Source: Clostridia bacterium (GTDB lineage: Bacteria; Bacillota; Clostridia; Oscillospirales; Acutalibacteraceae). From it: a stretch of DNA of 64,000 nucleotides. Shown piece after piece: positions 1 through 64,000 of the stretch. The stretch covers positions 47,575 to 111,574 of the forward strand of contig JAFSBZ010000045.1 in the NCBI GenBank assembly GCA_017437005.1, given 5' to 3'. Position numbers and translations under genes: made by a program. Each line of letters opens with the position of its first letter. The stretch's first letter is position 1. The notes below the pieces were generated by a model. It had not been told where the DNA came from. It searched no databases and worked only from the letters and a program-made list of their open reading frames with translations.

Positions 1-378
1 CTTGCCGACAAGCCTATTAACCTTGCCGCAATGCCAAGCTTTAACTGCATTTGGCAAAAGGATGCCAACGAAGCCGCTATTCGCCTACTTTTACATACAA
101 GCCCTGAAATGAACATTGTAAACGTTACAGGACCCGAAACCGCAGGGGTTAAGATTACAGCGCAAAAATTGGCAACATTACTGGGCAAAGAAGTTACTTT
201 TGTTGGCGAAGAAGCAGACACTGCTTATCTTAATAATGCAGGTAAAATGTTTACTCTATTTGGTTATCCGACAGTAAGCCTTGATACTCTCATTAAATGG
301 CAAGCCGAGTGGCTGTTACAGGGCGGTAAAAGCCTTGGCAAACCAACACACTTTGAAGAAAGAGACGGTAAATACTAA
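1..378 (+). CDS. NAD-dependent epimerase/dehydratase family protein, C-terminal end (5' truncated by window)
   Basis: The frame is open from the first base and ends at a TAA, so this is the last 125 codons of a longer gene. The visible part has the feel of an extended SDR (NAD-dependent sugar epimerase/dehydratase) C-terminal substrate domain: a 'NVTGPE' turn, a helix with 'KLATLLGKEVTFVGEEADTA', then a typical 'LIKWQAEWL' helix near the end. The Rossmann half with GxxGxxG and YxxxK lies outside the window, so substrate cannot be judged. The stop overlaps the next start (TAATG), which suggests translational coupling with the DHDPS-family gene. The two probably act on the same sugar-derived compound; that is inference from context. 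Confidence 0.7.
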   Translation, partial: LADKPINLAAMPSFNCIWQKDANEAAIRLLLHTSPEMNIVNVTGPETAGVKITAQKLATLLGKEVTFVGEEADTAYLNNAGKMFTLFGYPTVSLDTLIKWQAEWLLQGGKSLGKPTHFEERDGKY

Positions 379-1427
379 TGAACAGACACGAAAAAGCACT
401 TGAGATTTTACATAATGGTACAGTTATTCCTGCAATCCCTTTGGCACTTGACAAAAACCGCAAATTTGACCCCGCTACACAAGCCAAAATGGTTCGTTAC
501 TATATGGCGGCGGGTTCAGGCGGTGTAGCTGCTGCAGTACACAGCACACAGTTTGAAATACGCGACCCCGAGCATAATTTGTTCCGCCCCGTACTTGAAG
601 CTGTCATTGCTGAAATGTCAAAATTTGAAGCAGAAACCGATAAAACACTTGTACGCATTTCGGGTGTTTGCGGTGGTATTGAGCAAGCATGCCGCGAGGC
701 AGAGCTTACCAAAGAGCTTGGCTTTGATGCAGTGCTATTAAGCCCTGGCGGTCTTAACGATTGGACCGAAGACCAACTACTTGAGCGCACACGTGCAGTA
801 GCAAAGGTTATGCCCGTGATTGGTTTTTATTTGCAAGAAGCAGTTGGCGGTCGTAAGCTTTCTAAAGAATATTGGACTCGCCTTGCCGACATACCAAATG
901 TTGTTGCAATTAAATGTGCTTGCTTTGACCGCTATCGCACACAGGATCTTGTAAAAGGCGTAATGCTTTCTTCTCGCTGTGACGAAGTAGCGCTTTACAC
1001 AGGTAACGATGACCATATTGTTATGGACTTACTTACACCTTTTGTTCACGAAGGCAAAACCAAATACTTTGTAGGCGGTCTTTTGGGTCAGTGGTCGGTA
1101 TGGACTAACCGCGCTGTAGAAATATTTAACCGCTGTAAAGAATGTCAGCAAAGCGGTAAAATTGATGCCGAGCTGCTTACAGTAGCCGAGCATTTAACCG
1201 AAGCAAACGGCGCTGTGTTTGACGTAGCAAACCGCTTTGCGGGTTGCATACCGGGACTTCACTACGTACTTAAAAAGCAAGGTCTTATGACAAGTCTACA
1301 CTGCCTTAATCCAAACGAGGTGCTCTCTGACGGACAGGCAGAAGAAATTGACCGACTTTGGAGCTGCTATCCCGAAGTTGCCGATGATGATTTTGTGAAA
1401 GAGTTTATGAAAAAAGAAAATGCATAA
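378..1427 (+). CDS. Dihydrodipicolinate synthase (DapA/NanA) family aldolase-lyase
   Basis: A 349-residue (beta/alpha)8-barrel class I aldolase of the DHDPS/N-acetylneuraminate lyase superfamily. The Schiff-base lysine is likely K179 in 'NVVAIKCACF' and the proton-relay tyrosine Y151 in 'VIGFYLQ'; 'AAGSGGVAAAVHSTQFE' (about 45-60) takes the place of the usual GTTGE loop. It is longer than true DapA (about 290 aa) and lacks the canonical GTTGE, so lysine biosynthesis is unlikely. A role cleaving or dehydrating a sugar acid fits better. It starts on the TAATG overlap with the upstream epimerase and is followed at once by a hairpin terminator. Family assignment is firm; the substrate is unknown. 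Confidence 0.85.
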   Translation: MNRHEKALEILHNGTVIPAIPLALDKNRKFDPATQAKMVRYYMAAGSGGVAAAVHSTQFEIRDPEHNLFRPVLEAVIAEMSKFEAETDKTLVRISGVCGGIEQACREAELTKELGFDAVLLSPGGLNDWTEDQLLERTRAVAKVMPVIGFYLQEAVGGRKLSKEYWTRLADIPNVVAIKCACFDRYRTQDLVKGVMLSSRCDEVALYTGNDDHIVMDLLTPFVHEGKTKYFVGGLLGQWSVWTNRAVEIFNRCKECQQSGKIDAELLTVAEHLTEANGAVFDVANRFAGCIPGLHYVLKKQGLMTSLHCLNPNEVLSDGQAEEIDRLWSCYPEVADDDFVKEFMKKENA

Positions 1428-1432
1428 AAATT

Positions 1433-1457
1433 AATGACAGCCGTTAAGGCTGTCATT
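1433..1457. terminator. Bidirectional intrinsic terminator
   Basis: Ten-base-pair stem AATGACAGCC / GGCTGTCATT with loop GTTAA. T tracts follow the stem on the plus strand and A tracts precede it, so it can serve both the plus-strand lyase gene and the convergent minus-strand AraC gene. Confidence 0.9.
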
Positions 1458-1458
1458 T

Positions 1459-2274
1459 TTATTTCTTTTTTAGATATTCCCCTGCTGTAATACCTGTTTG
1501 TTTTTTAAACACACGGCAAAAATATGCCGGATCATCAAATCCTGCTTCAAGTGCAACCTCAATCACCGTCATACCACCTGTTTTAAGCAACTTTTTTGCA
1601 TATGAAATGCGTCTTTCAATTCTATATTCAGCGGGACTTTTACCCTTATATTCCCTAAACAAGCGCCTAAAGGTGCTCTCACTTACGTGGCAAATTTTGG
1701 CTAATTCCTTAATAGTAATTTCACTTTTAAAATCACTTTCTAAAATGGCAATACCCTTTGCTATAGTATTAAATCCACGTGAATATATACTTTTTTGTCT
1801 TTCGCTATAACTGAATTCATAAATCAAGTTATAAATAATAGATTTAATTTTTGAGCGTGAAATTACCGACTGTGAGTACATATCTGCCGCATCATTAAAT
1901 AATTCACTTATAATTAAACCTACTTCGTTTTTCAAAAGGGTTGGAGCTTTTGCCGCACAAAAGCTTGAACCGTCAGGTAAATATAACCCAAATTCAATTA
2001 GAATAGTAGCCGGAACCGAGTTTTCACAATCAAAAAAATGACTTTCATAAACGGCACCTTCAGGTATATAAATTACCGAGTGACGAGGTACCATAAGCTC
2101 GCCAGCAGCAAATTTATACTTTGCAGAGCAACCGCATAACAAAAGAAGACAGCTTGTCTTGCGTGGATTTGACATTTTAAAATATGACTTTTCTTTCCAA
2201 TACTGCTTTACCGCAAAAAGATTTTTTAGGTTAAAATCAAGCTCATATAACTTTGAAAAATCTATTATTTCCAT
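1459..2274 (-). CDS. AraC family transcriptional regulator
   Basis: A 271-residue AraC/XylS regulator. The N-terminal part (about 1-150) looks like a cupin-type effector domain ('LLLCGCSAKYKFAAGELMVPRHSVIYIPEGAVYESHF'). The last 100 residues contain two helix-turn-helix motifs: 'ITIKELAKICHVSESTFRRLFREYKGKSPAEYR' and 'TVIEVALEAGFDDPAYFCRVFKKQTGITAGEYL', the second being the conserved AraC signature. It is transcribed away from the ThuA/Gfo/permease genes and probably controls them in response to a sugar; that pairing rests on divergent location and the dyad next to the ThuA promoter. A good ribosome site (GGTGAT) precedes the ATG. Confidence 0.88.
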   Translation of the reverse strand: MEIIDFSKLYELDFNLKNLFAVKQYWKEKSYFKMSNPRKTSCLLLLCGCSAKYKFAAGELMVPRHSVIYIPEGAVYESHFFDCENSVPATILIEFGLYLPDGSSFCAAKAPTLLKNEVGLIISELFNDAADMYSQSVISRSKIKSIIYNLIYEFSYSERQKSIYSRGFNTIAKGIAILESDFKSEITIKELAKICHVSESTFRRLFREYKGKSPAEYRIERRISYAKKLLKTGGMTVIEVALEAGFDDPAYFCRVFKKQTGITAGEYLKKK

Positions 2275-2292
2275 TTTTCATCACCAATAGTA

Positions 2293-2320
2293 AGTATACC
2301 ACAATAACCGAAAAGTGCAA
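2293..2320 (-). promoter_or_regulatory. Candidate promoter of the AraC gene
   Basis: On the minus strand TTGCAC (2320-2315), a 16-base spacer, then TATACT (2298-2293). Predicted initiation is about 10-15 bases before the start codon, enough for the GGTGAT ribosome site. Confidence 0.5.
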
Positions 2321-2340
2321 TACTTATGTTGATATATCCA

Positions 2341-2374
2341 TTGTTTTTGCATTTTAATTATTGTATAGTACAAT
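2341..2374 (+). promoter_or_regulatory. Candidate promoter with overlapping dyad operator
   Basis: TTGTTT (2341-2346), 17-base spacer, TATAGT (2364-2369). A perfect inverted repeat ATTGTA-TAG-TACAAT (2360-2374) covers the -10 box, an ideal position for repression of the ThuA/Gfo/permease transcript. It resembles GntR/LacI-type dyads as much as AraC sites, so the cognate protein is uncertain. Confidence 0.5.
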
Positions 2375-2388
2375 CGAAGGTGATAAAA

Positions 2389-3168
2389 ATGCAAAAACTT
2401 AATTTAACTATATGGAATGAATTTATACACGAAAAGGATGAAAAAATTGCCAAGATTTACCCACGTGGCATACACGGTGCCATAGCAGAAATGTTATCAG
2501 GTGAAGACTGGCTTAATATTCGCACTGCTACTCTTGAAATGGAAGACCACGGGCTTAGCGACGATGTGCTTAACAACACCGACGTGCTTATTTGGTGGGG
2601 ACACATAGCGCACGGCAAAGTATCAGAAGAGGTCGCCGAAAAGGTTAAACAACGCGTGCTTGATGGTATGGGACTTATTGTTTTACACTCCGGCCATTTA
2701 TCAAAACCATTTGTAAAACTTATGGGTACCGCTTGTCGCTCAAAATGGCGTGAAAATGACGAAAAAGAAAGAATTTGGGTTATTGAGCCTGCTCATCCAA
2801 TAGCACATAATTTGCCCGAATATATTGAAATTGAAAAACAAGAAACCTATGGTGAGCGTTTTGAAATACCAACCCCTGATGAGCTAATTTTTATTAGTTG
2901 GTTTTCAGGTGGAGAGGTATTTAGAAGCGGTTGCTGTTACAAGCGCGGTCTTGGAAAGATATTTTACTTTAGACCAGGTCACGAAGAGTATCCCACCTTT
3001 TATCGTGACGATATAACACAAATTCTTAAAAACGCTATCGATTGGGCGCGCCCATCAAACGGACCGAAGCCAACCCTTGGTCACTATGAAGCACTTGAAA
3101 ATGTAACCGATAAATTTGAAGGCAAATCACTCGAAGAACGAACCCATCAAAATTTACATAAGGAGTAA
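2389..3168 (+). CDS. ThuA-like domain protein (trehalose utilisation family)
   Basis: ThuA family, a class I glutamine-amidotransferase-like fold found in sugar catabolic clusters. Diagnostic stretches are 'DVLIWWGHIAHGKVSEEVAEKVKQRVLDGMGLIVLHSGHLSKPF', 'PAHPIAHNLPEYIEI' and 'YFRPGHEEYPTFYRDDITQILKNAIDWA'. I start it at 2389 because GAAGGTG lies 6-12 bases upstream. An in-frame ATG at 2326 would place translation ahead of the promoter and has no ribosome site. The product is then 259 residues, normal for ThuA. Biochemical roles proposed for the family include keto-sugar conversions in trehalose/sucrose use; here the next gene is a Gfo/Idh/MocA oxidoreductase, the usual partner. No signal peptide. 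Confidence 0.85.
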   Translation: MQKLNLTIWNEFIHEKDEKIAKIYPRGIHGAIAEMLSGEDWLNIRTATLEMEDHGLSDDVLNNTDVLIWWGHIAHGKVSEEVAEKVKQRVLDGMGLIVLHSGHLSKPFVKLMGTACRSKWRENDEKERIWVIEPAHPIAHNLPEYIEIEKQETYGERFEIPTPDELIFISWFSGGEVFRSGCCYKRGLGKIFYFRPGHEEYPTFYRDDITQILKNAIDWARPSNGPKPTLGHYEALENVTDKFEGKSLEERTHQNLHKE

Positions 3169-3173
3169 TAAAT

Positions 3174-4220
3174 ATGAAAAGAATCGGCATTATAGGTCTT
3201 GGTATGATAGCTAACGGCAGACACATACCAGAGTTGAAAAACGTTAAGGAATGTAAAATTACCGCTATATGCGACATTGATGAAAACAAGCTTAAAACTG
3301 TTGGCGATAGTCTTGAAATACCTGAGGAACTACGTTTTACCGACTACAATGATTTAATAAGCTGTAGCGAGGTTGACGCAGTAGAGATTTGTACTCCAAA
3401 TAATTTGCACATTCCAATGGCTATCGCAGCAGTAAAGGCAGGAAAAGCATTAAACATTGAAAAACCTCTGTCGATTGACCTAACTTCTTGTGAACCGTTA
3501 AAAGTAGCCATCAAGGAAAACAACGTTCCAAATATGATGAGCTTTACGTACCGCTTTATGCCGGCTATTAGATATGCAAAATGGATAATAGATAACGGTC
3601 TTATCGGTGATATACTCAACGTTGACGTTGAATATTTAAAGGATAGCGGCTTTATTGAAGGCAGACGCTTAGAGTGGCGCTTTGAAAAAGAAAAGGCGGG
3701 TACAGGCGTTTTAGGCGACCTTGGCGTGCATTTAATTGATATGGCAGAGCTTCTTGCCGGCAAAATCACCTCTGTATGCGGCTTTACCGATATTATTGTA
3801 AAAGAACGTATGCAACTTGACAGTGACCAAATAGCACCCGTAGAAACCGATGACTACTGTAGCTTTATATGCACAATGGAAAATAATGTTAAAGGCAATT
3901 TTGTGATTTCACGCTGTGCGATTGGTAAAGGTAACAGCATTAAATTTGACGTATATGGCACAAACGGTGTTATTTGTTTTGATATGAACAATCCTAACGT
4001 TTTAGGTGTATATTCAAAAGTTAGTGATATTTCAAATAAAAAATTAGAAACAATCGACGTGCCGCAAAATTTCCACACAACACAAGAAGCCGAGTTTGTA
4101 AAAATGTTATGCGGTGAAAAATGTGACATATTCCCTACTATTGATGATGGCCTTCGCAGTCAAAAGATACTTGATGCTATATTAGAATCAAGCGAAAAAC
4201 ATTGTTGGGTTAATATATAA
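3174..4220 (+). CDS. Gfo/Idh/MocA family NAD(P)-dependent oxidoreductase
   Basis: A 348-residue sugar or inositol-type dehydrogenase. The N-terminal Rossmann fold shows 'IGIIGLGMIANGRHIPEL'; the family EKP motif appears in 'LNIEKPLSID' (about residue 98); the C-terminal alpha/beta substrate domain contains 'GTGVLGDLGVHLIDMAELL', where the conserved D-H pair lies. It follows the ThuA gene after 5 bases with a strong AAGGAG site, and its stop overlaps the next start (TAATG). With ThuA and the permease it probably interconverts a hydroxyl and keto group on an imported sugar or polyol. The substrate cannot be deduced. Confidence 0.9.
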   Translation: MKRIGIIGLGMIANGRHIPELKNVKECKITAICDIDENKLKTVGDSLEIPEELRFTDYNDLISCSEVDAVEICTPNNLHIPMAIAAVKAGKALNIEKPLSIDLTSCEPLKVAIKENNVPNMMSFTYRFMPAIRYAKWIIDNGLIGDILNVDVEYLKDSGFIEGRRLEWRFEKEKAGTGVLGDLGVHLIDMAELLAGKITSVCGFTDIIVKERMQLDSDQIAPVETDDYCSFICTMENNVKGNFVISRCAIGKGNSIKFDVYGTNGVICFDMNNPNVLGVYSKVSDISNKKLETIDVPQNFHTTQEAEFVKMLCGEKCDIFPTIDDGLRSQKILDAILESSEKHCWVNI

Positions 4221-5140
4221 TGATTGGTTATGTATTTTTATTTATAGCTGTTTTTACAGGGGTTGCAAAGGGATTTTGCGGTAAAAAAACAAGCAATTAC
4301 GTAAATACCATTACCGACGGGCTTATTTTACAGTACACCCGACTTACGTTATGTATGTTTATAGGAATATGCTTATTTCTTTTAAGTAAAAACACCTTTC
4401 AAATGAATATTCCAATTTTATTTATATCTCTGCTAAACGGTATTGCCAATGCTTCTTTTTTAATAGCTTGGCTTTTTGCAGTAAAAAGCGGCGCATATCT
4501 TTTTGTAGATATTTGTCTTACTGCAGGTGGAATACTAATACCCTGTATTTGTGGCGCACTATTTTTTGGTGGTAAAATTAAACCATTACAATACATTGGC
4601 ATTATCATAATGCTTGTAGCAATTCTTGTAATGAATAGTTATAACTCATCCATTACAAAAAAGAAATTATCTTTTGGTAACATACTTTTGCTTTTGTGCG
4701 TTGCAATATCCAACGGAGTAATGGGTCTGTGTGAAAAATGGTTTGCTCATTATACAACATATAACAACATAAAGTGCGATTTATCATCCTTTAGTTTTGC
4801 AACATTTTTCTTTGCTGCAGCAATTTTACGGCTTTCATTAACAATAATATGCAAAAAAAATAAAATCGATATTGTCGACTGTTATAAGACATTCCCCTAT
4901 AAAAAACTTTGGGTTTACATTATTCTTATTGCATTTTTCCTGTTTTTCAATACATATTTAACAACCCTTACAAATACATATATTAATAATACCGTACTGA
5001 TTTACCCACTAAAATTTGGAAGCAATTTAATTCTATCTGCAATTATGGCATCACTTATATTTAAAGAAAAAATGAACTTCAAAAGTATATTTGGCATGAT
5101 ACTTATTACAATATCAATTGTATTAATCAATGTATTATAA
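4220..5140 (+). CDS. DMT-superfamily (EamA-like) integral membrane permease
   Basis: A 306-residue, very hydrophobic protein with about ten predicted membrane spans and no signal peptide, matching the length and two-half layout of the drug/metabolite transporter superfamily. The second half ends in 'SAIMASLIFKEKMNFKSIFGMILITISIVLI', a pattern typical of EamA repeats ('E' then a GxxLI-type helix). It overlaps the oxidoreductase stop by one base and is the last gene before two terminators. Likely role: uptake or efflux of the compound processed by the upstream enzymes. Direction and substrate are not visible. Confidence 0.75.
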   Translation: MIGYVFLFIAVFTGVAKGFCGKKTSNYVNTITDGLILQYTRLTLCMFIGICLFLLSKNTFQMNIPILFISLLNGIANASFLIAWLFAVKSGAYLFVDICLTAGGILIPCICGALFFGGKIKPLQYIGIIIMLVAILVMNSYNSSITKKKLSFGNILLLLCVAISNGVMGLCEKWFAHYTTYNNIKCDLSSFSFATFFFAAAILRLSLTIICKKNKIDIVDCYKTFPYKKLWVYIILIAFFLFFNTYLTTLTNTYINNTVLIYPLKFGSNLILSAIMASLIFKEKMNFKSIFGMILITISIVLINVL

Positions 5141-5148
5141 AAACCAAA

Positions 5149-5176
5149 AAACAGCACCTATTTCTAGGTGCTGTTT
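5149..5176 (+). terminator. Intrinsic terminator of the sugar operon
   Basis: Twelve-base stem AAACAGCACCTA / TAGGTGCTGTTT, loop TTTC, right after the permease stop. Confidence 0.8.
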
Positions 5177-5193
5177 AATATATATTTCACAAA

Positions 5194-5222
5194 AAAGCCT
5201 GACAGTAAAACTGTCAGGCTTT
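5194..5222 (-). terminator. Intrinsic terminator of ftsZ
   Basis: Thirteen-base stem AAAGCCTGACAGT / ACTGTCAGGCTTT with a 3-base loop. On the minus strand it is followed by a T run (A tract at 5191-5196). It lies just after the ftsZ stop. Confidence 0.88.
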
Positions 5223-5232
5223 ATGTATATTA

Positions 5233-6294
5233 TTAGTTGTTGTCAAAGAATTTCAAAACAGTACCAAAGTTATCGTCTTCACCGTCACCTGTGTCGCCAA
5301 GAAGCGCTGCAAGGTCGTTGCCCTTGTCTGCCTTCTTTTCGTCACCAAGGCCTGTTGCTACAACGGTAACGCGGATTGTATCTTCAATGCTTTCGTCAAG
5401 CTGAGCACCCCAAATGATAGTAGCATCGGGATGAGCCATCTCTGCAATGATTGTAGAAGCCTGTTCAACCTCTTCAAGACCAATATCATCAGAACCTGTA
5501 ATGCTGATAATAACGCCACGTGCATTGTCCATAGATGTTTCGATAAGTGGGCTTGAAATAGCCATACGAGCAGCTTGCTCTGCCTTGTCACGACCTGTTG
5601 CAACACCAACGCCCATATGAGCATAACCAGCGTCAGCCATAATAGCTCTTACGTCAGCAAAGTCAAGGTTAACAAGCGCTGTAACATTAATAAGCTCTGA
5701 AATACTTGAAACACCCTGACGAAGAACATCGTCAGCAATGTTAAATGCATTTTTAAATGTAATCTTCTGCTCAGATACAAACTTAAGTCTTTCGTTAGGA
5801 ATAACGATAAGGCTATCTACCTGATCACCCAAAGCGGCAATACCTGCTTCTGCCTGAGCCATACGTTTTTTACCTTCAAAAGCAAAAGGCTTAGTAACGA
5901 TACCTACAGTAAGAATACCAAGTTCTTTTGCTATAGCTGCAACTACAGGAGCCGCACCAGTACCTGTGCCGCCGCCCATACCTGCGGTAATAAATATCAT
6001 ATCAGCGCTACGAAGAGCTGCTGCGATTTCATCACGTGATTCTTCTGCTGCTGCACGGCCGTTTTCAGGATTACCACCTGCGCCCATACCTGCCGCTGAT
6101 TTTTCACCAATTTGGATTTTTTGATCAGCTTTTGAAAGATAAATTGCTGCTTTATCTGTTTTGATAGCAATAAATTCAACACCACGAACACCGGCTGCAA
6201 CCATACGATTAACTGCGTTACCGCCGCCACCGCCGACACCTACAACCTTAATTTGTACTACGTTTTCCATTTCTTCTGCAACTTCAAATGGCAT
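5233..6294 (-). CDS. ftsZ: Cell division GTPase FtsZ
   Basis: Tubulin-like GTPase that polymerises into the Z ring at midcell. The tubulin signature GGGTGTG is at 107-113, the N-terminal glycine loop '[15 protein letters not shown]' at 18-31, and the T7 synergy loop 'NLDFAD' (209-214) supplies catalytic aspartates. The globular core is complete, but the protein is short (353 aa; B. subtilis 382) and its acidic tail ends '...[16 protein letters not shown]' rather than the usual D-I-P-x-F-L-R peptide that binds FtsA, SepF and EzrA. It closes the dcw cluster but has its own promoter candidate and terminator. GGAGG precedes the ATG. Confidence 0.97.
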
Positions 6295-6348
6295 TTTAAA
6301 ATTCCTCCGTCTTTATACTATTTTAGTGATACGCATTTATACGTATAC

Positions 6349-6377
6349 ATAATATCACATGTAAAAATAAATTTCAA
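6349..6377 (-). promoter_or_regulatory. Candidate ftsZ promoter
   Basis: Minus strand TTGAAA (6377-6372), 17-base spacer, TATTAT (6354-6349), in the 112-base gap between ftsQ and ftsZ. It would allow ftsZ to be expressed above the level of the upstream cluster. Confidence 0.55.
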
Positions 6378-6406
6378 TACTTTTTATTACAATTTTGTAA
6401 CTTTTT

Positions 6407-7177
6407 TTAAGATTTATCTTCAACAAAGCTTCCCTGACTGTTTTTCGGTGTCCACATACTTAGATTAATTTTTCCGCTTCGGTCACCAATCGACTCAATC
6501 ATACTTGATAAATGAGCAATTTTTTCTTGCGTGTAATCGGTATTACCTAACACAACAGTAAATTTCCCCTCTATTTCAAGCGAAATTTGCAATATATTAC
6601 TCACATCAATTTTATCAATATTTATATTATATTTTTCAACCGATGCCTCTATTGTTTGTATAAGCTCTTGTTCGGCGCCGTTTTTATAATTTGCTAATTC
6701 GCTGACGTTACCGCTTATTCCACTTGTAACAATTTCAAAAACATTTTGAGGCATTTCATCCTGCTTTTTAAGAATATATCCGCTCTCGCTTAAAACCACA
6801 TACTTACCGTCTAAATAATAGTACATAGATTCTTTAGCATCAGTAACGGTCAAAACAATGGCATCGGGTAAAACTCTTTTTAACTCTACATTATCTATAT
6901 ATGGGAGTTCTTTTCTTATATTTTCTTTAATCTTATCTTCTGAAACTACAAACAAATTATCGTCGGTCGTAATTTTAGAAGCTTTTATTACTTGAGAATT
7001 TGAATAAATCTTACTACCGGAAACCTTTATGCGTTGTATGGGGAAAAATACAGTAAAGCACATAATGATAAGGGTAATAATTGTTATTATTATAAATAGA
7101 ACAAAAGCTGTTCTCAGTCTTTTTCGACGCGCCTTTTTTTGTCGTGTTGCGCGACGATAATTAACATCTGATGTCAT
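6407..7177 (-). CDS. ftsQ: Cell division protein FtsQ/DivIB
   Basis: A 256-residue bitopic membrane protein of the divisome. A basic cytoplasmic N-terminus ('RRATRQKKARRKR', about 8-20) is followed by one membrane span (about 24-46) and an extracytoplasmic POTRA domain ('FPIQRIKVSGSKIYSNSQVIKASKI', about 48-75) and a beta domain. It sits between murA and ftsZ, where Firmicutes carry divIB. It forms a complex with FtsL and DivIC that activates FtsW and its PBP. The GGGGGAAGG ribosome site is strong. Sequence identity in this family is low, so the call leans on architecture and position. Confidence 0.88.
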   Translation of the reverse strand: MTSDVNYRRATRQKKARRKRLRTAFVLFIIITIITLIIMCFTVFFPIQRIKVSGSKIYSNSQVIKASKITTDDNLFVVSEDKIKENIRKELPYIDNVELKRVLPDAIVLTVTDAKESMYYYLDGKYVVLSESGYILKKQDEMPQNVFEIVTSGISGNVSELANYKNGAEQELIQTIEASVEKYNINIDKIDVSNILQISLEIEGKFTVVLGNTDYTQEKIAHLSSMIESIGDRSGKINLSMWTPKNSQGSFVEDKS

Positions 7178-7195
7178 AAAACCTTCCCCCTTATT

Positions 7196-8449
7196 TTAAA
7201 TTTCCTTAATATCTGCTCCTAACAAAGATAGGTTATAATCTATATTTTCATATCCGCGTTTTATATGTTCTATATCGCCAATTACGGATTTTCCTTTTGC
7301 GTTAAGTGCCGCAATAACAAGCGCTGCGCCGCCACGTAAATCAGTACATTTACAAGTAGCCGCAGAAAGCATATCTACACCGTCTATTATAGCTACCCTT
7401 CCCTCAACACGTATTTTAGCGCCCAAGCGTTTTAATTCGTCTACGTATCGAAATCTGTTTTCAAAAATATTTTCAACAACAACCGACGTTCCGTTTGAAA
7501 CCGATAGCATTGCTAAAACAAGCGGTCCTGCATCGGTTGGAAAGCCGGGATATATTGTAGTTCTTATTGTCGATACCCGCGAAAGCCTAACAGGCGCTTT
7601 TATATAAATACTATTCTCATTACATTCAACTGTGCAACCCGATTCTTCAAAAACCGAATTAATTGCTTTAAGGTGAGAAGGATTCACGTTTTTAAGCATA
7701 ATCTCTCCACCTGTAACAGCTGCAGCTGCCATGTAAGTAGTTGCAACAATTCTATCGGGAATTACCGTGTAAACACAACCATACAGCCTTTCAACACCGT
7801 AAATCGTTATTGTATCTGTTCCGCCGCCAAAAATCTGCGCACCGCATTTATTTAAAAAATTTATAAGATCTTGTATTTCAGGCTCCTTAGCTGCGTTATG
7901 AATTACCGTTTTGCCATTTGCAGTAGCCGCTGCCAAAATAATATTTTCTGTTGCTCCAACACTTGCAAATGATAAATTAATTTCTGTACCAACAAGTCTT
8001 TGTTTGGCGTTAAACTCAATAAATCCGTGCTTTTCGGTAACATCGGCGCCTAAGCGTTTTAACGCATCAATATGCAAATCAATAGGTCTTGGACCTAATT
8101 CGCATCCTCCGGGTGCGCTTATTGTTACCTTACCGCACCTTGCAAGTATTGCGCCCGAAAAAATAATCGACGAACGCATTTTTAGCATAAGACAGCTCGG
8201 TATTTGATTGCAGCATAATTTATTGACCGCAACCGTAACGGTGTTGTTTTCAAATGTGCAATTACACCCAATATGTTTTAAAATGTTTATTGCAGCGTTT
8301 ACATCTAAAAGGTTTGGGCAATTATGTATAACACTTGTGCCGTCGCATAATAGTGTTGCTGCAAGTATTGGCAAAGCGCTGTTTTTAGCGCCGTGTACAC
8401 TCACTTTACCAAAAAGCCTATTTTGACCGCTAATTATCAGCTTTGACAT
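7196..8449 (-). CDS. murA: UDP-N-acetylglucosamine 1-carboxyvinyltransferase MurA
   Basis: Catalyses the first committed step of peptidoglycan synthesis, transfer of enolpyruvate from PEP to UDP-GlcNAc. The 417-residue length is standard. K22-N23 in 'HGAKNSALPI' and the catalytic loop 'SAPGGCELGPRPIDLH' with cysteine 116 are present; a cysteine there predicts sensitivity to fosfomycin. The EPSP-synthase-type two-domain repeat is visible ('FPTDAGPLVLAMLSVSNGTSVV', 'GGAALVIAALNAKG'). It lies between murG and ftsQ, as in many Clostridia. A GGAGGAG ribosome site lies in the 69-base gap after murG. Confidence 0.96.
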   Translation of the reverse strand: MSKLIISGQNRLFGKVSVHGAKNSALPILAATLLCDGTSVIHNCPNLLDVNAAINILKHIGCNCTFENNTVTVAVNKLCCNQIPSCLMLKMRSSIIFSGAILARCGKVTISAPGGCELGPRPIDLHIDALKRLGADVTEKHGFIEFNAKQRLVGTEINLSFASVGATENIILAAATANGKTVIHNAAKEPEIQDLINFLNKCGAQIFGGGTDTITIYGVERLYGCVYTVIPDRIVATTYMAAAAVTGGEIMLKNVNPSHLKAINSVFEESGCTVECNENSIYIKAPVRLSRVSTIRTTIYPGFPTDAGPLVLAMLSVSNGTSVVVENIFENRFRYVDELKRLGAKIRVEGRVAIIDGVDMLSAATCKCTDLRGGAALVIAALNAKGKSVIGDIEHIKRGYENIDYNLSLLGADIKEI

Positions 8450-8518
8450 TGTTGCTCCTCCTTAACAAAGGTTTTACAATGTCATTTTATGCATTTTTTA
8501 AAAATTTGCTATTTAAAA

Positions 8519-9634
8519 TTATGCATTTGTATACAATCGCATAATAATTTCGTAAATTCTTTCGTTTGCATCCATTATAGCGCCATTAGCTGCCGCCTGT
8601 GACATTTGAACTAATTTTTGCTTATCTTCCATAAATTCGGATACAATCTCAATAAGCTTTTTATCACTTAAATCCTTCTCTTCAATAACTTCTGCTGCGC
8701 CAATGCGTTTTAATGTCATAGCGTTATGATACTGATGATTTTCTGCCACATAAGGTGACGGAATAAGTATTGAAGCTTTACCACAAGCAAGTAACTCACT
8801 AAGTGTAATTGCGCCTGCACGACAAATTACAATGTCGGCCGCCGCCATACAAACATCCATATCAACAATATACTCTCGTATATCAACCTTTTCAGATAAA
8901 TTGACGCCTTCAAGCGATTGCATAAATTCATCATATCCCGACTTACCCGTAGCGTGTATATGATGAATTCTTCCGCTATTATTGTGCCATTTAATAAGTT
9001 CAGACACGGTCTGATTAATCTTCATAGCGCCAAGCGAACCGCCAAAGGATAAAATCATTGGTATATCATCATTTATACCCAATTTTTTTCGCGCTTCTTC
9101 ACGAGTCGTTTTCAAAAGCTCTTGACGCACGGGATTACCGGTAATAAAAGGCTTTTTCTTTAGTTTTAAAAATTTTTCAGCTTCAGGCATAGCAAGCATA
9201 ACAGCATCTACGTTTGGAGCCAACATTTTTGTGGTAACACCCGGATATGCGTTTTGCTCGTGAATTGCGGTTTTAATGCCCAATTTTGCGGCTTCGCGTA
9301 AAACAGGACCGCTTACATAACCGCCTGTTCCTATAACAACATCGGGCTGTATTTCTTTAAGTATTTTTTTTGCAGTTACAGATGCAGTAACTGCTTTTTT
9401 TAAAGCCGATATATTTTTAATAATGCCTTCAACCGTTATTTCACGTTGAAATCCAGCAACCGAAATCGTACGGAAGTTATAGCCCTTTTCGGGAACCAAC
9501 TTCGCCTCTAATTTATCGGGTGTACCGATATAACTTATATGCGCATCGGGATGCTTTTCTCTTATATAACCTGCAACCGCTAAGGCAGGGTTAATATGAC
9601 CTGCGGTGCCACCACCGGCAAACAAAATATGCAT
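8519..9634 (-). CDS. murG: UDP-GlcNAc:undecaprenyl-PP-MurNAc-pentapeptide GlcNAc transferase MurG
   Basis: GT28 enzyme that adds GlcNAc to lipid I to give lipid II on the inner face of the membrane. The N-terminal motif 'FAGGGTAGHINPALAVA' (about 4-20) and the second G-rich loop 'LSFGGSLGAMKINQTV' are present; the C-terminal UDP-GlcNAc site reads 'ADIVICRAGAITLSELLACGKASILIPSP'. The 371-residue length is normal. Spacing to ftsW upstream is 11 bases with AGGAGG, so they are coexpressed. Confidence 0.96.
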   Translation of the reverse strand: MHILFAGGGTAGHINPALAVAGYIREKHPDAHISYIGTPDKLEAKLVPEKGYNFRTISVAGFQREITVEGIIKNISALKKAVTASVTAKKILKEIQPDVVIGTGGYVSGPVLREAAKLGIKTAIHEQNAYPGVTTKMLAPNVDAVMLAMPEAEKFLKLKKKPFITGNPVRQELLKTTREEARKKLGINDDIPMILSFGGSLGAMKINQTVSELIKWHNNSGRIHHIHATGKSGYDEFMQSLEGVNLSEKVDIREYIVDMDVCMAAADIVICRAGAITLSELLACGKASILIPSPYVAENHQYHNAMTLKRIGAAEVIEEKDLSDKKLIEIVSEFMEDKQKLVQMSQAAANGAIMDANERIYEIIMRLYTNA

Positions 9635-9645
9635 ACGCTTTCCTC

Positions 9646-10803
9646 CTAATTTAATTTTTCAATATTAGAAGCTCGTGATACCGAAAGTACAACACCCATT
9701 TCGGCAAGTAGAATTACTAACGACGTACCGCCGTAACTAAAGAACGGCAAGCTAATACCTGTATTTGGTATGGTATTAGTAACAACCCAAATATTAAGCA
9801 TTGCCTGAAGGCCTACCTGAAACGTAAGACCAAGCGCAAGCAACGAACCAAATTTATCGGTTGCATTCATAGCTATCTTAAAACCACGCCATACAAGTAA
9901 GGCAAATAAAATTATAATAATAACTGCGCCTATAAGACCAAGTTCTTCACATACGATTGAAAAAATAAAGTCATTATGCGGTTCGGGTACCCAAAGATAC
10001 TTTTGTCTTGATTGACCAAGTCCTCTGCCGAGCAATCCGCCCGAGCCAATCGCTAATAATGATTGTATGGTTTGAAATCCTCCGTCAGTAGCATCTGACC
10101 AAGGGTCAAGCCAGTTTGCTATACGATCGGATCCATAATCTATAAATCCTGTCGATTGTGTAGTAATTACCACGATTACAAGTGTTACAGCAGCTACTAC
10201 ACCCAGTATCGCTACCAAGCGGTGCAAACCGCCTACATAAATAAGCACCACACCGATAACAGCAATTAGTAACGCCGCCGAAATATGAGGCTCAAATATT
10301 ACCATAGCGCTTGTTGCAAATACAATTACAAAAAGCCACGGTACAAAACGCCAACTCGTCATTTTCTTTTGATTTGCAGCAATAAGCGTTGCAAGCAATA
10401 ACACAACGGCAAATTTTGCAATTTCCGACGGTTGAAAACTAAAACCGCCAATCGCAAACCAACGTTTAACCTTCATATTTGGTAGCATGGGAGGTAATAT
10501 GAGCAATATTAGCAATAAAAGATTAATAATCGCATAAAGCGGTAAACTAAACGCGCGCAAAATACGGTAGTTTATTCTTGAAGCAATAAACATACCTATT
10601 ATACCCACTAAAGCATATACAGCTTGATCGGCAATAAACATATAGCTGCTTTTATGATATTCAAGCGAATAGGCATAGCTTGCAGAAAAAAGCATCACCA
10701 ATCCAAAAGTAAGTAAAATTAACACTAATGAAAGAAAGGTAATATCAAGCTTACCCTTTTGGAAAAGATTATTTTTATTATTTTTCGCTGTGGGCCTCGC
10801 CAT
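9646..10803 (-). CDS. ftsW: SEDS-family peptidoglycan glycosyltransferase FtsW/SpoVE
   Basis: A 385-residue polytopic SEDS polymerase with about ten membrane spans; it polymerises lipid II at the septum with a class B PBP. Family signatures are the extracellular loop 'WLDPWSDATDGGFQTIQSLLAIGSGGLLGRGLGQS' (about 235-268) and the C-terminal 'NTGISLPFFSYGGTSLVILLAEMGVVLSVSR'. Firmicutes dcw clusters may carry spoVE or ftsW at this place, and sequence alone does not separate vegetative from sporulation roles. The closely linked spoVD homologue is the likely transpeptidase partner. Confidence 0.92.
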   Translation of the reverse strand: MARPTAKNNKNNLFQKGKLDITFLSLVLILLTFGLVMLFSASYAYSLEYHKSSYMFIADQAVYALVGIIGMFIASRINYRILRAFSLPLYAIINLLLLILLILPPMLPNMKVKRWFAIGGFSFQPSEIAKFAVVLLLATLIAANQKKMTSWRFVPWLFVIVFATSAMVIFEPHISAALLIAVIGVVLIYVGGLHRLVAILGVVAAVTLVIVVITTQSTGFIDYGSDRIANWLDPWSDATDGGFQTIQSLLAIGSGGLLGRGLGQSRQKYLWVPEPHNDFIFSIVCEELGLIGAVIIIILFALLVWRGFKIAMNATDKFGSLLALGLTFQVGLQAMLNIWVVTNTIPNTGISLPFFSYGGTSLVILLAEMGVVLSVSRASNIEKLN

Positions 10804-10822
10804 AATTACCTTCCTCCTTAAA

Positions 10823-11851
10823 TTACCAATTAAAAATTATCGCTAACAATGCGATTATGCAGCCAATAAATGCTACAAATGAAAACAACATTACAATTTT
10901 TTGCTCTGAAAAACCACTCATCTCAAAATGATGATGAAGTGGAGACATTTTGAATAATCTTTTTCCTGTACGTTTAAACCAAAAAACCTGTAATACAACC
11001 GAAAGCGCTTCTATAAGATACACGCATCCCATTAGTATTAGTAAAATTGGCTTTCCTATACCAAAAGAGAGTGCAACAACCATACCGCCCAAAAACATCG
11101 AGCCTGTGTCACCCATAAAAACCTTTGCAGGTTTTGAATTCCACATCAAAAATCCCGCGCAAGCGCCCGCCAATGCGGACGAAAGGCTGTTGATAGAAGC
11201 CATTCTCATTCTTCCCGAAGCAAGAATAAGCGCACAAGAAACCACAAGTGTTACACTCGATGCTAAACCATCAAGACCATCAGTAAGATTTACAGCATTG
11301 GTAAATCCATATATAAACATAAGTGCTATTGGCCAAAATAACAGTCCCGCACCGCTTACTATACTGATTTCTCCAATAAAAGGTATATATGTTGTATGCA
11401 TACCGCAAAGCGCCAGTGTAATAAGATACGCAGCAGACACAAGCAATTGCATAAAGGTTTTTTGTTTTGCGGTAAGACCTAAATTGCGTTTTTTTACAAC
11501 CTTTATATAATCATCAAAAAAACCTATTGCGCACATACACAGCGCCATAACAATACCAGCAATTAGTATTGTTAAGTGATAAGGATCTGACATTTCTGCT
11601 GCATAATCACCACTTGTTAAGTAAGAAAAAGCAAAACCTATTGTCATAGAAATCAGAACGCCTGCAACCATCATAACTCCACCCATGGTAGGTGTTCCCT
11701 GCTTTTCTTTATGCCAATTTGGGCCTTCCTCTAAAATAGTTTGACCAAATTTTAATTTTCTTAAATAAGGAATTATAATAAATCCAAGCAACGCTGTAAC
11801 AACAAATGAAACAACGGCTACCACAACTGCCGTATAATTACTTATGTTCAT
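10823..11851 (-). CDS. mraY: Phospho-N-acetylmuramoyl-pentapeptide transferase MraY
   Basis: Polytopic enzyme that transfers phospho-MurNAc-pentapeptide to undecaprenyl phosphate, making lipid I. Recognised by 'GFFDDYIKV' (catalytic DD), 'AVNLTDGLDGLAS', 'FMGDTGSMFLGG' and the C-terminal 'LHHHFEMSG'. I start at the ATG at 11851: the in-frame GTG at 11860 lies inside the ribosome site (AAAAGGTGAAGGAT), which is spaced correctly only for the ATG. Length 342 is typical. It directly follows murE; in most Firmicutes murF stands between them, and it is missing here. Confidence 0.96.
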   Translation of the reverse strand: MNISNYTAVVVAVVSFVVTALLGFIIIPYLRKLKFGQTILEEGPNWHKEKQGTPTMGGVMMVAGVLISMTIGFAFSYLTSGDYAAEMSDPYHLTILIAGIVMALCMCAIGFFDDYIKVVKKRNLGLTAKQKTFMQLLVSAAYLITLALCGMHTTYIPFIGEISIVSGAGLLFWPIALMFIYGFTNAVNLTDGLDGLASSVTLVVSCALILASGRMRMASINSLSSALAGACAGFLMWNSKPAKVFMGDTGSMFLGGMVVALSFGIGKPILLILMGCVYLIEALSVVLQVFWFKRTGKRLFKMSPLHHHFEMSGFSEQKIVMLFSFVAFIGCIIALLAIIFNW

Positions 11852-11876
11852 ATCCTTCACCTTTTATTACCTTGTA

Positions 11877-13301
11877 TTATAAAGCCTCTAGCGCCTCTTT
11901 TACGATCTCACGTTCATCAAGATGTATCTTGCCTGTGCTAAGCACCTGATATGTTTCGTGACCTTTACCAGCCAAAACTATAATATCCCTTGGCAATGCG
12001 ATTGATATTGCAAATTTAATTGCATCAATTCGATTGGGGATAACCTTAATTGGTGTGTTAAAACTGCTTGTTCCCTCAAGGATGTCTTTAATAATTTCGT
12101 CAGGATCCTCGCTTCGCGGGTTATCACTTGTTACAATTACGTAGTCGGCGTATCGCGCAGCAATACCACCCATAATTGGACGTTTGGTTTTATCGCGGTC
12201 ACCACCGCAACCAAAAAGCACTATAACACGGTTTTTGTCACAATTTCTAAAAGTATTTAATATATTTTTTAGTCCATCCGGTGTGTGCGCATAGTCAATT
12301 ATTACAGTAAAGTCACGATTTGTCGGCACCGATTCTGCTCGGCCCATTATTCCGTTAGCGGCGGCTATTGCTTTTGTAACCTCTTCAATCGGTAGCCCTA
12401 ATTCAAGCGCTGTTATTACTGCAGACATAGAATTATAAACCGAAAACTTACCGCCGGTATTAAATTTTATGTGATTAAGAATACTATCGCTTACAAGCTC
12501 GTATTCAACGCTTGTAGGAAAATATTTTATCGCTTTAGCGCTATAGGTAGATTCATCGCTTAACGAGTATGAAACAATCTTACAATCAAGACCATCTATC
12601 AAAGCGTTGCAATATTCGTCATCGCTGTTAACTATTGCGGTTTTACACATAGTAAAAAGGCGTTTTTTTGCGGCAAGATAATTATCCATAGTTAAATGAT
12701 AATCAAGATGATCTTGCGTTAGATTGGTAAATATTGCGGCTTCAAAGCAAAGGTCACACACACGCTTTTGGTCGAGCGCGTGTGATGATACCTCCATCAC
12801 AACGTATTGACAGCCTTTTTTCTTCATAAGTGCAAACAAACGATTAAGCTCGTATACACCTGGGGTTGTATTATTTGTAGGAATTTCCTCATCACCTATC
12901 ATGTTGTGTATAGTGCCAATAAGTCCAACCTTATATCCAGAATACTCAAGAATGCTTTTTAACATATATGTTATAGATGTTTTCCCGTTTGTACCTGTAA
13001 CACCAATTAATTTAAGAGAATCTGCCGGATTGCCAAACCAATTTGCGCACATTTGAGCATATGCATCTTTAGTACTTGATACAACAATCTCATTATCAAC
13101 ATTCATTGTTTGTTCGGTTATAACTGCAACCGCGCCCTTTGATACGGCAGAATCGGCAAAATTATGCCCATCATTTGTTACGCCTTTTATACAAACAAAA
13201 GCATAACCTTCTTTAATTTCACGCGAATCGCTTGTTATACCCGATATTTCAACGTTCGCAAATTTTTCATCAACATTTGGCAAAAGATCTTTTAAAAGCA
13301 T
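11877..13301 (-). CDS. murE: UDP-MurNAc-tripeptide synthetase MurE (meso-DAP type)
   Basis: ATP-dependent ligase adding the third residue of the stem peptide. The ATP loop 'GVTGTNGKTSITYML' is near 108-122; the central domain shows 'EVSSHALDQKRV'; the C-terminal substrate motif is 'DNPRSEDP', and the DNPR form is the established marker of meso-diaminopimelate specificity. This predicts a DAP-type wall. Length is 474 residues. It follows spoVD after 15 bases with a GAGGAG site. Confidence 0.95.
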   Translation of the reverse strand: MLLKDLLPNVDEKFANVEISGITSDSREIKEGYAFVCIKGVTNDGHNFADSAVSKGAVAVITEQTMNVDNEIVVSSTKDAYAQMCANWFGNPADSLKLIGVTGTNGKTSITYMLKSILEYSGYKVGLIGTIHNMIGDEEIPTNNTTPGVYELNRLFALMKKKGCQYVVMEVSSHALDQKRVCDLCFEAAIFTNLTQDHLDYHLTMDNYLAAKKRLFTMCKTAIVNSDDEYCNALIDGLDCKIVSYSLSDESTYSAKAIKYFPTSVEYELVSDSILNHIKFNTGGKFSVYNSMSAVITALELGLPIEEVTKAIAAANGIMGRAESVPTNRDFTVIIDYAHTPDGLKNILNTFRNCDKNRVIVLFGCGGDRDKTKRPIMGGIAARYADYVIVTSDNPRSEDPDEIIKDILEGTSSFNTPIKVIPNRIDAIKFAISIALPRDIIVLAGKGHETYQVLSTGKIHLDEREIVKEALEAL

Positions 13302-13316
13302 TTTGAACTCCTCAAA

Positions 13317-15578
13317 TTATTCGGAAATTTCGCTTTCGGTCATATCCGCAGAAGCCTCATCTCTGAAGTAAACTGTAACAATCTGACCAAGCGATACCGT
13401 TTCGTCTGGGTTAATATCTTGTGCATACGACAAAACCGTATTAGAAGACACATTTCCCGAAAATTCAACATTTATGCCTGCATTTGCAGCGGCGGTGTTA
13501 ACCTCGCTGACGGTAAGCCCCATAAGATTAGGTACCGTTGTTGTGTGTGATTCACTCTCTTCGGTATATAAAATTACCATTCCGCCATTATAAACCGAAC
13601 TGCCGGCTTCAGGTAACTGTTTTACTACCGACTCCCCTTTTCCAATAACCTTGTATGATAGTTTAGAACTATTAATTCTTGTTTTAGCTGCGTTAATTTC
13701 CTCACCGGTAACATCAGGAACTGAAATTGAAATTTTATCAAGTTCTTCTTGCGAGTATTGCGGTTCATATCCCAAATACGGCAAAATATCAGTCATTATT
13801 TTTGAACCCACAGGAGCAGAAATAAGACCACCGTAATAATTTGCGCCTGTTGGCTCATCGAGCATAACAAACACCGCGATTTCAGGGTCATCTATGGGTG
13901 CTATACCTACATAAGAACCAATATATAAATGCGAATTACCGCTAGAAAGTATTTGTGCCATTTTTTGTGATGTACCTGTTTTTCCACCTACGCGGTAGCC
14001 CGAAACGATACCGTTTTTTGCACCGTTTTGAACAACGTATTCAAGCATTTCACGCATTGTATTTGACGTATTCTTAGAAATTACTTGCTTGCGATTATCG
14101 TTTGAATAACTTTCAATAACATTTTTGTCGCTATCTATTATTTTTTCCACAAGATGAGGTTTTACGGCATAACCACCATTAACTGCAGTCGCAGCAAGAC
14201 TTATCATCTGAATTGGTGTTATGTTAAATGTCTGACCAAATGATGATGAAGCAAGCTCTGTAGGACCTCTATCCGCGTGATAATAAGGCGACGCTTCACC
14301 AGGAAGGTCGATACCTGTTTTACCAGTCAAATTGAAAGCACTAAAATATTTCGAGAAAATATCATTTCCAATTAATTGACCAATTTGAATAAAAGCAGGG
14401 TTGCATGAATTTGAAATAGATTGCTGTAAAGTTTGAATGCCGTGACCGCCTATTTTATCATGGCAATGATATGGGCGTCCGGCAACAATATACGTATGAT
14501 TACAGGTAAAAGTACTGTTTTTGGTAATTAAATCTTCTTCTAAGCCAACTGCTGCGGTAAAGATTTTAAATACCGAACCTGGTTCATACGTATCAGAAAC
14601 CGCCTTGTTTCGCCATTGTCTATTAAGAAGTTCACTACGCTTAGCACTTTTTTCTTCTTCGTTTGCAATAGCATCAACCAATGCCTGATCTTCAGCAGAA
14701 AGTGTAAACGGGCTATTAGGATTAAAATCTCCGCTTACCGCCATACCTAATATTGCACCCGTATTTACATTCATAGCAATTACGGCGCCACGCTCCTTAA
14801 CCTGCTCTTGTTCAACCGCAATATCAAGATATTTTTCGCAAACATACTGAATGTATGAATCCAGAGTTAATATTAAAGAATTGCCCTGTGTGGCCTCTTC
14901 AATTTTTTCATAGCTAAAACGCATATCTGTGCCCTTAGCATTTTTTGCGGCAACTACGCGACCAGAAATACCGGTTAAGTCGTTATCGTAGTAACTTTCA
15001 AGACCTGCAAGCCCTTGATTGTCATCTCCTACAAATCCCAAAACTGTTGATGCCAAAGTATCGTTAGGATAATATCGTTTAGTTGTTTCTTCAAGGCCAA
15101 CATAATTGGCTAACTTTAAATCCTTGTCACTTACAATAAAATCTCTAATTTTATCAACAACGTCTTTTCCAACCCTCTTTTTCACAACAACATAATAGGT
15201 ATCTTTTTTTGTAAGCTCGTAAATTTCATCGCGTGGCATATCCAATATTTCAGACAAACCATCCGCTATAACCTGTCGGGCCTTTTCTTCATCGGATTCT
15301 TTATCAAGATCCTTAATATCGTTTGGAGCTATAAATACACTCCATGCGGGCGAGCTTGTTGCAAGCAAATTCATATTTCTATCGTAAATGTCGCCGCGCG
15401 GAGCAGAAATAAGACTATCATAAAGCTGTTGCTCTGAAGCCTTAGCCTGATACATATTGCCATCGATAATCATAATCTTTACAAGACTGCCCGTAGAAAC
15501 TAAGGTAAGGCACAATATGACAATAATCATTGTAATGATAGCTCTATTAATCATTTGTTTGCTTGGTCTTATGGCCAT
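13317..15578 (-). CDS. spoVD: Class B penicillin-binding protein with two PASTA domains (SpoVD/PBP2-like)
   Basis: A 753-residue transpeptidase that cross-links septal or cortex peptidoglycan. One N-terminal membrane anchor (about 12-35) is followed by the PBP dimerisation domain and the transpeptidase: SVFK (S335-K338), SCN (391-393) and KTG (533-535). Two PASTA repeats follow (about 617-680 and 685-745), then a short acidic tail. PASTA-bearing members at this place in spore formers are usually SpoVD. Only one such PBP is in the cluster, where many Firmicutes have two (PBP2B and SpoVD), so it may serve both vegetative and sporulation division. Confidence 0.93.
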   Translation of the reverse strand: MAIRPSKQMINRAIITMIIVILCLTLVSTGSLVKIMIIDGNMYQAKASEQQLYDSLISAPRGDIYDRNMNLLATSSPAWSVFIAPNDIKDLDKESDEEKARQVIADGLSEILDMPRDEIYELTKKDTYYVVVKKRVGKDVVDKIRDFIVSDKDLKLANYVGLEETTKRYYPNDTLASTVLGFVGDDNQGLAGLESYYDNDLTGISGRVVAAKNAKGTDMRFSYEKIEEATQGNSLILTLDSYIQYVCEKYLDIAVEQEQVKERGAVIAMNVNTGAILGMAVSGDFNPNSPFTLSAEDQALVDAIANEEEKSAKRSELLNRQWRNKAVSDTYEPGSVFKIFTAAVGLEEDLITKNSTFTCNHTYIVAGRPYHCHDKIGGHGIQTLQQSISNSCNPAFIQIGQLIGNDIFSKYFSAFNLTGKTGIDLPGEASPYYHADRGPTELASSSFGQTFNITPIQMISLAATAVNGGYAVKPHLVEKIIDSDKNVIESYSNDNRKQVISKNTSNTMREMLEYVVQNGAKNGIVSGYRVGGKTGTSQKMAQILSSGNSHLYIGSYVGIAPIDDPEIAVFVMLDEPTGANYYGGLISAPVGSKIMTDILPYLGYEPQYSQEELDKISISVPDVTGEEINAAKTRINSSKLSYKVIGKGESVVKQLPEAGSSVYNGGMVILYTEESESHTTTVPNLMGLTVSEVNTAAANAGINVEFSGNVSSNTVLSYAQDINPDETVSLGQIVTVYFRDEASADMTESEISE

Positions 15579-15610
15579 AGCACCATACCTCCTTTAAATT
15601 ATGCTCGAAA

Positions 15611-15642
15611 ACGAGAGTCGGCAATTATGCCGTAACTCTCGT
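15611..15642 (-). other. Strong hairpin inside the dcw operon (ftsL/spoVD gap)
   Basis: ACGAGAGT / ACTCTCGT (8 bp) continues, past a 2-base bulge, into CGGCA / TGCCG (5 bp) with loop ATTA. On the minus strand it is followed by only TTTTC, so it is a weak terminator, an attenuator or an RNA-processing site rather than a full stop. It lies in an unusually long gap (108 bases) for this cluster. Confidence 0.6.
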
Positions 15643-15686
15643 ACCCATTGTTAATATTATATTATTTATGCACTTAAAGTATCACT

Positions 15687-16169
15687 TTAATCATCGGTGC
15701 TTATAACTGTTTCGCCATCTTTAGTTATAGCAGTGTTTTTATCGTTAACTCTGATGTATTTTACCTGACTTTTATCCATTTTTTGCATACCTATTTCGGC
15801 AGCTTCCAATTCAATATTTGAATAGGATATAACACGTTCAAGTTGTACTTCAAGATTTGTTTTTTCGCTTTCAAATTCCTTAATTTCGCCTTTTACAGCG
15901 TTAATTTTGGAATTGACCTCGTTAATTTGAAGATGCAAAAATATATTACCGCACATAGCGGCTAACATAAACATAGCTGTCATAACTGCCATAACAGATG
16001 TTGACATACACTTTACAGCTATTCTTTTTGTTTTTTTCTGCTGCTTAGTCTTAGGCAACTTAACAATATTATCTTTTTTTGTAGGCTCGGCAGAGCGAGG
16101 CATAAACATTTCAAAATCATATGCCATACTGTCGTTATAGTACTTTAAGTTGTCCACCATTTTCATCAT
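15687..16169 (-). CDS. ftsL: FtsL-like septum formation protein
   Basis: A 160-residue bitopic protein in the position of ftsL between rsmH and the PBP gene. It has a long basic cytoplasmic part (about 1-58, 'KLPKTKQQKKTKRIAVK'), one membrane span ('SVMAVMTAMFMLAAMCGNIFL', about 58-78) and an extracytoplasmic coiled coil ('NEVNSKINAVKGEIKEFESEKTNLEVQLERV'). That is the FtsL/DivIC layout. FtsL proteins share almost no sequence identity, so the call rests on architecture and order. The partner would be FtsQ, with control of FtsW and the PBP. Confidence 0.82.
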   Translation of the reverse strand: MMKMVDNLKYYNDSMAYDFEMFMPRSAEPTKKDNIVKLPKTKQQKKTKRIAVKCMSTSVMAVMTAMFMLAAMCGNIFLHLQINEVNSKINAVKGEIKEFESEKTNLEVQLERVISYSNIELEAAEIGMQKMDKSQVKYIRVNDKNTAITKDGETVISTDD

Positions 16170-16187
16170 CCTTATATAAATTTTTAA

Positions 16188-17108
16188 TTATAGTTTTACA
16201 ATAGCACGCAATTTAGCGCTTCGACTGCGCTGATTTATATCAAGCTCTTCTTGTGTAGCTGTGATAGGCTTTTTGAATGGAAGCATACCTCTTGGCTTCT
16301 TGCCACACACACACACAGGAAAATCTGATGGGCAGGTACACCCTGTGCAATATTCCTTAAATTTCTGCTTAACAATTCTGTCTTCCAACGAATGAAATGT
16401 TATGATCGAAAGCACACCGCCAACATTCAGCATATCAAATGCTGTATCCAACACCCTTTCAAGACTTCCTAATTCGTCATTTACAGCAATTCTAAGGGCT
16501 TGAAAACATTTTCTTGCAGGATTTCCATCCCTACGGGCTGCCGCAGGATAACAAGAAGCGATTATATCTGCTAATTGAACGGTTGTTTCAATCTTTTCGT
16601 TTTCACGCTTTTTAACTATTTGGCATGCGATTTTGTATGCAAACTTTTCTTCACCGTATTCACGAAAAATTTTTGTAAGCTCGTCAAGTGATAGGTTGTT
16701 AACAAGATCGGCAGCAGTTGTCCCGCTTTGAGCCATACGCATATCAAGCGGCGCATCATATTTATAAGAAAAACCACGCTCGCCGCAATCTAATTGATGT
16801 GATGACACTCCCAAATCGAGTAATATGCCGTCAACACCGTTGATTGAAAGATTGGTTGCGGCAGACTTCATATCGGCAAAATTACATTGAACAACTGTTG
16901 CATTATAGTCTGCAAGCCGTTCGGTTGCTACCTTAACGGCATCAGGGTCACGATCAAGAGCAATAAGTCTACCCGTAGTGAGTCTTTTAGCAATCTCAAG
17001 CGAATGACCGGCTCCACCTGCCGTACCATCTATATATATACCGTTAGGTTTAATGTTTAGCGAATCAATTGTTTCGTCAAGCAAAACAGATATATGTTTA
17101 AAATTCAT
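16188..17108 (-). CDS. rsmH: 16S rRNA (cytosine1402-N4)-methyltransferase RsmH
   Basis: SAM-dependent methyltransferase acting on C1402 of 16S rRNA (formerly MraW). Motifs: SAM loop 'YIDGTAGGAGHSLEIAKRL' (about 26-44), 'DGILLDLGVSSHQLDCGERGFSYKYDAPLDMRM' (about 95-128) and the C-terminal 'SIITFHSLEDRIVKQKFKE'. The 306-residue length is normal. It begins 3 bases after mraZ ends, so the two are coupled; the ribosome site is weak, consistent with coupling. Confidence 0.96.
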   Translation of the reverse strand: MNFKHISVLLDETIDSLNIKPNGIYIDGTAGGAGHSLEIAKRLTTGRLIALDRDPDAVKVATERLADYNATVVQCNFADMKSAATNLSINGVDGILLDLGVSSHQLDCGERGFSYKYDAPLDMRMAQSGTTAADLVNNLSLDELTKIFREYGEEKFAYKIACQIVKKRENEKIETTVQLADIIASCYPAAARRDGNPARKCFQALRIAVNDELGSLERVLDTAFDMLNVGGVLSIITFHSLEDRIVKQKFKEYCTGCTCPSDFPVCVCGKKPRGMLPFKKPITATQEELDINQRSRSAKLRAIVKL

Positions 17109-17111
17109 ATC

Positions 17112-17537
17112 TTAAAGTCCCAATGACTTAGCTATTGAAGCTATCGAGTCAAGTGTAGTATTGGCTTTTTCAGCATACCAAGCATCTTTATTCCAAATTT
17201 CAAGATTAGTAATAACGCCTATAATATGCGCCTCGTTCTCAAGATTAGCAAATTCACGGAGTTGTTGAGGTATAAGTATTCTGCCCTGCGAATCGAATTC
17301 AGCATTGAAAGTTAAATCGCAAAGAAATCTTCGTATATCGCTTGTTGATGTTGCCGGAGAACTACATAATACATCGGCAACTTTTTGCCATTCTTCTTTT
17401 GTATAAACGCAAAGACAACGGTCACCGGTAAATGACTGAGCAATAACCAATTCATTTCCCATTAAGTCGCGAAGCTTCGAGGGTATAGCAATTCTGCCTT
17501 TTTTGTCAATTATATGGTCATAACCGCCATAAAGCAT
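17112..17537 (-). CDS. mraZ: Transcriptional regulator MraZ
   Basis: First gene of the dcw cluster. The 141-residue protein has two SpoVT/AbrB-like halves, each with the DxxGR motif: 'DKKGRIAIPSKLRDL' (about 11-25) and 'FDSQGRILIPQQLREF' (about 76-91). MraZ forms a ring and binds tandem repeats upstream of its own gene to control the cluster. The ribosome site region (GGAAGGTGGGG) overlaps the candidate MraZ boxes. Confidence 0.95.
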   Translation of the reverse strand: MLYGGYDHIIDKKGRIAIPSKLRDLMGNELVIAQSFTGDRCLCVYTKEEWQKVADVLCSSPATSTSDIRRFLCDLTFNAEFDSQGRILIPQQLREFANLENEAHIIGVITNLEIWNKDAWYAEKANTTLDSIASIAKSLGL

Positions 17538-17545
17538 CGTTGCAA

Positions 17546-17575
17546 CACCCCACCTTCCATAATTTTCACCACTTT
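17546..17575 (-). promoter_or_regulatory. Candidate MraZ-box region and leader of the dcw cluster
   Basis: On the minus strand the leader contains AAAGTGGTG, ATTATGG and AGGTGGGG in series 14-35 bases before mraZ. These resemble the G-rich repeats bound by MraZ elsewhere, but spacing is not the strict 10-base period and the last one doubles as the ribosome site. I found no convincing -35/-10 pair here. Confidence 0.35.
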
Positions 17576-17650
17576 AACACATTTGAATTGCATTTAAACG
17601 TTTTTTCAAGCCATTTTGGGCCACCTGGGTTAATTATAAGACCATAATTA

Positions 17651-17690
17651 AAAAAAATCAAGACTTTTTTGCAAAAATCTTGATTTTTTT
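17651..17690. terminator. AT-rich bidirectional terminator upstream of mraZ
   Basis: AAAAAAATCAAGA (17651-17663) pairs with TCTTGATTTTTTT (17678-17690); the loop itself is self-complementary (TTTTTTGCAAAAA). T runs on both sides. It adds to the G/C-rich terminator at 17739 in insulating mraZ from the ABC ATPase gene. Confidence 0.7.
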
Positions 17691-17738
17691 ATATTATTTA
17701 TTTTTAAGCTATTCTTTTAGTGTTTTAAAAGCAAAAAA

Positions 17739-17760
17739 CTGCACCGCTATTGCGGTGCAG
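17739..17760 (-). terminator. Terminator of the sugar-ABC ATPase gene
   Basis: Nine-base stem CTGCACCGC / GCGGTGCAG, loop TATT. On the minus strand a TTTTTT run (17738-17733) follows directly. Fourteen bases after the stop. Confidence 0.9.
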
Positions 17761-17773
17761 CCTTTCAAGTACC

Positions 17774-18916
17774 TTAGTTACAAATTGTAATTTCGGTATC
17801 CTTATCAAAAATATGAATCTTGCTTGTTTCGAGAGCAATTTTAATCTTATCGCCAGGACGAGCTGTGTTGGTAGGAGCAACACGTGCATTGATTGCCTGA
17901 CCTTCGCAGTTTGTGTAAAGATATGTTTCAGCACCCATAAGTTCAGTAACTTCAACATCAACTTCAACTATACCGTCTGGGTTTGCAGCAAGTAAATCTT
18001 CCTCGTTGTGAACGTGCTCAGGACGAACACCAATGATAACTTCTTTATCAATATAGTCAACAAGAACGTCATTTTTATTCTTTTCAGCAGGAAGCTTAAC
18101 CTTAAACTTAACACCTGCACGAGTCTTGGTATCTTCTGAACCAAATTCTGCGTAGAAGTCGCTACCCTCTTTTATAATCTTTGCTTCGATAAAGTTCATC
18201 TGTGGTGAACCGATAAAGCCTGCAACGAAGAGGTTGCAAGGATAGAGGTAAAGATTTTGAGGAGTATCAACCTGTTGAATAACACCGCTCTTCATAACAA
18301 CGATACGAGTAGCCATTGTCATAGCTTCGGTCTGGTCATGAGTAACGTAAATAAAGGTTGTACCTAAACGCTGATGTAATTTAGAAATCTCGGTACGCAT
18401 CTGTGCACGAAGCTTAGCGTCCAAGTTTGAAAGAGGTTCGTCAAGCAAGAATACCTTTGGTTCACGAACGATAGCACGACCGAGCGCTACACGCTGACGC
18501 TGACCACCTGACAAAGCCTTTGGCTTACGCTCAAGAAGATGAGCAATATCAAGAATACGAGCAGCCTCTTCAACACGGCGCTTAATCTCATCCTTTGGTG
18601 TTTTACGAAGCTTAAGACCAAATGCCATATTATCAAAAACTGTCATATGTGGATAAAGCGCATAGTTTTGGAAAACCATCGCGATGTCACGATCTTTTGG
18701 TGCTACGTCATTTACAAGACGATCGCCTATATAGACTTCACCGTCAGAAATTTCTTCAAGACCAGCTACCATACGAAGAGTTGTTGATTTACCACAACCT
18801 GAAGGACCAACGAAAACGATAAATTCTTTGTCCTTAATTTCGAGATTGAAGTCAGATACCGCGGTTACACCGCCTGGGTATCTTTTATAAACGTTGCGAA
18901 GAGATAAACTTGCCAT
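17774..18916 (-). CDS. Sugar ABC transporter ATP-binding protein (MsmX/UgpC/MalK type)
   Basis: A 380-residue ATPase of the CUT1 carbohydrate importer class. Walker A 'GPSGCGKST' (about 37-45), Q loop '[13 protein letters not shown]', signature '[16 protein letters not shown]', Walker B '[16 protein letters not shown]', H loop 'THDQTEAMT', then a C-terminal TOBE/OB regulatory region ('[15 protein letters not shown]'). It stands alone between its own promoter and terminator with no permease nearby. In Firmicutes such orphan ATPases (MsmX) energise many separate sugar importers. The two permease pairs at 51.6-59.8 kb lack an ATPase and are natural clients; that link is inference. Confidence 0.94.
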
Positions 18917-18957
18917 AAAAATGGACCTCCTAAAATAATTCCTTTTTATACCTTGAT

Positions 18958-18986
18958 ATTATAACAAATGTTTTTGTAAAATTCAA
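18958..18986 (-). promoter_or_regulatory. Promoter of the orphan ABC ATPase
   Basis: Minus strand TTGAAT (18986-18981), exactly 17 bases, TATAAT (18963-18958); AGGAGG follows near the start codon. A simple strong promoter with no evident operator, consistent with constitutive supply of a shared ATPase. Confidence 0.7.
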
Positions 18987-19039
18987 CAACTATTTCATAC
19001 AATGTTTTATAAACTCTTTTGGTAAAAGTATCTAACCTT

Positions 19040-19759
19040 TTATACTTTTTTGTTATAAATACAATCTTCAAGTTGTTGTTTTGTCATTTCTATACATTCA
19101 CCAAATTTTAAGGTGTTGGGCAAATATAAACCGCCTATTGACTCGCGGTGCAAGCCGTTAACACCCAAGCCCACCGTTCCAAACATACGCTTAACCTGAT
19201 GATATTTACCCTCTGTAATAGTTATACGCGCTATATTCTTGTCCATACGCTCAAGAATTGCAGATCGGCAAACCGTACCGTCTGCAAGTACAACACCATT
19301 TTGAAATTTGGCTATCATATCTTCATTTATGTCACCGTCAAGATGCGCAATATAAGATTTTGATATTTTCTTTTTAGGTGATATGCAATTGTGAGCAAAA
19401 GCACCGTCATCGGTAATAATCAACAAACCGGTAGTATCTTTATCTAATCTTCCAACTGGTACTATTCCCTGCCTTTTTAAGTGGTCGGGAACTAAATCTA
19501 CTACGGTTTTACACATTTTATCAGTTGCGGCCGATAAAACACCGTGCGGCTTGTTCATAAGTATATATACATATTCCTTATAATTAATAATGTTTCCTTT
19601 GTAAGCAATTATATCGTTATCCACATCAATAAGTGTGCCCGAATCACGAACTAACATACCATTTACCGCGGCTTCACCGCGCTGAATACCCTGCCTTACA
19701 ACACTTCTTGAAACTATTAATTGATTAGATATAAATTTGTCCAATCTTTGTCTACTCAA
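19040..19759 (-). CDS. Pseudouridine synthase, RsuA/RluB/E/F family
   Basis: A 239-residue enzyme isomerising uridine to pseudouridine in rRNA, probably 16S U516 (RsuA type). N-terminal S4 RNA-binding domain ('RLDKFISNQLIVSRSVVRQGIQRGEAAVNGM', about 4-34), then the catalytic domain with 'PVGRLDKDTTGLLIITDDGAF', where the aspartate of GRLD is the nucleophile. The start codon is TTG: it overlaps the upstream stop as TTGA and lies just after AAGGGTGAT. A weak AT-rich hairpin (19024-19049) overlaps its stop codon. A second paralogue is at 29414-30157. Confidence 0.88.
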   Translation of the reverse strand: MSRQRLDKFISNQLIVSRSVVRQGIQRGEAAVNGMLVRDSGTLIDVDNDIIAYKGNIINYKEYVYILMNKPHGVLSAATDKMCKTVVDLVPDHLKRQGIVPVGRLDKDTTGLLIITDDGAFAHNCISPKKKISKSYIAHLDGDINEDMIAKFQNGVVLADGTVCRSAILERMDKNIARITITEGKYHQVKRMFGTVGLGVNGLHRESIGGLYLPNTLKFGECIEMTKQQLEDCIYNKKV

Positions 19760-20202
19760 TCTATCACCCTTTTAAGTGGCAACATAACTCCTCCTAACGC
19801 TACAGATGAAATATCACCACCGATTATTCTATCTTTATACACCATAAGATTAACCACGCAATCACTTGCACTATTTTGGGGAGAGGCTATCTTATATGTA
19901 TATATCATAACTTCACAGCCCTTATATAGCGACAAATCATAACCTGCCTTTTTTTGCAAAACGTTATAATTATTGTACACATCATAAAAAACTTCAGGTA
20001 CATTGACCATTTTTACAACTGGCGAATCATCAGTTACACCTAAACCCAAATTTTTGATAAATATAAGCCTATCAGCATTGGTAGCGGCGTTTGGATCGGT
20101 GTTGCTGACTGCGGCAATCTGACAACATATAAATCCAACACAAAAAAATGCAAATAACATTACAAGCAATCCCTTTTTTGTAATGCTAAAATAATTATTC
20201 AT
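19756..20202 (-). CDS. DUF4830-like small membrane-anchored protein
   Basis: A 148-residue protein with a single N-terminal span ('LLVMLFAFFCVGFICC', about 12-28) and an extracytoplasmic domain. The stretches 'VYNNYNVLQKKAGYDLSLYKGCEVMIYTYKI' and 'VNLMVYKDRIIGGDISSVALGG' match my memory of DUF4830, a domain of unknown function common in gut Clostridia. GGGGTGAC precedes the ATG. It lies between ispF and the pseudouridine synthase, and its stop overlaps the TTG start of the latter. No function can be assigned. Confidence 0.7.
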   Translation of the reverse strand: MNNYFSITKKGLLVMLFAFFCVGFICCQIAAVSNTDPNAATNADRLIFIKNLGLGVTDDSPVVKMVNVPEVFYDVYNNYNVLQKKAGYDLSLYKGCEVMIYTYKIASPQNSASDCVVNLMVYKDRIIGGDISSVALGGVMLPLKRVID

Positions 20203-20243
20203 ATGTAAGTCACCCCATATATTTTATGAGGCAATGATTTTTA

Positions 20244-20711
20244 TTATACCAAAATACAAACTGCATGCGCGGCTATTGCGCTGCCATCCCCCGTAAAGCC
20301 AAGTCCTTCCTCGGTAGTAGCTTTAACGTTTACACAGGATATATCAATCTGACAGTCACCGGCAATATTTTTACACATAGCTTCAATATAATCCTTAAGC
20401 TTGGGCTTTTGCGCAATAACGGTACAATCTATATTATTTACAGTATAACCTTTTTCCTTTACAAGATTTACAACTTCACGCAATAATTCTCTTGAGTCGG
20501 CATCCTTAAAAGTCATATCGCTATCAGGAAAGTGCTTTCCAATATCGCCAAGCGCAGCGGCACCAAGCAACGCATCGCTTACAGCGTGAAGCAAAACATC
20601 AGCATCAGAATGTCCAAGTAATCCCTTATCACATGGTATATTCACTCCGCCTAAAATAAGTCTGCGGTTTTCAACAAGTCGGTGAACGTCATAACCGTGT
20701 CCTATTCTCAT
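20244..20711 (-). CDS. ispF: 2-C-methyl-D-erythritol 2,4-cyclodiphosphate synthase IspF
   Basis: Fifth enzyme of the MEP isoprenoid pathway. Zinc ligands D8, H10 ('GYDVHR') and H42 ('[13 protein letters not shown]') are present, as are the '[11 protein letters not shown]' loop and the C-terminal '[21 protein letters not shown]'. The 155-residue length is standard for the trimeric enzyme. Its start overlaps the ispD stop (ATGA), so the two successive-pathway genes are coupled. Confidence 0.97.
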
Positions 20712-21445
20712 ACTTCACCTTCCCCCTTTGCAATGCTTTCGGCAATTGCAATATCATCACGCGTTGTTATTTTTATGTTTTTACTGCTGCTGACAACAGC
20801 TTTTACATTATAACCTGCCGCTTCCATAATAGAAGCATCATCGGTAAATTCCTGAACATCTACGATTTTTTTGCAAGCGTTTTTATACTTTACAACATCT
20901 ACACCCTGCGGTGTTTGTGCCGCATAAAGTTTACTACGATCTACAGTTGACAACACCACACCGTCGTCGGAGATTTTTTTAACTGTATCATTTATTTTAC
21001 AAACACACAAGGCAGCATCATAGGTATATAACGCCATAACCACCTGACTTATTGTTTGTGTATCAACAAACGGTCTTGCGCCATCGTGAATAAGCACTTT
21101 TGTATCATTTGTGTCCAAACGTTCAATACCTTTCATAACCGATTCGTGACGATTTGCACCGCCTTCAACTATATCGCAAAGCTTGTCAATGCAATATTTT
21201 TCACATAATAGCTGCATTTGTGAAATGCAGTCCTGTGACGTTACAACAATTATCTTTGATATATATTCACATCGTTCAAACGCCATAAGTGTACGTGCAA
21301 TTACAGGCACACCCAAAATTGACAAAAGTTGCTTGTTAACACCATTCATTCTGGTTGAACTGCCTGCTGCCACGATTATAACAGGTATTGAATTTTCATT
21401 ATTTTTACAAACACTGTACTGTAATTTTATTTCAGTTTTATTCAT
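20708..21445 (-). CDS. ispD: 2-C-methyl-D-erythritol 4-phosphate cytidylyltransferase IspD
   Basis: Transfers CMP from CTP to MEP. The nucleotide-binding loop '[21 protein letters not shown]' and '[12 protein letters not shown]' are diagnostic, and '[10 protein letters not shown]' and '[13 protein letters not shown]' follow in order. I start at 21445: AAGGAA is well spaced there. A longer in-frame start at 21484 would begin inside the upstream terminator. Length is then 245, normal for the family. No separate promoter is seen between the terminator at 21466 and the start, so expression may depend on read-through or a promoter inside the upstream gene. Confidence 0.94.
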
Positions 21446-21465
21446 TTTTAAATTCCTTAAAAAAA

Positions 21466-21497
21466 CCGCGCCGTCGTAAAGCACGAAATCGGCGCGG
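21466..21497 (-). terminator. Terminator of the efp operon
   Basis: Stem CCGCGCCG / CGGCGCGG (8 bp), extendable with TCGT / ACGA inside the loop; on the minus strand a TTTTTT run follows. It is far more GC-rich than its surroundings. Confidence 0.85.
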
Positions 21498-21511
21498 CAT
21501 TTTATTAAATA

Positions 21512-21964
21512 TTATTCTGCGTCATCACAGCAATCGCAATCATCGTCACAACAATCGCAATCGCAATCAAAATCAAACTCTAAATGTGTGCCACAGTTGG
21601 GGCAATCAATACCCTCTTCCTCAAGCATTTCCATATCAAGATAAATAATATCATTGCAAGAAGGACACTCAACCTCATAAAGCTCATCATCACAGCAATC
21701 GTAATCGTCATCGCAACAGTCACAGTCGCAATCACAATCGTCATCCTCATAGATGATGTCTTCAAGCGATGCAAGATCTTCATCAACAGCATCAATTTGT
21801 TCGCTCATATCGTCACAAGCATCCTCGATATCACAAATTTCCTCGGTTATGTCGCCAAGCAAATCAACAATAGCGGCAATTATTTTACCCTCTTTGCTAT
21901 CGGTGTCAAGTGCAAGACCTTCAGCAAGACCTTTAATATAAGCAAGCTTTTCACAAATATCCAT
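21512..21964 (-). CDS. Asp/Cys-rich zinc-ribbon protein (CD1247 N-terminal-domain type)
   Basis: A 150-residue, very acidic protein. Residues 1-72 look helical ('KLAYIKGLAEGLALDTDSKEGKI...'), resembling a domain I recall from Clostridia as CD1247 N-terminal. A zinc ribbon uses C100-x2-C103 and C121-x2-C124. On each side is an Asp/Cys run: about 74-93 (DDDCDCDCDCCDDD) and 133-148 (DCDCDCCDDDCDCC). These runs contribute 17 of the 24 cysteines. No signal peptide, so it is cytoplasmic. It directly follows efp (15 bases) and ends at a strong terminator. Metal storage, redox buffering or a translation-linked role are all possible; none is shown. Confidence 0.75.
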   Translation of the reverse strand: MDICEKLAYIKGLAEGLALDTDSKEGKIIAAIVDLLGDITEEICDIEDACDDMSEQIDAVDEDLASLEDIIYEDDDCDCDCDCCDDDYDCCDDELYEVECPSCNDIIYLDMEMLEEEGIDCPNCGTHLEFDFDCDCDCCDDDCDCCDDAE

Positions 21965-21979
21965 TTTATTACTCCTTAA

Positions 21980-22537
21980 TTATGCGCGTTCCATATACTC
22001 GCCTGTGCGGGTATCAATACGAACAACCTCACCCTCGTTTATAAAGAGAGGCACGCGGATTTCACAACCTGTTTCAAGTGTTGCAGGCTTGGTAGCGTTA
22101 GTAGCAGTATTACCTGCAAAACCGGGCTCGGTAGCGGTAACTGTTAGTTCAACAAATGTTGGTGGTTCTACGCCAAAAACCTTGCCCTTGTAAGAAAGAA
22201 CCTTACATACCATATTTTCTTTTACAAACTTGAAGTTGTCAGAAAGCTCTGATGCGTTGATAGGCTCAAGCTCGTATGTTTCCTGATCCATAAAGTAGTA
22301 AAGATCGCCATCCTGATAAGAATATTCCATATCCTTACGCTCAATGAAAGCGGTTGGGAACTTTGCTGTTGGGTTATATGACTTTTCGATAACTGCGCCT
22401 GTAATAACATTCTTTGTTTTAGTTCTTACAAAAGCAGCGCCTTTACCTGGCTTTACGTGCTGAAATTCAACAACCTGTAAAACCTGTCCATCCTCTTCAA
22501 AAGTAACGCCATTTCTAAAATCGCCAGCACTAACCAT
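21980..22537 (-). CDS. efp: Elongation factor P
   Basis: Translation factor that rescues ribosomes stalled at polyproline. The start is set at 22537, where GGAGGA sits 8 bases upstream; the 8-codon longer version begins before this ribosome site. The resulting 185-residue protein has the usual three beta-barrel domains. The tip loop of domain I reads 'VKPGKGAAF' with K32 at the position modified in Bacillus-type EF-P. C-terminal '[21 protein letters not shown]' is typical. It leads a two-gene operon behind a TTGACA promoter. Confidence 0.97.
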
Positions 22538-22592
22538 TTTTAAATTCCTCCATAAAAACAATTTTGTTAAATTACTTCAACATACACAATGT

Positions 22593-22621
22593 ATTTTATT
22601 ACTTTTTCACGCTCTTGTCAA
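22593..22621 (-). promoter_or_regulatory. efp promoter
   Basis: Minus strand TTGACA (22621-22616), 17 bases, TAAAAT (22598-22593). It is back to back with the LCP promoter on the other strand. Confidence 0.65.
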
Positions 22622-22663
22622 GTATAATATAGCGCAAGTTGGAGTTTTTTTACAAAAACAGCA

Positions 22664-22692
22664 TTGACAGTAACAAGCATTGTAATTATAAT
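22664..22692 (+). promoter_or_regulatory. Consensus promoter of the LCP gene
   Basis: TTGACA (22664-22669), exactly 17 bases, TATAAT (22687-22692): a full sigma-A consensus 17 bases before the start codon. Confidence 0.8.
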
Positions 22693-22708
22693 ACTTACGG
22701 GTGATTAA

Positions 22709-23719
22709 ATGAAGAAAAGCAAAAAAATTATAATCATTATTCTTGCCGTTATTATCGCAATTATTCTTGCATTGGTTGGTACTTTTTTTATACTTACTCA
22801 TATAGGTAAATTACAATTTCACGATGGGGATACACATATTTCTACCGATGCTGTAGAAATTGAAGATGAAAACACAATAATATACAATAATAAAAAATAC
22901 ACGCTAAACAAAAATATTGTAAGTGTATTGGTTATGGGTATTGATCGAGATAACGTAAACGAAAATTACGGTAGCGGTAACAATGGTCAGGCTGATGTTA
23001 TATTTTTGGCAACCATTGACACCAAAACCAAAAAAACTTGTATTATACCCTTGTCTCGCGAAACAATGGTTGATGTAAACCTGTATACTTCCGACGGTAA
23101 ATTTGCGGGCACAAAACGCGAGCAGCTTTGTTTGGCGTATGCCTACGGCAACACAACCGAGGATTCTTGCCAAAACGTTTTAACCTCAGCAAAAAGATTG
23201 CTTTACGGTATAAACATTAATTCTTATATGGCAATCGAAATGAAGGGCGTATCAAAGCTGACCGATTTAATCGGCGGTGTGGAATTAACATGTCTTGAAG
23301 ATTCTACAGACAGCAAATATTTTTTCAAAAAAGGTGAAAAGTTAAACCTTAAGGGCGAAAAGGCCATTGCATATATACAATATCGCGGTGACGATACCGA
23401 GGCAAACGCTCGACGTATGGCGCGACAAAAACAATTTATGTCGGCAATGATGAATAAAACAGGCAATGCAATATTAAGCGATTTTTCAAAGCTTTCAAAA
23501 TTCTACAACACACTTACCCCCTATTTTTCTACCAATGTTTCTTTTGCTCAAATAACTTATCTTGCACAAAATTGTCTTACAGTTAATTTTGGTGATGCAA
23601 TCGATTATAAACAAATAGACGGCACCCTAACGCAAGGTGAAAAATGGATTGAATTTGAAGCGGATAAAGACTCGGTATTGCAAGCAGTAATTGATGTATT
23701 TTATACACCTGTAGAATAA
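22709..23719 (+). CDS. LytR-CpsA-Psr (LCP) family cell-wall glycopolymer ligase
   Basis: A 336-residue membrane-anchored enzyme that moves glycopolymers (teichoic acid or capsule) from undecaprenyl pyrophosphate to peptidoglycan. One N-terminal span (about 6-31), then the extracellular LCP domain: 'VSVLVMGIDRD' (about 72-82), 'ADVIFLATIDTKTKKTCIIPLSRETMVDV' (about 94-122), 'MAIEMKGVSKLTDLIGGVEL' and the arginine-rich 'YIQYRGDDTEANARRMARQKQFM' that contacts the pyrophosphate. It is a single-gene unit with its own consensus promoter and terminator. Confidence 0.93.
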   Translation: MKKSKKIIIIILAVIIAIILALVGTFFILTHIGKLQFHDGDTHISTDAVEIEDENTIIYNNKKYTLNKNIVSVLVMGIDRDNVNENYGSGNNGQADVIFLATIDTKTKKTCIIPLSRETMVDVNLYTSDGKFAGTKREQLCLAYAYGNTTEDSCQNVLTSAKRLLYGININSYMAIEMKGVSKLTDLIGGVELTCLEDSTDSKYFFKKGEKLNLKGEKAIAYIQYRGDDTEANARRMARQKQFMSAMMNKTGNAILSDFSKLSKFYNTLTPYFSTNVSFAQITYLAQNCLTVNFGDAIDYKQIDGTLTQGEKWIEFEADKDSVLQAVIDVFYTPVE

Positions 23720-23734
23720 ACCCATTACACATAT

Positions 23735-23770
23735 AAAAGGTCTTGCTTTGTAACAAAAGCAAGACCTTTT
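23735..23770 (+). terminator. Terminator of the LCP gene
   Basis: Fifteen-base stem AAAAGGTCTTGCTTT / AAAGCAAGACCTTTT with loop GTAACA, then an AT-rich T tract. Confidence 0.92.
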
Positions 23771-23787
23771 ATTTTTTGTATAACGAA

Positions 23788-24077
23788 AACCACACGCTAA
23801 GCGTGTGGTTCCAAAGAGGCTTTTGCCGGTGAGCAATCCCGCCGCAGTGGTCGGCTCCACTTGTCAGGGGAGCGAGGGGTAGTTTGTTAATATTATTTCT
23901 CTCCCTCCGTCTTTTTGCCTTGTGGCAAAAATCCACCTCCCTCATCAGATGGAGGCTGATTGCTGTATATACGGCAGTAGGGCGCTTTTGCAAAAGGCAA
24001 ATTATTCGGTGGACTTTCAGTCCAGCCAGTAACAGCGGCTTACAGCCGCAGAGCAAACTACCGGCTTAGCCGGTAGT
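23788..24077. repeat. Mosaic of short palindromic (REP-like) repeats
   Basis: No gene is supported from 23771 to 24391. This part holds successive small perfect hairpins: AACCACACGC / GCGTGTGGTT with loop TAA (23788-23810), TTTTGCC / GGCAAAA with loop TTGT (about 23918-23935), TGGACT-TTC-AGTCCA (24010-24024), GCGGCT-TAC-AGCCGC (24035-24049) and ACTACCGGCT-T-AGCCGGTAGT (24057-24077). Between them lies text such as CTCCCTCATCAGATGGAGG that I recall as dispersed intergenic repeats in Clostridia. The first hairpin resembles ends of IS200-like or RAYT-associated repeats, but no transposase is nearby. Confidence 0.65.
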
Positions 24078-24103
24078 CATGATTGAAAATTTTAAAGGTC
24101 GTT

Positions 24104-24177
24104 TGTAGGGACTGGCCTCCCGGACAGTCCGCATTATATTTTGTTTAAACGGACCGTCAAGGATGCCGGTCCCTACA
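24104..24177. repeat. Small element with 13-bp terminal inverted repeats (MITE/REP-like)
   Basis: TGTAGGGACTGGC (24104-24116) is inverted, with one difference, at GCCGGTCCCTACA (24165-24177). The interior carries a second partial dyad (CCGGACAGTCCG against CGGACCGTC). Seventy-four bases, non-coding. The TGTAGGG end is one I recall as a high-copy intergenic repeat in Oscillospirales genomes. Confidence 0.6.
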
Positions 24178-24211
24178 TTATAAATATTAATTTTTGTAAA
24201 CAATAGTATTT

Positions 24212-24244
24212 GTCATTGCGAGCGGCGGTAGCCGCGTGGCAATC
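24212..24244. repeat. GTCATTGCGAG...GTGGCAATC type dispersed repeat
   Basis: Imperfect hairpin: ATTGC (24215-24219) with GCAAT (24239-24243), and inside it GCGGC / GCCGC with loop GGTA. The outer text GTCATTGCGAG and GTGGCAATC is a widespread intergenic repeat in gut Clostridia. Confidence 0.55.
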
Positions 24245-24282
24245 CGCATCTTTTTTTACATCCGTGCCGTAGGCACACCGCA

Positions 24283-24314
24283 CCTCTTACCTCTTCACTA
24301 TTACCTCTTACCTA
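24283..24314. repeat. ACCTCTT direct-repeat tract
   Basis: TTACCTCTT recurs (24289, 24304 region) around TCACTATTACC in 32 bases. Similarly TTGTGCATTA occurs twice with TTGTGAATTGTGCA at 24363-24396, reaching the stop of the dockerin gene. Both are low-complexity intergenic repeats. Confidence 0.45.
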
Positions 24315-24318
24315 AAAA

Positions 24319-24348
24319 AGCACTTACCATATCTCTATGATAAGCGCT
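24319..24348 (-). terminator. Terminator of the LRR-dockerin gene
   Basis: In the minus-strand RNA a 13-bp stem forms completely with two G-U wobbles (AGCGCTTATCATA with TATGGTAAGTGCT, loop GAGA), followed by TTTTTT. The plus-strand transcript would have two mismatches instead, so the element reads minus. Confidence 0.85.
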
Positions 24349-24391
24349 TCCCTTTTAGTTTAATTGTGCATTATGCATTGTGAATTGTGCA

Positions 24392-25666
24392 TTATTTAAG
24401 CTCTACGTTTTTGCGGCACAAATACTGCATTAATATTGAACAATCCTGTCCGTTTATTTTGTGGTCATCGTTAACGTCTGTAGCGGCTACGTCAATCTTT
24501 ACGTTCCAACCGTTCAAATACTGCAATATAATTGCATAGTCTCTACCATTAATTTTGCCGTCACTGTTAGCATCACCCGATACACACAATCTTTCTTCTT
24601 CACAATTATTGCAAACAACGTCAAACTCATCGTCATAAGCGTGGTTTATTGCCGGCAAATCAATTGTATATGTATCTCCACAACCTACACAGTAATATTG
24701 TGTATATCCGTCGGTAGTACAAGTTGGCTTTTTAGTGTATTCGTCGTACCTGTGACCTATTATATCGCGCGCGTCTCCACATACGTTGCACTCGGCGTCA
24801 CAGTTATGATCATAAGTGTGGTTTGATGCGCCAAAACAACTGTTAGCATACCACGTAACTTTAGTAAGCCCACTGTTTTCTGCGTCCATTACATACTTAA
24901 TCATTTCTTCGTCGCTTCCTCTAAAGAAAACCGTACGCAACTTCTCGCAATTATAAAACGCGTCTAGTCCCACTCCCGAATTACTTGAAAAGGTTACACT
25001 TTCAAGACTTTCACACGAACTAAAAGCATCACATCCTATATTTATAACACTATCGGGAATTAGCACGTTTTTAAGACTTTTACATCTTAAAAATGCTCCG
25101 TCGCCTATCTCAGTAACGCCATCACAAATTACTACGGTTTCAAGGGCGTGACAATCATCGAACACATTATAACCCATACTTTTAACACTAGCAGGAATTA
25201 CAACACTTACTAGACTTTCACAGTCCAGAAATGCACGAGCGCCTATTCTGGTCACACCGTCACCGATTACTATATTTTCAAGAGCATAACAATTATAAAA
25301 TGTGTACTCATCTATGCAGACAACACTACCGGGTATTACTGCTTTTTTCAAATTCTTACAATTATAAAACACCCATTCACCCATATTTGTAACACTATCG
25401 GGAATTGTAACACTTGTTAAACTTTTGCAATTATAAAATGCATGATCCTTAATACTTGTAACGGGATATCCATTTATTTGTGACGGAACAATTACATCAC
25501 CGTAAATAGCGTCATCAACATTAGTTATAGTTACCTCGTTATTTTCTACCACATAAGTATAATAACCACCCCATCTCTCTGCGCTTGCAGTAAGCGTAAC
25601 CGCACCAAGCGGCACTATACCTATCATAATAACTATTGCCAAAACCATCGATAATATTTTTTTCAT
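24392..25666 (-). CDS. Secreted BspA-type leucine-rich-repeat protein with type I dockerin
   Basis: A 424-residue exported protein. Signal peptide about 1-29 ('ILSMVLAIVIMIGIVPLGAV...ASA'). Residues about 60-275 are seven or so LRR_5 units of the form 'SLTSVTIPDSVTNMGEWVFYNCKNLKKAVIPGSV'. A Cys-pair segment follows (about 285-360: CDAECNVCGDA, YYCVGCGDTY, VCNNCEEE), a spacer seen in gut Clostridia surface proteins. The C-terminus is a dockerin with two calcium loops: 'GDANSDGKINGRDY' and 'TDVNDDHKINGQDC'. A dockerin implies docking to a cohesin scaffold. The gene has a G-tract promoter, a palindrome before its AAAAGGAG ribosome site and its own terminator. Ligand unknown. Confidence 0.9.
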   Translation of the reverse strand: MKKILSMVLAIVIMIGIVPLGAVTLTASAERWGGYYTYVVENNEVTITNVDDAIYGDVIVPSQINGYPVTSIKDHAFYNCKSLTSVTIPDSVTNMGEWVFYNCKNLKKAVIPGSVVCIDEYTFYNCYALENIVIGDGVTRIGARAFLDCESLVSVVIPASVKSMGYNVFDDCHALETVVICDGVTEIGDGAFLRCKSLKNVLIPDSVINIGCDAFSSCESLESVTFSSNSGVGLDAFYNCEKLRTVFFRGSDEEMIKYVMDAENSGLTKVTWYANSCFGASNHTYDHNCDAECNVCGDARDIIGHRYDEYTKKPTCTTDGYTQYYCVGCGDTYTIDLPAINHAYDDEFDVVCNNCEEERLCVSGDANSDGKINGRDYAIILQYLNGWNVKIDVAATDVNDDHKINGQDCSILMQYLCRKNVELK

Positions 25667-25681
25667 TTTAACAATCTCCTT

Positions 25682-25698
25682 TTGATTAATTTAATCAA
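25682..25698 (-). promoter_or_regulatory. Perfect 17-base palindrome in the leader of the dockerin gene
   Basis: TTGATTAA-T-TTAATCAA, 16 bases upstream of the start and touching the ribosome site. It could be an operator for a dimeric repressor or a leader hairpin masking the ribosome site. Confidence 0.5.
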
Positions 25699-25719
25699 TA
25701 ATAGATTAGTATATATAAA

Positions 25720-25751
25720 ATTATACTATACCCCCCCCCCCGAAAAATCAA
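25720..25751 (-). promoter_or_regulatory. Promoter with an 11-G homopolymer in the spacer
   Basis: Minus strand TTGATT (25751-25746), TTTC, then eleven G (25741-25731), then TATAGT (25730-25725) overlapping TATAAT (25725-25720). With 11 G the spacing is 15 bases to TATAGT or 20 to TATAAT, neither optimal; 13 or 8 G would give 17. Slippage could therefore switch or tune expression. Confidence 0.5.
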
Positions 25752-25839
25752 CACATAATTTTAAACGTTAGTATTAAAATTTCGGTAATATTAATAACAC
25801 TTTATTAAAGACTTATTTGTGACAAAAATTTATAATAAA

Positions 25840-25873
25840 AAAAGAAAAGATAGTGGTTACTACCTTTTCTTTT
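25840..25873 (-). terminator. Terminator of the oxidoreductase/isomerase operon
   Basis: AAAAGAAAAG-A-TAGT pairs with ACTA-C-CTTTTCTTTT (one mismatch), loop GGTT; on the minus strand a T-rich run follows. The rest of the 214-base gap to the dockerin gene holds only AT-rich DNA and the G-tract promoter. Confidence 0.75.
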
Positions 25874-25880
25874 AAAGTTT

Positions 25881-26825
25881 TTATAAATTATTAAGTATCT
25901 CGATTACTGTTTCAAGCTCGTCGGGTTTTACCTTTTCGGGTGTTTTGTTGTTTGCTACGCAATCAGCAAAGTAGGCAATCTCCTCGGCATAGGCACCGCT
26001 CCTTGGCAAATTTATTTCACCTGTGTCACCTGTTGCCGCTTCTTCAAGACTTACAACATTTCCGTTGTTTTCATAAATCTTAAGTCCCTGACCCTCGTTA
26101 GAGATTATAGCATCAGCAAACAAGAAACGGAACTGCGCCGTAAACGGATATGCGCCTGCAAACCACGATGATTCAGCATCGATATAAAAATCACCAAAAT
26201 CATATGTAACGTTTATATAGTCTTGATCGGCCGATTTACTACGGCGAGAATCAATTTCCTTAGGCTCGCCAAAGGCATAAATCAAAAAGTCAAGATCATG
26301 AATATGAAGATCATATGGCACAAAACCACTACGAGCCTCGTCACGCATCCAGTTATCCCAGCTCCAACGTGGGAATGCGCTTAGACGTTTCATAGTACCC
26401 ATAATAAGCTTACCGTATTTACCGCTTTCGTAAATGCTTTTAACAAACTCATACTCGCGCCAAAAACGTATAACGTGTGCCACCATAAACTTAACATTAT
26501 TCTTTTGGGCCACTTCATAAACACGCTTAACGTCTTCTTTTTTTAGAGAAATTGGCTTTTCGCATAAAATGTTAATACCCTTTTCCATAGCCTTTATTGA
26601 GTATTCTACGTGTAAAAACGTAGGAAGACATATATCAAGAATGTCAAGCTCTTCATTTGCAAGCATATCGTCAAAATCGGTATAATGCCTTATGTCAGGA
26701 TATTTTTCCATCTGTTCGGGACGTATGTCACAAAGCGCTACAAGCTCTACATTATCAAGCGCCAACCAACCGGGAATATGCGCGCCGCTGATACCACCAA
26801 CACCAATTAAACCAACCTTTAACAT
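25881..26825 (-). CDS. Gfo/Idh/MocA family oxidoreductase
   Basis: A 314-residue NAD(P)-dependent sugar/polyol dehydrogenase. Rossmann motif 'GLIGVGGISGAHIPGW' (about 5-20), EKP motif in 'NILCEKPISLKKE' (about 89-101) and the substrate-domain signature 'SGFVPYDLHIHDLDFLIYAFG' with the D-H pair. It begins 4 bases after the isomerase-like gene, in the same operon, opposite a divergent AraC gene. Pairs of Gfo/Idh/MocA dehydrogenase and xylose-isomerase-like protein commonly process inositol or unusual sugars; which one is not evident here. Confidence 0.9.
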   Translation of the reverse strand: MLKVGLIGVGGISGAHIPGWLALDNVELVALCDIRPEQMEKYPDIRHYTDFDDMLANEELDILDICLPTFLHVEYSIKAMEKGINILCEKPISLKKEDVKRVYEVAQKNNVKFMVAHVIRFWREYEFVKSIYESGKYGKLIMGTMKRLSAFPRWSWDNWMRDEARSGFVPYDLHIHDLDFLIYAFGEPKEIDSRRSKSADQDYINVTYDFGDFYIDAESSWFAGAYPFTAQFRFLFADAIISNEGQGLKIYENNGNVVSLEEAATGDTGEINLPRSGAYAEEIAYFADCVANNKTPEKVKPDELETVIEILNNL

Positions 26826-26829
26826 ATTG

Positions 26830-27666
26830 TTATCCTCCGTAAACCTCGTTTATAATTTTGGTAAGATAATCTCTTGCGTGAATAATATCAGGCTGCTGTT
26901 GCTCATTCCAGATTTCACGCTCAATGGTAACGTAGCCGTCATACTCGAGCTCTTTAAGTTTTTTGAACAGCGCTTTAAAATCAACCTTACCGTCACCAAG
27001 ACGAACCTCACGGCCTAACGAATGACCATTTGTTGGGTAAAAGCCGTCCTTTGCGTGAATGTTACGAACATATTTACCAAATACATCCAACGCATCAACA
27101 GGATTTGCTCTACCATAAAGTATAAGATTAGCTGTATCAAGATTAATACCAAGGTTATCCATATTAACCTTTTCAAAACAACGCATCATTGTAACGGGTG
27201 TTTCCTGACCTGTTTCAAAAAGCAACCATTGACCGTTTTTCTTGAGGTGTCCCGCAACGGTTCTTACTGCTATGCAAAAAGGTGCAAACTGTGGATCATT
27301 TGGATTTTCAGGAATAAAGCCCATATGAGTAATAACATCGGTAATGCCAAGCTTTTTAGCCCAATCGGCGCCGTCGCAAAGCTGTTGAACACGCATTGCG
27401 CGATATTCGGGTGGAACAAGACCTAAAGTTAACTGACCGTCGTAAAAGTCCCACACAACAGGACCTGACCAACCGCACCAGAATGCAGAAATGGTAACAC
27501 CGTACTTTTGGCAAAGTTCGTTAACCATATCGGCGTTTTCATCGGTCCAATCCTTTGGATTCCAAGAACCTAACTGACAATTGTCAAAGCCAAAGAATAT
27601 AAGCTGCTCAAAATACTTTTCCAACTTTTCACGCTCGGCAAAATGAATCATATTACCTATTTTCAT
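26830..27666 (-). CDS. Xylose isomerase-like TIM-barrel sugar isomerase/epimerase
   Basis: A 278-residue AP-endonuclease-2-like TIM barrel (IolE/IolH/tagatose-epimerase type). Metal-site motifs: 'ITHMGFIPEN' (about 110-119), 'LLFETGQETP' (glutamate ligand), 'LGINLDTANLILYGRANP' (aspartate), 'RNIHAKDGF' (His-Lys-Asp) and 'YDGYVTIEREIW' (last glutamate). AGGGAGGA precedes the ATG. First gene of a two-gene operon divergent from the AraC gene at 27792, which is its probable regulator. Confidence 0.88.
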   Translation of the reverse strand: MKIGNMIHFAEREKLEKYFEQLIFFGFDNCQLGSWNPKDWTDENADMVNELCQKYGVTISAFWCGWSGPVVWDFYDGQLTLGLVPPEYRAMRVQQLCDGADWAKKLGITDVITHMGFIPENPNDPQFAPFCIAVRTVAGHLKKNGQWLLFETGQETPVTMMRCFEKVNMDNLGINLDTANLILYGRANPVDALDVFGKYVRNIHAKDGFYPTNGHSLGREVRLGDGKVDFKALFKKLKELEYDGYVTIEREIWNEQQQPDIIHARDYLTKIINEVYGG

Positions 27667-27740
27667 AAATTATTCCTCCCTGAAGGATTGATTTTTTTAC
27701 ACCGATATGATAACATATATACTAAAATACTATTTGTAAA

Positions 27741-27776
27741 TTTTTGACTTGTAACTATACAATTTTGACTTATAGT
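27741..27776 (+). promoter_or_regulatory. Direct repeats 21 bases apart in the divergent AraC/isomerase promoter region
   Basis: TTTTGACTTGTA (27742) and TTTTGACTTATA (27763) are spaced exactly 21 bases, two helical turns, which is the usual layout of AraC-family half-sites. Each also carries a TTGACT -35-like box, and the second is followed by TATAGT. Best read as an autoregulatory AraC site controlling both directions. Confidence 0.5.
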
Positions 27777-27791
27777 AGAGGTGATGATAAA

Positions 27792-28643
27792 TTGCAGCTT
27801 AATTCAAAAAAAGAGTTAACCCCTGTTGTATTTGGTGAAACATCGGTAAAAATTTTAAAAACACGGATTGGTGCAAATGTGCTCGCATTTGAACAACATT
27901 GGCACGATAGACTTGAGTTACACCTAATCACCTCTGGCAGTCTTGAGCTTTGTTGCGACGATAAGATAACAATAGTAAATAAAAACGAGCTTTCCATTGT
28001 TTCACCTACAATGCTTCACAGCGGAAGATCCGGCAGTAATGGATATGAATGTTACGTAATAATGTTTGAGGTTGCTGATTTATATAACGGAACCGTATCG
28101 GCAAAGCAGTATATCGAACCCATAATAAACGGTAAAATACAATTTAAACATAAAACCGATAATTCAGAAATTGTAACGCTTGCTTCTCAAATCGTCGAAA
28201 TGCAGCTAAACCACAAAAATTATCATCCGCTTGAAACAGTCGGCTGTCTTTACAGGCTTTTAGGTTTATTGTGCGAGCACTGTATAGATGTTAATCTCTC
28301 TTCACCGCAAAAATTTGAAAGTATTGATAATATATTAAATTATATAAATTCTAATTTTACAAAAAATATATCTTCTTCGAGTGTTAGTCAACATTTTGGA
28401 TATGACAAATCATATTTTTGTAGAAAATTTAAAAAGGCAACAGGTATTACCGTTACAAATTATATAAAAACCCAACGTCTTGAACACGCGCGCCGATTGC
28501 TTGAGAAAACAAAAGAATCAATACGTCATATTTCTATTTCGTGCGGCTTTATTGATGCAGCATACTTTACTAACTGTTTTAAATCGGCATACAATATGTC
28601 ACCTACTAAATATCGAAATGACTATATACGGCAAAAAAAATAA
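27792..28643 (+). CDS. AraC family transcriptional regulator (TTG start)
   Basis: Cupin-type N-terminal domain ('FEQHWHDRLELHLITSGSLELCCDDKITIVNKNELSIVSPTMLHSG') followed by a C-terminal double helix-turn-helix ('SSSSVSQHFGYDKSYFCRKFKKATGITVTNYIKTQRLEHA' and 'SIRHISISCGFIDAAYFTNCFKSAYNMSPTKYR'). I place the start at a TTG at 27792, directly after GAGGTGATG. The upstream in-frame ATG (27744) lies in the promoter repeats and has no ribosome site. The product is about 284 residues. The cupin His/Glu pattern H-x-H-x3-E suggests a sugar effector. Likely activates the divergent dehydrogenase/isomerase operon. Confidence 0.87.
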   Translation: MQLNSKKELTPVVFGETSVKILKTRIGANVLAFEQHWHDRLELHLITSGSLELCCDDKITIVNKNELSIVSPTMLHSGRSGSNGYECYVIMFEVADLYNGTVSAKQYIEPIINGKIQFKHKTDNSEIVTLASQIVEMQLNHKNYHPLETVGCLYRLLGLLCEHCIDVNLSSPQKFESIDNILNYINSNFTKNISSSSVSQHFGYDKSYFCRKFKKATGITVTNYIKTQRLEHARRLLEKTKESIRHISISCGFIDAAYFTNCFKSAYNMSPTKYRNDYIRQKK

Positions 28644-28672
28644 AGAACCTTATTTTCAAAATAAGGTTCTTT
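28642..28672. terminator. Shared terminator of the AraC gene and secG
   Basis: Fifteen-base stem AAAGAACCTTATTTT / AAAATAAGGTTCTTT around one C. T tracts lie on both sides, and it overlaps the AraC stop codon. Confidence 0.88.
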
Positions 28673-28690
28673 TGTTATTTAATTTAACAA

Positions 28691-28939
28691 TTACTTATTA
28701 AGTGAAATAATACCAGCTACAAGCACAAGCACAAAGAAAACTATTACGCCGTATTTGGTTAAACGAGCAAGCTTTGCATTTACTGTGCGAGCTTTGTTTT
28801 TAGAAAGGAATGTATCAGCAGCACCTGAAATAGCACCGTTAACACCTGCTCTATGACCCTGCTGTAACAAGATAATACCAATTAAAACAAGTGATACCAA
28901 TATCATTACAATACCTAATATAATCTCCCAAACGTTCAT
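28691..28939 (-). CDS. secG: Preprotein translocase subunit SecG
   Basis: An 82-residue two-span membrane protein. First span 'EIILGIVMILVSLVLIGIILLQQG' (about 5-28) ends in the LLQxG turn typical of SecG; then 'GAISGAADTFLSKNKAR' and the second span 'YGVIVFFVLVLVAGIISL'. It assists SecYE by topology change during export. Single-gene unit with promoter and terminator; the usual downstream rnr/smpB are absent here. Confidence 0.92.
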   Translation of the reverse strand: MNVWEIILGIVMILVSLVLIGIILLQQGHRAGVNGAISGAADTFLSKNKARTVNAKLARLTKYGVIVFFVLVLVAGIISLNK

Positions 28940-29002
28940 TCTTTTAACCTCCCAAATATAAAAATCAGTTACCTAACAATCATCATAAAATTAGCAAAAA
29001 CA

Positions 29003-29031
29003 ATAATAACACAAAGTTTACCATTTTGCAA
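29003..29031 (-). promoter_or_regulatory. Candidate secG promoter
   Basis: Minus strand TTGCAA (29031-29026), 17 bases, TATTAT (29008-29003); 63 bases upstream of secG. Confidence 0.5.
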
Positions 29032-29045
29032 GTGTTTTTTTGAAT

Positions 29046-29417
29046 TTATTTATGGCAATTGCATCCGCCGAAAAGCTTATCAATATTTAGCCGCTTTTCG
29101 TCCTCGTTTTTTATAAACCCGAGCGCTTGGAACAGTTGAATCGGAGCACACGAATCATAAAAAGCATCAAGCACAAAATTTTCAGCCGCTACGTGCAATG
29201 CGCTACGCAATATTCCGTCGGCAAGGGGTATATCCTCCTGTGGCTCCACAGCAAAAACTGTCATTGATTTAGGAGTCAAGCTATATAGACAATAACCTAA
29301 AATATTTTGATTTTCTGTTGCAATGACACAGCCTGAAAATTCATCTGCCACAAGATTATGCTTTTTAAAAAAATTTTCAATTTCAACATTATCTTTACTG
29401 GGTAGTACACTTATCAT
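29046..29417 (-). CDS. Small GNAT-like protein, function unknown
   Basis: A 123-residue cytoplasmic protein. 'GCVIATENQNILGYCLYSLTPKSMTVFAVEPQEDIPLADGILRSALHVAAENFVLDAFYDS' looks like the central strands and acetyl-CoA helix of a compact GNAT fold, and '...LFQALGFIKNEDE' is the usual GNAT C-terminal 'LGF' strand. The canonical Q/RxxGxG/A loop is degenerate, so it may not bind acetyl-CoA. It ends in a Cys-rich tip, GGCNCHK. Its start overlaps the rluB stop (ATGA). It ends the M50-scpAB-dacF operon. Confidence 0.6.
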   Translation of the reverse strand: MISVLPSKDNVEIENFFKKHNLVADEFSGCVIATENQNILGYCLYSLTPKSMTVFAVEPQEDIPLADGILRSALHVAAENFVLDAFYDSCAPIQLFQALGFIKNEDEKRLNIDKLFGGCNCHK

Positions 29418-30157
29418 TGCTCTTCTTGCCTTTCTTTAGAAATACTTTCAAGACGAGTAAGCTCTCTCTCGTTAAGTTCTCGCCATGAACCCGGTTTTAA
29501 TCCGCCCAATTTAACGCCCGCAATTTCAATTCGCTTAAGTCTTAAAACTTCAAGCCCAACCACTGCGCACATTTTACGTATTTGTCGGTTTCTACCCTCT
29601 TGAATAATAAAGTTAAGGATTGTTCTGTCTTCGCGACGTTCTACAACAAAAACATCGCACGGCAAGGTCTTTTTACCGTCGATGACAACACCCTCGCAAA
29701 GCTTTTTAATTTGGTCATCATCTACGGCTCCTCCTACAGTTACGCGGTAGGTTTTATTGACGTGACTACGCGGATGTGTGATTATATTACTAAGCTCGCC
29801 GTCATTGGTCATTATAAGCAATCCTTCGGAATCGCGGTCAAGTCTACCAACGGGAAAAACCTTTACGCCTACATCTTTTACAAGATCAGCAACGTTTTTG
29901 CGATCAAATTCATCGCTGAGGGTTGTAACGTAGCCGCGTGGTTTATGAAGCATTATGTAAACCTTTTGCGTAACCGGAACAACTGTCTTTCCCCTTACTG
30001 ATACCTTGTCGCGCTTAGGGTCTACCTTATCACCTAGTGTTGCAATTCTACCGTTTACGCGTACCTTGCCTGCTTCGATTAACTCCTCAGCCTTGCGACG
30101 CGATGCAATACCGCAGGTAGATAAATGCTTTTGTAGTCTGATTTTATTATCCTTCAT
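29414..30157 (-). CDS. rluB: 23S rRNA pseudouridine synthase, RluB family
   Basis: A 247-residue RsuA/RluB-family enzyme. S4 domain 'RLQKHLSTCGIASRRKAEELIEAGKVRVNGRIATLGDKV' (about 7-45); catalytic loop 'PVGRLDRDSEGLLIMTNDGEL' with the conserved aspartate in GRLD; C-terminal 'EGRNRQIRKMCAVVGLEVLRLKRI'. RluB acts on the U2605 region of 23S rRNA. In Firmicutes rluB often follows scpA-scpB-ytfI-ytfJ-dacF, just as here. Confidence 0.93.
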   Translation of the reverse strand: MKDNKIRLQKHLSTCGIASRRKAEELIEAGKVRVNGRIATLGDKVDPKRDKVSVRGKTVVPVTQKVYIMLHKPRGYVTTLSDEFDRKNVADLVKDVGVKVFPVGRLDRDSEGLLIMTNDGELSNIITHPRSHVNKTYRVTVGGAVDDDQIKKLCEGVVIDGKKTLPCDVFVVERREDRTILNFIIQEGRNRQIRKMCAVVGLEVLRLKRIEIAGVKLGGLKPGSWRELNERELTRLESISKERQEEQ

Positions 30158-30166
30158 CTTTTGCTC

Positions 30167-31270
30167 CTATATTTTAAAAAGTATGCTTTTGAAAACTTCA
30201 AAAAGCTGTACAAACTTGTTTTCCTTATAATCTATGTCTTCGTTTACTGTTAATATTTTCTCACAAACAGGACTATCATTACAATAATATGTTATATTAC
30301 CTATTTGTTCTCCCGCCTTTATCGGCGTATATAAAAAGTTTGGTAATTCTATTAGATAATTAACCTTTGAATTGTCGCTTATATTTAATGTAACCGACGG
30401 CACCGACAAGCTTACCTGCTCGCCATTTGTAATATTCAATAAAACTTCACTTGCTTTTGGCGAAAAATTTTTAGCTTTTATAAGCGACAACCCCAAATCT
30501 AACAACTGCCTGTGGTCTTGCCAATCGTTGCCGTCATTAAGCGTCACCGCAATTACAAGCTTACCATCCTTCTGTGAGGCCGAAACCAAGCATCTGCCTG
30601 ATTTTTTTGTGTAACCTGTTTTTACACCTATTATATCATCATACATTTTAAGTAGCTTATTGTGATTTGTAAGAGTACGGTTATACGGAGGATTGCCGTA
30701 ACACAAACGGGCTGTTTTTGATGCCGCGGCTTTTGCAAAATTTTCGTTTTTAAGCGCTTCTTTGGTTATAAGTGCCAATTCATATGCTGTTGTATAATGC
30801 TCTTCGGCATCAAGTCCCGAAGGTGTTACAAAATGCGTATTTGTAAGTCCCATATCTTCGGCGCGCTTGTTCATTATATCAACAAATTTGCTAACACTGC
30901 CACCTAAAGCAATTGCCGTAGTGTTTGCTGCATCGTTACCCGAAGACAACATCATACCATAAAGCAAATCGTGGTAGGATACTGTATCCCCCACCTGAAG
31001 CCCCATTGATGAGCCTTCTACTGTAACCATTTCGCGTGTTGTGACTATTTGCTTAGATAAATCGCCGCCAAGCTCACACAGTAATAGCGCCGTCATTATT
31101 TTGGTTGTACTTGCCATAGGCAGCCTTTCGTCACAATTTTGCGAATATAATATCTCGCCTGTATATCCGTCAATTACAACTGCCGCTTTTGCCGATGTGC
31201 TGTAAGCCGACACCAAAAATAAATTTAAAAAAATTGCTGTAACAATCGCTATAGAAAATATTTTTTTCAC
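30167..31270 (-). CDS. dacF: D-alanyl-D-alanine carboxypeptidase (DacF/PBP5 type)
   Basis: Class C penicillin-binding protein removing terminal D-Ala from stem peptides. Signal peptide about 1-25; serine nucleophile motif STTK (S54-K57, 'PMASTTKIMTALLL'); second motif 'LSSGNDAANTTAI' near 113; KTG in 'IGVKTGYTKKSGRCL'. A C-terminal beta domain ends in a basic amphipathic helix that could sit on the membrane ('LFEVFKSILFKI'). The start codon is GTG, after GGGTGAAG. Linked to ytfI-ytfJ and scpAB, as dacF is in spore formers. Confidence 0.94.
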   Translation of the reverse strand: MKKIFSIAIVTAIFLNLFLVSAYSTSAKAAVVIDGYTGEILYSQNCDERLPMASTTKIMTALLLCELGGDLSKQIVTTREMVTVEGSSMGLQVGDTVSYHDLLYGMMLSSGNDAANTTAIALGGSVSKFVDIMNKRAEDMGLTNTHFVTPSGLDAEEHYTTAYELALITKEALKNENFAKAAASKTARLCYGNPPYNRTLTNHNKLLKMYDDIIGVKTGYTKKSGRCLVSASQKDGKLVIAVTLNDGNDWQDHRQLLDLGLSLIKAKNFSPKASEVLLNITNGEQVSLSVPSVTLNISDNSKVNYLIELPNFLYTPIKAGEQIGNITYYCNDSPVCEKILTVNEDIDYKENKFVQLFEVFKSILFKI

Positions 31271-31318
31271 AAAGCTTCACCCATAAATTTTATGAATAAA
31301 GCTTAGTTTTTTATGTGA

Positions 31319-31702
31319 TTATTTTTCTATATTTATTTCTGTACGGTTATTAAAAAGGCTCTTTATTTTATCTATAAGCTCAGGCGCCATATTAATTGCC
31401 TTGTCTATGGTATTCATTTCACTGTAAACAGGCATCATATGAACATTGTCACCGTTTATACATATGAAGGCAACAGGATTAACGGTAACACCTGCGCCAC
31501 CGCCCCCACCAAAAAGCTCTTGTCCGTTTTTACTTGGAAAATCACTACCTCCGGTAGCCAATCCAAACGAAACACGTGACACAGGCAAAAGTGTGATGTT
31601 GCCCACAACAATAGGCGTGCCGATAATAGTGTCGGCATCAACCATTGTACGTAGCTTTTCCATAGTAGTATCCATTACTGTTTTAATGCTGTTTTCGCTC
31701 AT
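31319..31702 (-). CDS. ytfJ: Sporulation protein YtfJ (GerW family)
   Basis: A 127-residue YtfJ/GerW protein linked to spore coat and germination. Signatures: 'TTMEKLRTMVDADTIIGTPIVVGNITLLPVSRVSFGLATGGSDF' (about 12-55), the glycine run 'ELFGGGGGAGVTVNPVAFICI' and 'IDKAINMAPELIDKIKSLF'. The ATG at 31702 is preferred: AAGGAA is well placed, and the GTG three codons upstream is too close. Overlaps the 3' end of ytfI by about 20 bases. Confidence 0.93.
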   Translation of the reverse strand: MSENSIKTVMDTTMEKLRTMVDADTIIGTPIVVGNITLLPVSRVSFGLATGGSDFPSKNGQELFGGGGGAGVTVNPVAFICINGDNVHMMPVYSEMNTIDKAINMAPELIDKIKSLFNNRTEINIEK

Positions 31703-32318
31703 ATTTTTCACGTTCCTTACGTTGTAGTTTTAAAAATTGAACCAATATTCCAATCGCAGTAATAAGCAAATATATTAATTGTGCTTTAACAAGGATAGAT
31801 GCTTTAAATTGAGATTGTGTTTTGTCAAAATCAGCGCTTATGTTTATATTTTTAGCTTTAAAATCATTTGCCGATTGCAAAAGAGCTGTTATAGGATAAA
31901 CTGCAGCGCAAATTTTTCCATACTGCAATGCTGTGTTGGCGGCATCGGCAGTAGCAATTATTATATTAAGCTTAAAGCGTCTGAATTTTAACCTTTTAAC
32001 TGCCCACCAAAGCTTTTTTATAACAATGGCAAGCAAGTCGCTAAAGTAACTTATAGTGCCAAGTAATCCTTTTTGTTTATAGGTCTTTTTTATAAAACCG
32101 TTTTTTTTAGCGGACGTATCTTCTTGTGGAGTAGATTTTGCTTTTTGCTTTTTGCTTTTTTTTACGGTTACGCGTTTTTGAGTGTCAAATAATGTTATTC
32201 CCATATATTTGATTTTTAAAATCAATTCGCTATCAAACTTTAAATCAAGCGTAACGGGTAATAAAAGCAAAATAAGTAAAAGTCCAATAACAACGCCCAA
32301 AATAATCACTGCTATCAC
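31683..32318 (-). CDS. ytfI: DUF2953 membrane protein (YtfI-like)
   Basis: A 211-residue protein with an N-terminal span ('IAVIILGVVIGLLLILLLLPVTLDL', about 2-26), a Lys-rich loop (about 53-70) and a region 'LWWAVKRLKFRRFKLNIIIATADAANTALQYGKICAAVYPI' characteristic of DUF2953/YtfI, with a further hydrophobic helix near the end ('LIYLLITAIGILVQFL'). It precedes and overlaps ytfJ, the B. subtilis order. It is thought to be sporulation-related; its molecular function is unknown. Confidence 0.82.
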   Translation of the reverse strand: MIAVIILGVVIGLLLILLLLPVTLDLKFDSELILKIKYMGITLFDTQKRVTVKKSKKQKAKSTPQEDTSAKKNGFIKKTYKQKGLLGTISYFSDLLAIVIKKLWWAVKRLKFRRFKLNIIIATADAANTALQYGKICAAVYPITALLQSANDFKAKNINISADFDKTQSQFKASILVKAQLIYLLITAIGILVQFLKLQRKEREKYERKQH

Positions 32319-32899
32319 AAAGACGCTTCCTCTGTAGTTAATTCTTCGCTTATTTCAAGCTGCTCACCGATATCGTTTACTTCAGGATTATCCTTAGGCA
32401 AAGGTGGAAGATCGCCCAAATCACCCAGACTAAAGCTACGTAAAAATGTTTTTGTTGTTCCGTAAAGCAATGGTCTGCCGGGTAATTCAAGACGTCCGCG
32501 TTCTTCAATAAGTCCCTTTTCAACCAAAGTAGATACAACACCCGAACAATCAACACCGCGCACCTGCTCTATAAAAGAACGAGTAACCGGCTGATTATAA
32601 GCAATAACTGCCAAAACCTCAAGCGCCGCGGGAGACAGTGGTGTGCGCCGCTTTATATCAAAAGCTGTTTTAATGTAGGGAGCAAACTCTTCGCGAGTTA
32701 CAAGCTGATATGTGTTTTCAAGTCTTACCACATAAAAACCGCTACCCTGTTCATTGTATTTTTTTTCAAGCTCTTTAATATATTTTTCAACCTCTTCGGG
32801 CTTAATTTCAAAGGTTTGCGACAGTCTATCAATACTTATAGGATCACCCGAAGCAAATAAAACTGCTTCTATAGCTGAAATGGTTTGTTGTTTATTCAT
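32315..32899 (-). CDS. scpB: Segregation and condensation protein ScpB
   Basis: A 194-residue kleisin-associated protein of the SMC-ScpAB condensin. Two winged-helix domains: 'TISAIEAVLFASGDPISIDRLSQTF' (about 6-30) and 'LSPAALEVLAVIAYNQPVTRSFIEQVRGVDCSGVVSTLVEKGLIEERGRLELPGRPLLYGTT' (about 88-150). The acidic tail is typical. ATG overlaps the scpA stop. Confidence 0.95.
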   Translation of the reverse strand: MNKQQTISAIEAVLFASGDPISIDRLSQTFEIKPEEVEKYIKELEKKYNEQGSGFYVVRLENTYQLVTREEFAPYIKTAFDIKRRTPLSPAALEVLAVIAYNQPVTRSFIEQVRGVDCSGVVSTLVEKGLIEERGRLELPGRPLLYGTTKTFLRSFSLGDLGDLPPLPKDNPEVNDIGEQLEISEELTTEEASL

Positions 32900-33624
32900 C
32901 GTCTTTTATGCCCCTTAACTATCTTTATTTCCGCATCTTCCAAATTGCCGTCGCTTATCTCAACACGATTTGCCTTACACAATTCAAGCACAGCCAAAAA
33001 CGTAGCAACAAGCTCTGAACGACTACGCGCCGTTTGGTAAAGCGAGCTAAGCTTATGCTTGCCGCCTTTTACTAAATTGCGTATTACAAAAACAATTTTA
33101 GTAGAAACAGAAACAATCTTTTTTGCAACAATTTTTGTAAACGGAGTTACATTTGGCGGAAGCCTGCGTTGTCCACGGCCAACCGCCGCAAGATAATATT
33201 GATACATAAGCTCGCTATCGTGAACCAGCTCGTATGTTTTGTCAAAATCATATTCGGTAGCCGCGCGCACAAATCTATCAAAGCCCTCAGTCATTGTAGA
33301 AAGCTTCATCGCCATCTCACGACAAAGCTGATACTCGAGTAGTTCGCCTGTAAGCTCTTCCTTGAGCTTTACAATTTCATCATGTCGAGGTAAAAGACTT
33401 ACGGTTTTTATATAAATAAGGCGAGATGCCATCTCTAAAAACTCGCTCGATATTTCCATCTCCTGAGCGCGAAAAATTTCCATCTGCTCAAGATATTGCT
33501 CAATAAGAACAGAAAGCTGGATATCGTAAATATTTAATTTGTTTCTCGCTATCAGTTGTAACAAAAGGTCAAGCGGACCTTCAAAATTTTCAATCCTGTA
33601 CGACAGTGTAACCGTCTGTTCCAT
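32896..33624 (-). CDS. scpA: Segregation and condensation protein ScpA
   Basis: Kleisin subunit bridging the SMC heads. N-terminal motif 'SYRIENFEGPLDLLLQLIARNKLNIYDI' (about 5-32), helix 'EFLEMASRLIYIKTVSLLP', and the C-terminal winged helix 'SRSELVATFLAVLELCKANRVEI' that binds the SMC cap. Length 242 is normal. smc is not in the window. Confidence 0.95.
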   Translation of the reverse strand: MEQTVTLSYRIENFEGPLDLLLQLIARNKLNIYDIQLSVLIEQYLEQMEIFRAQEMEISSEFLEMASRLIYIKTVSLLPRHDEIVKLKEELTGELLEYQLCREMAMKLSTMTEGFDRFVRAATEYDFDKTYELVHDSELMYQYYLAAVGRGQRRLPPNVTPFTKIVAKKIVSVSTKIVFVIRNLVKGGKHKLSSLYQTARSRSELVATFLAVLELCKANRVEISDGNLEDAEIKIVKGHKRR

Positions 33625-33627
33625 TTT

Positions 33628-34308
33628 TCACACTCCAAAGAATATAAATGGCAAAGAAGCCAAGTTTGCAACTATATTAAATAAGCCGGTGGTAAGATAG
33701 TTTAACGGCCTGTCTAATATGCCTGAATAAACAATTGCAAAAATGCCGATAAATATATAGCGTTCATAACGCATAATTTGAAAATAATATTTTTGCGGCA
33801 AAACCACAAAAAGTATTCTTGAGCCGTCAAACGGCGGCACCGGTATCAGATTAAATACCGCAAGGCTTATGTTTATAAGTGCTATATAATAAAGAAAATT
33901 GTACACATACCACGTTATTGTTAGTTCAGATAAAGGCGTAATGACAAAAACATTACCAATTAATAACAAAGCAAACGCTAATATAATATTTGATAAGGGG
34001 CCCGCAAGCGCTACAAGTGCCATTCCCCACTTGGGATTTTTATAATACCTTGCATTTACCTGCACTGGCTTTGCCCAACCAATACCAAAAAGCAATATAC
34101 CCACAGCACCCATCAAATCTATATGCGCCATTGGATTAAGAGTAAGTCTACCCTGATATCGCGGTGTTGGATCACCAAGTTTGGTAGATGCAAATCCATG
34201 CGCCCATTCGTGTATTGGTAATGTAAAAAATATAACCGCCAATGACGATAAAAACATTATTAATATCTCATAAAACGAATAATTATTCCTAATAGCATTT
34301 ATCAGCAA
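33628..34308 (-). CDS. M50 family membrane metalloprotease (site-2 protease-like)
   Basis: A 226-residue intramembrane zinc protease. HEWAH (33-37) gives the HExxH site within the second span; the distal ligand is in 'NLIPVPPFDGSRIL'. Five or six spans, no PDZ domain, the YwhC-like minimal form. The start codon is TTG (34308), seven bases after GGGGTG. It leads the operon with scpA and scpB, a common Clostridia arrangement. Substrates unknown. A near-consensus promoter and a palindrome precede it. Confidence 0.9.
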   Translation of the reverse strand: MLINAIRNNYSFYEILIMFLSSLAVIFFTLPIHEWAHGFASTKLGDPTPRYQGRLTLNPMAHIDLMGAVGILLFGIGWAKPVQVNARYYKNPKWGMALVALAGPLSNIILAFALLLIGNVFVITPLSELTITWYVYNFLYYIALINISLAVFNLIPVPPFDGSRILFVVLPQKYYFQIMRYERYIFIGIFAIVYSGILDRPLNYLTTGLFNIVANLASLPFIFFGV

Positions 34309-34324
34309 GCACTAACACCCCAGT

Positions 34325-34370
34325 CTAAATATATTTAGTTTATTATATAACATTATTGACAAAAATACAA
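34325..34370 (-). promoter_or_regulatory. Promoter of the M50-scpAB operon with a perfect palindrome
   Basis: Minus strand TTGTAT (34370-34365), 17 bases, TATAAT (34347-34342). The perfect 14-base palindrome CTAAATATATTTAG (34338-34325) begins 3 bases after the -10 box and spans the predicted start of transcription. Confidence 0.6.
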
Positions 34371-34409
34371 GCAAAATATACCCTTAATATTTCCTTAAGG
34401 TCGCTACTA

Positions 34410-34438
34410 TTGATTTTTTAAATGTTTAGTGCTATAAT
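34410..34438 (+). promoter_or_regulatory. Promoter of the GT2 gene, predicting a leaderless mRNA
   Basis: TTGATT (34410-34415), 17 bases, TATAAT (34433-34438). Transcription should start at about 34444-34446, 2-4 bases before the ATG at 34448. Confidence 0.65.
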
Positions 34439-34447
34439 GTCTTGGCT

Positions 34448-35899
34448 ATGGAAATTTTAAAACTGATTATTAAAATCATTGACACGGTTTCAAACTTCAT
34501 TGGCAAACTGCTAAAATACAAGATCATTTACAAATTAACCGGTGTTTTCTTCACAAGAAAATTTAAGGAGGCGAAACGCAATCACAAGTATGCAATACTT
34601 GTTGCCGCCCGCAATGAAGAAACGGTTATAGGTAATCTTATTGACAGTATAAATCAGCAAGATTATCCGCGTGAGCTTGTAACTGTTTTTGTAGTGGCAG
34701 ATAACTGTACCGACAATACGGCAAGAATTGCGCGAGAGCTTGGCGCCGTTTGTTACGAGCGTTTTGACCCCGAGCATCGTACAAAGGGTTATGCACTACA
34801 GTTTTTGGTTGAAAACATAAAGCGTGATTATGGTGTAGAAAGCTTTGAAGGTTACTTCATCTTTGATGCGGACAACCTTTTAAAGCAGGATTACATAACA
34901 CGTATGAACGAATCATTTGATGCGGGGCAAAAAATTGTAACCTCGTACCGCAATACCAAAAACTTTGGCGATAACTGGATATCCGCTTCCTACGGCGTGC
35001 ATTGGTTGCGTACAATTCGTAACGAGCACCGCGCCCGTTCGCTATTTAACCTTGCAACACGAATTCAGGGTACAGGATTTTTATTTGCGCACGAATTAAT
35101 TAAAGACGGTTGGAACTATGTATCTCTTACCGAAGACCGCGCCTTTTGTGCCGATGCGGTAGCGCAAGGCTATCAGATTTCATATAACAATGAAGCCGAG
35201 TTTTATGACGAGCAGCCTATAGATATGAAAATCGCTTGGCGTCAACGTGTTCGTTGGTCAAAGGGCCATTTGCAAGCGCTTGTTGAGACGGGCCCAAAGC
35301 TGCTTAAGCACATATTTGTAACAGGTGGTGCGGCAAATCACGATTGCCCGAATGCCCCTTGGTATAAAAAATTGTTTAACAATATAAGACTTCGTTTTAT
35401 GAGTCTTGATATGTTGTCAGTGGTATATCCACGTTCACTAATGATTTTGTTTAAAAGAATAGCAAAATACTATCTTGTATTTTCGTTAATTCTTATAGGC
35501 TGGCAATGCTATGATTTTGATTTCTTTAAAATCAAGACACTCGGCCAAACCATTTGGAGCGGCTTACACTTTGACAGTTCGGCTCATGGCGAATGGTCGG
35601 TTATAGGCATTATGACCCTTTCCGCCTTTTATGCATCGTTTGTAAGTTATTTTAAAAACATCTTCACTGCGGTTTATATTTATTTTATAGAACGTAAACA
35701 CATAGAGCATATCCCCTTTATTAAAAAGGTTTGGTTCTGCATTACATTCCCTATTTTTGATATTATCGGCAAGTTATCATTGCTTGTTGCACTGTTTAAA
35801 AAGGTTGAATGGAAAGCAATTCCACATACGTCAAGTGTTAAAATTTCTGATATTAAAAACGGCGCTTCGCTAAAAGATAACTACACAACAAAGACATAA
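34448..35899 (+). CDS. Processive family 2 glycosyltransferase, membrane-bound
   Basis: A 483-residue GT2. After an amphipathic N-terminus the catalytic domain begins 'KYAILVAARNEETVIGNLIDSI' (about 49-70), with 'FIFDADNLL' (metal-binding DxD), 'QGTGFLF', 'LTEDRAF' (catalytic base) and 'QRVRWSKGHLQA' (QxxRW), the motif set of processive cellulose/hyaluronan-type synthases. Four or five spans follow. The donor is a nucleotide sugar and the product an extruded polysaccharide or glycolipid; identity unknown. ATG at 34448 (or TTG at 34442) has no ribosome site and coincides with the predicted transcript start. Single-gene unit. Confidence 0.88.
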   Translation: MEILKLIIKIIDTVSNFIGKLLKYKIIYKLTGVFFTRKFKEAKRNHKYAILVAARNEETVIGNLIDSINQQDYPRELVTVFVVADNCTDNTARIARELGAVCYERFDPEHRTKGYALQFLVENIKRDYGVESFEGYFIFDADNLLKQDYITRMNESFDAGQKIVTSYRNTKNFGDNWISASYGVHWLRTIRNEHRARSLFNLATRIQGTGFLFAHELIKDGWNYVSLTEDRAFCADAVAQGYQISYNNEAEFYDEQPIDMKIAWRQRVRWSKGHLQALVETGPKLLKHIFVTGGAANHDCPNAPWYKKLFNNIRLRFMSLDMLSVVYPRSLMILFKRIAKYYLVFSLILIGWQCYDFDFFKIKTLGQTIWSGLHFDSSAHGEWSVIGIMTLSAFYASFVSYFKNIFTAVYIYFIERKHIEHIPFIKKVWFCITFPIFDIIGKLSLLVALFKKVEWKAIPHTSSVKISDIKNGASLKDNYTTKT

Positions 35900-35905
35900 A
35901 AAAAT

Positions 35906-35936
35906 CAACCCCCCTGAATTTTTTCATGGGGGGTTG
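35906..35936. terminator. Bidirectional terminator, GT2 / four-helix-bundle genes
   Basis: CAACCCCCC (35906-35914) pairs with GGGGGGTTG (35928-35936); TGAA / TTCA in the loop can extend it. It is flanked by A and T tracts and separates two convergent genes. Confidence 0.85.
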
Positions 35937-35940
35937 AAAT

Positions 35941-36291
35941 TTATTTTCCTTTTGCTGTATTAATCGAAGAAATAAGCATACGACGAATTGCGCCACAATT
36001 ATTTTTCAGTTTGTCATATTCGACCTTTGAAAGATAGCTGGTTCTAAAAAGTAGTTCGAGCCAATACTCAGACTCATAACATTCTTTTAATGCAATTTGC
36101 ATTTTGTAAACAAAGTCCGTTGAGCTATAAGCATATTTTGATTCATGAATATTTGCACCAATTGAAGTGCCACTTCGCAATAATTGATTTGTTAGAACTG
36201 ATTCGCGTTTACTTTCTTTAATCGTTTTACAAATATTCACAATATCAACAGCAAAATCTTTTGCTTTATCAAGCATAATACTTTCTGCCAT
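35941..36291 (-). CDS. Four-helix-bundle protein (S23/23S-rRNA-intervening-sequence family)
   Basis: A 116-residue all-helical protein: 'DKAKDFAVDIVNICKTI', 'SVLTNQLLRSGTSIGANIHESKYAYSSTDFVYKMQIALKECYESEYWLELLF', 'SKVEYDKLKNNCGAIRRMLISSI'. The motif R-S-x-x-S-I-x-x-N-I-x-E is the family hallmark. Relatives are encoded in 23S rRNA intervening sequences, beside diversity-generating retroelements (Avd), or alone in genomes as here. Function is unsettled; Avd relatives bind nucleic acid. It follows a 184-base hairpin array and AAGGAAGTG. No rRNA or reverse transcriptase is near. It may be co-transcribed with the isocitrate dehydrogenase gene upstream. Confidence 0.88.
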   Translation of the reverse strand: MAESIMLDKAKDFAVDIVNICKTIKESKRESVLTNQLLRSGTSIGANIHESKYAYSSTDFVYKMQIALKECYESEYWLELLFRTSYLSKVEYDKLKNNCGAIRRMLISSINTAKGK

Positions 36292-36310
36292 ATGTAAACA
36301 CTTCCTTTTT

Positions 36311-36480
36311 AGCTAAATTGCCGCTATAACGGCAGCGAAATTGTAAGCTATGCTTACAGCTAAATTACACTTCGTGTAGCTAAATTTAATTCGCCATTAG
36401 CTGACCAAAGGTCAATTTAGCTTGAGGCACTCAAATTTAGCGTGTTGCAAACACATTTAGCTCGCGTCAGCGAATTTAGC
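36311..36480. repeat. Mirror-symmetric array of seven short hairpins
   Basis: Seven different small stems are separated by a constant 8-9-base word. Left half: AGCTAAATT or AGCGAAATT (36311, 36334, 36358, 36378). Right half: its reverse complement AATTTAGC(T) (36414, 36434, 36455, 36473). Stems with loops on the plus strand: GCCG/CGGC (36320-36333), GTAAGC-TAT-GCTTAC (36343-36357), ACAC-TTC-GTGT (36367-36377), GACC-AAA-GGTC (36403-36413), TGAG-GCA-CTCA (36423-36433), GTGTT-GCA-AACAC (36442-36454), TCGC-GTCA-GCGA (36462-36473). Five loops are three bases. The array begins inside the stop codon of the dehydrogenase gene and ends at the ribosome site of the four-helix-bundle gene. Confidence 0.85.
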
Positions 36481-37627
36481 TCAACGTTTTTATTGTTTCC
36501 ATTACATATTCACTAAACTGAGCACAAGTTGCACCATCAGTATCACCTGTAACCACAACTTTTTTCTCGGTTTCGGTGCAGATAGAAAGCGCTTTGTTTA
36601 GTTTTTCGGCCTGAGCCTTAAAGCCAATATGATTAAGCAACATTTCAGTAGCCTTGAATATACTTGTCGGGTTAGCATAACCGCCTATACCCTGCTCAAT
36701 CATACGTGGCGCCGAACCGTGAATTGCCTCAAACATAGCGTAACGGTCACCAAGATTCATACTGCCCGCAGTACCTACGCCGCCCTGAATTTGCGCCGCT
36801 TCGTCGGTGATAATATCACCGTAAAGATTAGGCATTAAAAAAACTTCAAATCCACTGCGGATTTTTTCGTTTACAAGGTTTGCTGTCATAATGTCGATAT
36901 ACCATTCATCAGCATTAATTTCGGGGTATTCTTTTGCAATTTCATGGCAAATTTCCGAGAACTTACCGTCAGTTTTTTTCATAATATTAGCCTTGGTTAC
37001 AATAGCAACGTTCTTTTTGCCGTTATTACGCGCGTATTCAAAGGCAGCGCGCGCTATACGACGTGTACCGGCATTGGTTGTCACCTTAAAGTCAAAAGCC
37101 AATGTATCGGGAATTTCAACACCTTTAGAGCCTAATACATACTCACCCTCGGTATTTTCACGAAAGAATGTCCAATCAATGTTTTCTTCGGGTACACACA
37201 CGGGGCGCACATTTGCATAAAGGTCTAATTCACGGCGCATTGCAACATTTGCACTTTCAAGTGTGCCACCTTTAAGCGTGGTTGTTGGTCCTTTGAGTAT
37301 AACGTGACAAGATTTGATTTCTGCCAAAACATCGTCCGGTATTGCCTTATTTTTTGCAATACGATTTTCAATGGTAAGACCTTCGATAGTTTTAATTTCT
37401 ACCTTACCGCTTGTAACCTCGTCTTTAAGCAAAAAACGAAGTAATTTTTCAGACTCGGCTGAAATTATGGGGCCGATACCATCACCACCGCAAACACCTA
37501 TGATAATTTTATCAAGCGAGCTGTAATCTATAGCGCCGCTATCTTTTTCCATTTTTTGCTGACGCGCAATCTGCTCACGCAAAAGCTGCTCAAAATGCGA
37601 TACCGCACTACTTATATACTTTTCCAT
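36476..37627 (-). CDS. icd: Isocitrate dehydrogenase (isocitrate/isopropylmalate dehydrogenase family)
   Basis: A 383-residue metal-dependent beta-decarboxylating dehydrogenase. 'GVCGGDGIGPIISAESEKLL' near 48-67; substrate loop 'KGGTLESANVAMRRELDLYANVRPV' (about 118-142), where the S-x-N and R-R-E-L-D residues resemble isocitrate rather than isopropylmalate enzymes; 'NLYGDIITDEAAQIQGGVG' and 'FEAIHGSAPRM' complete the site. Two bases after aconitase and downstream of a Re-citrate synthase, so it should make 2-oxoglutarate for glutamate. Cofactor (NAD or NADP) cannot be told with confidence. Confidence 0.88.
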   Translation of the reverse strand: MEKYISSAVSHFEQLLREQIARQQKMEKDSGAIDYSSLDKIIIGVCGGDGIGPIISAESEKLLRFLLKDEVTSGKVEIKTIEGLTIENRIAKNKAIPDDVLAEIKSCHVILKGPTTTLKGGTLESANVAMRRELDLYANVRPVCVPEENIDWTFFRENTEGEYVLGSKGVEIPDTLAFDFKVTTNAGTRRIARAAFEYARNNGKKNVAIVTKANIMKKTDGKFSEICHEIAKEYPEINADEWYIDIMTANLVNEKIRSGFEVFLMPNLYGDIITDEAAQIQGGVGTAGSMNLGDRYAMFEAIHGSAPRMIEQGIGGYANPTSIFKATEMLLNHIGFKAQAEKLNKALSICTETEKKVVVTGDTDGATCAQFSEYVMETIKTLS

Positions 37628-37629
37628 AT

Positions 37630-39555
37630 TTAGTTCTCCTTTGTGTAAGCAAGCAAACCGCCAGCCTTTAAAATTTGTTTTTGACGGTCAGTAAAGTCAC
37701 AAACAAGCTCAATTTCCTCGCCGCTCGTTTGATTTTTGAGCATTATAATACCCTTATCCATACCATCAAAAACGTTGGCAAGTGATAGTTTATCGCCCTG
37801 ATTAATCTTATCATAATCATCGGCATTTTTAAATGTAAGTGGCATAATACCCGAGTTTATAAGGTTTGCTACGTGAATACGCGCAAAGCTTTTGGTAATA
37901 ACTACACGAACGCCCAAATACATTGGAACAAGCGCTGCGTGCTCACGTGACGAGCCTTGACCGTAGTTGCTACCACCTATGATAATACTCTCGCCTAAAG
38001 CCTTTGCACGCTCGGGGAAAGACTTATCACACACACCAAAGCAGAACTGTGAGAGATGTGGAATATTAGAACGATATGGCAAAATTTTAGCACCAGCAGG
38101 CATAATATGGTCGGTTGTAATATTATCGCCCACCTTAAGTGCAACCTCGGCTGTAAAGTTATCTACCTGTGGTTTTGATTCAGGGAAAGGCTTAATGTTA
38201 GGACCACGAAGCACCTCTACACTGTCTGCACAACTTTCAGGCGCGGGAGCTATAACTGCGCTATCGTCAATCTTGAACTTCTTTGGCATCTTAATCTTGA
38301 TGCTACCGCCCAAGGTTGTAGGGTCGGTTATTTCACCTGTAAGCGCCGCCGCAACTGCAGTTTCGGGAGACACAAGATAAACACCCGCATCAGCAGTGCC
38401 GCTTCTACCCTCAAAGTTACGGTTAAAGGTACGAAGTGAAACGCCTGCGCTATTTGGCGAAAAGCCCATACCGATACAAGGACCGCAAGCCGATTCAAGA
38501 ATACGGGCGCCCGAAGCAATAATGTCGCTTAATGCACCGCAATCGGCAAGCATACCAAGCACCTGTTTAGAACCCGGAGAAATTGAAAGACTAACCGATG
38601 GAGATATAACCTTTCCTTTTAGCATTGCCGCTACCTTTAGCATATCCATAAGCGAAGAGTTAGTACAAGAACCGATACATACTTGGTCAACCTTTGTACC
38701 TTTTAAAGACTCAACTGTCACTACGTTATCGGGGCTGTGAGGACAGGCAATAAGCGGCTTTAATTCGTCAAGATTTATATCAATAACCTTGTCATAAACT
38801 GCGTCAGAGTCACTTGAAAGCGGAATGTAATCCTCTTCTCTACCCTCTGCCTTTAAAAATTCACGAGTAACCTCGTCCGATGGAAAAATCGAGGTTGTAG
38901 CACCAAGCTCGGTTCCCATATTTGTAATGGTAGCGCGTTCGGGCACTGTAAGGTTTTTAATACCCTCTCCACCCCATTCAATTATAGCGCCAACTCCACC
39001 TTTTACAGATAAAATACGCAATATTTCGAGGCTTATATCCTTAGCTGTTACGTATGGTTTCAATTTACCGGTGAGATTTACCTTATACATTTTTGGCATT
39101 GTAATAAAATACGCGCCGCCACCCATAGCAACTGCAACGTCAAGCCCGCCTGCACCCATAGCAAGCATACCAATACCGCCACCGGTTGGCGTATGGCTGT
39201 CAGAGCCTATAAGAGTTTTACCCGGCTTGCCAAAACGCTCAAGATGCACCTGATGGCATATACCATTACCGGGACGCGAAAAATAAATACCGTGCTTTGA
39301 TGTTACAGACTGAATATATCTATGGTCATCAGCATTTTCAAAGCCTGATTGTAATGTATTATGATCTATGTAAGCAACACTTTTTTCAGTTTTTACACGC
39401 TTAAGTCCCATTGTCTCAAACTCAAGATATGCCATAGTACCGGTGGCATCCTGCGTTAGTGTCTGATCAATTTTAAGCGAAATTTCACTTCCCGGTGTCA
39501 TATCTCCCGAGACAAGATGTTCTTTTATAATTTTTTGCGCTATAGTTAAACCCAT
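37630..39555 (-). CDS. acnA: Aconitate hydratase
   Basis: A 641-residue [4Fe-4S] dehydratase interconverting citrate and isocitrate. N-terminal 'HLVSGDMTPGSEISLKIDQTLTQDATGTMA', 'GKTLIGSDSHTPTGGGIGMLAMGAGGLDVA', cluster cysteines in 'VCIGSCTNSS' and 'ESACGPCIGMG', and the swivel domain 'GSNYGQGSSREHAALVPMYLGVRVVI'. The monomeric ~640-residue form is the type often found in Clostridia with Re-citrate synthase. AGGGGA ribosome site; follows the GntR gene by one base. Confidence 0.93.
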   Translation of the reverse strand: MGLTIAQKIIKEHLVSGDMTPGSEISLKIDQTLTQDATGTMAYLEFETMGLKRVKTEKSVAYIDHNTLQSGFENADDHRYIQSVTSKHGIYFSRPGNGICHQVHLERFGKPGKTLIGSDSHTPTGGGIGMLAMGAGGLDVAVAMGGGAYFITMPKMYKVNLTGKLKPYVTAKDISLEILRILSVKGGVGAIIEWGGEGIKNLTVPERATITNMGTELGATTSIFPSDEVTREFLKAEGREEDYIPLSSDSDAVYDKVIDINLDELKPLIACPHSPDNVVTVESLKGTKVDQVCIGSCTNSSLMDMLKVAAMLKGKVISPSVSLSISPGSKQVLGMLADCGALSDIIASGARILESACGPCIGMGFSPNSAGVSLRTFNRNFEGRSGTADAGVYLVSPETAVAAALTGEITDPTTLGGSIKIKMPKKFKIDDSAVIAPAPESCADSVEVLRGPNIKPFPESKPQVDNFTAEVALKVGDNITTDHIMPAGAKILPYRSNIPHLSQFCFGVCDKSFPERAKALGESIIIGGSNYGQGSSREHAALVPMYLGVRVVITKSFARIHVANLINSGIMPLTFKNADDYDKINQGDKLSLANVFDGMDKGIIMLKNQTSGEEIELVCDFTDRQKQILKAGGLLAYTKEN

Positions 39556-39556
39556 T

Positions 39557-40201
39557 TTAATTTTCCCCTTTGCTTATATGACTATATGCATTATTAAGAT
39601 GTTCGACAATAAGTCTGGATGCAAGCTCACCGTTGTGAGATGCAATCGCTTCATAAATTGCTCTATGCTCGGCAACCGAAGCTGCGGCGCGACTGCTATC
39701 GCTTACAGAAGCCTTACGATATTTAAGTATTTTCTTATGTAGTGGCATCAAAACATCGTAAAATACTACACTTCCGCTCATTTTATAAATAGTTTCGTGA
39801 AAACGACTGTCCATACTCTTTATGCGGTCGGGGTCTTGCTTTCCAAGATAAAATTCTTGAAATTCCAACGCTTCACGCACTATACTAAGCTGCTCATCGT
39901 TATAGTTTTCAGCCGCCATTTCAGCTGCCTTTCCCTCAAGGGCGGCGCGAATTTCAAATATATCGGCAAGGTCTTTTTTGCCAATACCTACTACCACCAT
40001 ACCCTTTGGAGCTTCTTCAATCAAGTGCTCTTGTTCAAGACGGCGAAGCGCTTCGCGAATAGGTGTACGACTTACCCCTAACTCTGCGCAAAGCTTACTT
40101 TCGGTGAGGGCTTCTCCCTTGCTGTATTTACCGCTTAAAATGTCAGTTTCCAAATGTTCAAACACCTGATCTGCAAGTGATATCGTTTTATGCTCTATCA
40201 T
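39557..40201 (-). CDS. GntR family (FCD-type) transcriptional regulator
   Basis: A 214-residue regulator. The N-terminal winged helix 'KGEALTESKLCAELGVSRTPIREALRRLEQEHLIEEAPKGMVVV' (about 27-70) is classic GntR; the C-terminal all-helical FCD domain holds 'FEIRAALEGKAAEMAAE', 'MDSRFHETIYKMSGS' and 'EHRAIYEAIASHN', whose D/H/H residues bind a metal and an organic acid. Encoded within the citrate operon between the synthase and aconitase (ATGA overlap upstream). It very likely binds ATTGTATACAAT at the operon promoter and senses citrate or a related acid; this is inference. Confidence 0.93.
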   Translation of the reverse strand: MIEHKTISLADQVFEHLETDILSGKYSKGEALTESKLCAELGVSRTPIREALRRLEQEHLIEEAPKGMVVVGIGKKDLADIFEIRAALEGKAAEMAAENYNDEQLSIVREALEFQEFYLGKQDPDRIKSMDSRFHETIYKMSGSVVFYDVLMPLHKKILKYRKASVSDSSRAAASVAEHRAIYEAIASHNGELASRLIVEHLNNAYSHISKGEN

Positions 40202-41565
40202 AATTTACCTCCCGAAAACAATGTTACCTTTTCTTCTATTTCGTCATTTGAAAGACTTGTTTGACGTCCGTCTTCGTATTCTTTGTCTATCCATTCCTTC
40301 ATTTTTATAACCAAATCACTACGCTTATCAACGGCATTTTCGCCTTTTAAGCTATAGTTTTGATTAATCCAATAAGCAATACCCGCAAGTCCTGACGTTT
40401 TGCCAAGCAATACAGATACCGGTCGATTAAGAATTTTTTCTGTATTAAATATATTGTAAATTTCCTCGTCCTTAAGCAAACCGTCGGCGTGAATTCCCGC
40501 TCTGGTTACGTTAAAGTTTCTACCCACAAAAGGAGTCATAACGGGAATATCATATCCCATTTCGTTTTTAAAATACTCGGCTATTTCGGTAATTACAGCA
40601 GGCTCCATACCGTCAAACGAGCCACGCAGGGATGCGTATTCCATAATCATTGCCTCAAGTGGAACATTGCCTGTGCGTTCACCAATACCAAGTAAAGAGC
40701 AGTTAACTCCCGACGCGCCATAAAGCCAGGCAGTAGAGGCATTTGTAACCGCCTTATAAAAATCGTTATGACCGTGCCATTCAAGCATTTCGCTTGGAAC
40801 ATCAGAAAAGTGTTGTAAACCGTAAATAATACCTGGTACGCTTCGAGGTAATGCTACCTCGGGGTATGGTACACCATAACCCATAGTGTCGCACGCGCGA
40901 ATACGCACAGGAATACCGGCATCATTAGACATTTTCATCAATTCATTTACAAACGGTACTACAAAACCGTAAAAATCAGCACGTGTAATATCTTCAAGAT
41001 GACAACGCGGCATAACACCTGCTTCAAAAGCTTCGGCAACCGCTGCAAGATATGTATCCATAGCTTGCTTACGTGTCATTTTGAGTTTTTTAAATATATG
41101 ATAGTCGCTACAGGATACCAATATACCTGTTTCACGAATACCCAAATCCTTAACGAGTTTAAAATCTTGCTTATTTGCCCTGATCCATGTAGTAATTTCA
41201 GGAAATTTAAGACCCAATTCCTGACACTTTTCTATAGCTTCACGATCCTTTTTGCTATAAACAAACATTTCGGTTTGACGTATAATGCCATAAGGACCAC
41301 CAAGCTTTGACATAAGCTTATAAAGCTTTACTATTTGCTCAACGGTATATGGCTCTACCGATTGCTGACCATCACGAAGGGACGTATCGGTAATCCATAT
41401 ATCGCGTGGCATATTCATTGGTACTCTACGATGGTTAAATGCTATACGCGGTACATCGTCATAGCTATAAAATTCGCGATAAAGATTAGGATTCTCAACA
41501 TCCTGAAGCGAATACTTATAATCATTTTCTTCAAGTAAATTTGTTTTGTTTGAGAGTTCAAGCAT
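40198..41565 (-). CDS. Re-type citrate synthase (homocitrate/isopropylmalate synthase superfamily)
   Basis: A 455-residue TIM-barrel DRE-TIM enzyme condensing acetyl-CoA with oxaloacetate. 'ITDTSLRDGQQSVEPYTVEQIVKLYKLM' carries the catalytic R-D; 'CHLEDITRADFYGFVVPF', 'LEWHGHNDFYKAVTNASTAWLYGASGVNCSLLGIGERTGN' (metal-binding HxH) and 'RAGIHADGLLKDEEIYNIF' match the group that includes the Clostridium kluyveri Re-citrate synthase. Databases often label these 2-isopropylmalate synthase. The C-terminal leucine-regulatory domain of true LeuA is missing, and aconitase and isocitrate dehydrogenase follow, which supports the citrate role. First gene of its operon. Confidence 0.86.
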   Translation of the reverse strand: MLELSNKTNLLEENDYKYSLQDVENPNLYREFYSYDDVPRIAFNHRRVPMNMPRDIWITDTSLRDGQQSVEPYTVEQIVKLYKLMSKLGGPYGIIRQTEMFVYSKKDREAIEKCQELGLKFPEITTWIRANKQDFKLVKDLGIRETGILVSCSDYHIFKKLKMTRKQAMDTYLAAVAEAFEAGVMPRCHLEDITRADFYGFVVPFVNELMKMSNDAGIPVRIRACDTMGYGVPYPEVALPRSVPGIIYGLQHFSDVPSEMLEWHGHNDFYKAVTNASTAWLYGASGVNCSLLGIGERTGNVPLEAMIMEYASLRGSFDGMEPAVITEIAEYFKNEMGYDIPVMTPFVGRNFNVTRAGIHADGLLKDEEIYNIFNTEKILNRPVSVLLGKTSGLAGIAYWINQNYSLKGENAVDKRSDLVIKMKEWIDKEYEDGRQTSLSNDEIEEKVTLFSGGKL

Positions 41566-41586
41566 TAATTCTCACCTCATTGTATT

Positions 41587-41625
41587 ATTGTATACAATTA
41601 TACGGCTATACTTGTGTTTTGTCAA
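41587..41625 (-). promoter_or_regulatory. Consensus promoter and GntR operator of the citrate operon
   Basis: Minus strand TTGACA (41625-41620), 17 bases, TATAAT (41602-41597). The perfect palindrome ATTGTATACAAT (41587-41598) overlaps the -10 box by two bases and extends downstream through the predicted transcription start; TTGTATACAA is the usual core of FCD-type GntR sites. The -35 box overlaps the stop codon of the upstream PBP gene. Confidence 0.75.
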
Positions 41626-43244
41626 TCATCATTTTCAACATTTATTCCCTTATATTTGGCAATTTCATCAGCTATATTGGCAAAAACCGATGCCGTGCTT
41701 ACATTTAGCCTACTATCGCTCATAACAACAATTACATATTGCGGATTATCAGCAGGAAAAAAACCACAAAACCAACTATTTGTTATTTCGGTTTTATCGT
41801 TATAATATCTTCCTGTTTGCGCGGTAGCGGTTTTACCTGCAGCTGTTGTAAGTAAGGGTGCCGCCTCAATACCCGTACCATCGGTTATTACTGTTTTAAG
41901 GTATTCACGCAATATACTTGCAGTATTACCTTGCATAACAAAAGTAGGATAGCCTATATCATATAAATCTTCTTTACCATCAACAATTGTTTTTTCTACA
42001 ACCGAGGGCACATAATAACTGCCGTTCCCCGCTATTGCAAGATACAAATTTAACATAGCCACGGGGCTTGCCATTAAATTTCCTTGTCCGATGCTTAAAT
42101 TAGCAAGCGAACCCGCGTTTGACAAAACACTTTTATTTGGTAAATTACCGCGAACAGTGTACATTCCATCTGCAATTATAATTTTTGTACCTATACTTAA
42201 TTTGGCGGCTGTTTGATATATGTGATTAGCTCCTAACGAAAGAGCCGCGTTATAAAAAAAGCAGTTGCAGGATTGCGCTAAAGAATTACACAAATTCATT
42301 TCGCCGTGACCTAAAAGATTATGACATTTAAACGACCTATCAACAATTTGGAGCTTGCCTTCACAGTTAAAAGTAATATCAGATAAATTGTTCTCAATTA
42401 TTGGAATTGCAATACAAGGTTTAAAAACCGAACCTACATTAAATGTATATAGCGCGCGGTTAAGCATAGGAGAATTTTCATCATCAAGGCTTGTGGCTAT
42501 ATTATTAATATCAAAAGTAGGTACACTTGCCATTGCCCTTATCTTGCTGTTTCCAACCTCGGCAACAATAGCGCAACCGCTGTTCATTTTTGAAATTTCT
42601 TTTTCTACCATTGTTTGTATATTAACATCAAGCGTTGTAACAACACCATTTATTGTTTTAGACAAGTCGTTTTCAAAATATGGCGCTATCCCCTTTAATA
42701 TATTCCCTTTTCCGTCACAAGTAACCTTAGCAGAAACGTATTCGTTGCTATACAATATATCATCATACGCCAGCTCCAATCCCGAAATTCCGTGTTTTTC
42801 GGCATTGGTATATCCAATTAAATGACATGCCGATAAATTATCGCTATATCGGTTATAGATTGTTGTTGTAGCAATTCCGTCACAGGAAATATCTTCTGAT
42901 ATATAGCACACCGCTGGCTTATTACTTTTTAATGTCGCGAGTGTATCACTTAGCATTTTCCCCTCAAGCTGATGACTTATTGCCGTAATACATCTTTGCG
43001 TAGGAGACACTACTGCAACCATCTGCTTTTCGTTATTTGTAAGTGGAACCATATTGCAATCGTATATTGTGCCTCGGTGTTGCGTTATTTTAATTTCGTA
43101 TGTTATCTGTTCGCTTTGAATATCTTGGTAATTACCTATTGCTATAACCGCAACACGCAATACACAACTAAGTAACAACAGCATCACCATAAAAAAGCAC
43201 ATTACCGCACGTCTTGCAAACAATTTGCCGAACATTATTTCCAT
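41622..43244 (-). CDS. Class B penicillin-binding protein transpeptidase
   Basis: A 540-residue PBP with one N-terminal span (about 12-35), a short dimerisation domain beginning 'ITQHRGTIYDCNMVPLT', and a transpeptidase domain with SVFK (S272-K275), SCN (325-327) and KTA in 'AAGKTATAQTG' (471-473) where most PBPs have KTG. No PASTA domains. The start at 43244 is chosen because GGTGAT is well placed; the longer frame to 43307 begins within the GH16 terminator. Resembles the PbpA/SpoVD-like enzymes of Oscillospirales. It stands between the glycan locus and the citrate operon, with no clear functional link to either. Confidence 0.88.
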   Translation of the reverse strand: MEIMFGKLFARRAVMCFFMVMLLLLSCVLRVAVIAIGNYQDIQSEQITYEIKITQHRGTIYDCNMVPLTNNEKQMVAVVSPTQRCITAISHQLEGKMLSDTLATLKSNKPAVCYISEDISCDGIATTTIYNRYSDNLSACHLIGYTNAEKHGISGLELAYDDILYSNEYVSAKVTCDGKGNILKGIAPYFENDLSKTINGVVTTLDVNIQTMVEKEISKMNSGCAIVAEVGNSKIRAMASVPTFDINNIATSLDDENSPMLNRALYTFNVGSVFKPCIAIPIIENNLSDITFNCEGKLQIVDRSFKCHNLLGHGEMNLCNSLAQSCNCFFYNAALSLGANHIYQTAAKLSIGTKIIIADGMYTVRGNLPNKSVLSNAGSLANLSIGQGNLMASPVAMLNLYLAIAGNGSYYVPSVVEKTIVDGKEDLYDIGYPTFVMQGNTASILREYLKTVITDGTGIEAAPLLTTAAGKTATAQTGRYYNDKTEITNSWFCGFFPADNPQYVIVVMSDSRLNVSTASVFANIADEIAKYKGINVENDD

Positions 43245-43296
43245 TATACTATCACCAAATTTATTATTGCCAAACAACCAATTATTAAAACAAAAA

Positions 43297-43318
43297 AGAC
43301 ACTTCATAAGAAGTGTCT
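43297..43318 (-). terminator. Terminator of the surface protein-GH16 operon
   Basis: Nine-base stem AGACACTTC / GAAGTGTCT, loop ATAA; on the minus strand a TTTTTT run follows. Confidence 0.88.
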
Positions 43319-43333
43319 ATTTTTGTTTAATAA

Positions 43334-45490
43334 TTACTTTGCTTCAGCAATTGGACAGTAGATAGCTTGTGAATCATCATCCAAATCCTGATATGCACGT
43401 ACATAGTCAATGTAAAGGTGAAGCGGTGTATCGCCTGCTTGAAGCTTTCTGTAATCATCGATCTTGAAGTTATTTGGTGTGTAAATCATCATATCAATAA
43501 GGAAATACTGCCAGAAGTTAAAGCCAACACCGTTGTTGTTGTTACTAATGTCATCGCCCTTACCATCACCGTCAAGATCCTTATAGTCATATGCAGGATC
43601 CCAGTCAAAATCAAGGAATGGAGTACCGTCCATAGATACTGTACAGTGGTCAGATGTAAGATGCAAACCGTAAAGATGATACTCGTTATTTATGGTTTCT
43701 TCATTAAAGTACCAACGCCAGTCGCCGTACACGCCATCATCATCTTTACGACGGTTACTACCGCTAAGACCGCTTTGAGCGTCGCCCTTATTACCATAGT
43801 ATGAGAACTGATATGCATAGGTGTTCATCGAGTTACCCATATTTGTAAATGGACTTAAACGATACTTAAATGTGTCAATCTTTTGATATGAACCATCAGC
43901 CTGAAGAACGTTCATTTCAATTACAAAACGTCTGTGCGCTTGCTTAAGTATACCTTCATCAAGCATATACTGCCAGGTTTGTTCCTCGGCCATTGTAATT
44001 TCGCCTGCAGTAAGCTGTGCATTCTGGTCATCTATTTCTTTTTGGTTTACATATTTCTTTTGGCCATCTTCTACATAGTAGAATACGTTATAAGACACAC
44101 CGCCGATGGTTTCGGTCTTTAAACAGTAACCACTTGGCGCATCATATACCCAGTTGTATCTATCTTTGCCGTCGGTACCCTTTACATTAAGTCTATCAGC
44201 CTCAACCATCATTTCTTCTTCAAGAGTTAGATCAATAGGATCTTTTGAAATGGTAGTGTTACGACGGGGAGTATACCACTTATGGATAGTGGTTGTCATA
44301 TGGTCAGCATCAGCAAATGACTCAAACAAGTCAAATTCAAGGTCCCAAACACGCTTAGAGTATATACCGTAGCCGTCATCATAATTGTAGTTAGGAACAT
44401 TTTCCTGACCGGTAGCGTCAGTAGTCATAGTCCAAATAGCCGGGAAGCCGCCACGTGTATATGGCAAACGAGCATAAAACTCATAATAACCGTTACGGAA
44501 CAACATCTTACCGTCGGTATCAATCTGACCTGATGTAGCGTAACCGATAGCTGCGTTACCCTCATCATAATAACGGTCACCGGTAAGACGAAGCTTGCCG
44601 TTTTCAACATATTGGAACTGTGGATCGTTAAAGATGTTCAACATATCGTCCTGACGCTCAAGACCAAATGTGCTTTGCGCCCACTTGTCGTAGTCGTTGA
44701 ACTCTTCACCGTCAAATTCATCGCCCCACACATAATCGTACTGAACACCGTTTAATGTAATGGTAGATTTAAAGTTGTCCTGTTTACCTGTAAGGGTTGC
44801 AACCTGACCGGCTTTAACTTCAACAGTTCTAAACCAGTCAACAGCCTTTTCAACCATTGCAAAGTGACCACCTTCAAACACGAGGTCATTGCCCACTACC
44901 TTAACCGCAAATTCATTATCAGCAAGGCTTGATTTGTAGCCTAAAGCATCACCAACAACAATTTTCTTGGTAGCATTTTGAGCTTCTTGTGTAGTATCCT
45001 TTACAACCTTAAGCTCAAGTCCGCACTTCTCGTTAAAGAATGTTGCAAGGTCATTTGCTGCAACACGGTTAAACGCAGTCTCGGTTACAGCGCGTTTACT
45101 ACCGTCCGGATTTTTACTTTCGTAACGATTGTCCCATTTTTCAAATGAATATACAATTACGTAATCATTTGTAATGTTAAGCTCTTTATATTCAGATTCA
45201 AATTCAGGAATAATAGGTTCAACATATTCTTCCTTTACTGCTGCAACTTCAGGAAGCTTACGTTTTGGGCGAACCTTTTCAGGTTCGGTGTCTTCATCCT
45301 TGTCATCATCGACAACGATATTGCTGTTATTGTTATCGGTTGAGTCATCCTGAACAACAATAACCTTTTTCTTAACCTTTTTTATAACCTTCTTTTTCTT
45401 GCCGGTATCCTTACAAGCAACTGTAGTTAAAAGCATCATAACAGCCAAAAGAAAGCATATTAACTTTTTCATAGAAATATTAAAATTCAT
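43334..45490 (-). CDS. Glycoside hydrolase family 16-like lipoprotein
   Basis: A 718-residue lipoprotein: lipobox LTTVAC with cysteine 26, then a Lys-rich and Asp-rich linker (about 28-75). Residues about 105-240 ('NDYVIVYSFEKWDNRYES...ATKKIVVGDALGY...VEKAVDWFRTVE') resemble the N-terminal domain found before some alpha-glucuronidases. The GH16 beta-sandwich (about 255-710) has the catalytic ExDxxE as E385-F-D387-L-F-E390. GH16 enzymes cut beta-1,3/1,4-glucans, xyloglucan or galactans; with two sugar importers nearby a laminarin-type or mixed-linkage glucan is plausible but not proven. It is the second gene of an operon with the 1434-residue protein. Confidence 0.85.
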   Translation of the reverse strand: MNFNISMKKLICFLLAVMMLLTTVACKDTGKKKKVIKKVKKKVIVVQDDSTDNNNSNIVVDDDKDEDTEPEKVRPKRKLPEVAAVKEEYVEPIIPEFESEYKELNITNDYVIVYSFEKWDNRYESKNPDGSKRAVTETAFNRVAANDLATFFNEKCGLELKVVKDTTQEAQNATKKIVVGDALGYKSSLADNEFAVKVVGNDLVFEGGHFAMVEKAVDWFRTVEVKAGQVATLTGKQDNFKSTITLNGVQYDYVWGDEFDGEEFNDYDKWAQSTFGLERQDDMLNIFNDPQFQYVENGKLRLTGDRYYDEGNAAIGYATSGQIDTDGKMLFRNGYYEFYARLPYTRGGFPAIWTMTTDATGQENVPNYNYDDGYGIYSKRVWDLEFDLFESFADADHMTTTIHKWYTPRRNTTISKDPIDLTLEEEMMVEADRLNVKGTDGKDRYNWVYDAPSGYCLKTETIGGVSYNVFYYVEDGQKKYVNQKEIDDQNAQLTAGEITMAEEQTWQYMLDEGILKQAHRRFVIEMNVLQADGSYQKIDTFKYRLSPFTNMGNSMNTYAYQFSYYGNKGDAQSGLSGSNRRKDDDGVYGDWRWYFNEETINNEYHLYGLHLTSDHCTVSMDGTPFLDFDWDPAYDYKDLDGDGKGDDISNNNNGVGFNFWQYFLIDMMIYTPNNFKIDDYRKLQAGDTPLHLYIDYVRAYQDLDDDSQAIYCPIAEAK

Positions 45491-45509
45491 ATTATCCTTC
45501 CTTTCTGCA

Positions 45510-48500
45510 TTAGCCTTCGATTACTTCGGCAAGATTCTTTTTGGAGATTACTGCAACAGCAGCGCAAGCCATAATAGCGCATATAAGCACTGATATTGAT
45601 ACGCCGTCTGCTGTGTTTGGTGATAGTGCAGTGCCGTTGCTAAGGCTAATTACCTTGCCGTCACTTAAAACACCATCAAGTGAAGCTATAACAATGTCAT
45701 CAAAGTAAAGACTTGAGTTACCAGTTGCTCTAAGTGATATCCACTGTGTTTTAGCAGTAAATGAATATGAATACTTGGTCCACTCGCCATCCTTAAGACC
45801 TGTAACTACAGCCATATTTTCCATAGCAATTGCAGTATCAAGATAGTCAGGATAATTGTTATGAACAAGTGATACAAGTGTTGCAGGATTATCAACTTTA
45901 TCAGTAGTTACATAGAAGCTTATGGTATATGCTGTACCCGGTACAAGCATTTCTTCATAGTTTAATAAAGCATCGGAATATTCAGGCTTGTTGCCTAAAA
46001 GATGTAAGGATTTACTACCGTTACGAACATATTTGTTCTTGTAACCGCCCTTAGCGCCTGGTTTATTAAGGAGCCAGTATTCGTCATCATAATCCCAAAT
46101 ACTGTCAGGATACTGTTCAAAGTTTTGTGTAATACCCATCTGCTTCCAACCTGCGTAGAGAATTAAATCACGTGGTGGGAAATAATCATTTGGATACTTA
46201 ATTGAACAGTCATCAAATACGTACCAACCTGTAAACTCATAGCCGGGACGCTCAAGAACCGGCAATTTAAAGCCTTCTTTAGAGTACATTTCGCCCTGCA
46301 TATCATCAACTACAATGTCAGGATCTTCTGTTACAAATGATACTGTAACCTTTGGAGTGTTAAACTTGCTGGTTGAAAGAGCTTTAAACTCTTCTTCGGT
46401 ACGACCCTTTTTAAAGATCGAAGGTAGTGGAACACAGTTCTCTACAACCGACCAACCTTCGTAGTCGTTGTAATCATCAGCCCAGTCAAGCAATGGCATA
46501 GCCTCTCTTGCGGCTTCACCAAAACGGTCTTGTGGCTTACTAATCTTTTTATAGTCGCCGCCATACTGCTGTTTAAGGTTAAAGTAATAAACAGGCTCTG
46601 CAAAAACAGTCCAGTATTGTGGGTTAGAACGCCATGTAGCACCGTGTGAACCACCAGCGATAGGCAGCTTATCGGTTGTTGGGAATACTACACAACCCTT
46701 AAGCCAAGTAGCATATGTAGAGTCACAACCTGTAAGCGCACCTGTATAGTACTGATCAGATTCGTGACCGCCGAGAGAGCCCGTAAACAAGCAGTTTTCA
46801 AGTATTGGTGAGCCAAATGGTGAACCAAAGAAACCACCTGTATAGTAAGCAGAAATATAACTGTTATGGTCAACAAAGCAGTTTTTAATTTTAAGAGTTA
46901 AATCCTGATAAATAGGATCGTTAACCTTTTCTCTGTTACCTGCAGCATCGTGACTGTCAAAGCCGTAATCCTTATCGTAATCTTCACTGCAACCAACAAA
47001 CGCACCCATAGTATCGGCTACGTGTTTAGGATCGGTATTAGGAACGTTTACACCTTCGAGGTGTACATTTGACATACCAACGTTTTGAATTGTTGAATAT
47101 TCACAAAGTACCGGGAACAAACCAACACGAACATATGGCTCAGAACCGTATGGATGATAGTAATATAAACCATAAATTACGTGACCGTCACCATCAAGGT
47201 TCATATGAGAATTTGTTATATACGAACCGTTTACCCACTGACTAAACCAGTCAAGGCAACCAATTTTATCTTTCCAAAGCTTGCCATTAACGTCGTTAAT
47301 GTAGATATCGGCAGTAAGCTTATAATATTTAATATTATCAAGGTTCCACTGATTTAATTCTTCCTTGGTCATTGCTGCCTTAACATCATCAGGTAGCAAT
47401 TTCTTATTATTAGCCGGTCTATAAGATGTTGAACAAAGCTTTGCTAACTGCTCTGGTGTTTCGATAAGATAAGGATCATCCTTGGTACCTGAACCGCCGG
47501 CAAACTTGGTGGCAATAGCGCCGCTCCAAACCTGACCTACTTCACCTTCAGCTGAAATTGCAGCACCTGTAGCTTCAGGATAGGTGTCGGTAGTTGTTTT
47601 CCAAGAGGTTGGGAAATTAAGCTCAGGCATATTTGTTTTTGCTGCAGAACCAAGCATTTTTTCGTTTTCAATTACGTAAACGCCATCGAGTTCTGCGCCT
47701 GCAGTATCGGTGTAAACACCCTTTGCAGTAATACCGTTTACATCGGCAAACGGATATGCGCCAACTGAAATTGAACGGCTAACCTTTGCCTCACCTGTTA
47801 TATCATTGAAAAGACCGTGTGTTTTAGAAATACAGTCATTCATATGAAGCGCGCTGTAACCCACAGAACCAATTATACCGCCAAATTTAGCATCTCCGCT
47901 GAATACAACGGAATCTTCAACAACATTAGCGTTAAACTTAATTGCCTTACCGCACTTATCTGCGATAGAACCGGCAATAGCACCTGCAGAACCCTTGTTA
48001 GCATTGATTACAGAGTTAGCAATAGTAAGCTCACGAATTTCAGCTGTATTACCTACTACAGGGATAAAGCCAACACTTTCACCCGCTTGTGTACCGTCAT
48101 AGTAAATACCGCTAACTGTATGACCGTCACCGTCAAATGAAGCCTCAAACACAGGAACATCGTTAGAGGTAAACCATGTTTTTGCATTTTCGGTCCAGTT
48201 TTCAGCAGAAGTATCGTTAATTGCAATATCCGCACCAAGCTTATAATATGCACCCATTACAGGCTTTGTAAGCATAAGAGCAAGCTCTTCAGCGGTTGTA
48301 ATTATGTAAGGACCTGATAATGTACCATCACCTTCACTAAACTGTGGAGCCTGTTCACCAGACCAGTTTGTACCTGCTGAATACTCACGGATCTTATAAA
48401 TCTTAGGTGTTGGATAACCGTTAGCGTTATATGTCCATCTCTCAGTATCAATGCCCTCAAGTGACGAAGCCGATTTAATCTCGTCAGCTTCCTTTATATA

Positions 48501-49814
48501 TACAACACTGCTTGATAACGCTCTGCTATAACCACGTCCGCTATCAACGTCGCTTATACCGTCTTGATTAAAACGGTCAAATCCAACTGTTGGCGTAGTA
48601 CCGCTGAGCGTGTACTTGTATACATATCGATACGTACCGCCAGCCTTAGTTACGTCAAGGTTTTCACTTTTTTGGGTAAAAAGGTTGCTGTACATATTCT
48701 TATAGCTTGAAGTAAGGTGCGCATTAGAACCGTGATAAAGCGCATGAGGAATAGTATCCATTATGATAGAATTATAAACCATAAGGGACTTATCGCGATG
48801 CAAGTTACCAACAAGACCGTATGTAATGTTACGGTTGTTAGGATTATCATCATCATTTTCAGCATGCTTTGCAATATTGTCATAAACAAGGCAGTCGTTT
48901 AGAACAAGATTTGTTTCGGTTGGCCATTCGGTCTGACCGATTAAGATACCTGCCTTTTGAATAGCTTCATCAGCATTAAAGGTACAAATCAAAACGTTGC
49001 CGTGAGCCTGACAGTTAAACAAATAATGCTTGGTATCGAACTTAACTGTTTGACCGGGATTAGTATTAGCGCCAAAGAATGCAGAAACGTTTGTACCTCT
49101 AAAGAAGCAGTTTTTAACTGTAAGGTTTTTAACTGTAACGTTGCCACCAATCTTTGGGAAAATAGCTTGATAGCCGCCATCAGCCTTCAAACCAAAAACG
49201 CAAGCGCCGTTACCGTCAAAACGACCTTTAAAGATTTTGCCGCCAGCATTAAGCTTCCACTCAAGACCTTCAGTAACCTTAGCATCTTTAAGTGCTGCTT
49301 CAACCTCGGAAGCTGTTAGACTATCCTTGCTGAAATCTACGGCTGAACCTGTATTGTTAAGGTCAAAACCATAAATGTCGTCAGCAATCTTAAAGCACAT
49401 ACCTGTTGTGTCAATCCAGTTGCCATTGGCATCTTTAAGAGTACCTGTTACAGCCGCAGCAAACTGGTTTGCAGTTTTAATAATGTACGGTGTGCTTGCT
49501 GTACCGTTACCCTCAGTTTCAGGGTCGATGCAGAAATTCTCAGCATAACCGGTAAATTTATCAATTTTAGTCTTTTTGCTAAAATCAATCTCCTCGTAAG
49601 AGATACCTGTACCAGGAACTTCGGTATAGTCGGCATCGTACTTACCGTTCAAGGGATAGGTAACAACATTCTCTGAATCCTCAATATTTTCGCCGTCTTC
49701 AGCAAAAACATTAAAGGATACACCCGTAAATACCGACAGGATAGACGCTGCCAATATTGCGAGCACAGATACATATGTTATAAGTACCTTACCCTTTCCA
49801 AACAATTTGTTCAT
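45510..49814 (-). CDS. Large repeat-containing surface protein with C-terminal anchor
   Basis: A 1434-residue exported protein (signal peptide about 1-38). Three large repeats each start G-x-G-T-x-x-x-P-Y-x-I-x-T-x-x-x-x-A: about 101 (GNGTASTPYIIKTANQFA), 490 (GDGTLSGPYIITTAEELA) and 770 (GSGTKDDPYLIETPEQLA), followed by beta-helix-like strands, so the body is probably a right-handed beta-helix. Then comes an InlB/Flg_new-type beta-grasp repeat ('LPVLERPGYEFTGWYVFDD...LILYAGW') and a CBM4/9-like domain (about 1255-1400, 'YVRNGSKSLHLLG', 'YSFTAKTQWISLRATGNSSLYFDDIVIAS'). The end is SPNTAD, a hydrophobic span and a short tail. Role: binding a glycan or host surface (inference). Confidence 0.83.
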   Translation of the reverse strand: MNKLFGKGKVLITYVSVLAILAASILSVFTGVSFNVFAEDGENIEDSENVVTYPLNGKYDADYTEVPGTGISYEEIDFSKKTKIDKFTGYAENFCIDPETEGNGTASTPYIIKTANQFAAAVTGTLKDANGNWIDTTGMCFKIADDIYGFDLNNTGSAVDFSKDSLTASEVEAALKDAKVTEGLEWKLNAGGKIFKGRFDGNGACVFGLKADGGYQAIFPKIGGNVTVKNLTVKNCFFRGTNVSAFFGANTNPGQTVKFDTKHYLFNCQAHGNVLICTFNADEAIQKAGILIGQTEWPTETNLVLNDCLVYDNIAKHAENDDDNPNNRNITYGLVGNLHRDKSLMVYNSIIMDTIPHALYHGSNAHLTSSYKNMYSNLFTQKSENLDVTKAGGTYRYVYKYTLSGTTPTVGFDRFNQDGISDVDSGRGYSRALSSSVVYIKEADEIKSASSLEGIDTERWTYNANGYPTPKIYKIREYSAGTNWSGEQAPQFSEGDGTLSGPYIITTAEELALMLTKPVMGAYYKLGADIAINDTSAENWTENAKTWFTSNDVPVFEASFDGDGHTVSGIYYDGTQAGESVGFIPVVGNTAEIRELTIANSVINANKGSAGAIAGSIADKCGKAIKFNANVVEDSVVFSGDAKFGGIIGSVGYSALHMNDCISKTHGLFNDITGEAKVSRSISVGAYPFADVNGITAKGVYTDTAGAELDGVYVIENEKMLGSAAKTNMPELNFPTSWKTTTDTYPEATGAAISAEGEVGQVWSGAIATKFAGGSGTKDDPYLIETPEQLAKLCSTSYRPANNKKLLPDDVKAAMTKEELNQWNLDNIKYYKLTADIYINDVNGKLWKDKIGCLDWFSQWVNGSYITNSHMNLDGDGHVIYGLYYYHPYGSEPYVRVGLFPVLCEYSTIQNVGMSNVHLEGVNVPNTDPKHVADTMGAFVGCSEDYDKDYGFDSHDAAGNREKVNDPIYQDLTLKIKNCFVDHNSYISAYYTGGFFGSPFGSPILENCLFTGSLGGHESDQYYTGALTGCDSTYATWLKGCVVFPTTDKLPIAGGSHGATWRSNPQYWTVFAEPVYYFNLKQQYGGDYKKISKPQDRFGEAAREAMPLLDWADDYNDYEGWSVVENCVPLPSIFKKGRTEEEFKALSTSKFNTPKVTVSFVTEDPDIVVDDMQGEMYSKEGFKLPVLERPGYEFTGWYVFDDCSIKYPNDYFPPRDLILYAGWKQMGITQNFEQYPDSIWDYDDEYWLLNKPGAKGGYKNKYVRNGSKSLHLLGNKPEYSDALLNYEEMLVPGTAYTISFYVTTDKVDNPATLVSLVHNNYPDYLDTAIAMENMAVVTGLKDGEWTKYSYSFTAKTQWISLRATGNSSLYFDDIVIASLDGVLSDGKVISLSNGTALSPNTADGVSISVLICAIMACAAVAVISKKNLAEVIEG

Positions 49815-49886
49815 TGAACTATCATCCTTTCATACAAAACGTTAAGATTACAATGACACATTATAACCCCACAATAATTCTTATAC

Positions 49887-49915
49887 ATTATAACAAAAAA
49901 TGTTCAACAGGTCAA
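49887..49915 (-). promoter_or_regulatory. Promoter of the surface protein-GH16 operon
   Basis: Minus strand TTGACC (49915-49910), 17 bases, TATAAT (49892-49887), about 70 bases upstream of the start codon. Confidence 0.75.
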
Positions 49916-49964
49916 TAGAAAATATACAAATTTTATAAAAAATGCTATTTTTTATAGAAAGAAA

Positions 49965-50002
49965 AAAAGGCACATTTGTTGCTTGCAACAAATGTGCCTT
50001 TT
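49965..50002 (-). terminator. Terminator of the 481-aa solute-binding protein gene
   Basis: Eighteen-base stem AAAAGGCACATTTGTTGC / GCAACAAATGTGCCTTTT with a 2-base centre; T-rich run (TTTTTTTC) on the minus strand. Confidence 0.9.
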
Positions 50003-50036
50003 AAATATTAAACTATACTAAAATCTCACTAACAAA

Positions 50037-51482
50037 TTAGTGTGAATTAAGCTGCTGCTCGATAAACTCGTTTATATTTTTAACGCCCTTATCTACAGCG
50101 CCCTTAGCAGCTGCAACGTTTGTAGCAACCTGGTTTGGATCGTAGTACATTGCGTGGTAAATTTCCTGACCACTCTTAACACCTGTGATAAAGTAGTTCA
50201 TATCGATGTATGTCATATATGGGTTGTAATTTTCAAAACTGCTGTATTCTGCGATGTTATTTACTTCAAAGAAGAAGGTTTCAGCAGCAGGTGAAATGTA
50301 TGTGCCGCCAACATCGTAGTTGTTAACGTCAAGATATTCTCTAAGGAATATACCTGCAGCAACAGGCTCTTTAGCACCCTTGATAAGACCCCAACCACGG
50401 AAGATACCTGTAACCGGACGCTGTTTTGCAGCAGCAGCAGCCTCATCATAGTATGGGAGATAGTAGAAACCATAGTCATCCCACTTACCATTCTTAAGGT
50501 CGCCTGTTTTCTTCAAGCTCCAAGCGTGAAGTGTTGTAATACCAATGTCGCCTTCCATAAGAGCAGCAGTAACAGACTTGCCTTCCATAACAATGTTGTC
50601 TTTCTTTGCCTGTGAATACTTTGACATAATTTCAACGGTCTTGTTGTCCATACCGTTTGAAACAACGCCATCCTTAAGCTTGTAGATACTACCGCCGGCA
50701 GCGTGATAATAGCACTCTTTAGAGTTAATAGCGCAGCCAGGCTTGTTGTTGTTAACCTTTTGTACTGCTTTACCAATTTCAAAGAATGCATCCCAAGTCC
50801 ACTTACCCATTGCATCATACTCTTCAGGAGTGTATGCGTTAGCGCGCTTAAGAAGTGACTTGCTATACATAACGATATCAATTTCTGCCCAGATGTTACC
50901 AACGGTATCGCAGAGATATGGAGAACCGTTGAATGTTGTCATCTTAAAGATGTTTTGGTTCCAGATAGGATCATTATAGTCAATCTTTGTAGCATCAAGT
51001 GACTGTAAGTAACCCATAAATGCCGGGAAGTCACCATTTGAACGTGCTACGTCAGGAGACTGGTCAGCAGCGATAAGACCCATAACCTTTTGAGCGTGCT
51101 CATCAAGACCTGATGGGATAATCTCTACTGTGATGCCGTATTCTTTTTCAAAGTTTTCTACAACAGGACCTGACTCGTCAACTGCAGGATCGATGGTAGA
51201 AATAAATTTAACTGTTCTACCGCGATAATCCTCAGGGTTAACACCGTTGCCATTTGGGGTTGAAGTGCTACCACCTGGAGTTGATGTGCCACCACTTGTG
51301 GTGTTGCCACCTGAAGTTGTGCCGTCACCTGAAGTTGTGTTTCCGCCAACCGTTTCATACACGATGTCCTCTTCAACGATAACCGAGATTTCTTCCTCAG
51401 GTTCAGCGCCGCAGCCTGCAAGTGTAAACACCATAACAAGCGCCATAAGAAGAGCAAGTATACGTTTTGTTTTGTTGAACAT
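50037..51482 (-). CDS. Extracellular sugar-binding lipoprotein (family 1 solute-binding protein)
   Basis: A 481-residue CUT1-type binding protein. Signal peptide with lipobox LAGC (cysteine 24), an acidic patch, then a Gly/Ser/Thr-rich linker (about 45-80, repeats of GGNTTSG) and the two-lobe SBP fold ('VKFISTIDPAVDESGPVVENFEKEYGITVEIIPSG', 'MGLIAADQSPDVARSNGDFPAFMGYLQSLD'). The start at 51482 follows AAAAGGAG at proper distance; the 19-codon longer frame does not. It has its own full-consensus promoter although its likely permeases lie just upstream in the preceding operon, allowing the binding protein to be made in excess. Confidence 0.92.
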   Translation of the reverse strand: MFNKTKRILALLMALVMVFTLAGCGAEPEEEISVIVEEDIVYETVGGNTTSGDGTTSGGNTTSGGTSTPGGSTSTPNGNGVNPEDYRGRTVKFISTIDPAVDESGPVVENFEKEYGITVEIIPSGLDEHAQKVMGLIAADQSPDVARSNGDFPAFMGYLQSLDATKIDYNDPIWNQNIFKMTTFNGSPYLCDTVGNIWAEIDIVMYSKSLLKRANAYTPEEYDAMGKWTWDAFFEIGKAVQKVNNNKPGCAINSKECYYHAAGGSIYKLKDGVVSNGMDNKTVEIMSKYSQAKKDNIVMEGKSVTAALMEGDIGITTLHAWSLKKTGDLKNGKWDDYGFYYLPYYDEAAAAAKQRPVTGIFRGWGLIKGAKEPVAAGIFLREYLDVNNYDVGGTYISPAAETFFFEVNNIAEYSSFENYNPYMTYIDMNYFITGVKSGQEIYHAMYYDPNQVATNVAAAKGAVDKGVKNINEFIEQQLNSH

Positions 51483-51520
51483 ATTGCAATACTCCTTTTC
51501 ATATATTTTTTGCAAAAACA

Positions 51521-51573
51521 ATATGTACTGTTCATACATATCAAATTATAACTATTTATTACCTTTTTGTCAA
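51521..51573 (-). promoter_or_regulatory. Full-consensus promoter with operator-like inverted repeat
   Basis: Minus strand TTGACA (51573-51568), 17 bases, TATAAT (51550-51545). Just downstream, ATATGTA (51521-51527) and TACATAT (51535-51541) form an inverted repeat of 7-base arms, 7 bases apart, over the predicted start of transcription. Confidence 0.75.
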
Positions 51574-51594
51574 CATAATTTATTAAAATTATAT

Positions 51595-51636
51595 AAAAAA
51601 CAGCCACAAAGGCTAATGCCCTTGTAGCTGTTTTTT
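51595..51636 (-). terminator. Terminator of the seven-gene transporter operon
   Basis: In minus-strand RNA a 13-bp stem forms completely with two G-U wobbles (ACAGCTACAAGGG with CCTTTGTGGCTGT, loop CATTAG), then TTTTTT. It ends the operon that began at 62.8 kb. Confidence 0.85.
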
Positions 51637-51641
51637 AAAAA

Positions 51642-52667
51642 TTAACCTGTGATACCTACTCGGTCAATGCTTTCGATAAATCCACGCTGTATAAACATAT
51701 AGAATATAAGCATTGGAGTTATAAACAAAAGACACGCTGCCATAACTATTGACGCACCCTGAGGAGTGTTTGCTGTAAAATATATACCCCATTTTTGAAC
51801 CATATAAGGTACAACTGTGTTGAGTCCGCTGGCAAGCGGAAGATCACTTGTAAGATACATACCCGAAAGCAACGAGTCATTCCAGTGCCATATAAGTGAG
51901 AACACCAATACAGTTATAAATACAACACTTGATGATGGAACAGCAATTTTAAGGAATGTTTTAAACGGACCTGCGCCATCAACCCATGCAGCCTCTTCAA
52001 GTTCGCGAGGTAAGCCGCTAAAGAACTGTATGTAGATGTAAATAAGTACACCCGAACGAAGACCTACACCAAACAATGACGGCAACCACAAGGTCCAGCC
52101 TGTATTTACAATGTTAGGAGTAATATTGATGATCCACTCTGCGCCAAACAGACCACCAATCCACGCAACTAATGACTCAATTCCCTTACCTATGAACATA
52201 AAGTCAAGGTTTGAATAGTTAACCATTCGAGGAATAAGCACCATCATATCGGGAACAAGAATTGTCAAGAAAAGTATACCGGTAAAAATCTTTTTACCCT
52301 TGAAATCAAATCGCGCAAAACCGTAACCGATAACAGCGCAGGTTACAACCTCAAGCAATGCACTTACAACCTCAAGCTTAATTGTGTTAAGAAATGATTT
52401 AACAAAACCTAACGCTTCAATTGCCTTAGAAAAATTGTCTTTCATACCAATTTCGGTTGGAATCCAAACACGTGTAGAGTTGTTAAACGCGGTTGTAGAC
52501 ATTATAGAAGTAACAATCATATAAAGCAAAGGATAAATAATTAGAAAACCGATTGATATTAGCAATGCATATCTAATAAGTGAATACGCAACACCCGTAC
52601 CAACTTTTGCATAACGCAATGCTCTTAAACGGTCGGCTTCGGAAATATTTTTCAATGGATTTTTCAT
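51642..52667 (-). CDS. Carbohydrate ABC transporter permease (MalG type)
   Basis: A 341-residue inner-membrane permease with six spans. The EAA loop that contacts the ATPase reads 'LPRELEEAAWVDGAGPFKTFLKIAVPSSSVVFI' (about 217-249). The 'MIVTSIMSTTAFNNSTRVWIPTEIG' segment after the first span is typical of the second (MalG-like) subunit. Last gene of the operon; pairs with the permease at 52685-53593 and probably with the 481-residue binding protein. No ATPase is encoded nearby. Confidence 0.92.
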   Translation of the reverse strand: MKNPLKNISEADRLRALRYAKVGTGVAYSLIRYALLISIGFLIIYPLLYMIVTSIMSTTAFNNSTRVWIPTEIGMKDNFSKAIEALGFVKSFLNTIKLEVVSALLEVVTCAVIGYGFARFDFKGKKIFTGILFLTILVPDMMVLIPRMVNYSNLDFMFIGKGIESLVAWIGGLFGAEWIINITPNIVNTGWTLWLPSLFGVGLRSGVLIYIYIQFFSGLPRELEEAAWVDGAGPFKTFLKIAVPSSSVVFITVLVFSLIWHWNDSLLSGMYLTSDLPLASGLNTVVPYMVQKWGIYFTANTPQGASIVMAACLLFITPMLIFYMFIQRGFIESIDRVGITG

Positions 52668-52684
52668 ATTTCTAACCTCCCTAT

Positions 52685-53593
52685 TTAAGCTTCATATCGT
52701 TTTAAAATAAACTTATAGAACAGTAGGATTAAAATACCCATAATTGCACATGCTGCAATAAAGTAGAACCAAATCATAGCAGATGGAATATCATACTGAC
52801 CGCCGCGCATCTTACCATAAACCTGCTCTATCATAGGAGCACGCTCGTTAATAAAGAGCTCAACCATCGTAAATATACCAACAAGCAACGTAATTCGCGA
52901 CAGCATTGGGAATGTTATAAACCAAAACTCTTCCCACTTGGTAGCGCCCTCAACCTTAGAAGCCTCATAAAGTGTTGACGGTATTGACTGAAGACCAGCC
53001 AAGAACAATACTATCTGAATACCGCAGGACCAAACAAGGTTGAATATGTTGTTGATTGCGTTTGAAATAAAGGTTGCAACTTCGGTACCCATATTTAAAG
53101 CGCTTGTAAGGTCCTCAACCTTAATCATACCTGATGCCATACCTGCAGAAACACCCATTTCAACAAGATTTTCATCGGTTGTAGTGAATACATATGACAT
53201 TACCTTACCTGTAGCAATAATAACCGGCAGGAAGTAAAGCGCTCTAAAAAATACACGGCCACGGAAATTTTGATTAAGCATAATTGCAAGTATAAGACTA
53301 AGAACCAAAATAATTGGCAATGAATAAGCAAAGCTGGTTATTGATTCTGTAAGCCAGGTTGTATACTTAGGGTCAACCTTTAAAATTTCTTTATAATTCT
53401 CAAGACCTACCCATGTAGTCTTAACGCCATCAGAGGTAACAACAACAGAACAAAATGAATAAATTATAGACTGAATAATCGGTATAAAGAAGAACATAAT
53501 CAAACCAATTATCCAAGGCAAAACAAAGAAGAAACCATAGCGAGATTTTAACTCCTCAATGCCTCTTGCCTTTTTAAGTTTAGACTTTGACAT
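52685..53593 (-). CDS. Sugar ABC transporter permease (MalF type)
   Basis: A 302-residue permease with six spans: 'RYGFFFVLPWIIGLIMFFFIPIIQSIIYSF' at the start, EAA loop 'IPSTLYEASKVEGATKWEEFWFITFPMLSRI' (about 204-234). First permease of the second importer. Its start overlaps the DUF5696-like gene stop (TAATG), so the lipoprotein and transporter are translationally coupled. Confidence 0.92.
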   Translation of the reverse strand: MSKSKLKKARGIEELKSRYGFFFVLPWIIGLIMFFFIPIIQSIIYSFCSVVVTSDGVKTTWVGLENYKEILKVDPKYTTWLTESITSFAYSLPIILVLSLILAIMLNQNFRGRVFFRALYFLPVIIATGKVMSYVFTTTDENLVEMGVSAGMASGMIKVEDLTSALNMGTEVATFISNAINNIFNLVWSCGIQIVLFLAGLQSIPSTLYEASKVEGATKWEEFWFITFPMLSRITLLVGIFTMVELFINERAPMIEQVYGKMRGGQYDIPSAMIWFYFIAACAIMGILILLFYKFILKRYEA

Positions 53594-55848
53594 TATGCTG
53601 CACCTCCTGTTACGATGTAATCAAGCGCTGCTACCTCACCCGCAGGGGTTTGAGCAGGATCGCTGTTGTAATTTACATACACAGTAACACCATTATCAAA
53701 TGTAGTGCAATGAACACCTGAACTGATTACTGTGTTTGAAGTAATTTTTGCGCCGTTAATGCTTTCGTAGTAGTCGGCAAGTTCGCCGTATGTTGAAAGC
53801 ATATCGTCCTTAACATTAGAATATACGGTTGTGTTAAAATAAGGATAGTACGCATTGATAAGTGAGTTATCCCACTGTGAAATAAGGGTGTAGTTAAGAC
53901 CAAGACCACCTTCTACAGCACCCAAAACAGCCTTTTGGGGAGTTACTGCAGTATTAATCGGTTCTGTAGTCATAGGTACGTATCCCTTAAATACCATTGC
54001 ATAGAAAGGTACGCTGTCCATAAACGCGTAACCTCTATCGGAAACAATCGGAGCGTTTTCGATTATGTCGGCGGAAACAGCTGCGTAAGCATTAGCGTTA
54101 TTAGCCATAATCTTTTGATTGCTTTCTTTTACTTGTTTTAACGCATTAGATACTGCTATATCAAAGCCGTGCTTGGAATTATAATCAACAGTACTATTTA
54201 TATCAGAGTAGTCTGAGTAAGAAAGCGAGCTAAGAGACTCAATCGAAACACCATTAAGAGTCAACTTACTGTTAGCATCCAAAGCCTTAGATACTGCATC
54301 AGAAAATCTGATTGGTCTAAGCAGACGATATTTTAAGTTTTCATCGTTGTTACGGAGCGCTTTGTCAATGATATACTGTTCAGACTTAATTGAACCACTG
54401 TTCATAACTGCATCGCGGAAATACTTGAAGCCAGAACCTGATGAAGCAAATTTAACAAGCTCATAATCCATATACAAGTCAACTTTTTCAGCATGAGTGC
54501 TTACAAGCTTCTTCAATTGTGAAGCGGAACCGATATTACCGCCAATCTTAAAGCCGCCACCAATACTGCCGTTGTCAACACCGCATACGCCAAAACCTTT
54601 AAATTTAACAGCAAGACTGTCCACCGATTCTGAAATTTCAGAAATCATAGTATTCGCCTGCTCTACAGTTGTTGTAGCAAATAATGTCTTGTAAGGAACG
54701 CCAAGGAACGATTTTGTTATTTGAGTACCACCGATAAAGCTAACACTCATAGCCTTGTCATTCTTTGTTTCGGTAAGACCACATTCGCTAACAAGGTAAT
54801 CGCGATAAATATTTGCCATACCGCTATAGTTAGCGTTATCGCCTTGAAGGGGATAAAAACGAATTGAAAATTCGCCCTCAATCATATTCTCGGGGAAAAT
54901 ATTAGCATCACGTGTGTTATTAAAGGATGTTGCTAAGTGCGTAGTATAACCGCGAAGCTGGAATGAAGGATAAACTGTAGTAAATTTATACGCTGTGTTA
55001 CCACAAGTGGTTTTTAACAATACAGTTTCAGCACCTTCATCAATAATGGCAAATCCGCCAACACTACCCTTTTTATAACCATAAACAGGAAGTCTGATAG
55101 CATTTTCCTCGGTAGAAATATATTGTTCCTCCATTGTGAGATCATCGCCATATACGTAAGCGCTGTATAATATACCCTGATCATTATAGGAAGCGCCCGA
55201 TAAAAGCGCGCCCGAACCTGAAGGCACAAACAAATACGAATCTTCCGAATCATTAGGAATAGATGACAAGAACGGCGCCAATGATACATATGTCACCTTA
55301 AGGTCATTTTCCTGAATTTTGGTTGAGTCAACCGAAATACTTACATAGTCATTACAAAGAACATAATTAACAGGTATCATAATTTCCTGTAAATCAAAGT
55401 AATACTCAATTGTAACGCCATTTTCAATCGGCTTATAAACCATACGGCCTGCGCCGCCGCTAATACCATCATAGGTAGTTGTAATCTGGTTACCACCACC
55501 ACTGATTTTTTTGTCCATATAGCCTACTTCAAGAACTGATTGTGGGAAGCCATGTCTTCTAATCGGCATACCCATAGCATCAAATTGTTGTTCGCCTTCG
55601 GGAGTTGGACAGGTTCCCCAAGAAGCGCCCGTAGCATTTTCAACAATTTTTATGCCGCCTGTCGCAGAGTCATACTGCAAGGTGTATTTGTCATTTTTAG
55701 CAATTTCTTCATCAGTAGAAGGAACACTTGACTTAACATCTTTATCAAACGGCTTTTGTGAGGGTGTGAAATCACCCTCACCGCCACAAGCTACAAGAGA
55801 GAGAAGAAGGAATATACAAACAATAATACTTAATATACGTTTTTTCAT
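53593..55848 (-). CDS. DUF5696-like lipoprotein, possibly glycosidase-related
   Basis: A 751-residue lipoprotein (lipobox LVAC, cysteine 21). Residues about 50-340 are rich in beta strands and resemble a mutarotase-like sandwich ('YTLQYDSATGGIKIVENATGASWGTCPTPEG', 'VTIEYYFDLQEIMIPVNYVLCNDYVSISVD'). Residues about 360-750 look like a TIM barrel ('DSLAVKFKGFGVCGVDNGSIGG', 'KVDLYMDYELVKFASSGSGF', 'SDRGYAFMDSVPFYAMVFKGYVPMTTEPIN'), matching my memory of DUF5696. The sandwich-plus-barrel layout is that of several glycoside hydrolase clans, but I cannot name catalytic residues. Coupled to a sugar permease by a TAATG overlap. Confidence 0.7.
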   Translation of the reverse strand: MKKRILSIIVCIFLLLSLVACGGEGDFTPSQKPFDKDVKSSVPSTDEEIAKNDKYTLQYDSATGGIKIVENATGASWGTCPTPEGEQQFDAMGMPIRRHGFPQSVLEVGYMDKKISGGGNQITTTYDGISGGAGRMVYKPIENGVTIEYYFDLQEIMIPVNYVLCNDYVSISVDSTKIQENDLKVTYVSLAPFLSSIPNDSEDSYLFVPSGSGALLSGASYNDQGILYSAYVYGDDLTMEEQYISTEENAIRLPVYGYKKGSVGGFAIIDEGAETVLLKTTCGNTAYKFTTVYPSFQLRGYTTHLATSFNNTRDANIFPENMIEGEFSIRFYPLQGDNANYSGMANIYRDYLVSECGLTETKNDKAMSVSFIGGTQITKSFLGVPYKTLFATTTVEQANTMISEISESVDSLAVKFKGFGVCGVDNGSIGGGFKIGGNIGSASQLKKLVSTHAEKVDLYMDYELVKFASSGSGFKYFRDAVMNSGSIKSEQYIIDKALRNNDENLKYRLLRPIRFSDAVSKALDANSKLTLNGVSIESLSSLSYSDYSDINSTVDYNSKHGFDIAVSNALKQVKESNQKIMANNANAYAAVSADIIENAPIVSDRGYAFMDSVPFYAMVFKGYVPMTTEPINTAVTPQKAVLGAVEGGLGLNYTLISQWDNSLINAYYPYFNTTVYSNVKDDMLSTYGELADYYESINGAKITSNTVISSGVHCTTFDNGVTVYVNYNSDPAQTPAGEVAALDYIVTGGAA

Positions 55849-55864
55849 ATGTCTATTCCCCCTT

Positions 55865-57955
55865 TTAAATAGTCGAAATTTCGGTAATAAGTGTTATAAC
55901 AAACGCACCGAATTGCTGAACGAGAATTATAAGCATAATAAGCAAGAAGATAATTATTGCCATACCCAATATGCTAAGAAGAGTCGTCCATAAGAATTTA
56001 CCCATTGAGAAATCGTGTATTTTAAGCATACCGATTATCAACATCATTGCACCGTAGATAAGCGAAATTGTTGTCATAATGCTCAAGAATCCAGCCTCTA
56101 CAGGTAAGAGCATATTTGAAAGTACAATGTAAAGAATACCTTCAAGAATAAGCGGTAACAAGCTATAGCAGGTAACAATAATAATCTCTTTCAGCTTACC
56201 CTTACCGCCAAGCAATGTACATACAAGCCAGTTTGCAACAATCCACAAAACTACCAATCCTGCAGAACGAACAAGTACAATAATACTGTTAAATGTTGTT
56301 GGGTCATAGTTGCTAAATAGGAAACCGCCCGCAATTGTCTTTAAAACAGTAACTGAATAATAAAGAACCAAAAGTAAAAGTGAAAGTCCTATAGAACCTA
56401 AGCCCTTTTCTTTTATGTCGGTAAAGTTGTTAGACGGATGTATCATTGTGGTAAGCATAAGATTTAAAGACTTGTTTTTAATAAGAACTATCTTCTTTTT
56501 GTTGGTTATAAACATAAATGCGATAGCGCCCAAAACAACCACAACAATTATAACAAACAACCATGTAAAGTTATCGCTTATAAAATCTTTACGCACATAC
56601 TCAAAAGCAACAGCGTAAGTGTCTTTATCGTAGCCTAATTTTGCATATTTAAGCGCTGATTCATAGTCCTCAAGCTCAAGATATGCATTAGCAAGACCGC
56701 TGTAAGCAAGCTGGCTGTTAGCATCCTGCTTAAGAACATCCTCCCAGCCTTCTTTAACCTTGTCATATTCACCGTTCAAGGTAAGATAGTCAAGCTCCTT
56801 AACCTGCTTACCGTAATCGTTAATGGTAAACACAGTTATATAGTTGTTATCGGAATCGGCTACAAGAATTTCATCACCGTTTTGCTTTATAACAAGCGCA
56901 CATGAATTTGTAAATGTACCTACCTGATTACCGGCGCCCATACCACCGCCAAATACGTTAAGTATACGGCACTGGTCATCATATATAAACACCTTGTCGA
57001 ACATTGATTCAAGCGCATAAATAAATCCGTTATCATCAACCTCGATATCACGAAGGTCCTGCTTACTGAAGTTTTTAATCCAAATAATTTTTGTATCTGT
57101 GAAATTAACCTTAGAATTAAGAATGTTAGTACCCGAACCTGGGCTTAAACGACGTATCTGTGCATTACGTGAAGCAGTACTATAGTCGGTAAAGCCGTTA
57201 CAGGTATATACAAAACCTTCGTTGTCGATTGTAATATCAACAAGCGAGAATGGCAATTTCTTAATCTGGTTAGCATGCTTTTCAGCATTTGGGAACAAGC
57301 GGTTTGAAATGTTGGTAAACACCGATGCAATTGTTGCATTAACGGTATTTGAACCATAGAAGCCAAGGAAGGTACGGTCAGGAGCATATAGCAACGAACC
57401 GTAATAACAACCTTCACTAACTACATACATATATCCGTTTGCATCACGGGTTATTTTTATTGGTTTAAAAAGAAAATCATCGGGAATAAGATTTGATTCC
57501 GGAAGTGTAATTGTATCAATCAAGTTACCGTCAACATCAATCATATAAATATTTGCGCCTTCGGTATTGCAAATATAAATTACACCATCGTTATAATAAA
57601 TACCCTTTGCATTTCTATAAGATGTTGTACCACTAATTAAACCAATCTCTTTTACAAAATTATAATCTTTATCCAAAACCACGATGCGTGAATTTGCATC
57701 AAGAATATAAATGTTTTCTTCATTGTCTTTGCACATCGCTGTGATTTGAGTAAGTCTTTCAACGCCAAGCTTTGTAACGTCGATAACCTTGTCAACATCA
57801 TACATTGCTTTACCATAAACCGCTTTTCTTTGTGTACCTACATTAGTCCAATAGGTATATGTATCGGTTGGTGGTACCGCTGAAACAACTGTTACAGATG
57901 CTACAAGACATATAGCTAAAATCACAGCAAAAAGACGACCTAATGCTTTTTTCAC
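55865..57955 (-). CDS. Exported beta-propeller (NHL-like) / TPR / Yip1-like membrane protein
   Basis: A 696-residue protein with a signal peptide (about 5-27), then repeated strands 'ITAMCKDNEENIYILDANSRIVVLDKDYNFVKEIG', 'GIYYNDGVIYICNTEGANIYMIDVDGNLI', 'DIEVDDNGFIYALESMFDKVFIYDDQC' typical of NHL propellers (about 45-385). A short TPR ('DANSQLAYSGLANAYLELEDYESALKYAKLGYDKD', about 410-445) precedes a span (about 465-485) and a Yip1-like block of five spans (about 520-690). The start is probably the GTG at 57955: the ATG at 57964 touches GGAG with no gap, whereas the GTG is nine bases away. The propeller faces outside. Function unknown; a glycan sensor or transporter accessory is possible. Confidence 0.8.
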   Translation of the reverse strand: MKKALGRLFAVILAICLVASVTVVSAVPPTDTYTYWTNVGTQRKAVYGKAMYDVDKVIDVTKLGVERLTQITAMCKDNEENIYILDANSRIVVLDKDYNFVKEIGLISGTTSYRNAKGIYYNDGVIYICNTEGANIYMIDVDGNLIDTITLPESNLIPDDFLFKPIKITRDANGYMYVVSEGCYYGSLLYAPDRTFLGFYGSNTVNATIASVFTNISNRLFPNAEKHANQIKKLPFSLVDITIDNEGFVYTCNGFTDYSTASRNAQIRRLSPGSGTNILNSKVNFTDTKIIWIKNFSKQDLRDIEVDDNGFIYALESMFDKVFIYDDQCRILNVFGGGMGAGNQVGTFTNSCALVIKQNGDEILVADSDNNYITVFTINDYGKQVKELDYLTLNGEYDKVKEGWEDVLKQDANSQLAYSGLANAYLELEDYESALKYAKLGYDKDTYAVAFEYVRKDFISDNFTWLFVIIVVVVLGAIAFMFITNKKKIVLIKNKSLNLMLTTMIHPSNNFTDIKEKGLGSIGLSLLLLVLYYSVTVLKTIAGGFLFSNYDPTTFNSIIVLVRSAGLVVLWIVANWLVCTLLGGKGKLKEIIIVTCYSLLPLILEGILYIVLSNMLLPVEAGFLSIMTTISLIYGAMMLIIGMLKIHDFSMGKFLWTTLLSILGMAIIIFLLIMLIILVQQFGAFVITLITEISTI

Positions 57956-57987
57956 TGTTTTCATCTCCTTATGTAATATTTGTAAGC

Positions 57988-58884
57988 TTATTCCTTAATA
58001 CCTGCGCTACTCATTGATTCGGCAACACTGCTTTGTGAAACCAAGAATACAATGATAGGAGGTATCATCATAATTACGGTAACCGCCATCGCAGAACCTG
58101 CACGCGCGGTACCGCCGGCAGTAATCTGTGTTACTACCTGAGGCAAAATCTTTAATTCTTCAGAGAAGATTTTACCCGAAGGAACCATAGCCCAAATATC
58201 ACGGAAGGTAAACAGTAAAAGTGTAAGCCAAATAGGCTTGATTGTTGGCATTACTATAGACCAGAAAACTTTAAACTGGTTAGCGCCGTCAATCTTGGCG
58301 GCTTCAAGCAATGCATCGGGAACATAACCCTCAATATACTGCTTACCAAGGAATACACCCATTGTAGATGCCATAGGTGGCAAAATATAAATCCAATAGG
58401 TATCGATAAGTCCTAATTTTGAGAAAATTAAGTACTGAGGAACAGCAAGTGTATATGCGTTAAACATAAGCGCAAACTGAACTGTCCAGAAAATTGCGTT
58501 ACGTCCTTTAAATGTACCTTTAGAAATAGCATATGCTGCCATAAGAGCAACAAGTATGTAAACAAAGGTTGTGAAAAGTGTAATTGCCACACTGTTGAAT
58601 ACATATCTTGAAAGCGGAACCTTAAGCGAAGCCATAAGGTCAGGCAATATTGTATAGTTACCTATTGTAGGACGGTGAACTAAGAATCGAGGTGGGAATA
58701 TAAGCAACTCGTCAAGAGGCTTAAATGAGGTGGATACGCAGTAAATAAGTGGTAGCATTGAAAACAAACCACCAGCTACAAGGAAAAATACCAAAGCAAA
58801 GTTACCTGCTTTTGAGCGGGTATAACGTTTGACTGCAGACTTTTTACCACGTTTGTCTTCAAAATATTGTTTAATTCTATTCAT
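57988..58884 (-). CDS. Carbohydrate ABC transporter permease (MalG type)
   Basis: A 298-residue six-span permease. 'NFALVFFLVAGGLFSMLPLIYCVSTSFKPLDELLIFPPRFLVHRPT' is the classic MalG-like N-terminus, and 'VPDALLEAAKIDGANQFKVFWSIVMPTIKPI' (about 188-218) is the EAA loop. Works with the permease at 58896-59849 and the 973-residue binding protein. Confidence 0.93.
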   Translation of the reverse strand: MNRIKQYFEDKRGKKSAVKRYTRSKAGNFALVFFLVAGGLFSMLPLIYCVSTSFKPLDELLIFPPRFLVHRPTIGNYTILPDLMASLKVPLSRYVFNSVAITLFTTFVYILVALMAAYAISKGTFKGRNAIFWTVQFALMFNAYTLAVPQYLIFSKLGLIDTYWIYILPPMASTMGVFLGKQYIEGYVPDALLEAAKIDGANQFKVFWSIVMPTIKPIWLTLLLFTFRDIWAMVPSGKIFSEELKILPQVVTQITAGGTARAGSAMAVTVIMMIPPIIVFLVSQSSVAESMSSAGIKE

Positions 58885-58895
58885 CTACAGTCACC

Positions 58896-59849
58896 TCACT
58901 TCTCAAAAATCTTAAGTATCTTACCAACAAGCAAACGTGCTGCAACCATCATTACAAAAAGTACAACCGACATAGCGCACGCATAACCTAATTCGTATCT
59001 TACGGTTGCCATATCTGTCATCAATGATACTATCGTATCAACAGCGTTACCTTTACTTGGGTAGCCTGCAAGCTCAATCATAAGCGTGCTTGCACTAAAT
59101 GAGCTTTGAATTTGCATAACCGCACTAAAAAGCAACATTGGCTGCATTGCAGGAAGTGTAATGTAACGGAGCTCTTGCCAACGGTTTCTGATACCGTCAA
59201 TCGCGCCTGCCTCATACATATCACGGCTTACGTTCTGCAAACCGGAAATGTTAGAAAGGAACGAAACACCCATACTCTGCCAAAGTTGAACAATAATAAC
59301 TATTGTCATTAGGTAACCTTCGGTTTTGAGCCATACAATAGGAGCGGTAATGATACCGAGGGAGAGCAAAAAGCTGTTGATATAACCGTAGCTATCACCA
59401 CTGAATGCTACCTTCCATATAAAGTAGGCGTTACCTACAAGTGAAGGCGCATAGAACATGAATGAAAGGAACGCACGAACCTTTGGTGTAAACTCGTTTA
59501 CAAACCACGCAAGCACAAATGAAAGCAAAAAGCCTAACGGACCTGCAATGATTGCAAATATAAGTGTGTTTCTAACAGTAACGCTAAAGGTTGTATCTTC
59601 AACTATCATACGACGGTAATTTTCAATCCATACAAACTTTGCAGGAGAAATCATATCATATGAAGTAAAGCTTAAGGCAATAGATGCGAAAATTGGAATT
59701 ATTGTAAATACAAAGAAGAAAATCAAGAAAGGAGCAAGCATTGTAAGCATAGGAATATGCTCGGTTAATAACTTGTCACGTGAAAAACTACTTAACTTCT
59801 TTGAAGCAGCAGGCATTTTTGCAGCCTGATTATCTTTATTTTTAAACAT
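58896..59849 (-). CDS. Sugar ABC transporter permease (MalF type)
   Basis: A 317-residue six-span permease. Start 'LTEHIPMLTMLAPFLIFFFVFTIIPIFASIALSFTSYDMISP' and EAA loop 'VSRDMYEAGAIDGIRNRWQELRYITLPAMQPM' (about 207-238). Second gene of the operon, 17 bases after the large binding protein. AGGAGGGG ribosome site. Confidence 0.93.
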   Translation of the reverse strand: MFKNKDNQAAKMPAASKKLSSFSRDKLLTEHIPMLTMLAPFLIFFFVFTIIPIFASIALSFTSYDMISPAKFVWIENYRRMIVEDTTFSVTVRNTLIFAIIAGPLGFLLSFVLAWFVNEFTPKVRAFLSFMFYAPSLVGNAYFIWKVAFSGDSYGYINSFLLSLGIITAPIVWLKTEGYLMTIVIIVQLWQSMGVSFLSNISGLQNVSRDMYEAGAIDGIRNRWQELRYITLPAMQPMLLFSAVMQIQSSFSASTLMIELAGYPSKGNAVDTIVSLMTDMATVRYELGYACAMSVVLFVMMVAARLLVGKILKIFEK

Positions 59850-59866
59850 ATGCTTTTCTCCCCTCC

Positions 59867-62788
59867 TTATTCGTATTCTTTAATCTTACGTTCAATTTCT
59901 TTGTCGGCTGATTTTGACCACTTAACTACAGCGTCTTTAACCTTTACCTTATCCTCAAGCACCGCCCAGAATGCCTGGTCAATAGAACGTGTCACGTCAT
60001 ATGAACCTGGAACTTCCTGAACCTCTTTAACCTGTGCCCACTGGTTGTTAAGAACAACAAGGTCATCCTTATCCCAAGCAAGGTTGTTAAATGCATCAAC
60101 ATTGGAAACGGCAGTACGGCCTATCATACCAAGAATTGACTGTAAGTTGTTGTTGTATCTTGTTTGTGTTTCGGCACTGGTCCACCATTTAAGGAACTGC
60201 CAAGCCTGTTCTTCTTTATTAGATGCTTTAATAATTGAGCAGCCGGTACCTGAACCTGCAACAGAATAGTTGATGTTGCCATCAGCATTCTCTGTGCCCG
60301 GAACCATCGCAATACCCCATCTGCCGCGAATTTCAGGAGCGGTAGAATAAAGTGTCATATATGTGGTATATGGAGCAATACCCAATGGCATTACGCCTAC
60401 ACGTAAACGATTGTAGAAGTCGGCTTCCCTCATCACGTCACGCTTGAGGTAGAAGTCAGTCCACTGCTCGAATACATCAAGCGCTTCCTTGCTATTAATA
60501 GCTGTTGCAGTACCGTCTTCGTTATAGATTGAAAGATTATGCTGCCACATAAGAGTTGGGTAAAGATGTAGGTTACCAATACCTGCATTAACTGTTGTAG
60601 ATGTAGTAATCTGAGTAAATGGAATATAAACGTTCATATTATTACGCTGAATAATTGTTGCGCAATGCAAGAACTCATCCCAAGTTTTTGGAACATCAAG
60701 ACCAAGCTCTTCAAGAACGTCTGTACGATAGAACATAAGCATAAAGTTTTGAGTATCCGGTAATGCGTATGTTTTATCTGCGTATGTATATGGTGCCACA
60801 GCACCCTTTGTTAAGTCATCACCTGATTGGAAACGCTTGATAACCTCATCAAAATCGTCAAATTGAGTAAGGTCCTCCAAAGCGCCACGGATACCCAAGT
60901 TTACAGGCTCGGTACGCGCCATTTGTAGCGACATATCAGGATAGTTACCTGCAAGAATACCATTAATCAATGATGCACTAACAATTTCAACCTGAACATT
61001 GATTGGTTTACCGTTATAATAATACTCTTCGTTAGGTGTAAACGAGTCCTGAATAAGAGAGTTAAGCGCTGCTGCCTGATCCTGACCCCAGTTTACCCAA
61101 AGACGAATGGTGTTTTCATCCTCTTTAGCCTCGGTATTTGTAAGCGAATAATCATTTGTAAAGGAAGCGATAAGACGAGTTGTGCCATATGCAAGGCTCT
61201 TGAATATATTAGCGTTATTGTTTTTATATTCTTTGCCTGCGGGAACAATTTGAAGCTGGTCGATAGCCAAAGGCATTTCGATCATATCATAAAGCCAAGA
61301 GCTAAGTGATGTATAGTTGCTGTAGTATTCCGAAACATATTGCTGAGCAATAAACGGACTACGAATCATATTGTCAACTACACGCTTCATATTGTCAATA
61401 GAAGCTACCGCTTGTGAAGCCTTACCTGTGCCGCTTGTCATATCGTTAGAAAGCTTACCAAGTCTTTCACTTGAATCCTTAAGGGTATCAAGGAAACCGG
61501 GAATTTGCTTGTCAAGATCATAGTCACGGTTAAGGTCGGGCGATTCACTTGTAATCATAACAATTTTTATGTACTCGTCGCCAAGAATGTCTACGATTTT
61601 AGAAAGCTCATAGAAGTATTCAGACATACTACCAACAGTTACTTCCATTGAAATGGTGTGTGGCTTGCCTGCTTCAAGATAAACGTAATATGGTTTTTCC
61701 TGTTCATCTTCAAAGGTAAAGTATTTCCAGCTTGTACCGTATGGGAAGGTAAGAGCTTTAGCTTCTGCAAAAGGAGTCTTGCCGTCAATCTTGAGCCAAC
61801 GATAGCTTTCGCCGTTTACAAGCTCACTTTGCTTGTAGCGCATATTAATATAGTAATAGCCGCTCTTTTCAACCTCAAAGTTCCAAGAAATACTGCTACC
61901 GGTTGTCTGCCATGCAGTACCACCAATAAAGTTAATCTTGGTAAGATATGAATCGCTTGGTGACATTCCGGCATCACTGTTATTTGATTTAGGAATAATT
62001 GAGTTAGATGTTTTAACGTCAGCCTTCTCGCCTTCAAGATAGATTATGTCAGCGTCTAAATCCTTAACATCATACTTTGCCGAAACCTTATCATAACTCT
62101 CAATATTTTCGGGAGCAATGAATTTTATGTCTTTAACAGCGATTGACTGTTCGGGCTCGACAATTGTAATTGTATGTGTACCGGCAGTAAGGGCAAACTC
62201 AAACGGGTCGATTACCGCGCCCTCATAGTCGCGAATAACAGTTAATGTATCACCTGTTATTTCTGCCTGTTCGGGAGCATATTCATTACCCTGAGCATCC
62301 TTTCGGGGTTCGTCGGTTGCGTTCTTCCAAAGTCTTGAAAGGACGATTTCATCGGAACCGTCAAACTGATACTTGCCGTCAAGCATAACGCCCATAATTA
62401 CGTCAACACCGCTTTCTTTAGCCTCCCATACAAACTGGAGGTTGTAAAGTGCGGTTTCGGGAACGTCAAAAGTCCATGTGACACTGCCGTCTCCCTTGTT
62501 CCAATTAAGTGCGTTTTCATCAGCTGTAACATCAGCCCCGTCTGCTGCAAATGCATTAAGCGGTACTGTAACCTCGGCAGTAGCCTTGTTGGTAATACCG
62601 TGTGACTTTGTGTACTCAATATAGTCCTGAATTTCTGAATCGTCGCTTACTATCGGTTCAGCATCAGTAACAGTAGTTGCACCATCAGCCACATCTGCAA
62701 AAGCAGTAGTTATTTGCAAGGAAATTCCTGAAAATAAAATAGATACTGCCAATAATACTGACAAGTATCTTACCATTCTCTTGCTCAT
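59867..62788 (-). CDS. Giant solute-binding protein with N-terminal carbohydrate-binding-like domains
   Basis: A 973-residue exported protein, about twice the usual size. A signal peptide ('RYLSVLLAVSILFSGISLQITTAFADV') has no lipobox cysteine. Two related beta-sandwich modules follow (about 60-245 and 255-400), both with 'VTWTFDVPETALYNLQFVWEA' / 'ISWNFEVEKSGYYYINMRYKQ' signatures recalling CBM6/35-like folds. A helical region (about 420-555) precedes a family 1 SBP domain (about 560-970: 'IRLWVNWGQDQAAALNSLIQDSF', 'YPDMSLQMARTEPVNLGIRGALEDLTQF', 'LMFYRTDVLEELGLDVPKTWDEFLHC'). ATG at 62788 fits AAAGG better than that at 62797. First gene of the operon. Confidence 0.87.
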   Translation of the reverse strand: MSKRMVRYLSVLLAVSILFSGISLQITTAFADVADGATTVTDAEPIVSDDSEIQDYIEYTKSHGITNKATAEVTVPLNAFAADGADVTADENALNWNKGDGSVTWTFDVPETALYNLQFVWEAKESGVDVIMGVMLDGKYQFDGSDEIVLSRLWKNATDEPRKDAQGNEYAPEQAEITGDTLTVIRDYEGAVIDPFEFALTAGTHTITIVEPEQSIAVKDIKFIAPENIESYDKVSAKYDVKDLDADIIYLEGEKADVKTSNSIIPKSNNSDAGMSPSDSYLTKINFIGGTAWQTTGSSISWNFEVEKSGYYYINMRYKQSELVNGESYRWLKIDGKTPFAEAKALTFPYGTSWKYFTFEDEQEKPYYVYLEAGKPHTISMEVTVGSMSEYFYELSKIVDILGDEYIKIVMITSESPDLNRDYDLDKQIPGFLDTLKDSSERLGKLSNDMTSGTGKASQAVASIDNMKRVVDNMIRSPFIAQQYVSEYYSNYTSLSSWLYDMIEMPLAIDQLQIVPAGKEYKNNNANIFKSLAYGTTRLIASFTNDYSLTNTEAKEDENTIRLWVNWGQDQAAALNSLIQDSFTPNEEYYYNGKPINVQVEIVSASLINGILAGNYPDMSLQMARTEPVNLGIRGALEDLTQFDDFDEVIKRFQSGDDLTKGAVAPYTYADKTYALPDTQNFMLMFYRTDVLEELGLDVPKTWDEFLHCATIIQRNNMNVYIPFTQITTSTTVNAGIGNLHLYPTLMWQHNLSIYNEDGTATAINSKEALDVFEQWTDFYLKRDVMREADFYNRLRVGVMPLGIAPYTTYMTLYSTAPEIRGRWGIAMVPGTENADGNINYSVAGSGTGCSIIKASNKEEQAWQFLKWWTSAETQTRYNNNLQSILGMIGRTAVSNVDAFNNLAWDKDDLVVLNNQWAQVKEVQEVPGSYDVTRSIDQAFWAVLEDKVKVKDAVVKWSKSADKEIERKIKEYE

Positions 62789-62830
62789 AACATTCATCCT
62801 TTCTTGTTAAGATTTTAATCATCATTTTTT

Positions 62831-62857
62831 TGCACGGGACATAATTGTCCACGTTGC
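62831..62857 (-). promoter_or_regulatory. Inverted repeat in the leader of the transporter operon
   Basis: GGACA-TAAT-TGTCC (62837-62850), extended by TGCACG on one side and ACGTTGCA on the other. It lies 10-40 bases downstream of the predicted transcription start, so it may be a repressor site (road block) or an RNA hairpin. Confidence 0.5.
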
Positions 62858-62873
62858 ATATAAATGTGATTAT

Positions 62874-62902
62874 ATTATACAGTAATTTATGTACTTTGTC
62901 AA
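62874..62902 (-). promoter_or_regulatory. Full-consensus promoter of the transporter operon
   Basis: Minus strand TTGACA (62902-62897), exactly 17 bases, TATAAT (62879-62874). About 86 bases upstream of the start codon. The rest of the 320-base gap up to tuf is AT-rich with nothing else recognisable except the tuf terminator. Confidence 0.8.
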
Positions 62903-63058
62903 TAAAAAATATATATATTTTGCACATATTTTTTGCAGTTTTTATGGTATTTAATATAAATATTTTAAAATATTTGTCAAAAACAAAAATCAAAAAAGAT
63001 AAAATTTTGACATAAATATAAAAACTCTTTATCCCTATTTACAAAAGCCAACAAAAAA

Positions 63059-63084
63059 TCCCCAAGGTTTTTACACCTTGGGAA
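63059..63084 (-). terminator. Terminator of tuf
   Basis: CCCAAGGT (63061-63068) with ACCTTGGG (63075-63082), loop TTTTAC, then a T run on the minus strand. Twenty-five bases after the tuf stop. Confidence 0.85.
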
Positions 63085-63109
63085 TAAATGCTTTAGCTAA
63101 AAGATTAAA

Positions 63110-64000
63110 TTAGTCGTTAATCTTTGTAACAACGCCTGAACCAACGGTACGACCGCCTTCACGAATAGCGAAACGGAGACCTTCTTCAATAGCGATAGGA
63201 GTGATGAGCTCAACATCCATCTCTACGTTATCACCAGGCATGCACATTTCTGTACCTGCAGGAAGACCTACAACGCCTGTAACGTCAGTTGTTCTGAAAT
63301 AGAACTGTGGACGATAGTTGTTGAAGAAAGGAGTATGACGACCGCCTTCATCCTTGCTCAAAACGTAAACCTGACCATGGAATTTGGTGTGTGGGTTGAT
63401 TGAGCCTGGTTTGCAAAGAACCTGACCACGCTCAACTTCTTCACGGCCTACACCACGGAGAAGCGCACCAACGTTGTCACCAGCTTCACAATAATCAAGA
63501 GTTTTACGGAACATTTCCATAGAAGTTACAACAGTCTTAGCGCGTTCTTCGGTAAGACCGATGATTTCAACTTCGTCACCAGCGTGGAGCTGACCACGCT
63601 CAACACGACCTGTAACAACGGTACCACGACCAGAAATGGTCATAACGTCCTCAACAGGCATAAGGAAAGGCATATCAGCCTTACGGTCTGGAGTTGGGAT
63701 ATAGCTGTCAACAGCATCCATAAGCTCAGCAATAGGAGCATAGACTGGATCTGCAGGATCAGTAGATGCAGAATCGAGAGCCTGGAAAGCAGAACCCTTG
63801 ATGATTGGAGTATCATCGCCTGGGAATTCATACTTGTCAAGTGTTTCACGAATTTCCATCTCAACGAGTTCGAGAAGCTCTTCGTCGTCAACAAGGTCAG
63901 TCTTGTTCATGAATACTACGATGTAAGGAACGCCAACCTGACGAGCAAGGAGAAGGTGTTCTTTAGTCTGAGCCATAGGACCGTCAGTAGAAGCGATAAC
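63110..64000 (-). CDS. tuf: Translation elongation factor Tu, C-terminal three quarters (5' end outside window)
   Basis: Delivers aminoacyl-tRNA to the ribosome. The frame is open to the window edge; the visible part starts at '[39 protein letters not shown]', where NKTD is the G4 guanine motif, and continues through 'IKGSAFQAL' (G5; most EF-Tu have GSALKAL), domain II ('[26 protein letters not shown]') and domain III ('[19 protein letters not shown]...[19 protein letters not shown]'). An internal ATG at 63976 is not the start. The upstream G1-G3 region is missing from the window. No sign of damage. Confidence 0.97.

Follow-up and report, generated by a model that had tools for sequence, protein, structure and literature searches.

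Proteins of the IVP/S23 family were first found in the intervening sequences (IVSs) of 23S rRNA. Two other groups of small bacterial repeats are relevant here: the STRR of cyanobacteria are heptameric simple repeats, and REP/RAYT elements and the MITEs of IS200/IS605 are short hairpins that also occur as copies without an ORF. In the part of PMC4990558 available to us, the Coxiella IVS is given with tandem heptamers (GACAGAT) before its gene, and that IVP gene is described as decaying. Heptameric repeats have been reported as TAACTGA (PMC4679880) and as GGGAATC/GGGGATT (PMC4692102); within the accessible portions of these two papers, the terms S23, four-helix, and intervening sequences have no occurrence. 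In PMC10910872, the legend to a figure about CRISPR discovery names a 23S rRNA IVP. IVS elements with an IVP gene are already known. A search of open papers, in which subscription journals and preprints were mostly not covered, turned up no report that ties IVPs to heptamers, whether as heptamer arms or as hairpin ladders beside IVP genes.

The window, i.e., the whole stretch of 64,000 nucleotides that was analyzed, contains such a gene directly beside an array of short words and hairpins (Table 1). By its profile matches the gene encodes a 23S rRNA intervening-sequence protein (IVP) of family PF05635; the initial annotation had likened a four-helix-bundle gene to these proteins, and the PF05635 and TIGR02436 matches bear this out. 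The IVP shows no domain besides PF05635, and its sole solved relative by sequence is PDB 2rld, an entry with five chains (E 3.7e-31). A defense gene of the PADLOC list was ruled out, as there was no match. In the relatives tested, the IVP is under strong purifying selection, dN/dS being 0.02-0.08 in 10 of 13 chosen pairs and saturated in the remaining three.

Table 1. Features of the array, the IVP gene, and icd in the window, listed in forward-strand order; words are given in gene direction.
Feature	Position	Strand	Basis
IVP gene, 116 aa, PF05635/TIGR02436 four helix bundle protein	35941..36291	-	Pfam E 1.5e-27; TIGR02436 E 2.2e-31
Short stretch from last word to IVP start codon, containing AAGGAAGT as putative ribosome site; no promoter room	36292..36311	-	sequence read
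Last array word, ATTTAGC	36312..36318	-	sequence read
Hairpin h6, stem 5 bp, loop 6 nt	36319..36334	-	
Variant word, ATTTCGC	36335..36341	-	
Hairpin h5, stem 7 bp, loop 3 nt	36342..36358	-	
Word ATTTAGC	36359..36365	-	
Hairpin h4, stem 5 bp, loop 3 nt	36366..36378	-	
Word ATTTAGC	36379..36385	-	
Center: partial word and stretch complementary to h0 left arm	36386..36401	-	
Hairpin h3 (apex), stem 5 bp, loop 3 nt	36402..36414	-	
Word GCTAAAT	36415..36421	-	
Hairpin h2, stem 5 bp, loop 3 nt	36422..36434	-	
Word GCTAAAT	36435..36441	-	
Hairpin h1, stem 5 bp, loop 3 nt	36442..36454	-	
Word GCTAAAT	36455..36461	-	
Hairpin h0, stem 4 bp, loop 4 nt	36462..36473	-	
First array word, GCTAAAT, contains icd stop codon 36476-36478	36474..36480	-	
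icd, isocitrate dehydrogenase, host gene, same direction as unit	36476..37627	-	PF00180 E 2.7e-67

Between the IVP start codon and the end of the icd coding sequence, seven perfect, mutually different hairpins alternate with copies of a heptamer, which stand in mirror order over 36312-36480: seven copies are exact and one is a variant, and one half has GCTAAAT where the opposite half has ATTTAGC. On the plus strand, GCTAAAT begins at 36312, 36359, and 36379 and the variant GCGAAAT at 36335, and ATTTAGC begins at 36415, 36435, 36455, and 36474; the two halves are divided by the 16-nt center, 36386-36401. The coordinates and architecture of the initial annotation, seven non-identical hairpins spaced by a constant word with its reverse complement in the other half, hold. 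Its five 3-base loops are also there (the other two loops have 4 and 6 bases), but the stems measure 4-7 bp rather than 4-6 bp, and the word, although constant as claimed, is best taken as a heptamer, the 9-letter form originally proposed including one flanking letter on each side. A CRISPR-like array is ruled out because the variable parts are perfect hairpins, not non-palindromic spacers, and because the order is mirrored.

The array folds better than any of 200 dinucleotide shuffles, both as RNA (z -4.80) and as DNA (z -4.58). In the predicted RNA fold, words of opposite halves pair and the hairpins protrude on both sides, giving a ladder of four-way junctions with one apex hairpin. The complementarity between the center and the h0 arm is found by eye in six of seven AGCTAAAT-family arrays with a full left half (L002, L076, L077, L078, L080, and L081, not L079), and a pseudoknot of the center with the h0 arm, seen by eye only, may form. 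No RNA family scored above the gathering score when Rfam was run over the window.

The site of the unit was compared among relatives. Of 61 genomes of the genus, 56 contain icd; the comparison used 30 icd loci, one of them the window's own. In three of the other 29 (L193, L196, and L197), a terminator-like hairpin comes directly after icd, then the convergent glycosyltransferase gene that also neighbors icd in the window, and both array and IVP are absent; reading 95-420 nt past the icd stop codon revealed no array in any of the 29. The array and the IVP gene are one unit inserted exactly at the icd stop codon, as had been proposed: that codon falls within the first word, and these relatives have empty sites. 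The unit, i.e., words, hairpins, and IVP gene, is about 540 nt long; its right edge is approximate, and the terminators there differ.

A purely local oddity is ruled out, since arrays recur beside IVP genes. Six PF05635 genes were found in the window's own genome and all six have a word array directly upstream, with at least five different words; five of these arrays are hairpin ladders, and that of L003 is a long degenerate inverted repeat made of heptamers. L004 and L005 have the heptamer ATGAAAT in common, whereas the words of the other IVP loci in this genome differ. PF05635 is present in 27 of 40 relatives. Across loci L001-L075, the best 6-mer (counting both strands) occurred at least five times in the 260 nt upstream of 51 of 73 IVP loci, against one among 244 tiles of the window and 12 among 586 other tiles; further arrays account for some of these 12. 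A perfect mirror order with at least four words was likewise found in 53 of the 73 upstream regions, compared to 7/244 window tiles and 32/586 other tiles. By the script criteria, 22 of 153 loci in the Oscillospirales set have no array; among these 22, an array is visible by eye in L015, L017, L034, L049, L080, L081, and L082. In part of the relatives' loci the array was judged by eye, and the set includes near-copy loci (L179/L181, L084/L085, and L161/L162). Genes and arrays thus go together widely, and the initially suggested link of array to ORF is strong; it is not one-to-one, however, because arrays without the gene exist.

Such arrays were found in several places. When the window and 262,406 bases at 20 contig starts of the own genome (6,899 of these bases being N) were scanned for words in mirrored arrays, only the window array emerged; a whole-genome pattern search with the window word gave two more, outside that sample and both without the gene (C14:47859-47990 and C48:606-668). 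Six arrays within L001-L075 have no IVP gene directly after them. Among the arrays compared by blastn, the nearest to that of the window is itself gene-less (L278; 92% identity over 77 nt, 86% over 87 nt) and lies at a different site in genome G009, whose icd site (L196) is empty. G009 contains three arrays of the window word, and none of its seven IVP genes has that word. At its apex the L278 array (L278:1465-1715, on contig C31) has an additional palindrome of roughly 60 nt. Two species have the same gene-less array at orthologous positions, L276 (G000, contig C14) and L279 (G009, contig C139), between flanks that are 78-83% identical; its hairpins are kept, and two-sided changes can be seen by eye in some stems. 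Compensatory change in stems rests on this by-eye reading and on mismatch counts, since gaps in the hairpins were too many for pairs to be counted when six same-word arrays were aligned with MAFFT.

The layout around the gene also varies. Word-hairpin arrays lie on both sides of the gene in L082 and L083, whereas in the window both arms are upstream. In L015 and L283 the left half of a ladder is directly repeated, one copy on either side of the IVP gene, and recombination between these copies would leave a solo array. L015 and L283 are alike, although their genomes belong to different kinship classes. The ladder plausibly consists of the heptamer arms, their words spaced out by hairpins; solo arrays would be the same minus the gene.

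The word is a heptamer, or an octamer in one clade. Among 300 spacers separating maximal hairpins, the commonest length is 7 nt (123), against flat controls; 5 and 3 nt come next among odd lengths (46 and 30), as expected if the ends of words extend the stems. In the octamer clade (L006, L031, L068, and L070-L075) the spacer is 8 nt in 27 of 41. In left halves 68 of 115 loops have the form TNC or TNNC, in right halves 71 of 154 the form GNA or GNNA, so the loops are mirrored as well; the octamer clade has the reversed polarity, GNA-like left and TNC-like right.

Period 7 is not confined to ladders. Lag-7 runs lie beside the IVP gene in 70 of 193 upstream and 41 of 192 downstream regions, compared to 45/1598 and 2/319 control tiles; lags 5, 6, and 8-11 gave at most three upstream and four downstream. 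The median run is 4.9 units upstream (48 of 70 within 4-6) and 4.6 downstream (22 of 41), the longest being 23, and ladder arms have three or four exact words in 54/70 left and 56/70 right halves. Inverted 7-mers common to both flanks averaged 8.9 in own pairs versus 2.2 in mismatched pairs; a threshold of at least two is weak by itself, since it is reached by 34 of 37 own and 654 of 1332 mismatched pairs. All seven plasmid loci, picked from 26 plasmid records for organism spread, cyanobacteria and Bacteroidota included (Treponema, Bernardetia, Monoglobus, Euhalothece, Nostoc, Dolichospermum, and Planktothrix), have the word before the gene and its reverse complement after it. The Nostoc plasmid has its word nowhere but beside the IVP gene, and there are thus no scattered footprints there. 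The Bernardetia plasmid (L243) has about 15 perfect tandem copies of ATTAGTG upstream of its IVP gene. The family was present in 29 of 149 genomes of a Bacillota draw; of its 25 loci with an IVP frame (L188-L190 have none), 19 show heptamer runs or a ladder and six no array by the script criteria. L176 and L178 look by eye as if they have longer periods.

In sequence comparisons the word follows the phylogeny of the IVP. A tree of 70 IVPs places together sister proteins with the same or one-step words, and nearest-neighbor IVPs had a common word 5-mer in 87 of 114 cases (shuffled mean 14.9, maximum 33 in 2000 shuffles), including 33 of 46 neighbor pairs more than 0.3 apart. These 114 loci were kept after skipping 45 with fewer than five exact words, a short upstream region, a short or interrupted protein, or an identical protein. 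Linkage or co-inheritance of array and gene could alone give the same pattern. Word copies inside one array change together, which pairing alone would not require. Constant words with variable hairpins, which the initial annotation called the reverse of an ordinary repeat, are not unique to this locus: the word is a heptamer that differs by lineage and tracks the protein.

The places where units land include structured RNAs. Among the Bacillota loci, 23S rRNA is the host of five IVP units and RNase P RNA of two; in the latter (L179 and L181, 1229-2003), the RNase P RNA gene is interrupted by the unit with its heptamer arms, and the RNase P model is matched from end to end around it. Within 420 nt upstream, 31 of 60 loci have a tRNA or tmRNA gene, all 42 such genes pointing in the same direction; there was none within 420 nt downstream in any of the 60. 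Two arrays (L058:453-800 and L078:934-1280) lie downstream of tmRNA genes.

We consider it somewhat probable that the unit belongs with the IVS/IVP elements as a minimal selfish insert whose IVP recognizes its own heptamer arms at the DNA level, and we infer both recognition and movement from the comparisons above. A ring of five four-helix bundles, as in solved relatives, would bind the arms as DNA, at about 4-5 words per arm. Bound IVP could hold the two arms together and thereby mark or protect the unit for movement; it could also repress or tune its own expression. In the lineage of the window, hairpins would have been inserted between the words, and on extrusion they would loop out and leave the heptamers side by side, so that the ladder would be read as two tandem heptamer arms. 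Cutting and joining would be supplied by another enzyme, because the IVP shows no other domain. Gene-less arrays would be copies that rely on IVP supplied elsewhere. Several observations count against this model: co-inheritance alone could explain the common phylogeny of word and gene, some IVP loci have no array, some arrays have no gene, G.T exceeds A.C in 23S and RNase P RNA hosts, and the Nostoc plasmid has no scattered copies of its word. The match between a pentamer and about five words per arm is suggestive only; copies number 4-5, and some arrays are much longer. A wider proposal is put forward tentatively, and we would not call it probable: PF05635 may be a large family of sequence-specific readers, each with its own heptamer, one word per subunit of a five-fold ring, and two inverted arms per unit. 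Dispersed heptamers (in cyanobacteria, Beggiatoaceae, Xanthomonas, and others) might then be footprints or dependants, and the ladder a derived form in which extruded hairpins bring words into register.

The ladder might instead act as RNA, a structured icd-IVP leader recognized by the IVP or by RNase III for autoregulation or for excision like that of a 23S IVS. The window array lies between icd and the gene, all in one direction with no room for a promoter, and its RNA fold is strong; the window IVP has no promoter-like site before it and is probably read together with icd. RNase III excision of a 23S IVS is also reported in the available part of PMC4990558. However, the DNA fold is as strong as the RNA fold relative to shuffles, and 75 of 147 loci, compared with 15 of 273 controls, have a promoter-like site in the 75 nt preceding the IVP gene, which means that the array is often outside the gene's own message. 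Pairing itself gives no G.U excess. Inter-word hairpins (269, of which 247 are distinct) have 1431 Watson-Crick pairs out of 1500, with 17 G.T, 11 A.C, and 41 others; arms around the gene have 978, 37, 36, and 68, respectively (36 of 42 loci); and long type-B arms 738, 16, 16, and 58 (34 loci). RNA under selection should favor G.U over A.C, and the balance therefore argues that pairing is not mainly selected as RNA. A post hoc split gave 24 G.T versus 7 A.C in 23S and RNase P RNA hosts (including the near copies L179/L181) and 13 versus 29 elsewhere, and in structured RNA hosts pairing at the RNA level may be of importance. We regard the leader as an unlikely explanation overall; RNA-only structure was set aside as the main reading on the even mismatches, and the RNA-protein unit initially envisaged is less likely than one at the DNA level, the promoter-like site that often separates array from gene elsewhere pointing the same way.

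Movement in trans by a Y1-type transposase, with a MITE- or REP-like hairpin element as the moving part and the IVP gene as passenger or cargo, is improbable. It would suit the existence of gene-less arrays, the GNA-type loops, which fit folding of single-stranded DNA, and four Y1 transposase matches in the genome, two of them above the cut-off (G000:C28:425-781 and three weaker places, one of them C39:14226). Yet there is no ladder beside two of the Y1 loci (L284 and L285) or in the part of C1 near a third, word identity tracks IVP phylogeny, and IVP genes keep heptamer arms across phyla without hairpins. Least probable of all is that the array has no function, its heptamers arising by replication slippage and its hairpins by template switching at a mutation-prone insert with an unrelated protein: nearly all pairs in the stems are perfect (1431/1500), as template switching gives, tandem words can slip, and the accessible part of PMC4692102 ascribes an excess of heptamer repeats to the polymerase, but only IVP flanks show period 7 in this way, most arms have 4-5 copies, the order is mirrored, words are constant by lineage, and hairpins at L276/L279 were kept between species while some stems changed on both sides.

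Taken as a DNA-level insertion, the unit can be set against the systems described at the outset and one other. Avd of diversity-generating retroelements has a homologous pentameric four-helix-bundle fold (PMC10053308). In contrast to those elements, the own genome (85% complete) gave no match to reverse transcriptase PF00078; a retroelement using its own or a resident reverse transcriptase was ruled out on that result. REP/RAYT elements and IS200/IS605 MITEs differ in that the window unit has no Y1 gene and a different protein, and repeats the spacer word, not the hairpin. With the 23S IVS bearing an S23/IVP gene (Salmonella, Leptospira, and Coxiella; PMC4990558, seen in part) the unit has in common the protein family, a small selfish insert, and inverted repeats. 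It has a PF05635 gene and an insertion with empty sites, but its gene is not between inverted arms and its location is not 23S rRNA: it lies at an mRNA stop codon, both arms are upstream, and the words are parted by hairpins. In the relatives tested, purifying selection also acts on its IVP gene; for the Coxiella gene, that paper describes decay. The ladder is an unusual design, with constant words and variable hairpins, and may show a protein reading words that are apart in sequence and adjacent in structure. Heptameric simple repeats resemble IVP arms in their period of 7, their intergenic position, and their occurrence in several phyla, and on cyanobacterial plasmids heptamers bracket IVP genes; a rule of an IVP gene plus inverted arms of a lineage-specific heptamer would join the function of IVP/S23 proteins to the origin of bacterial heptamer repeats.
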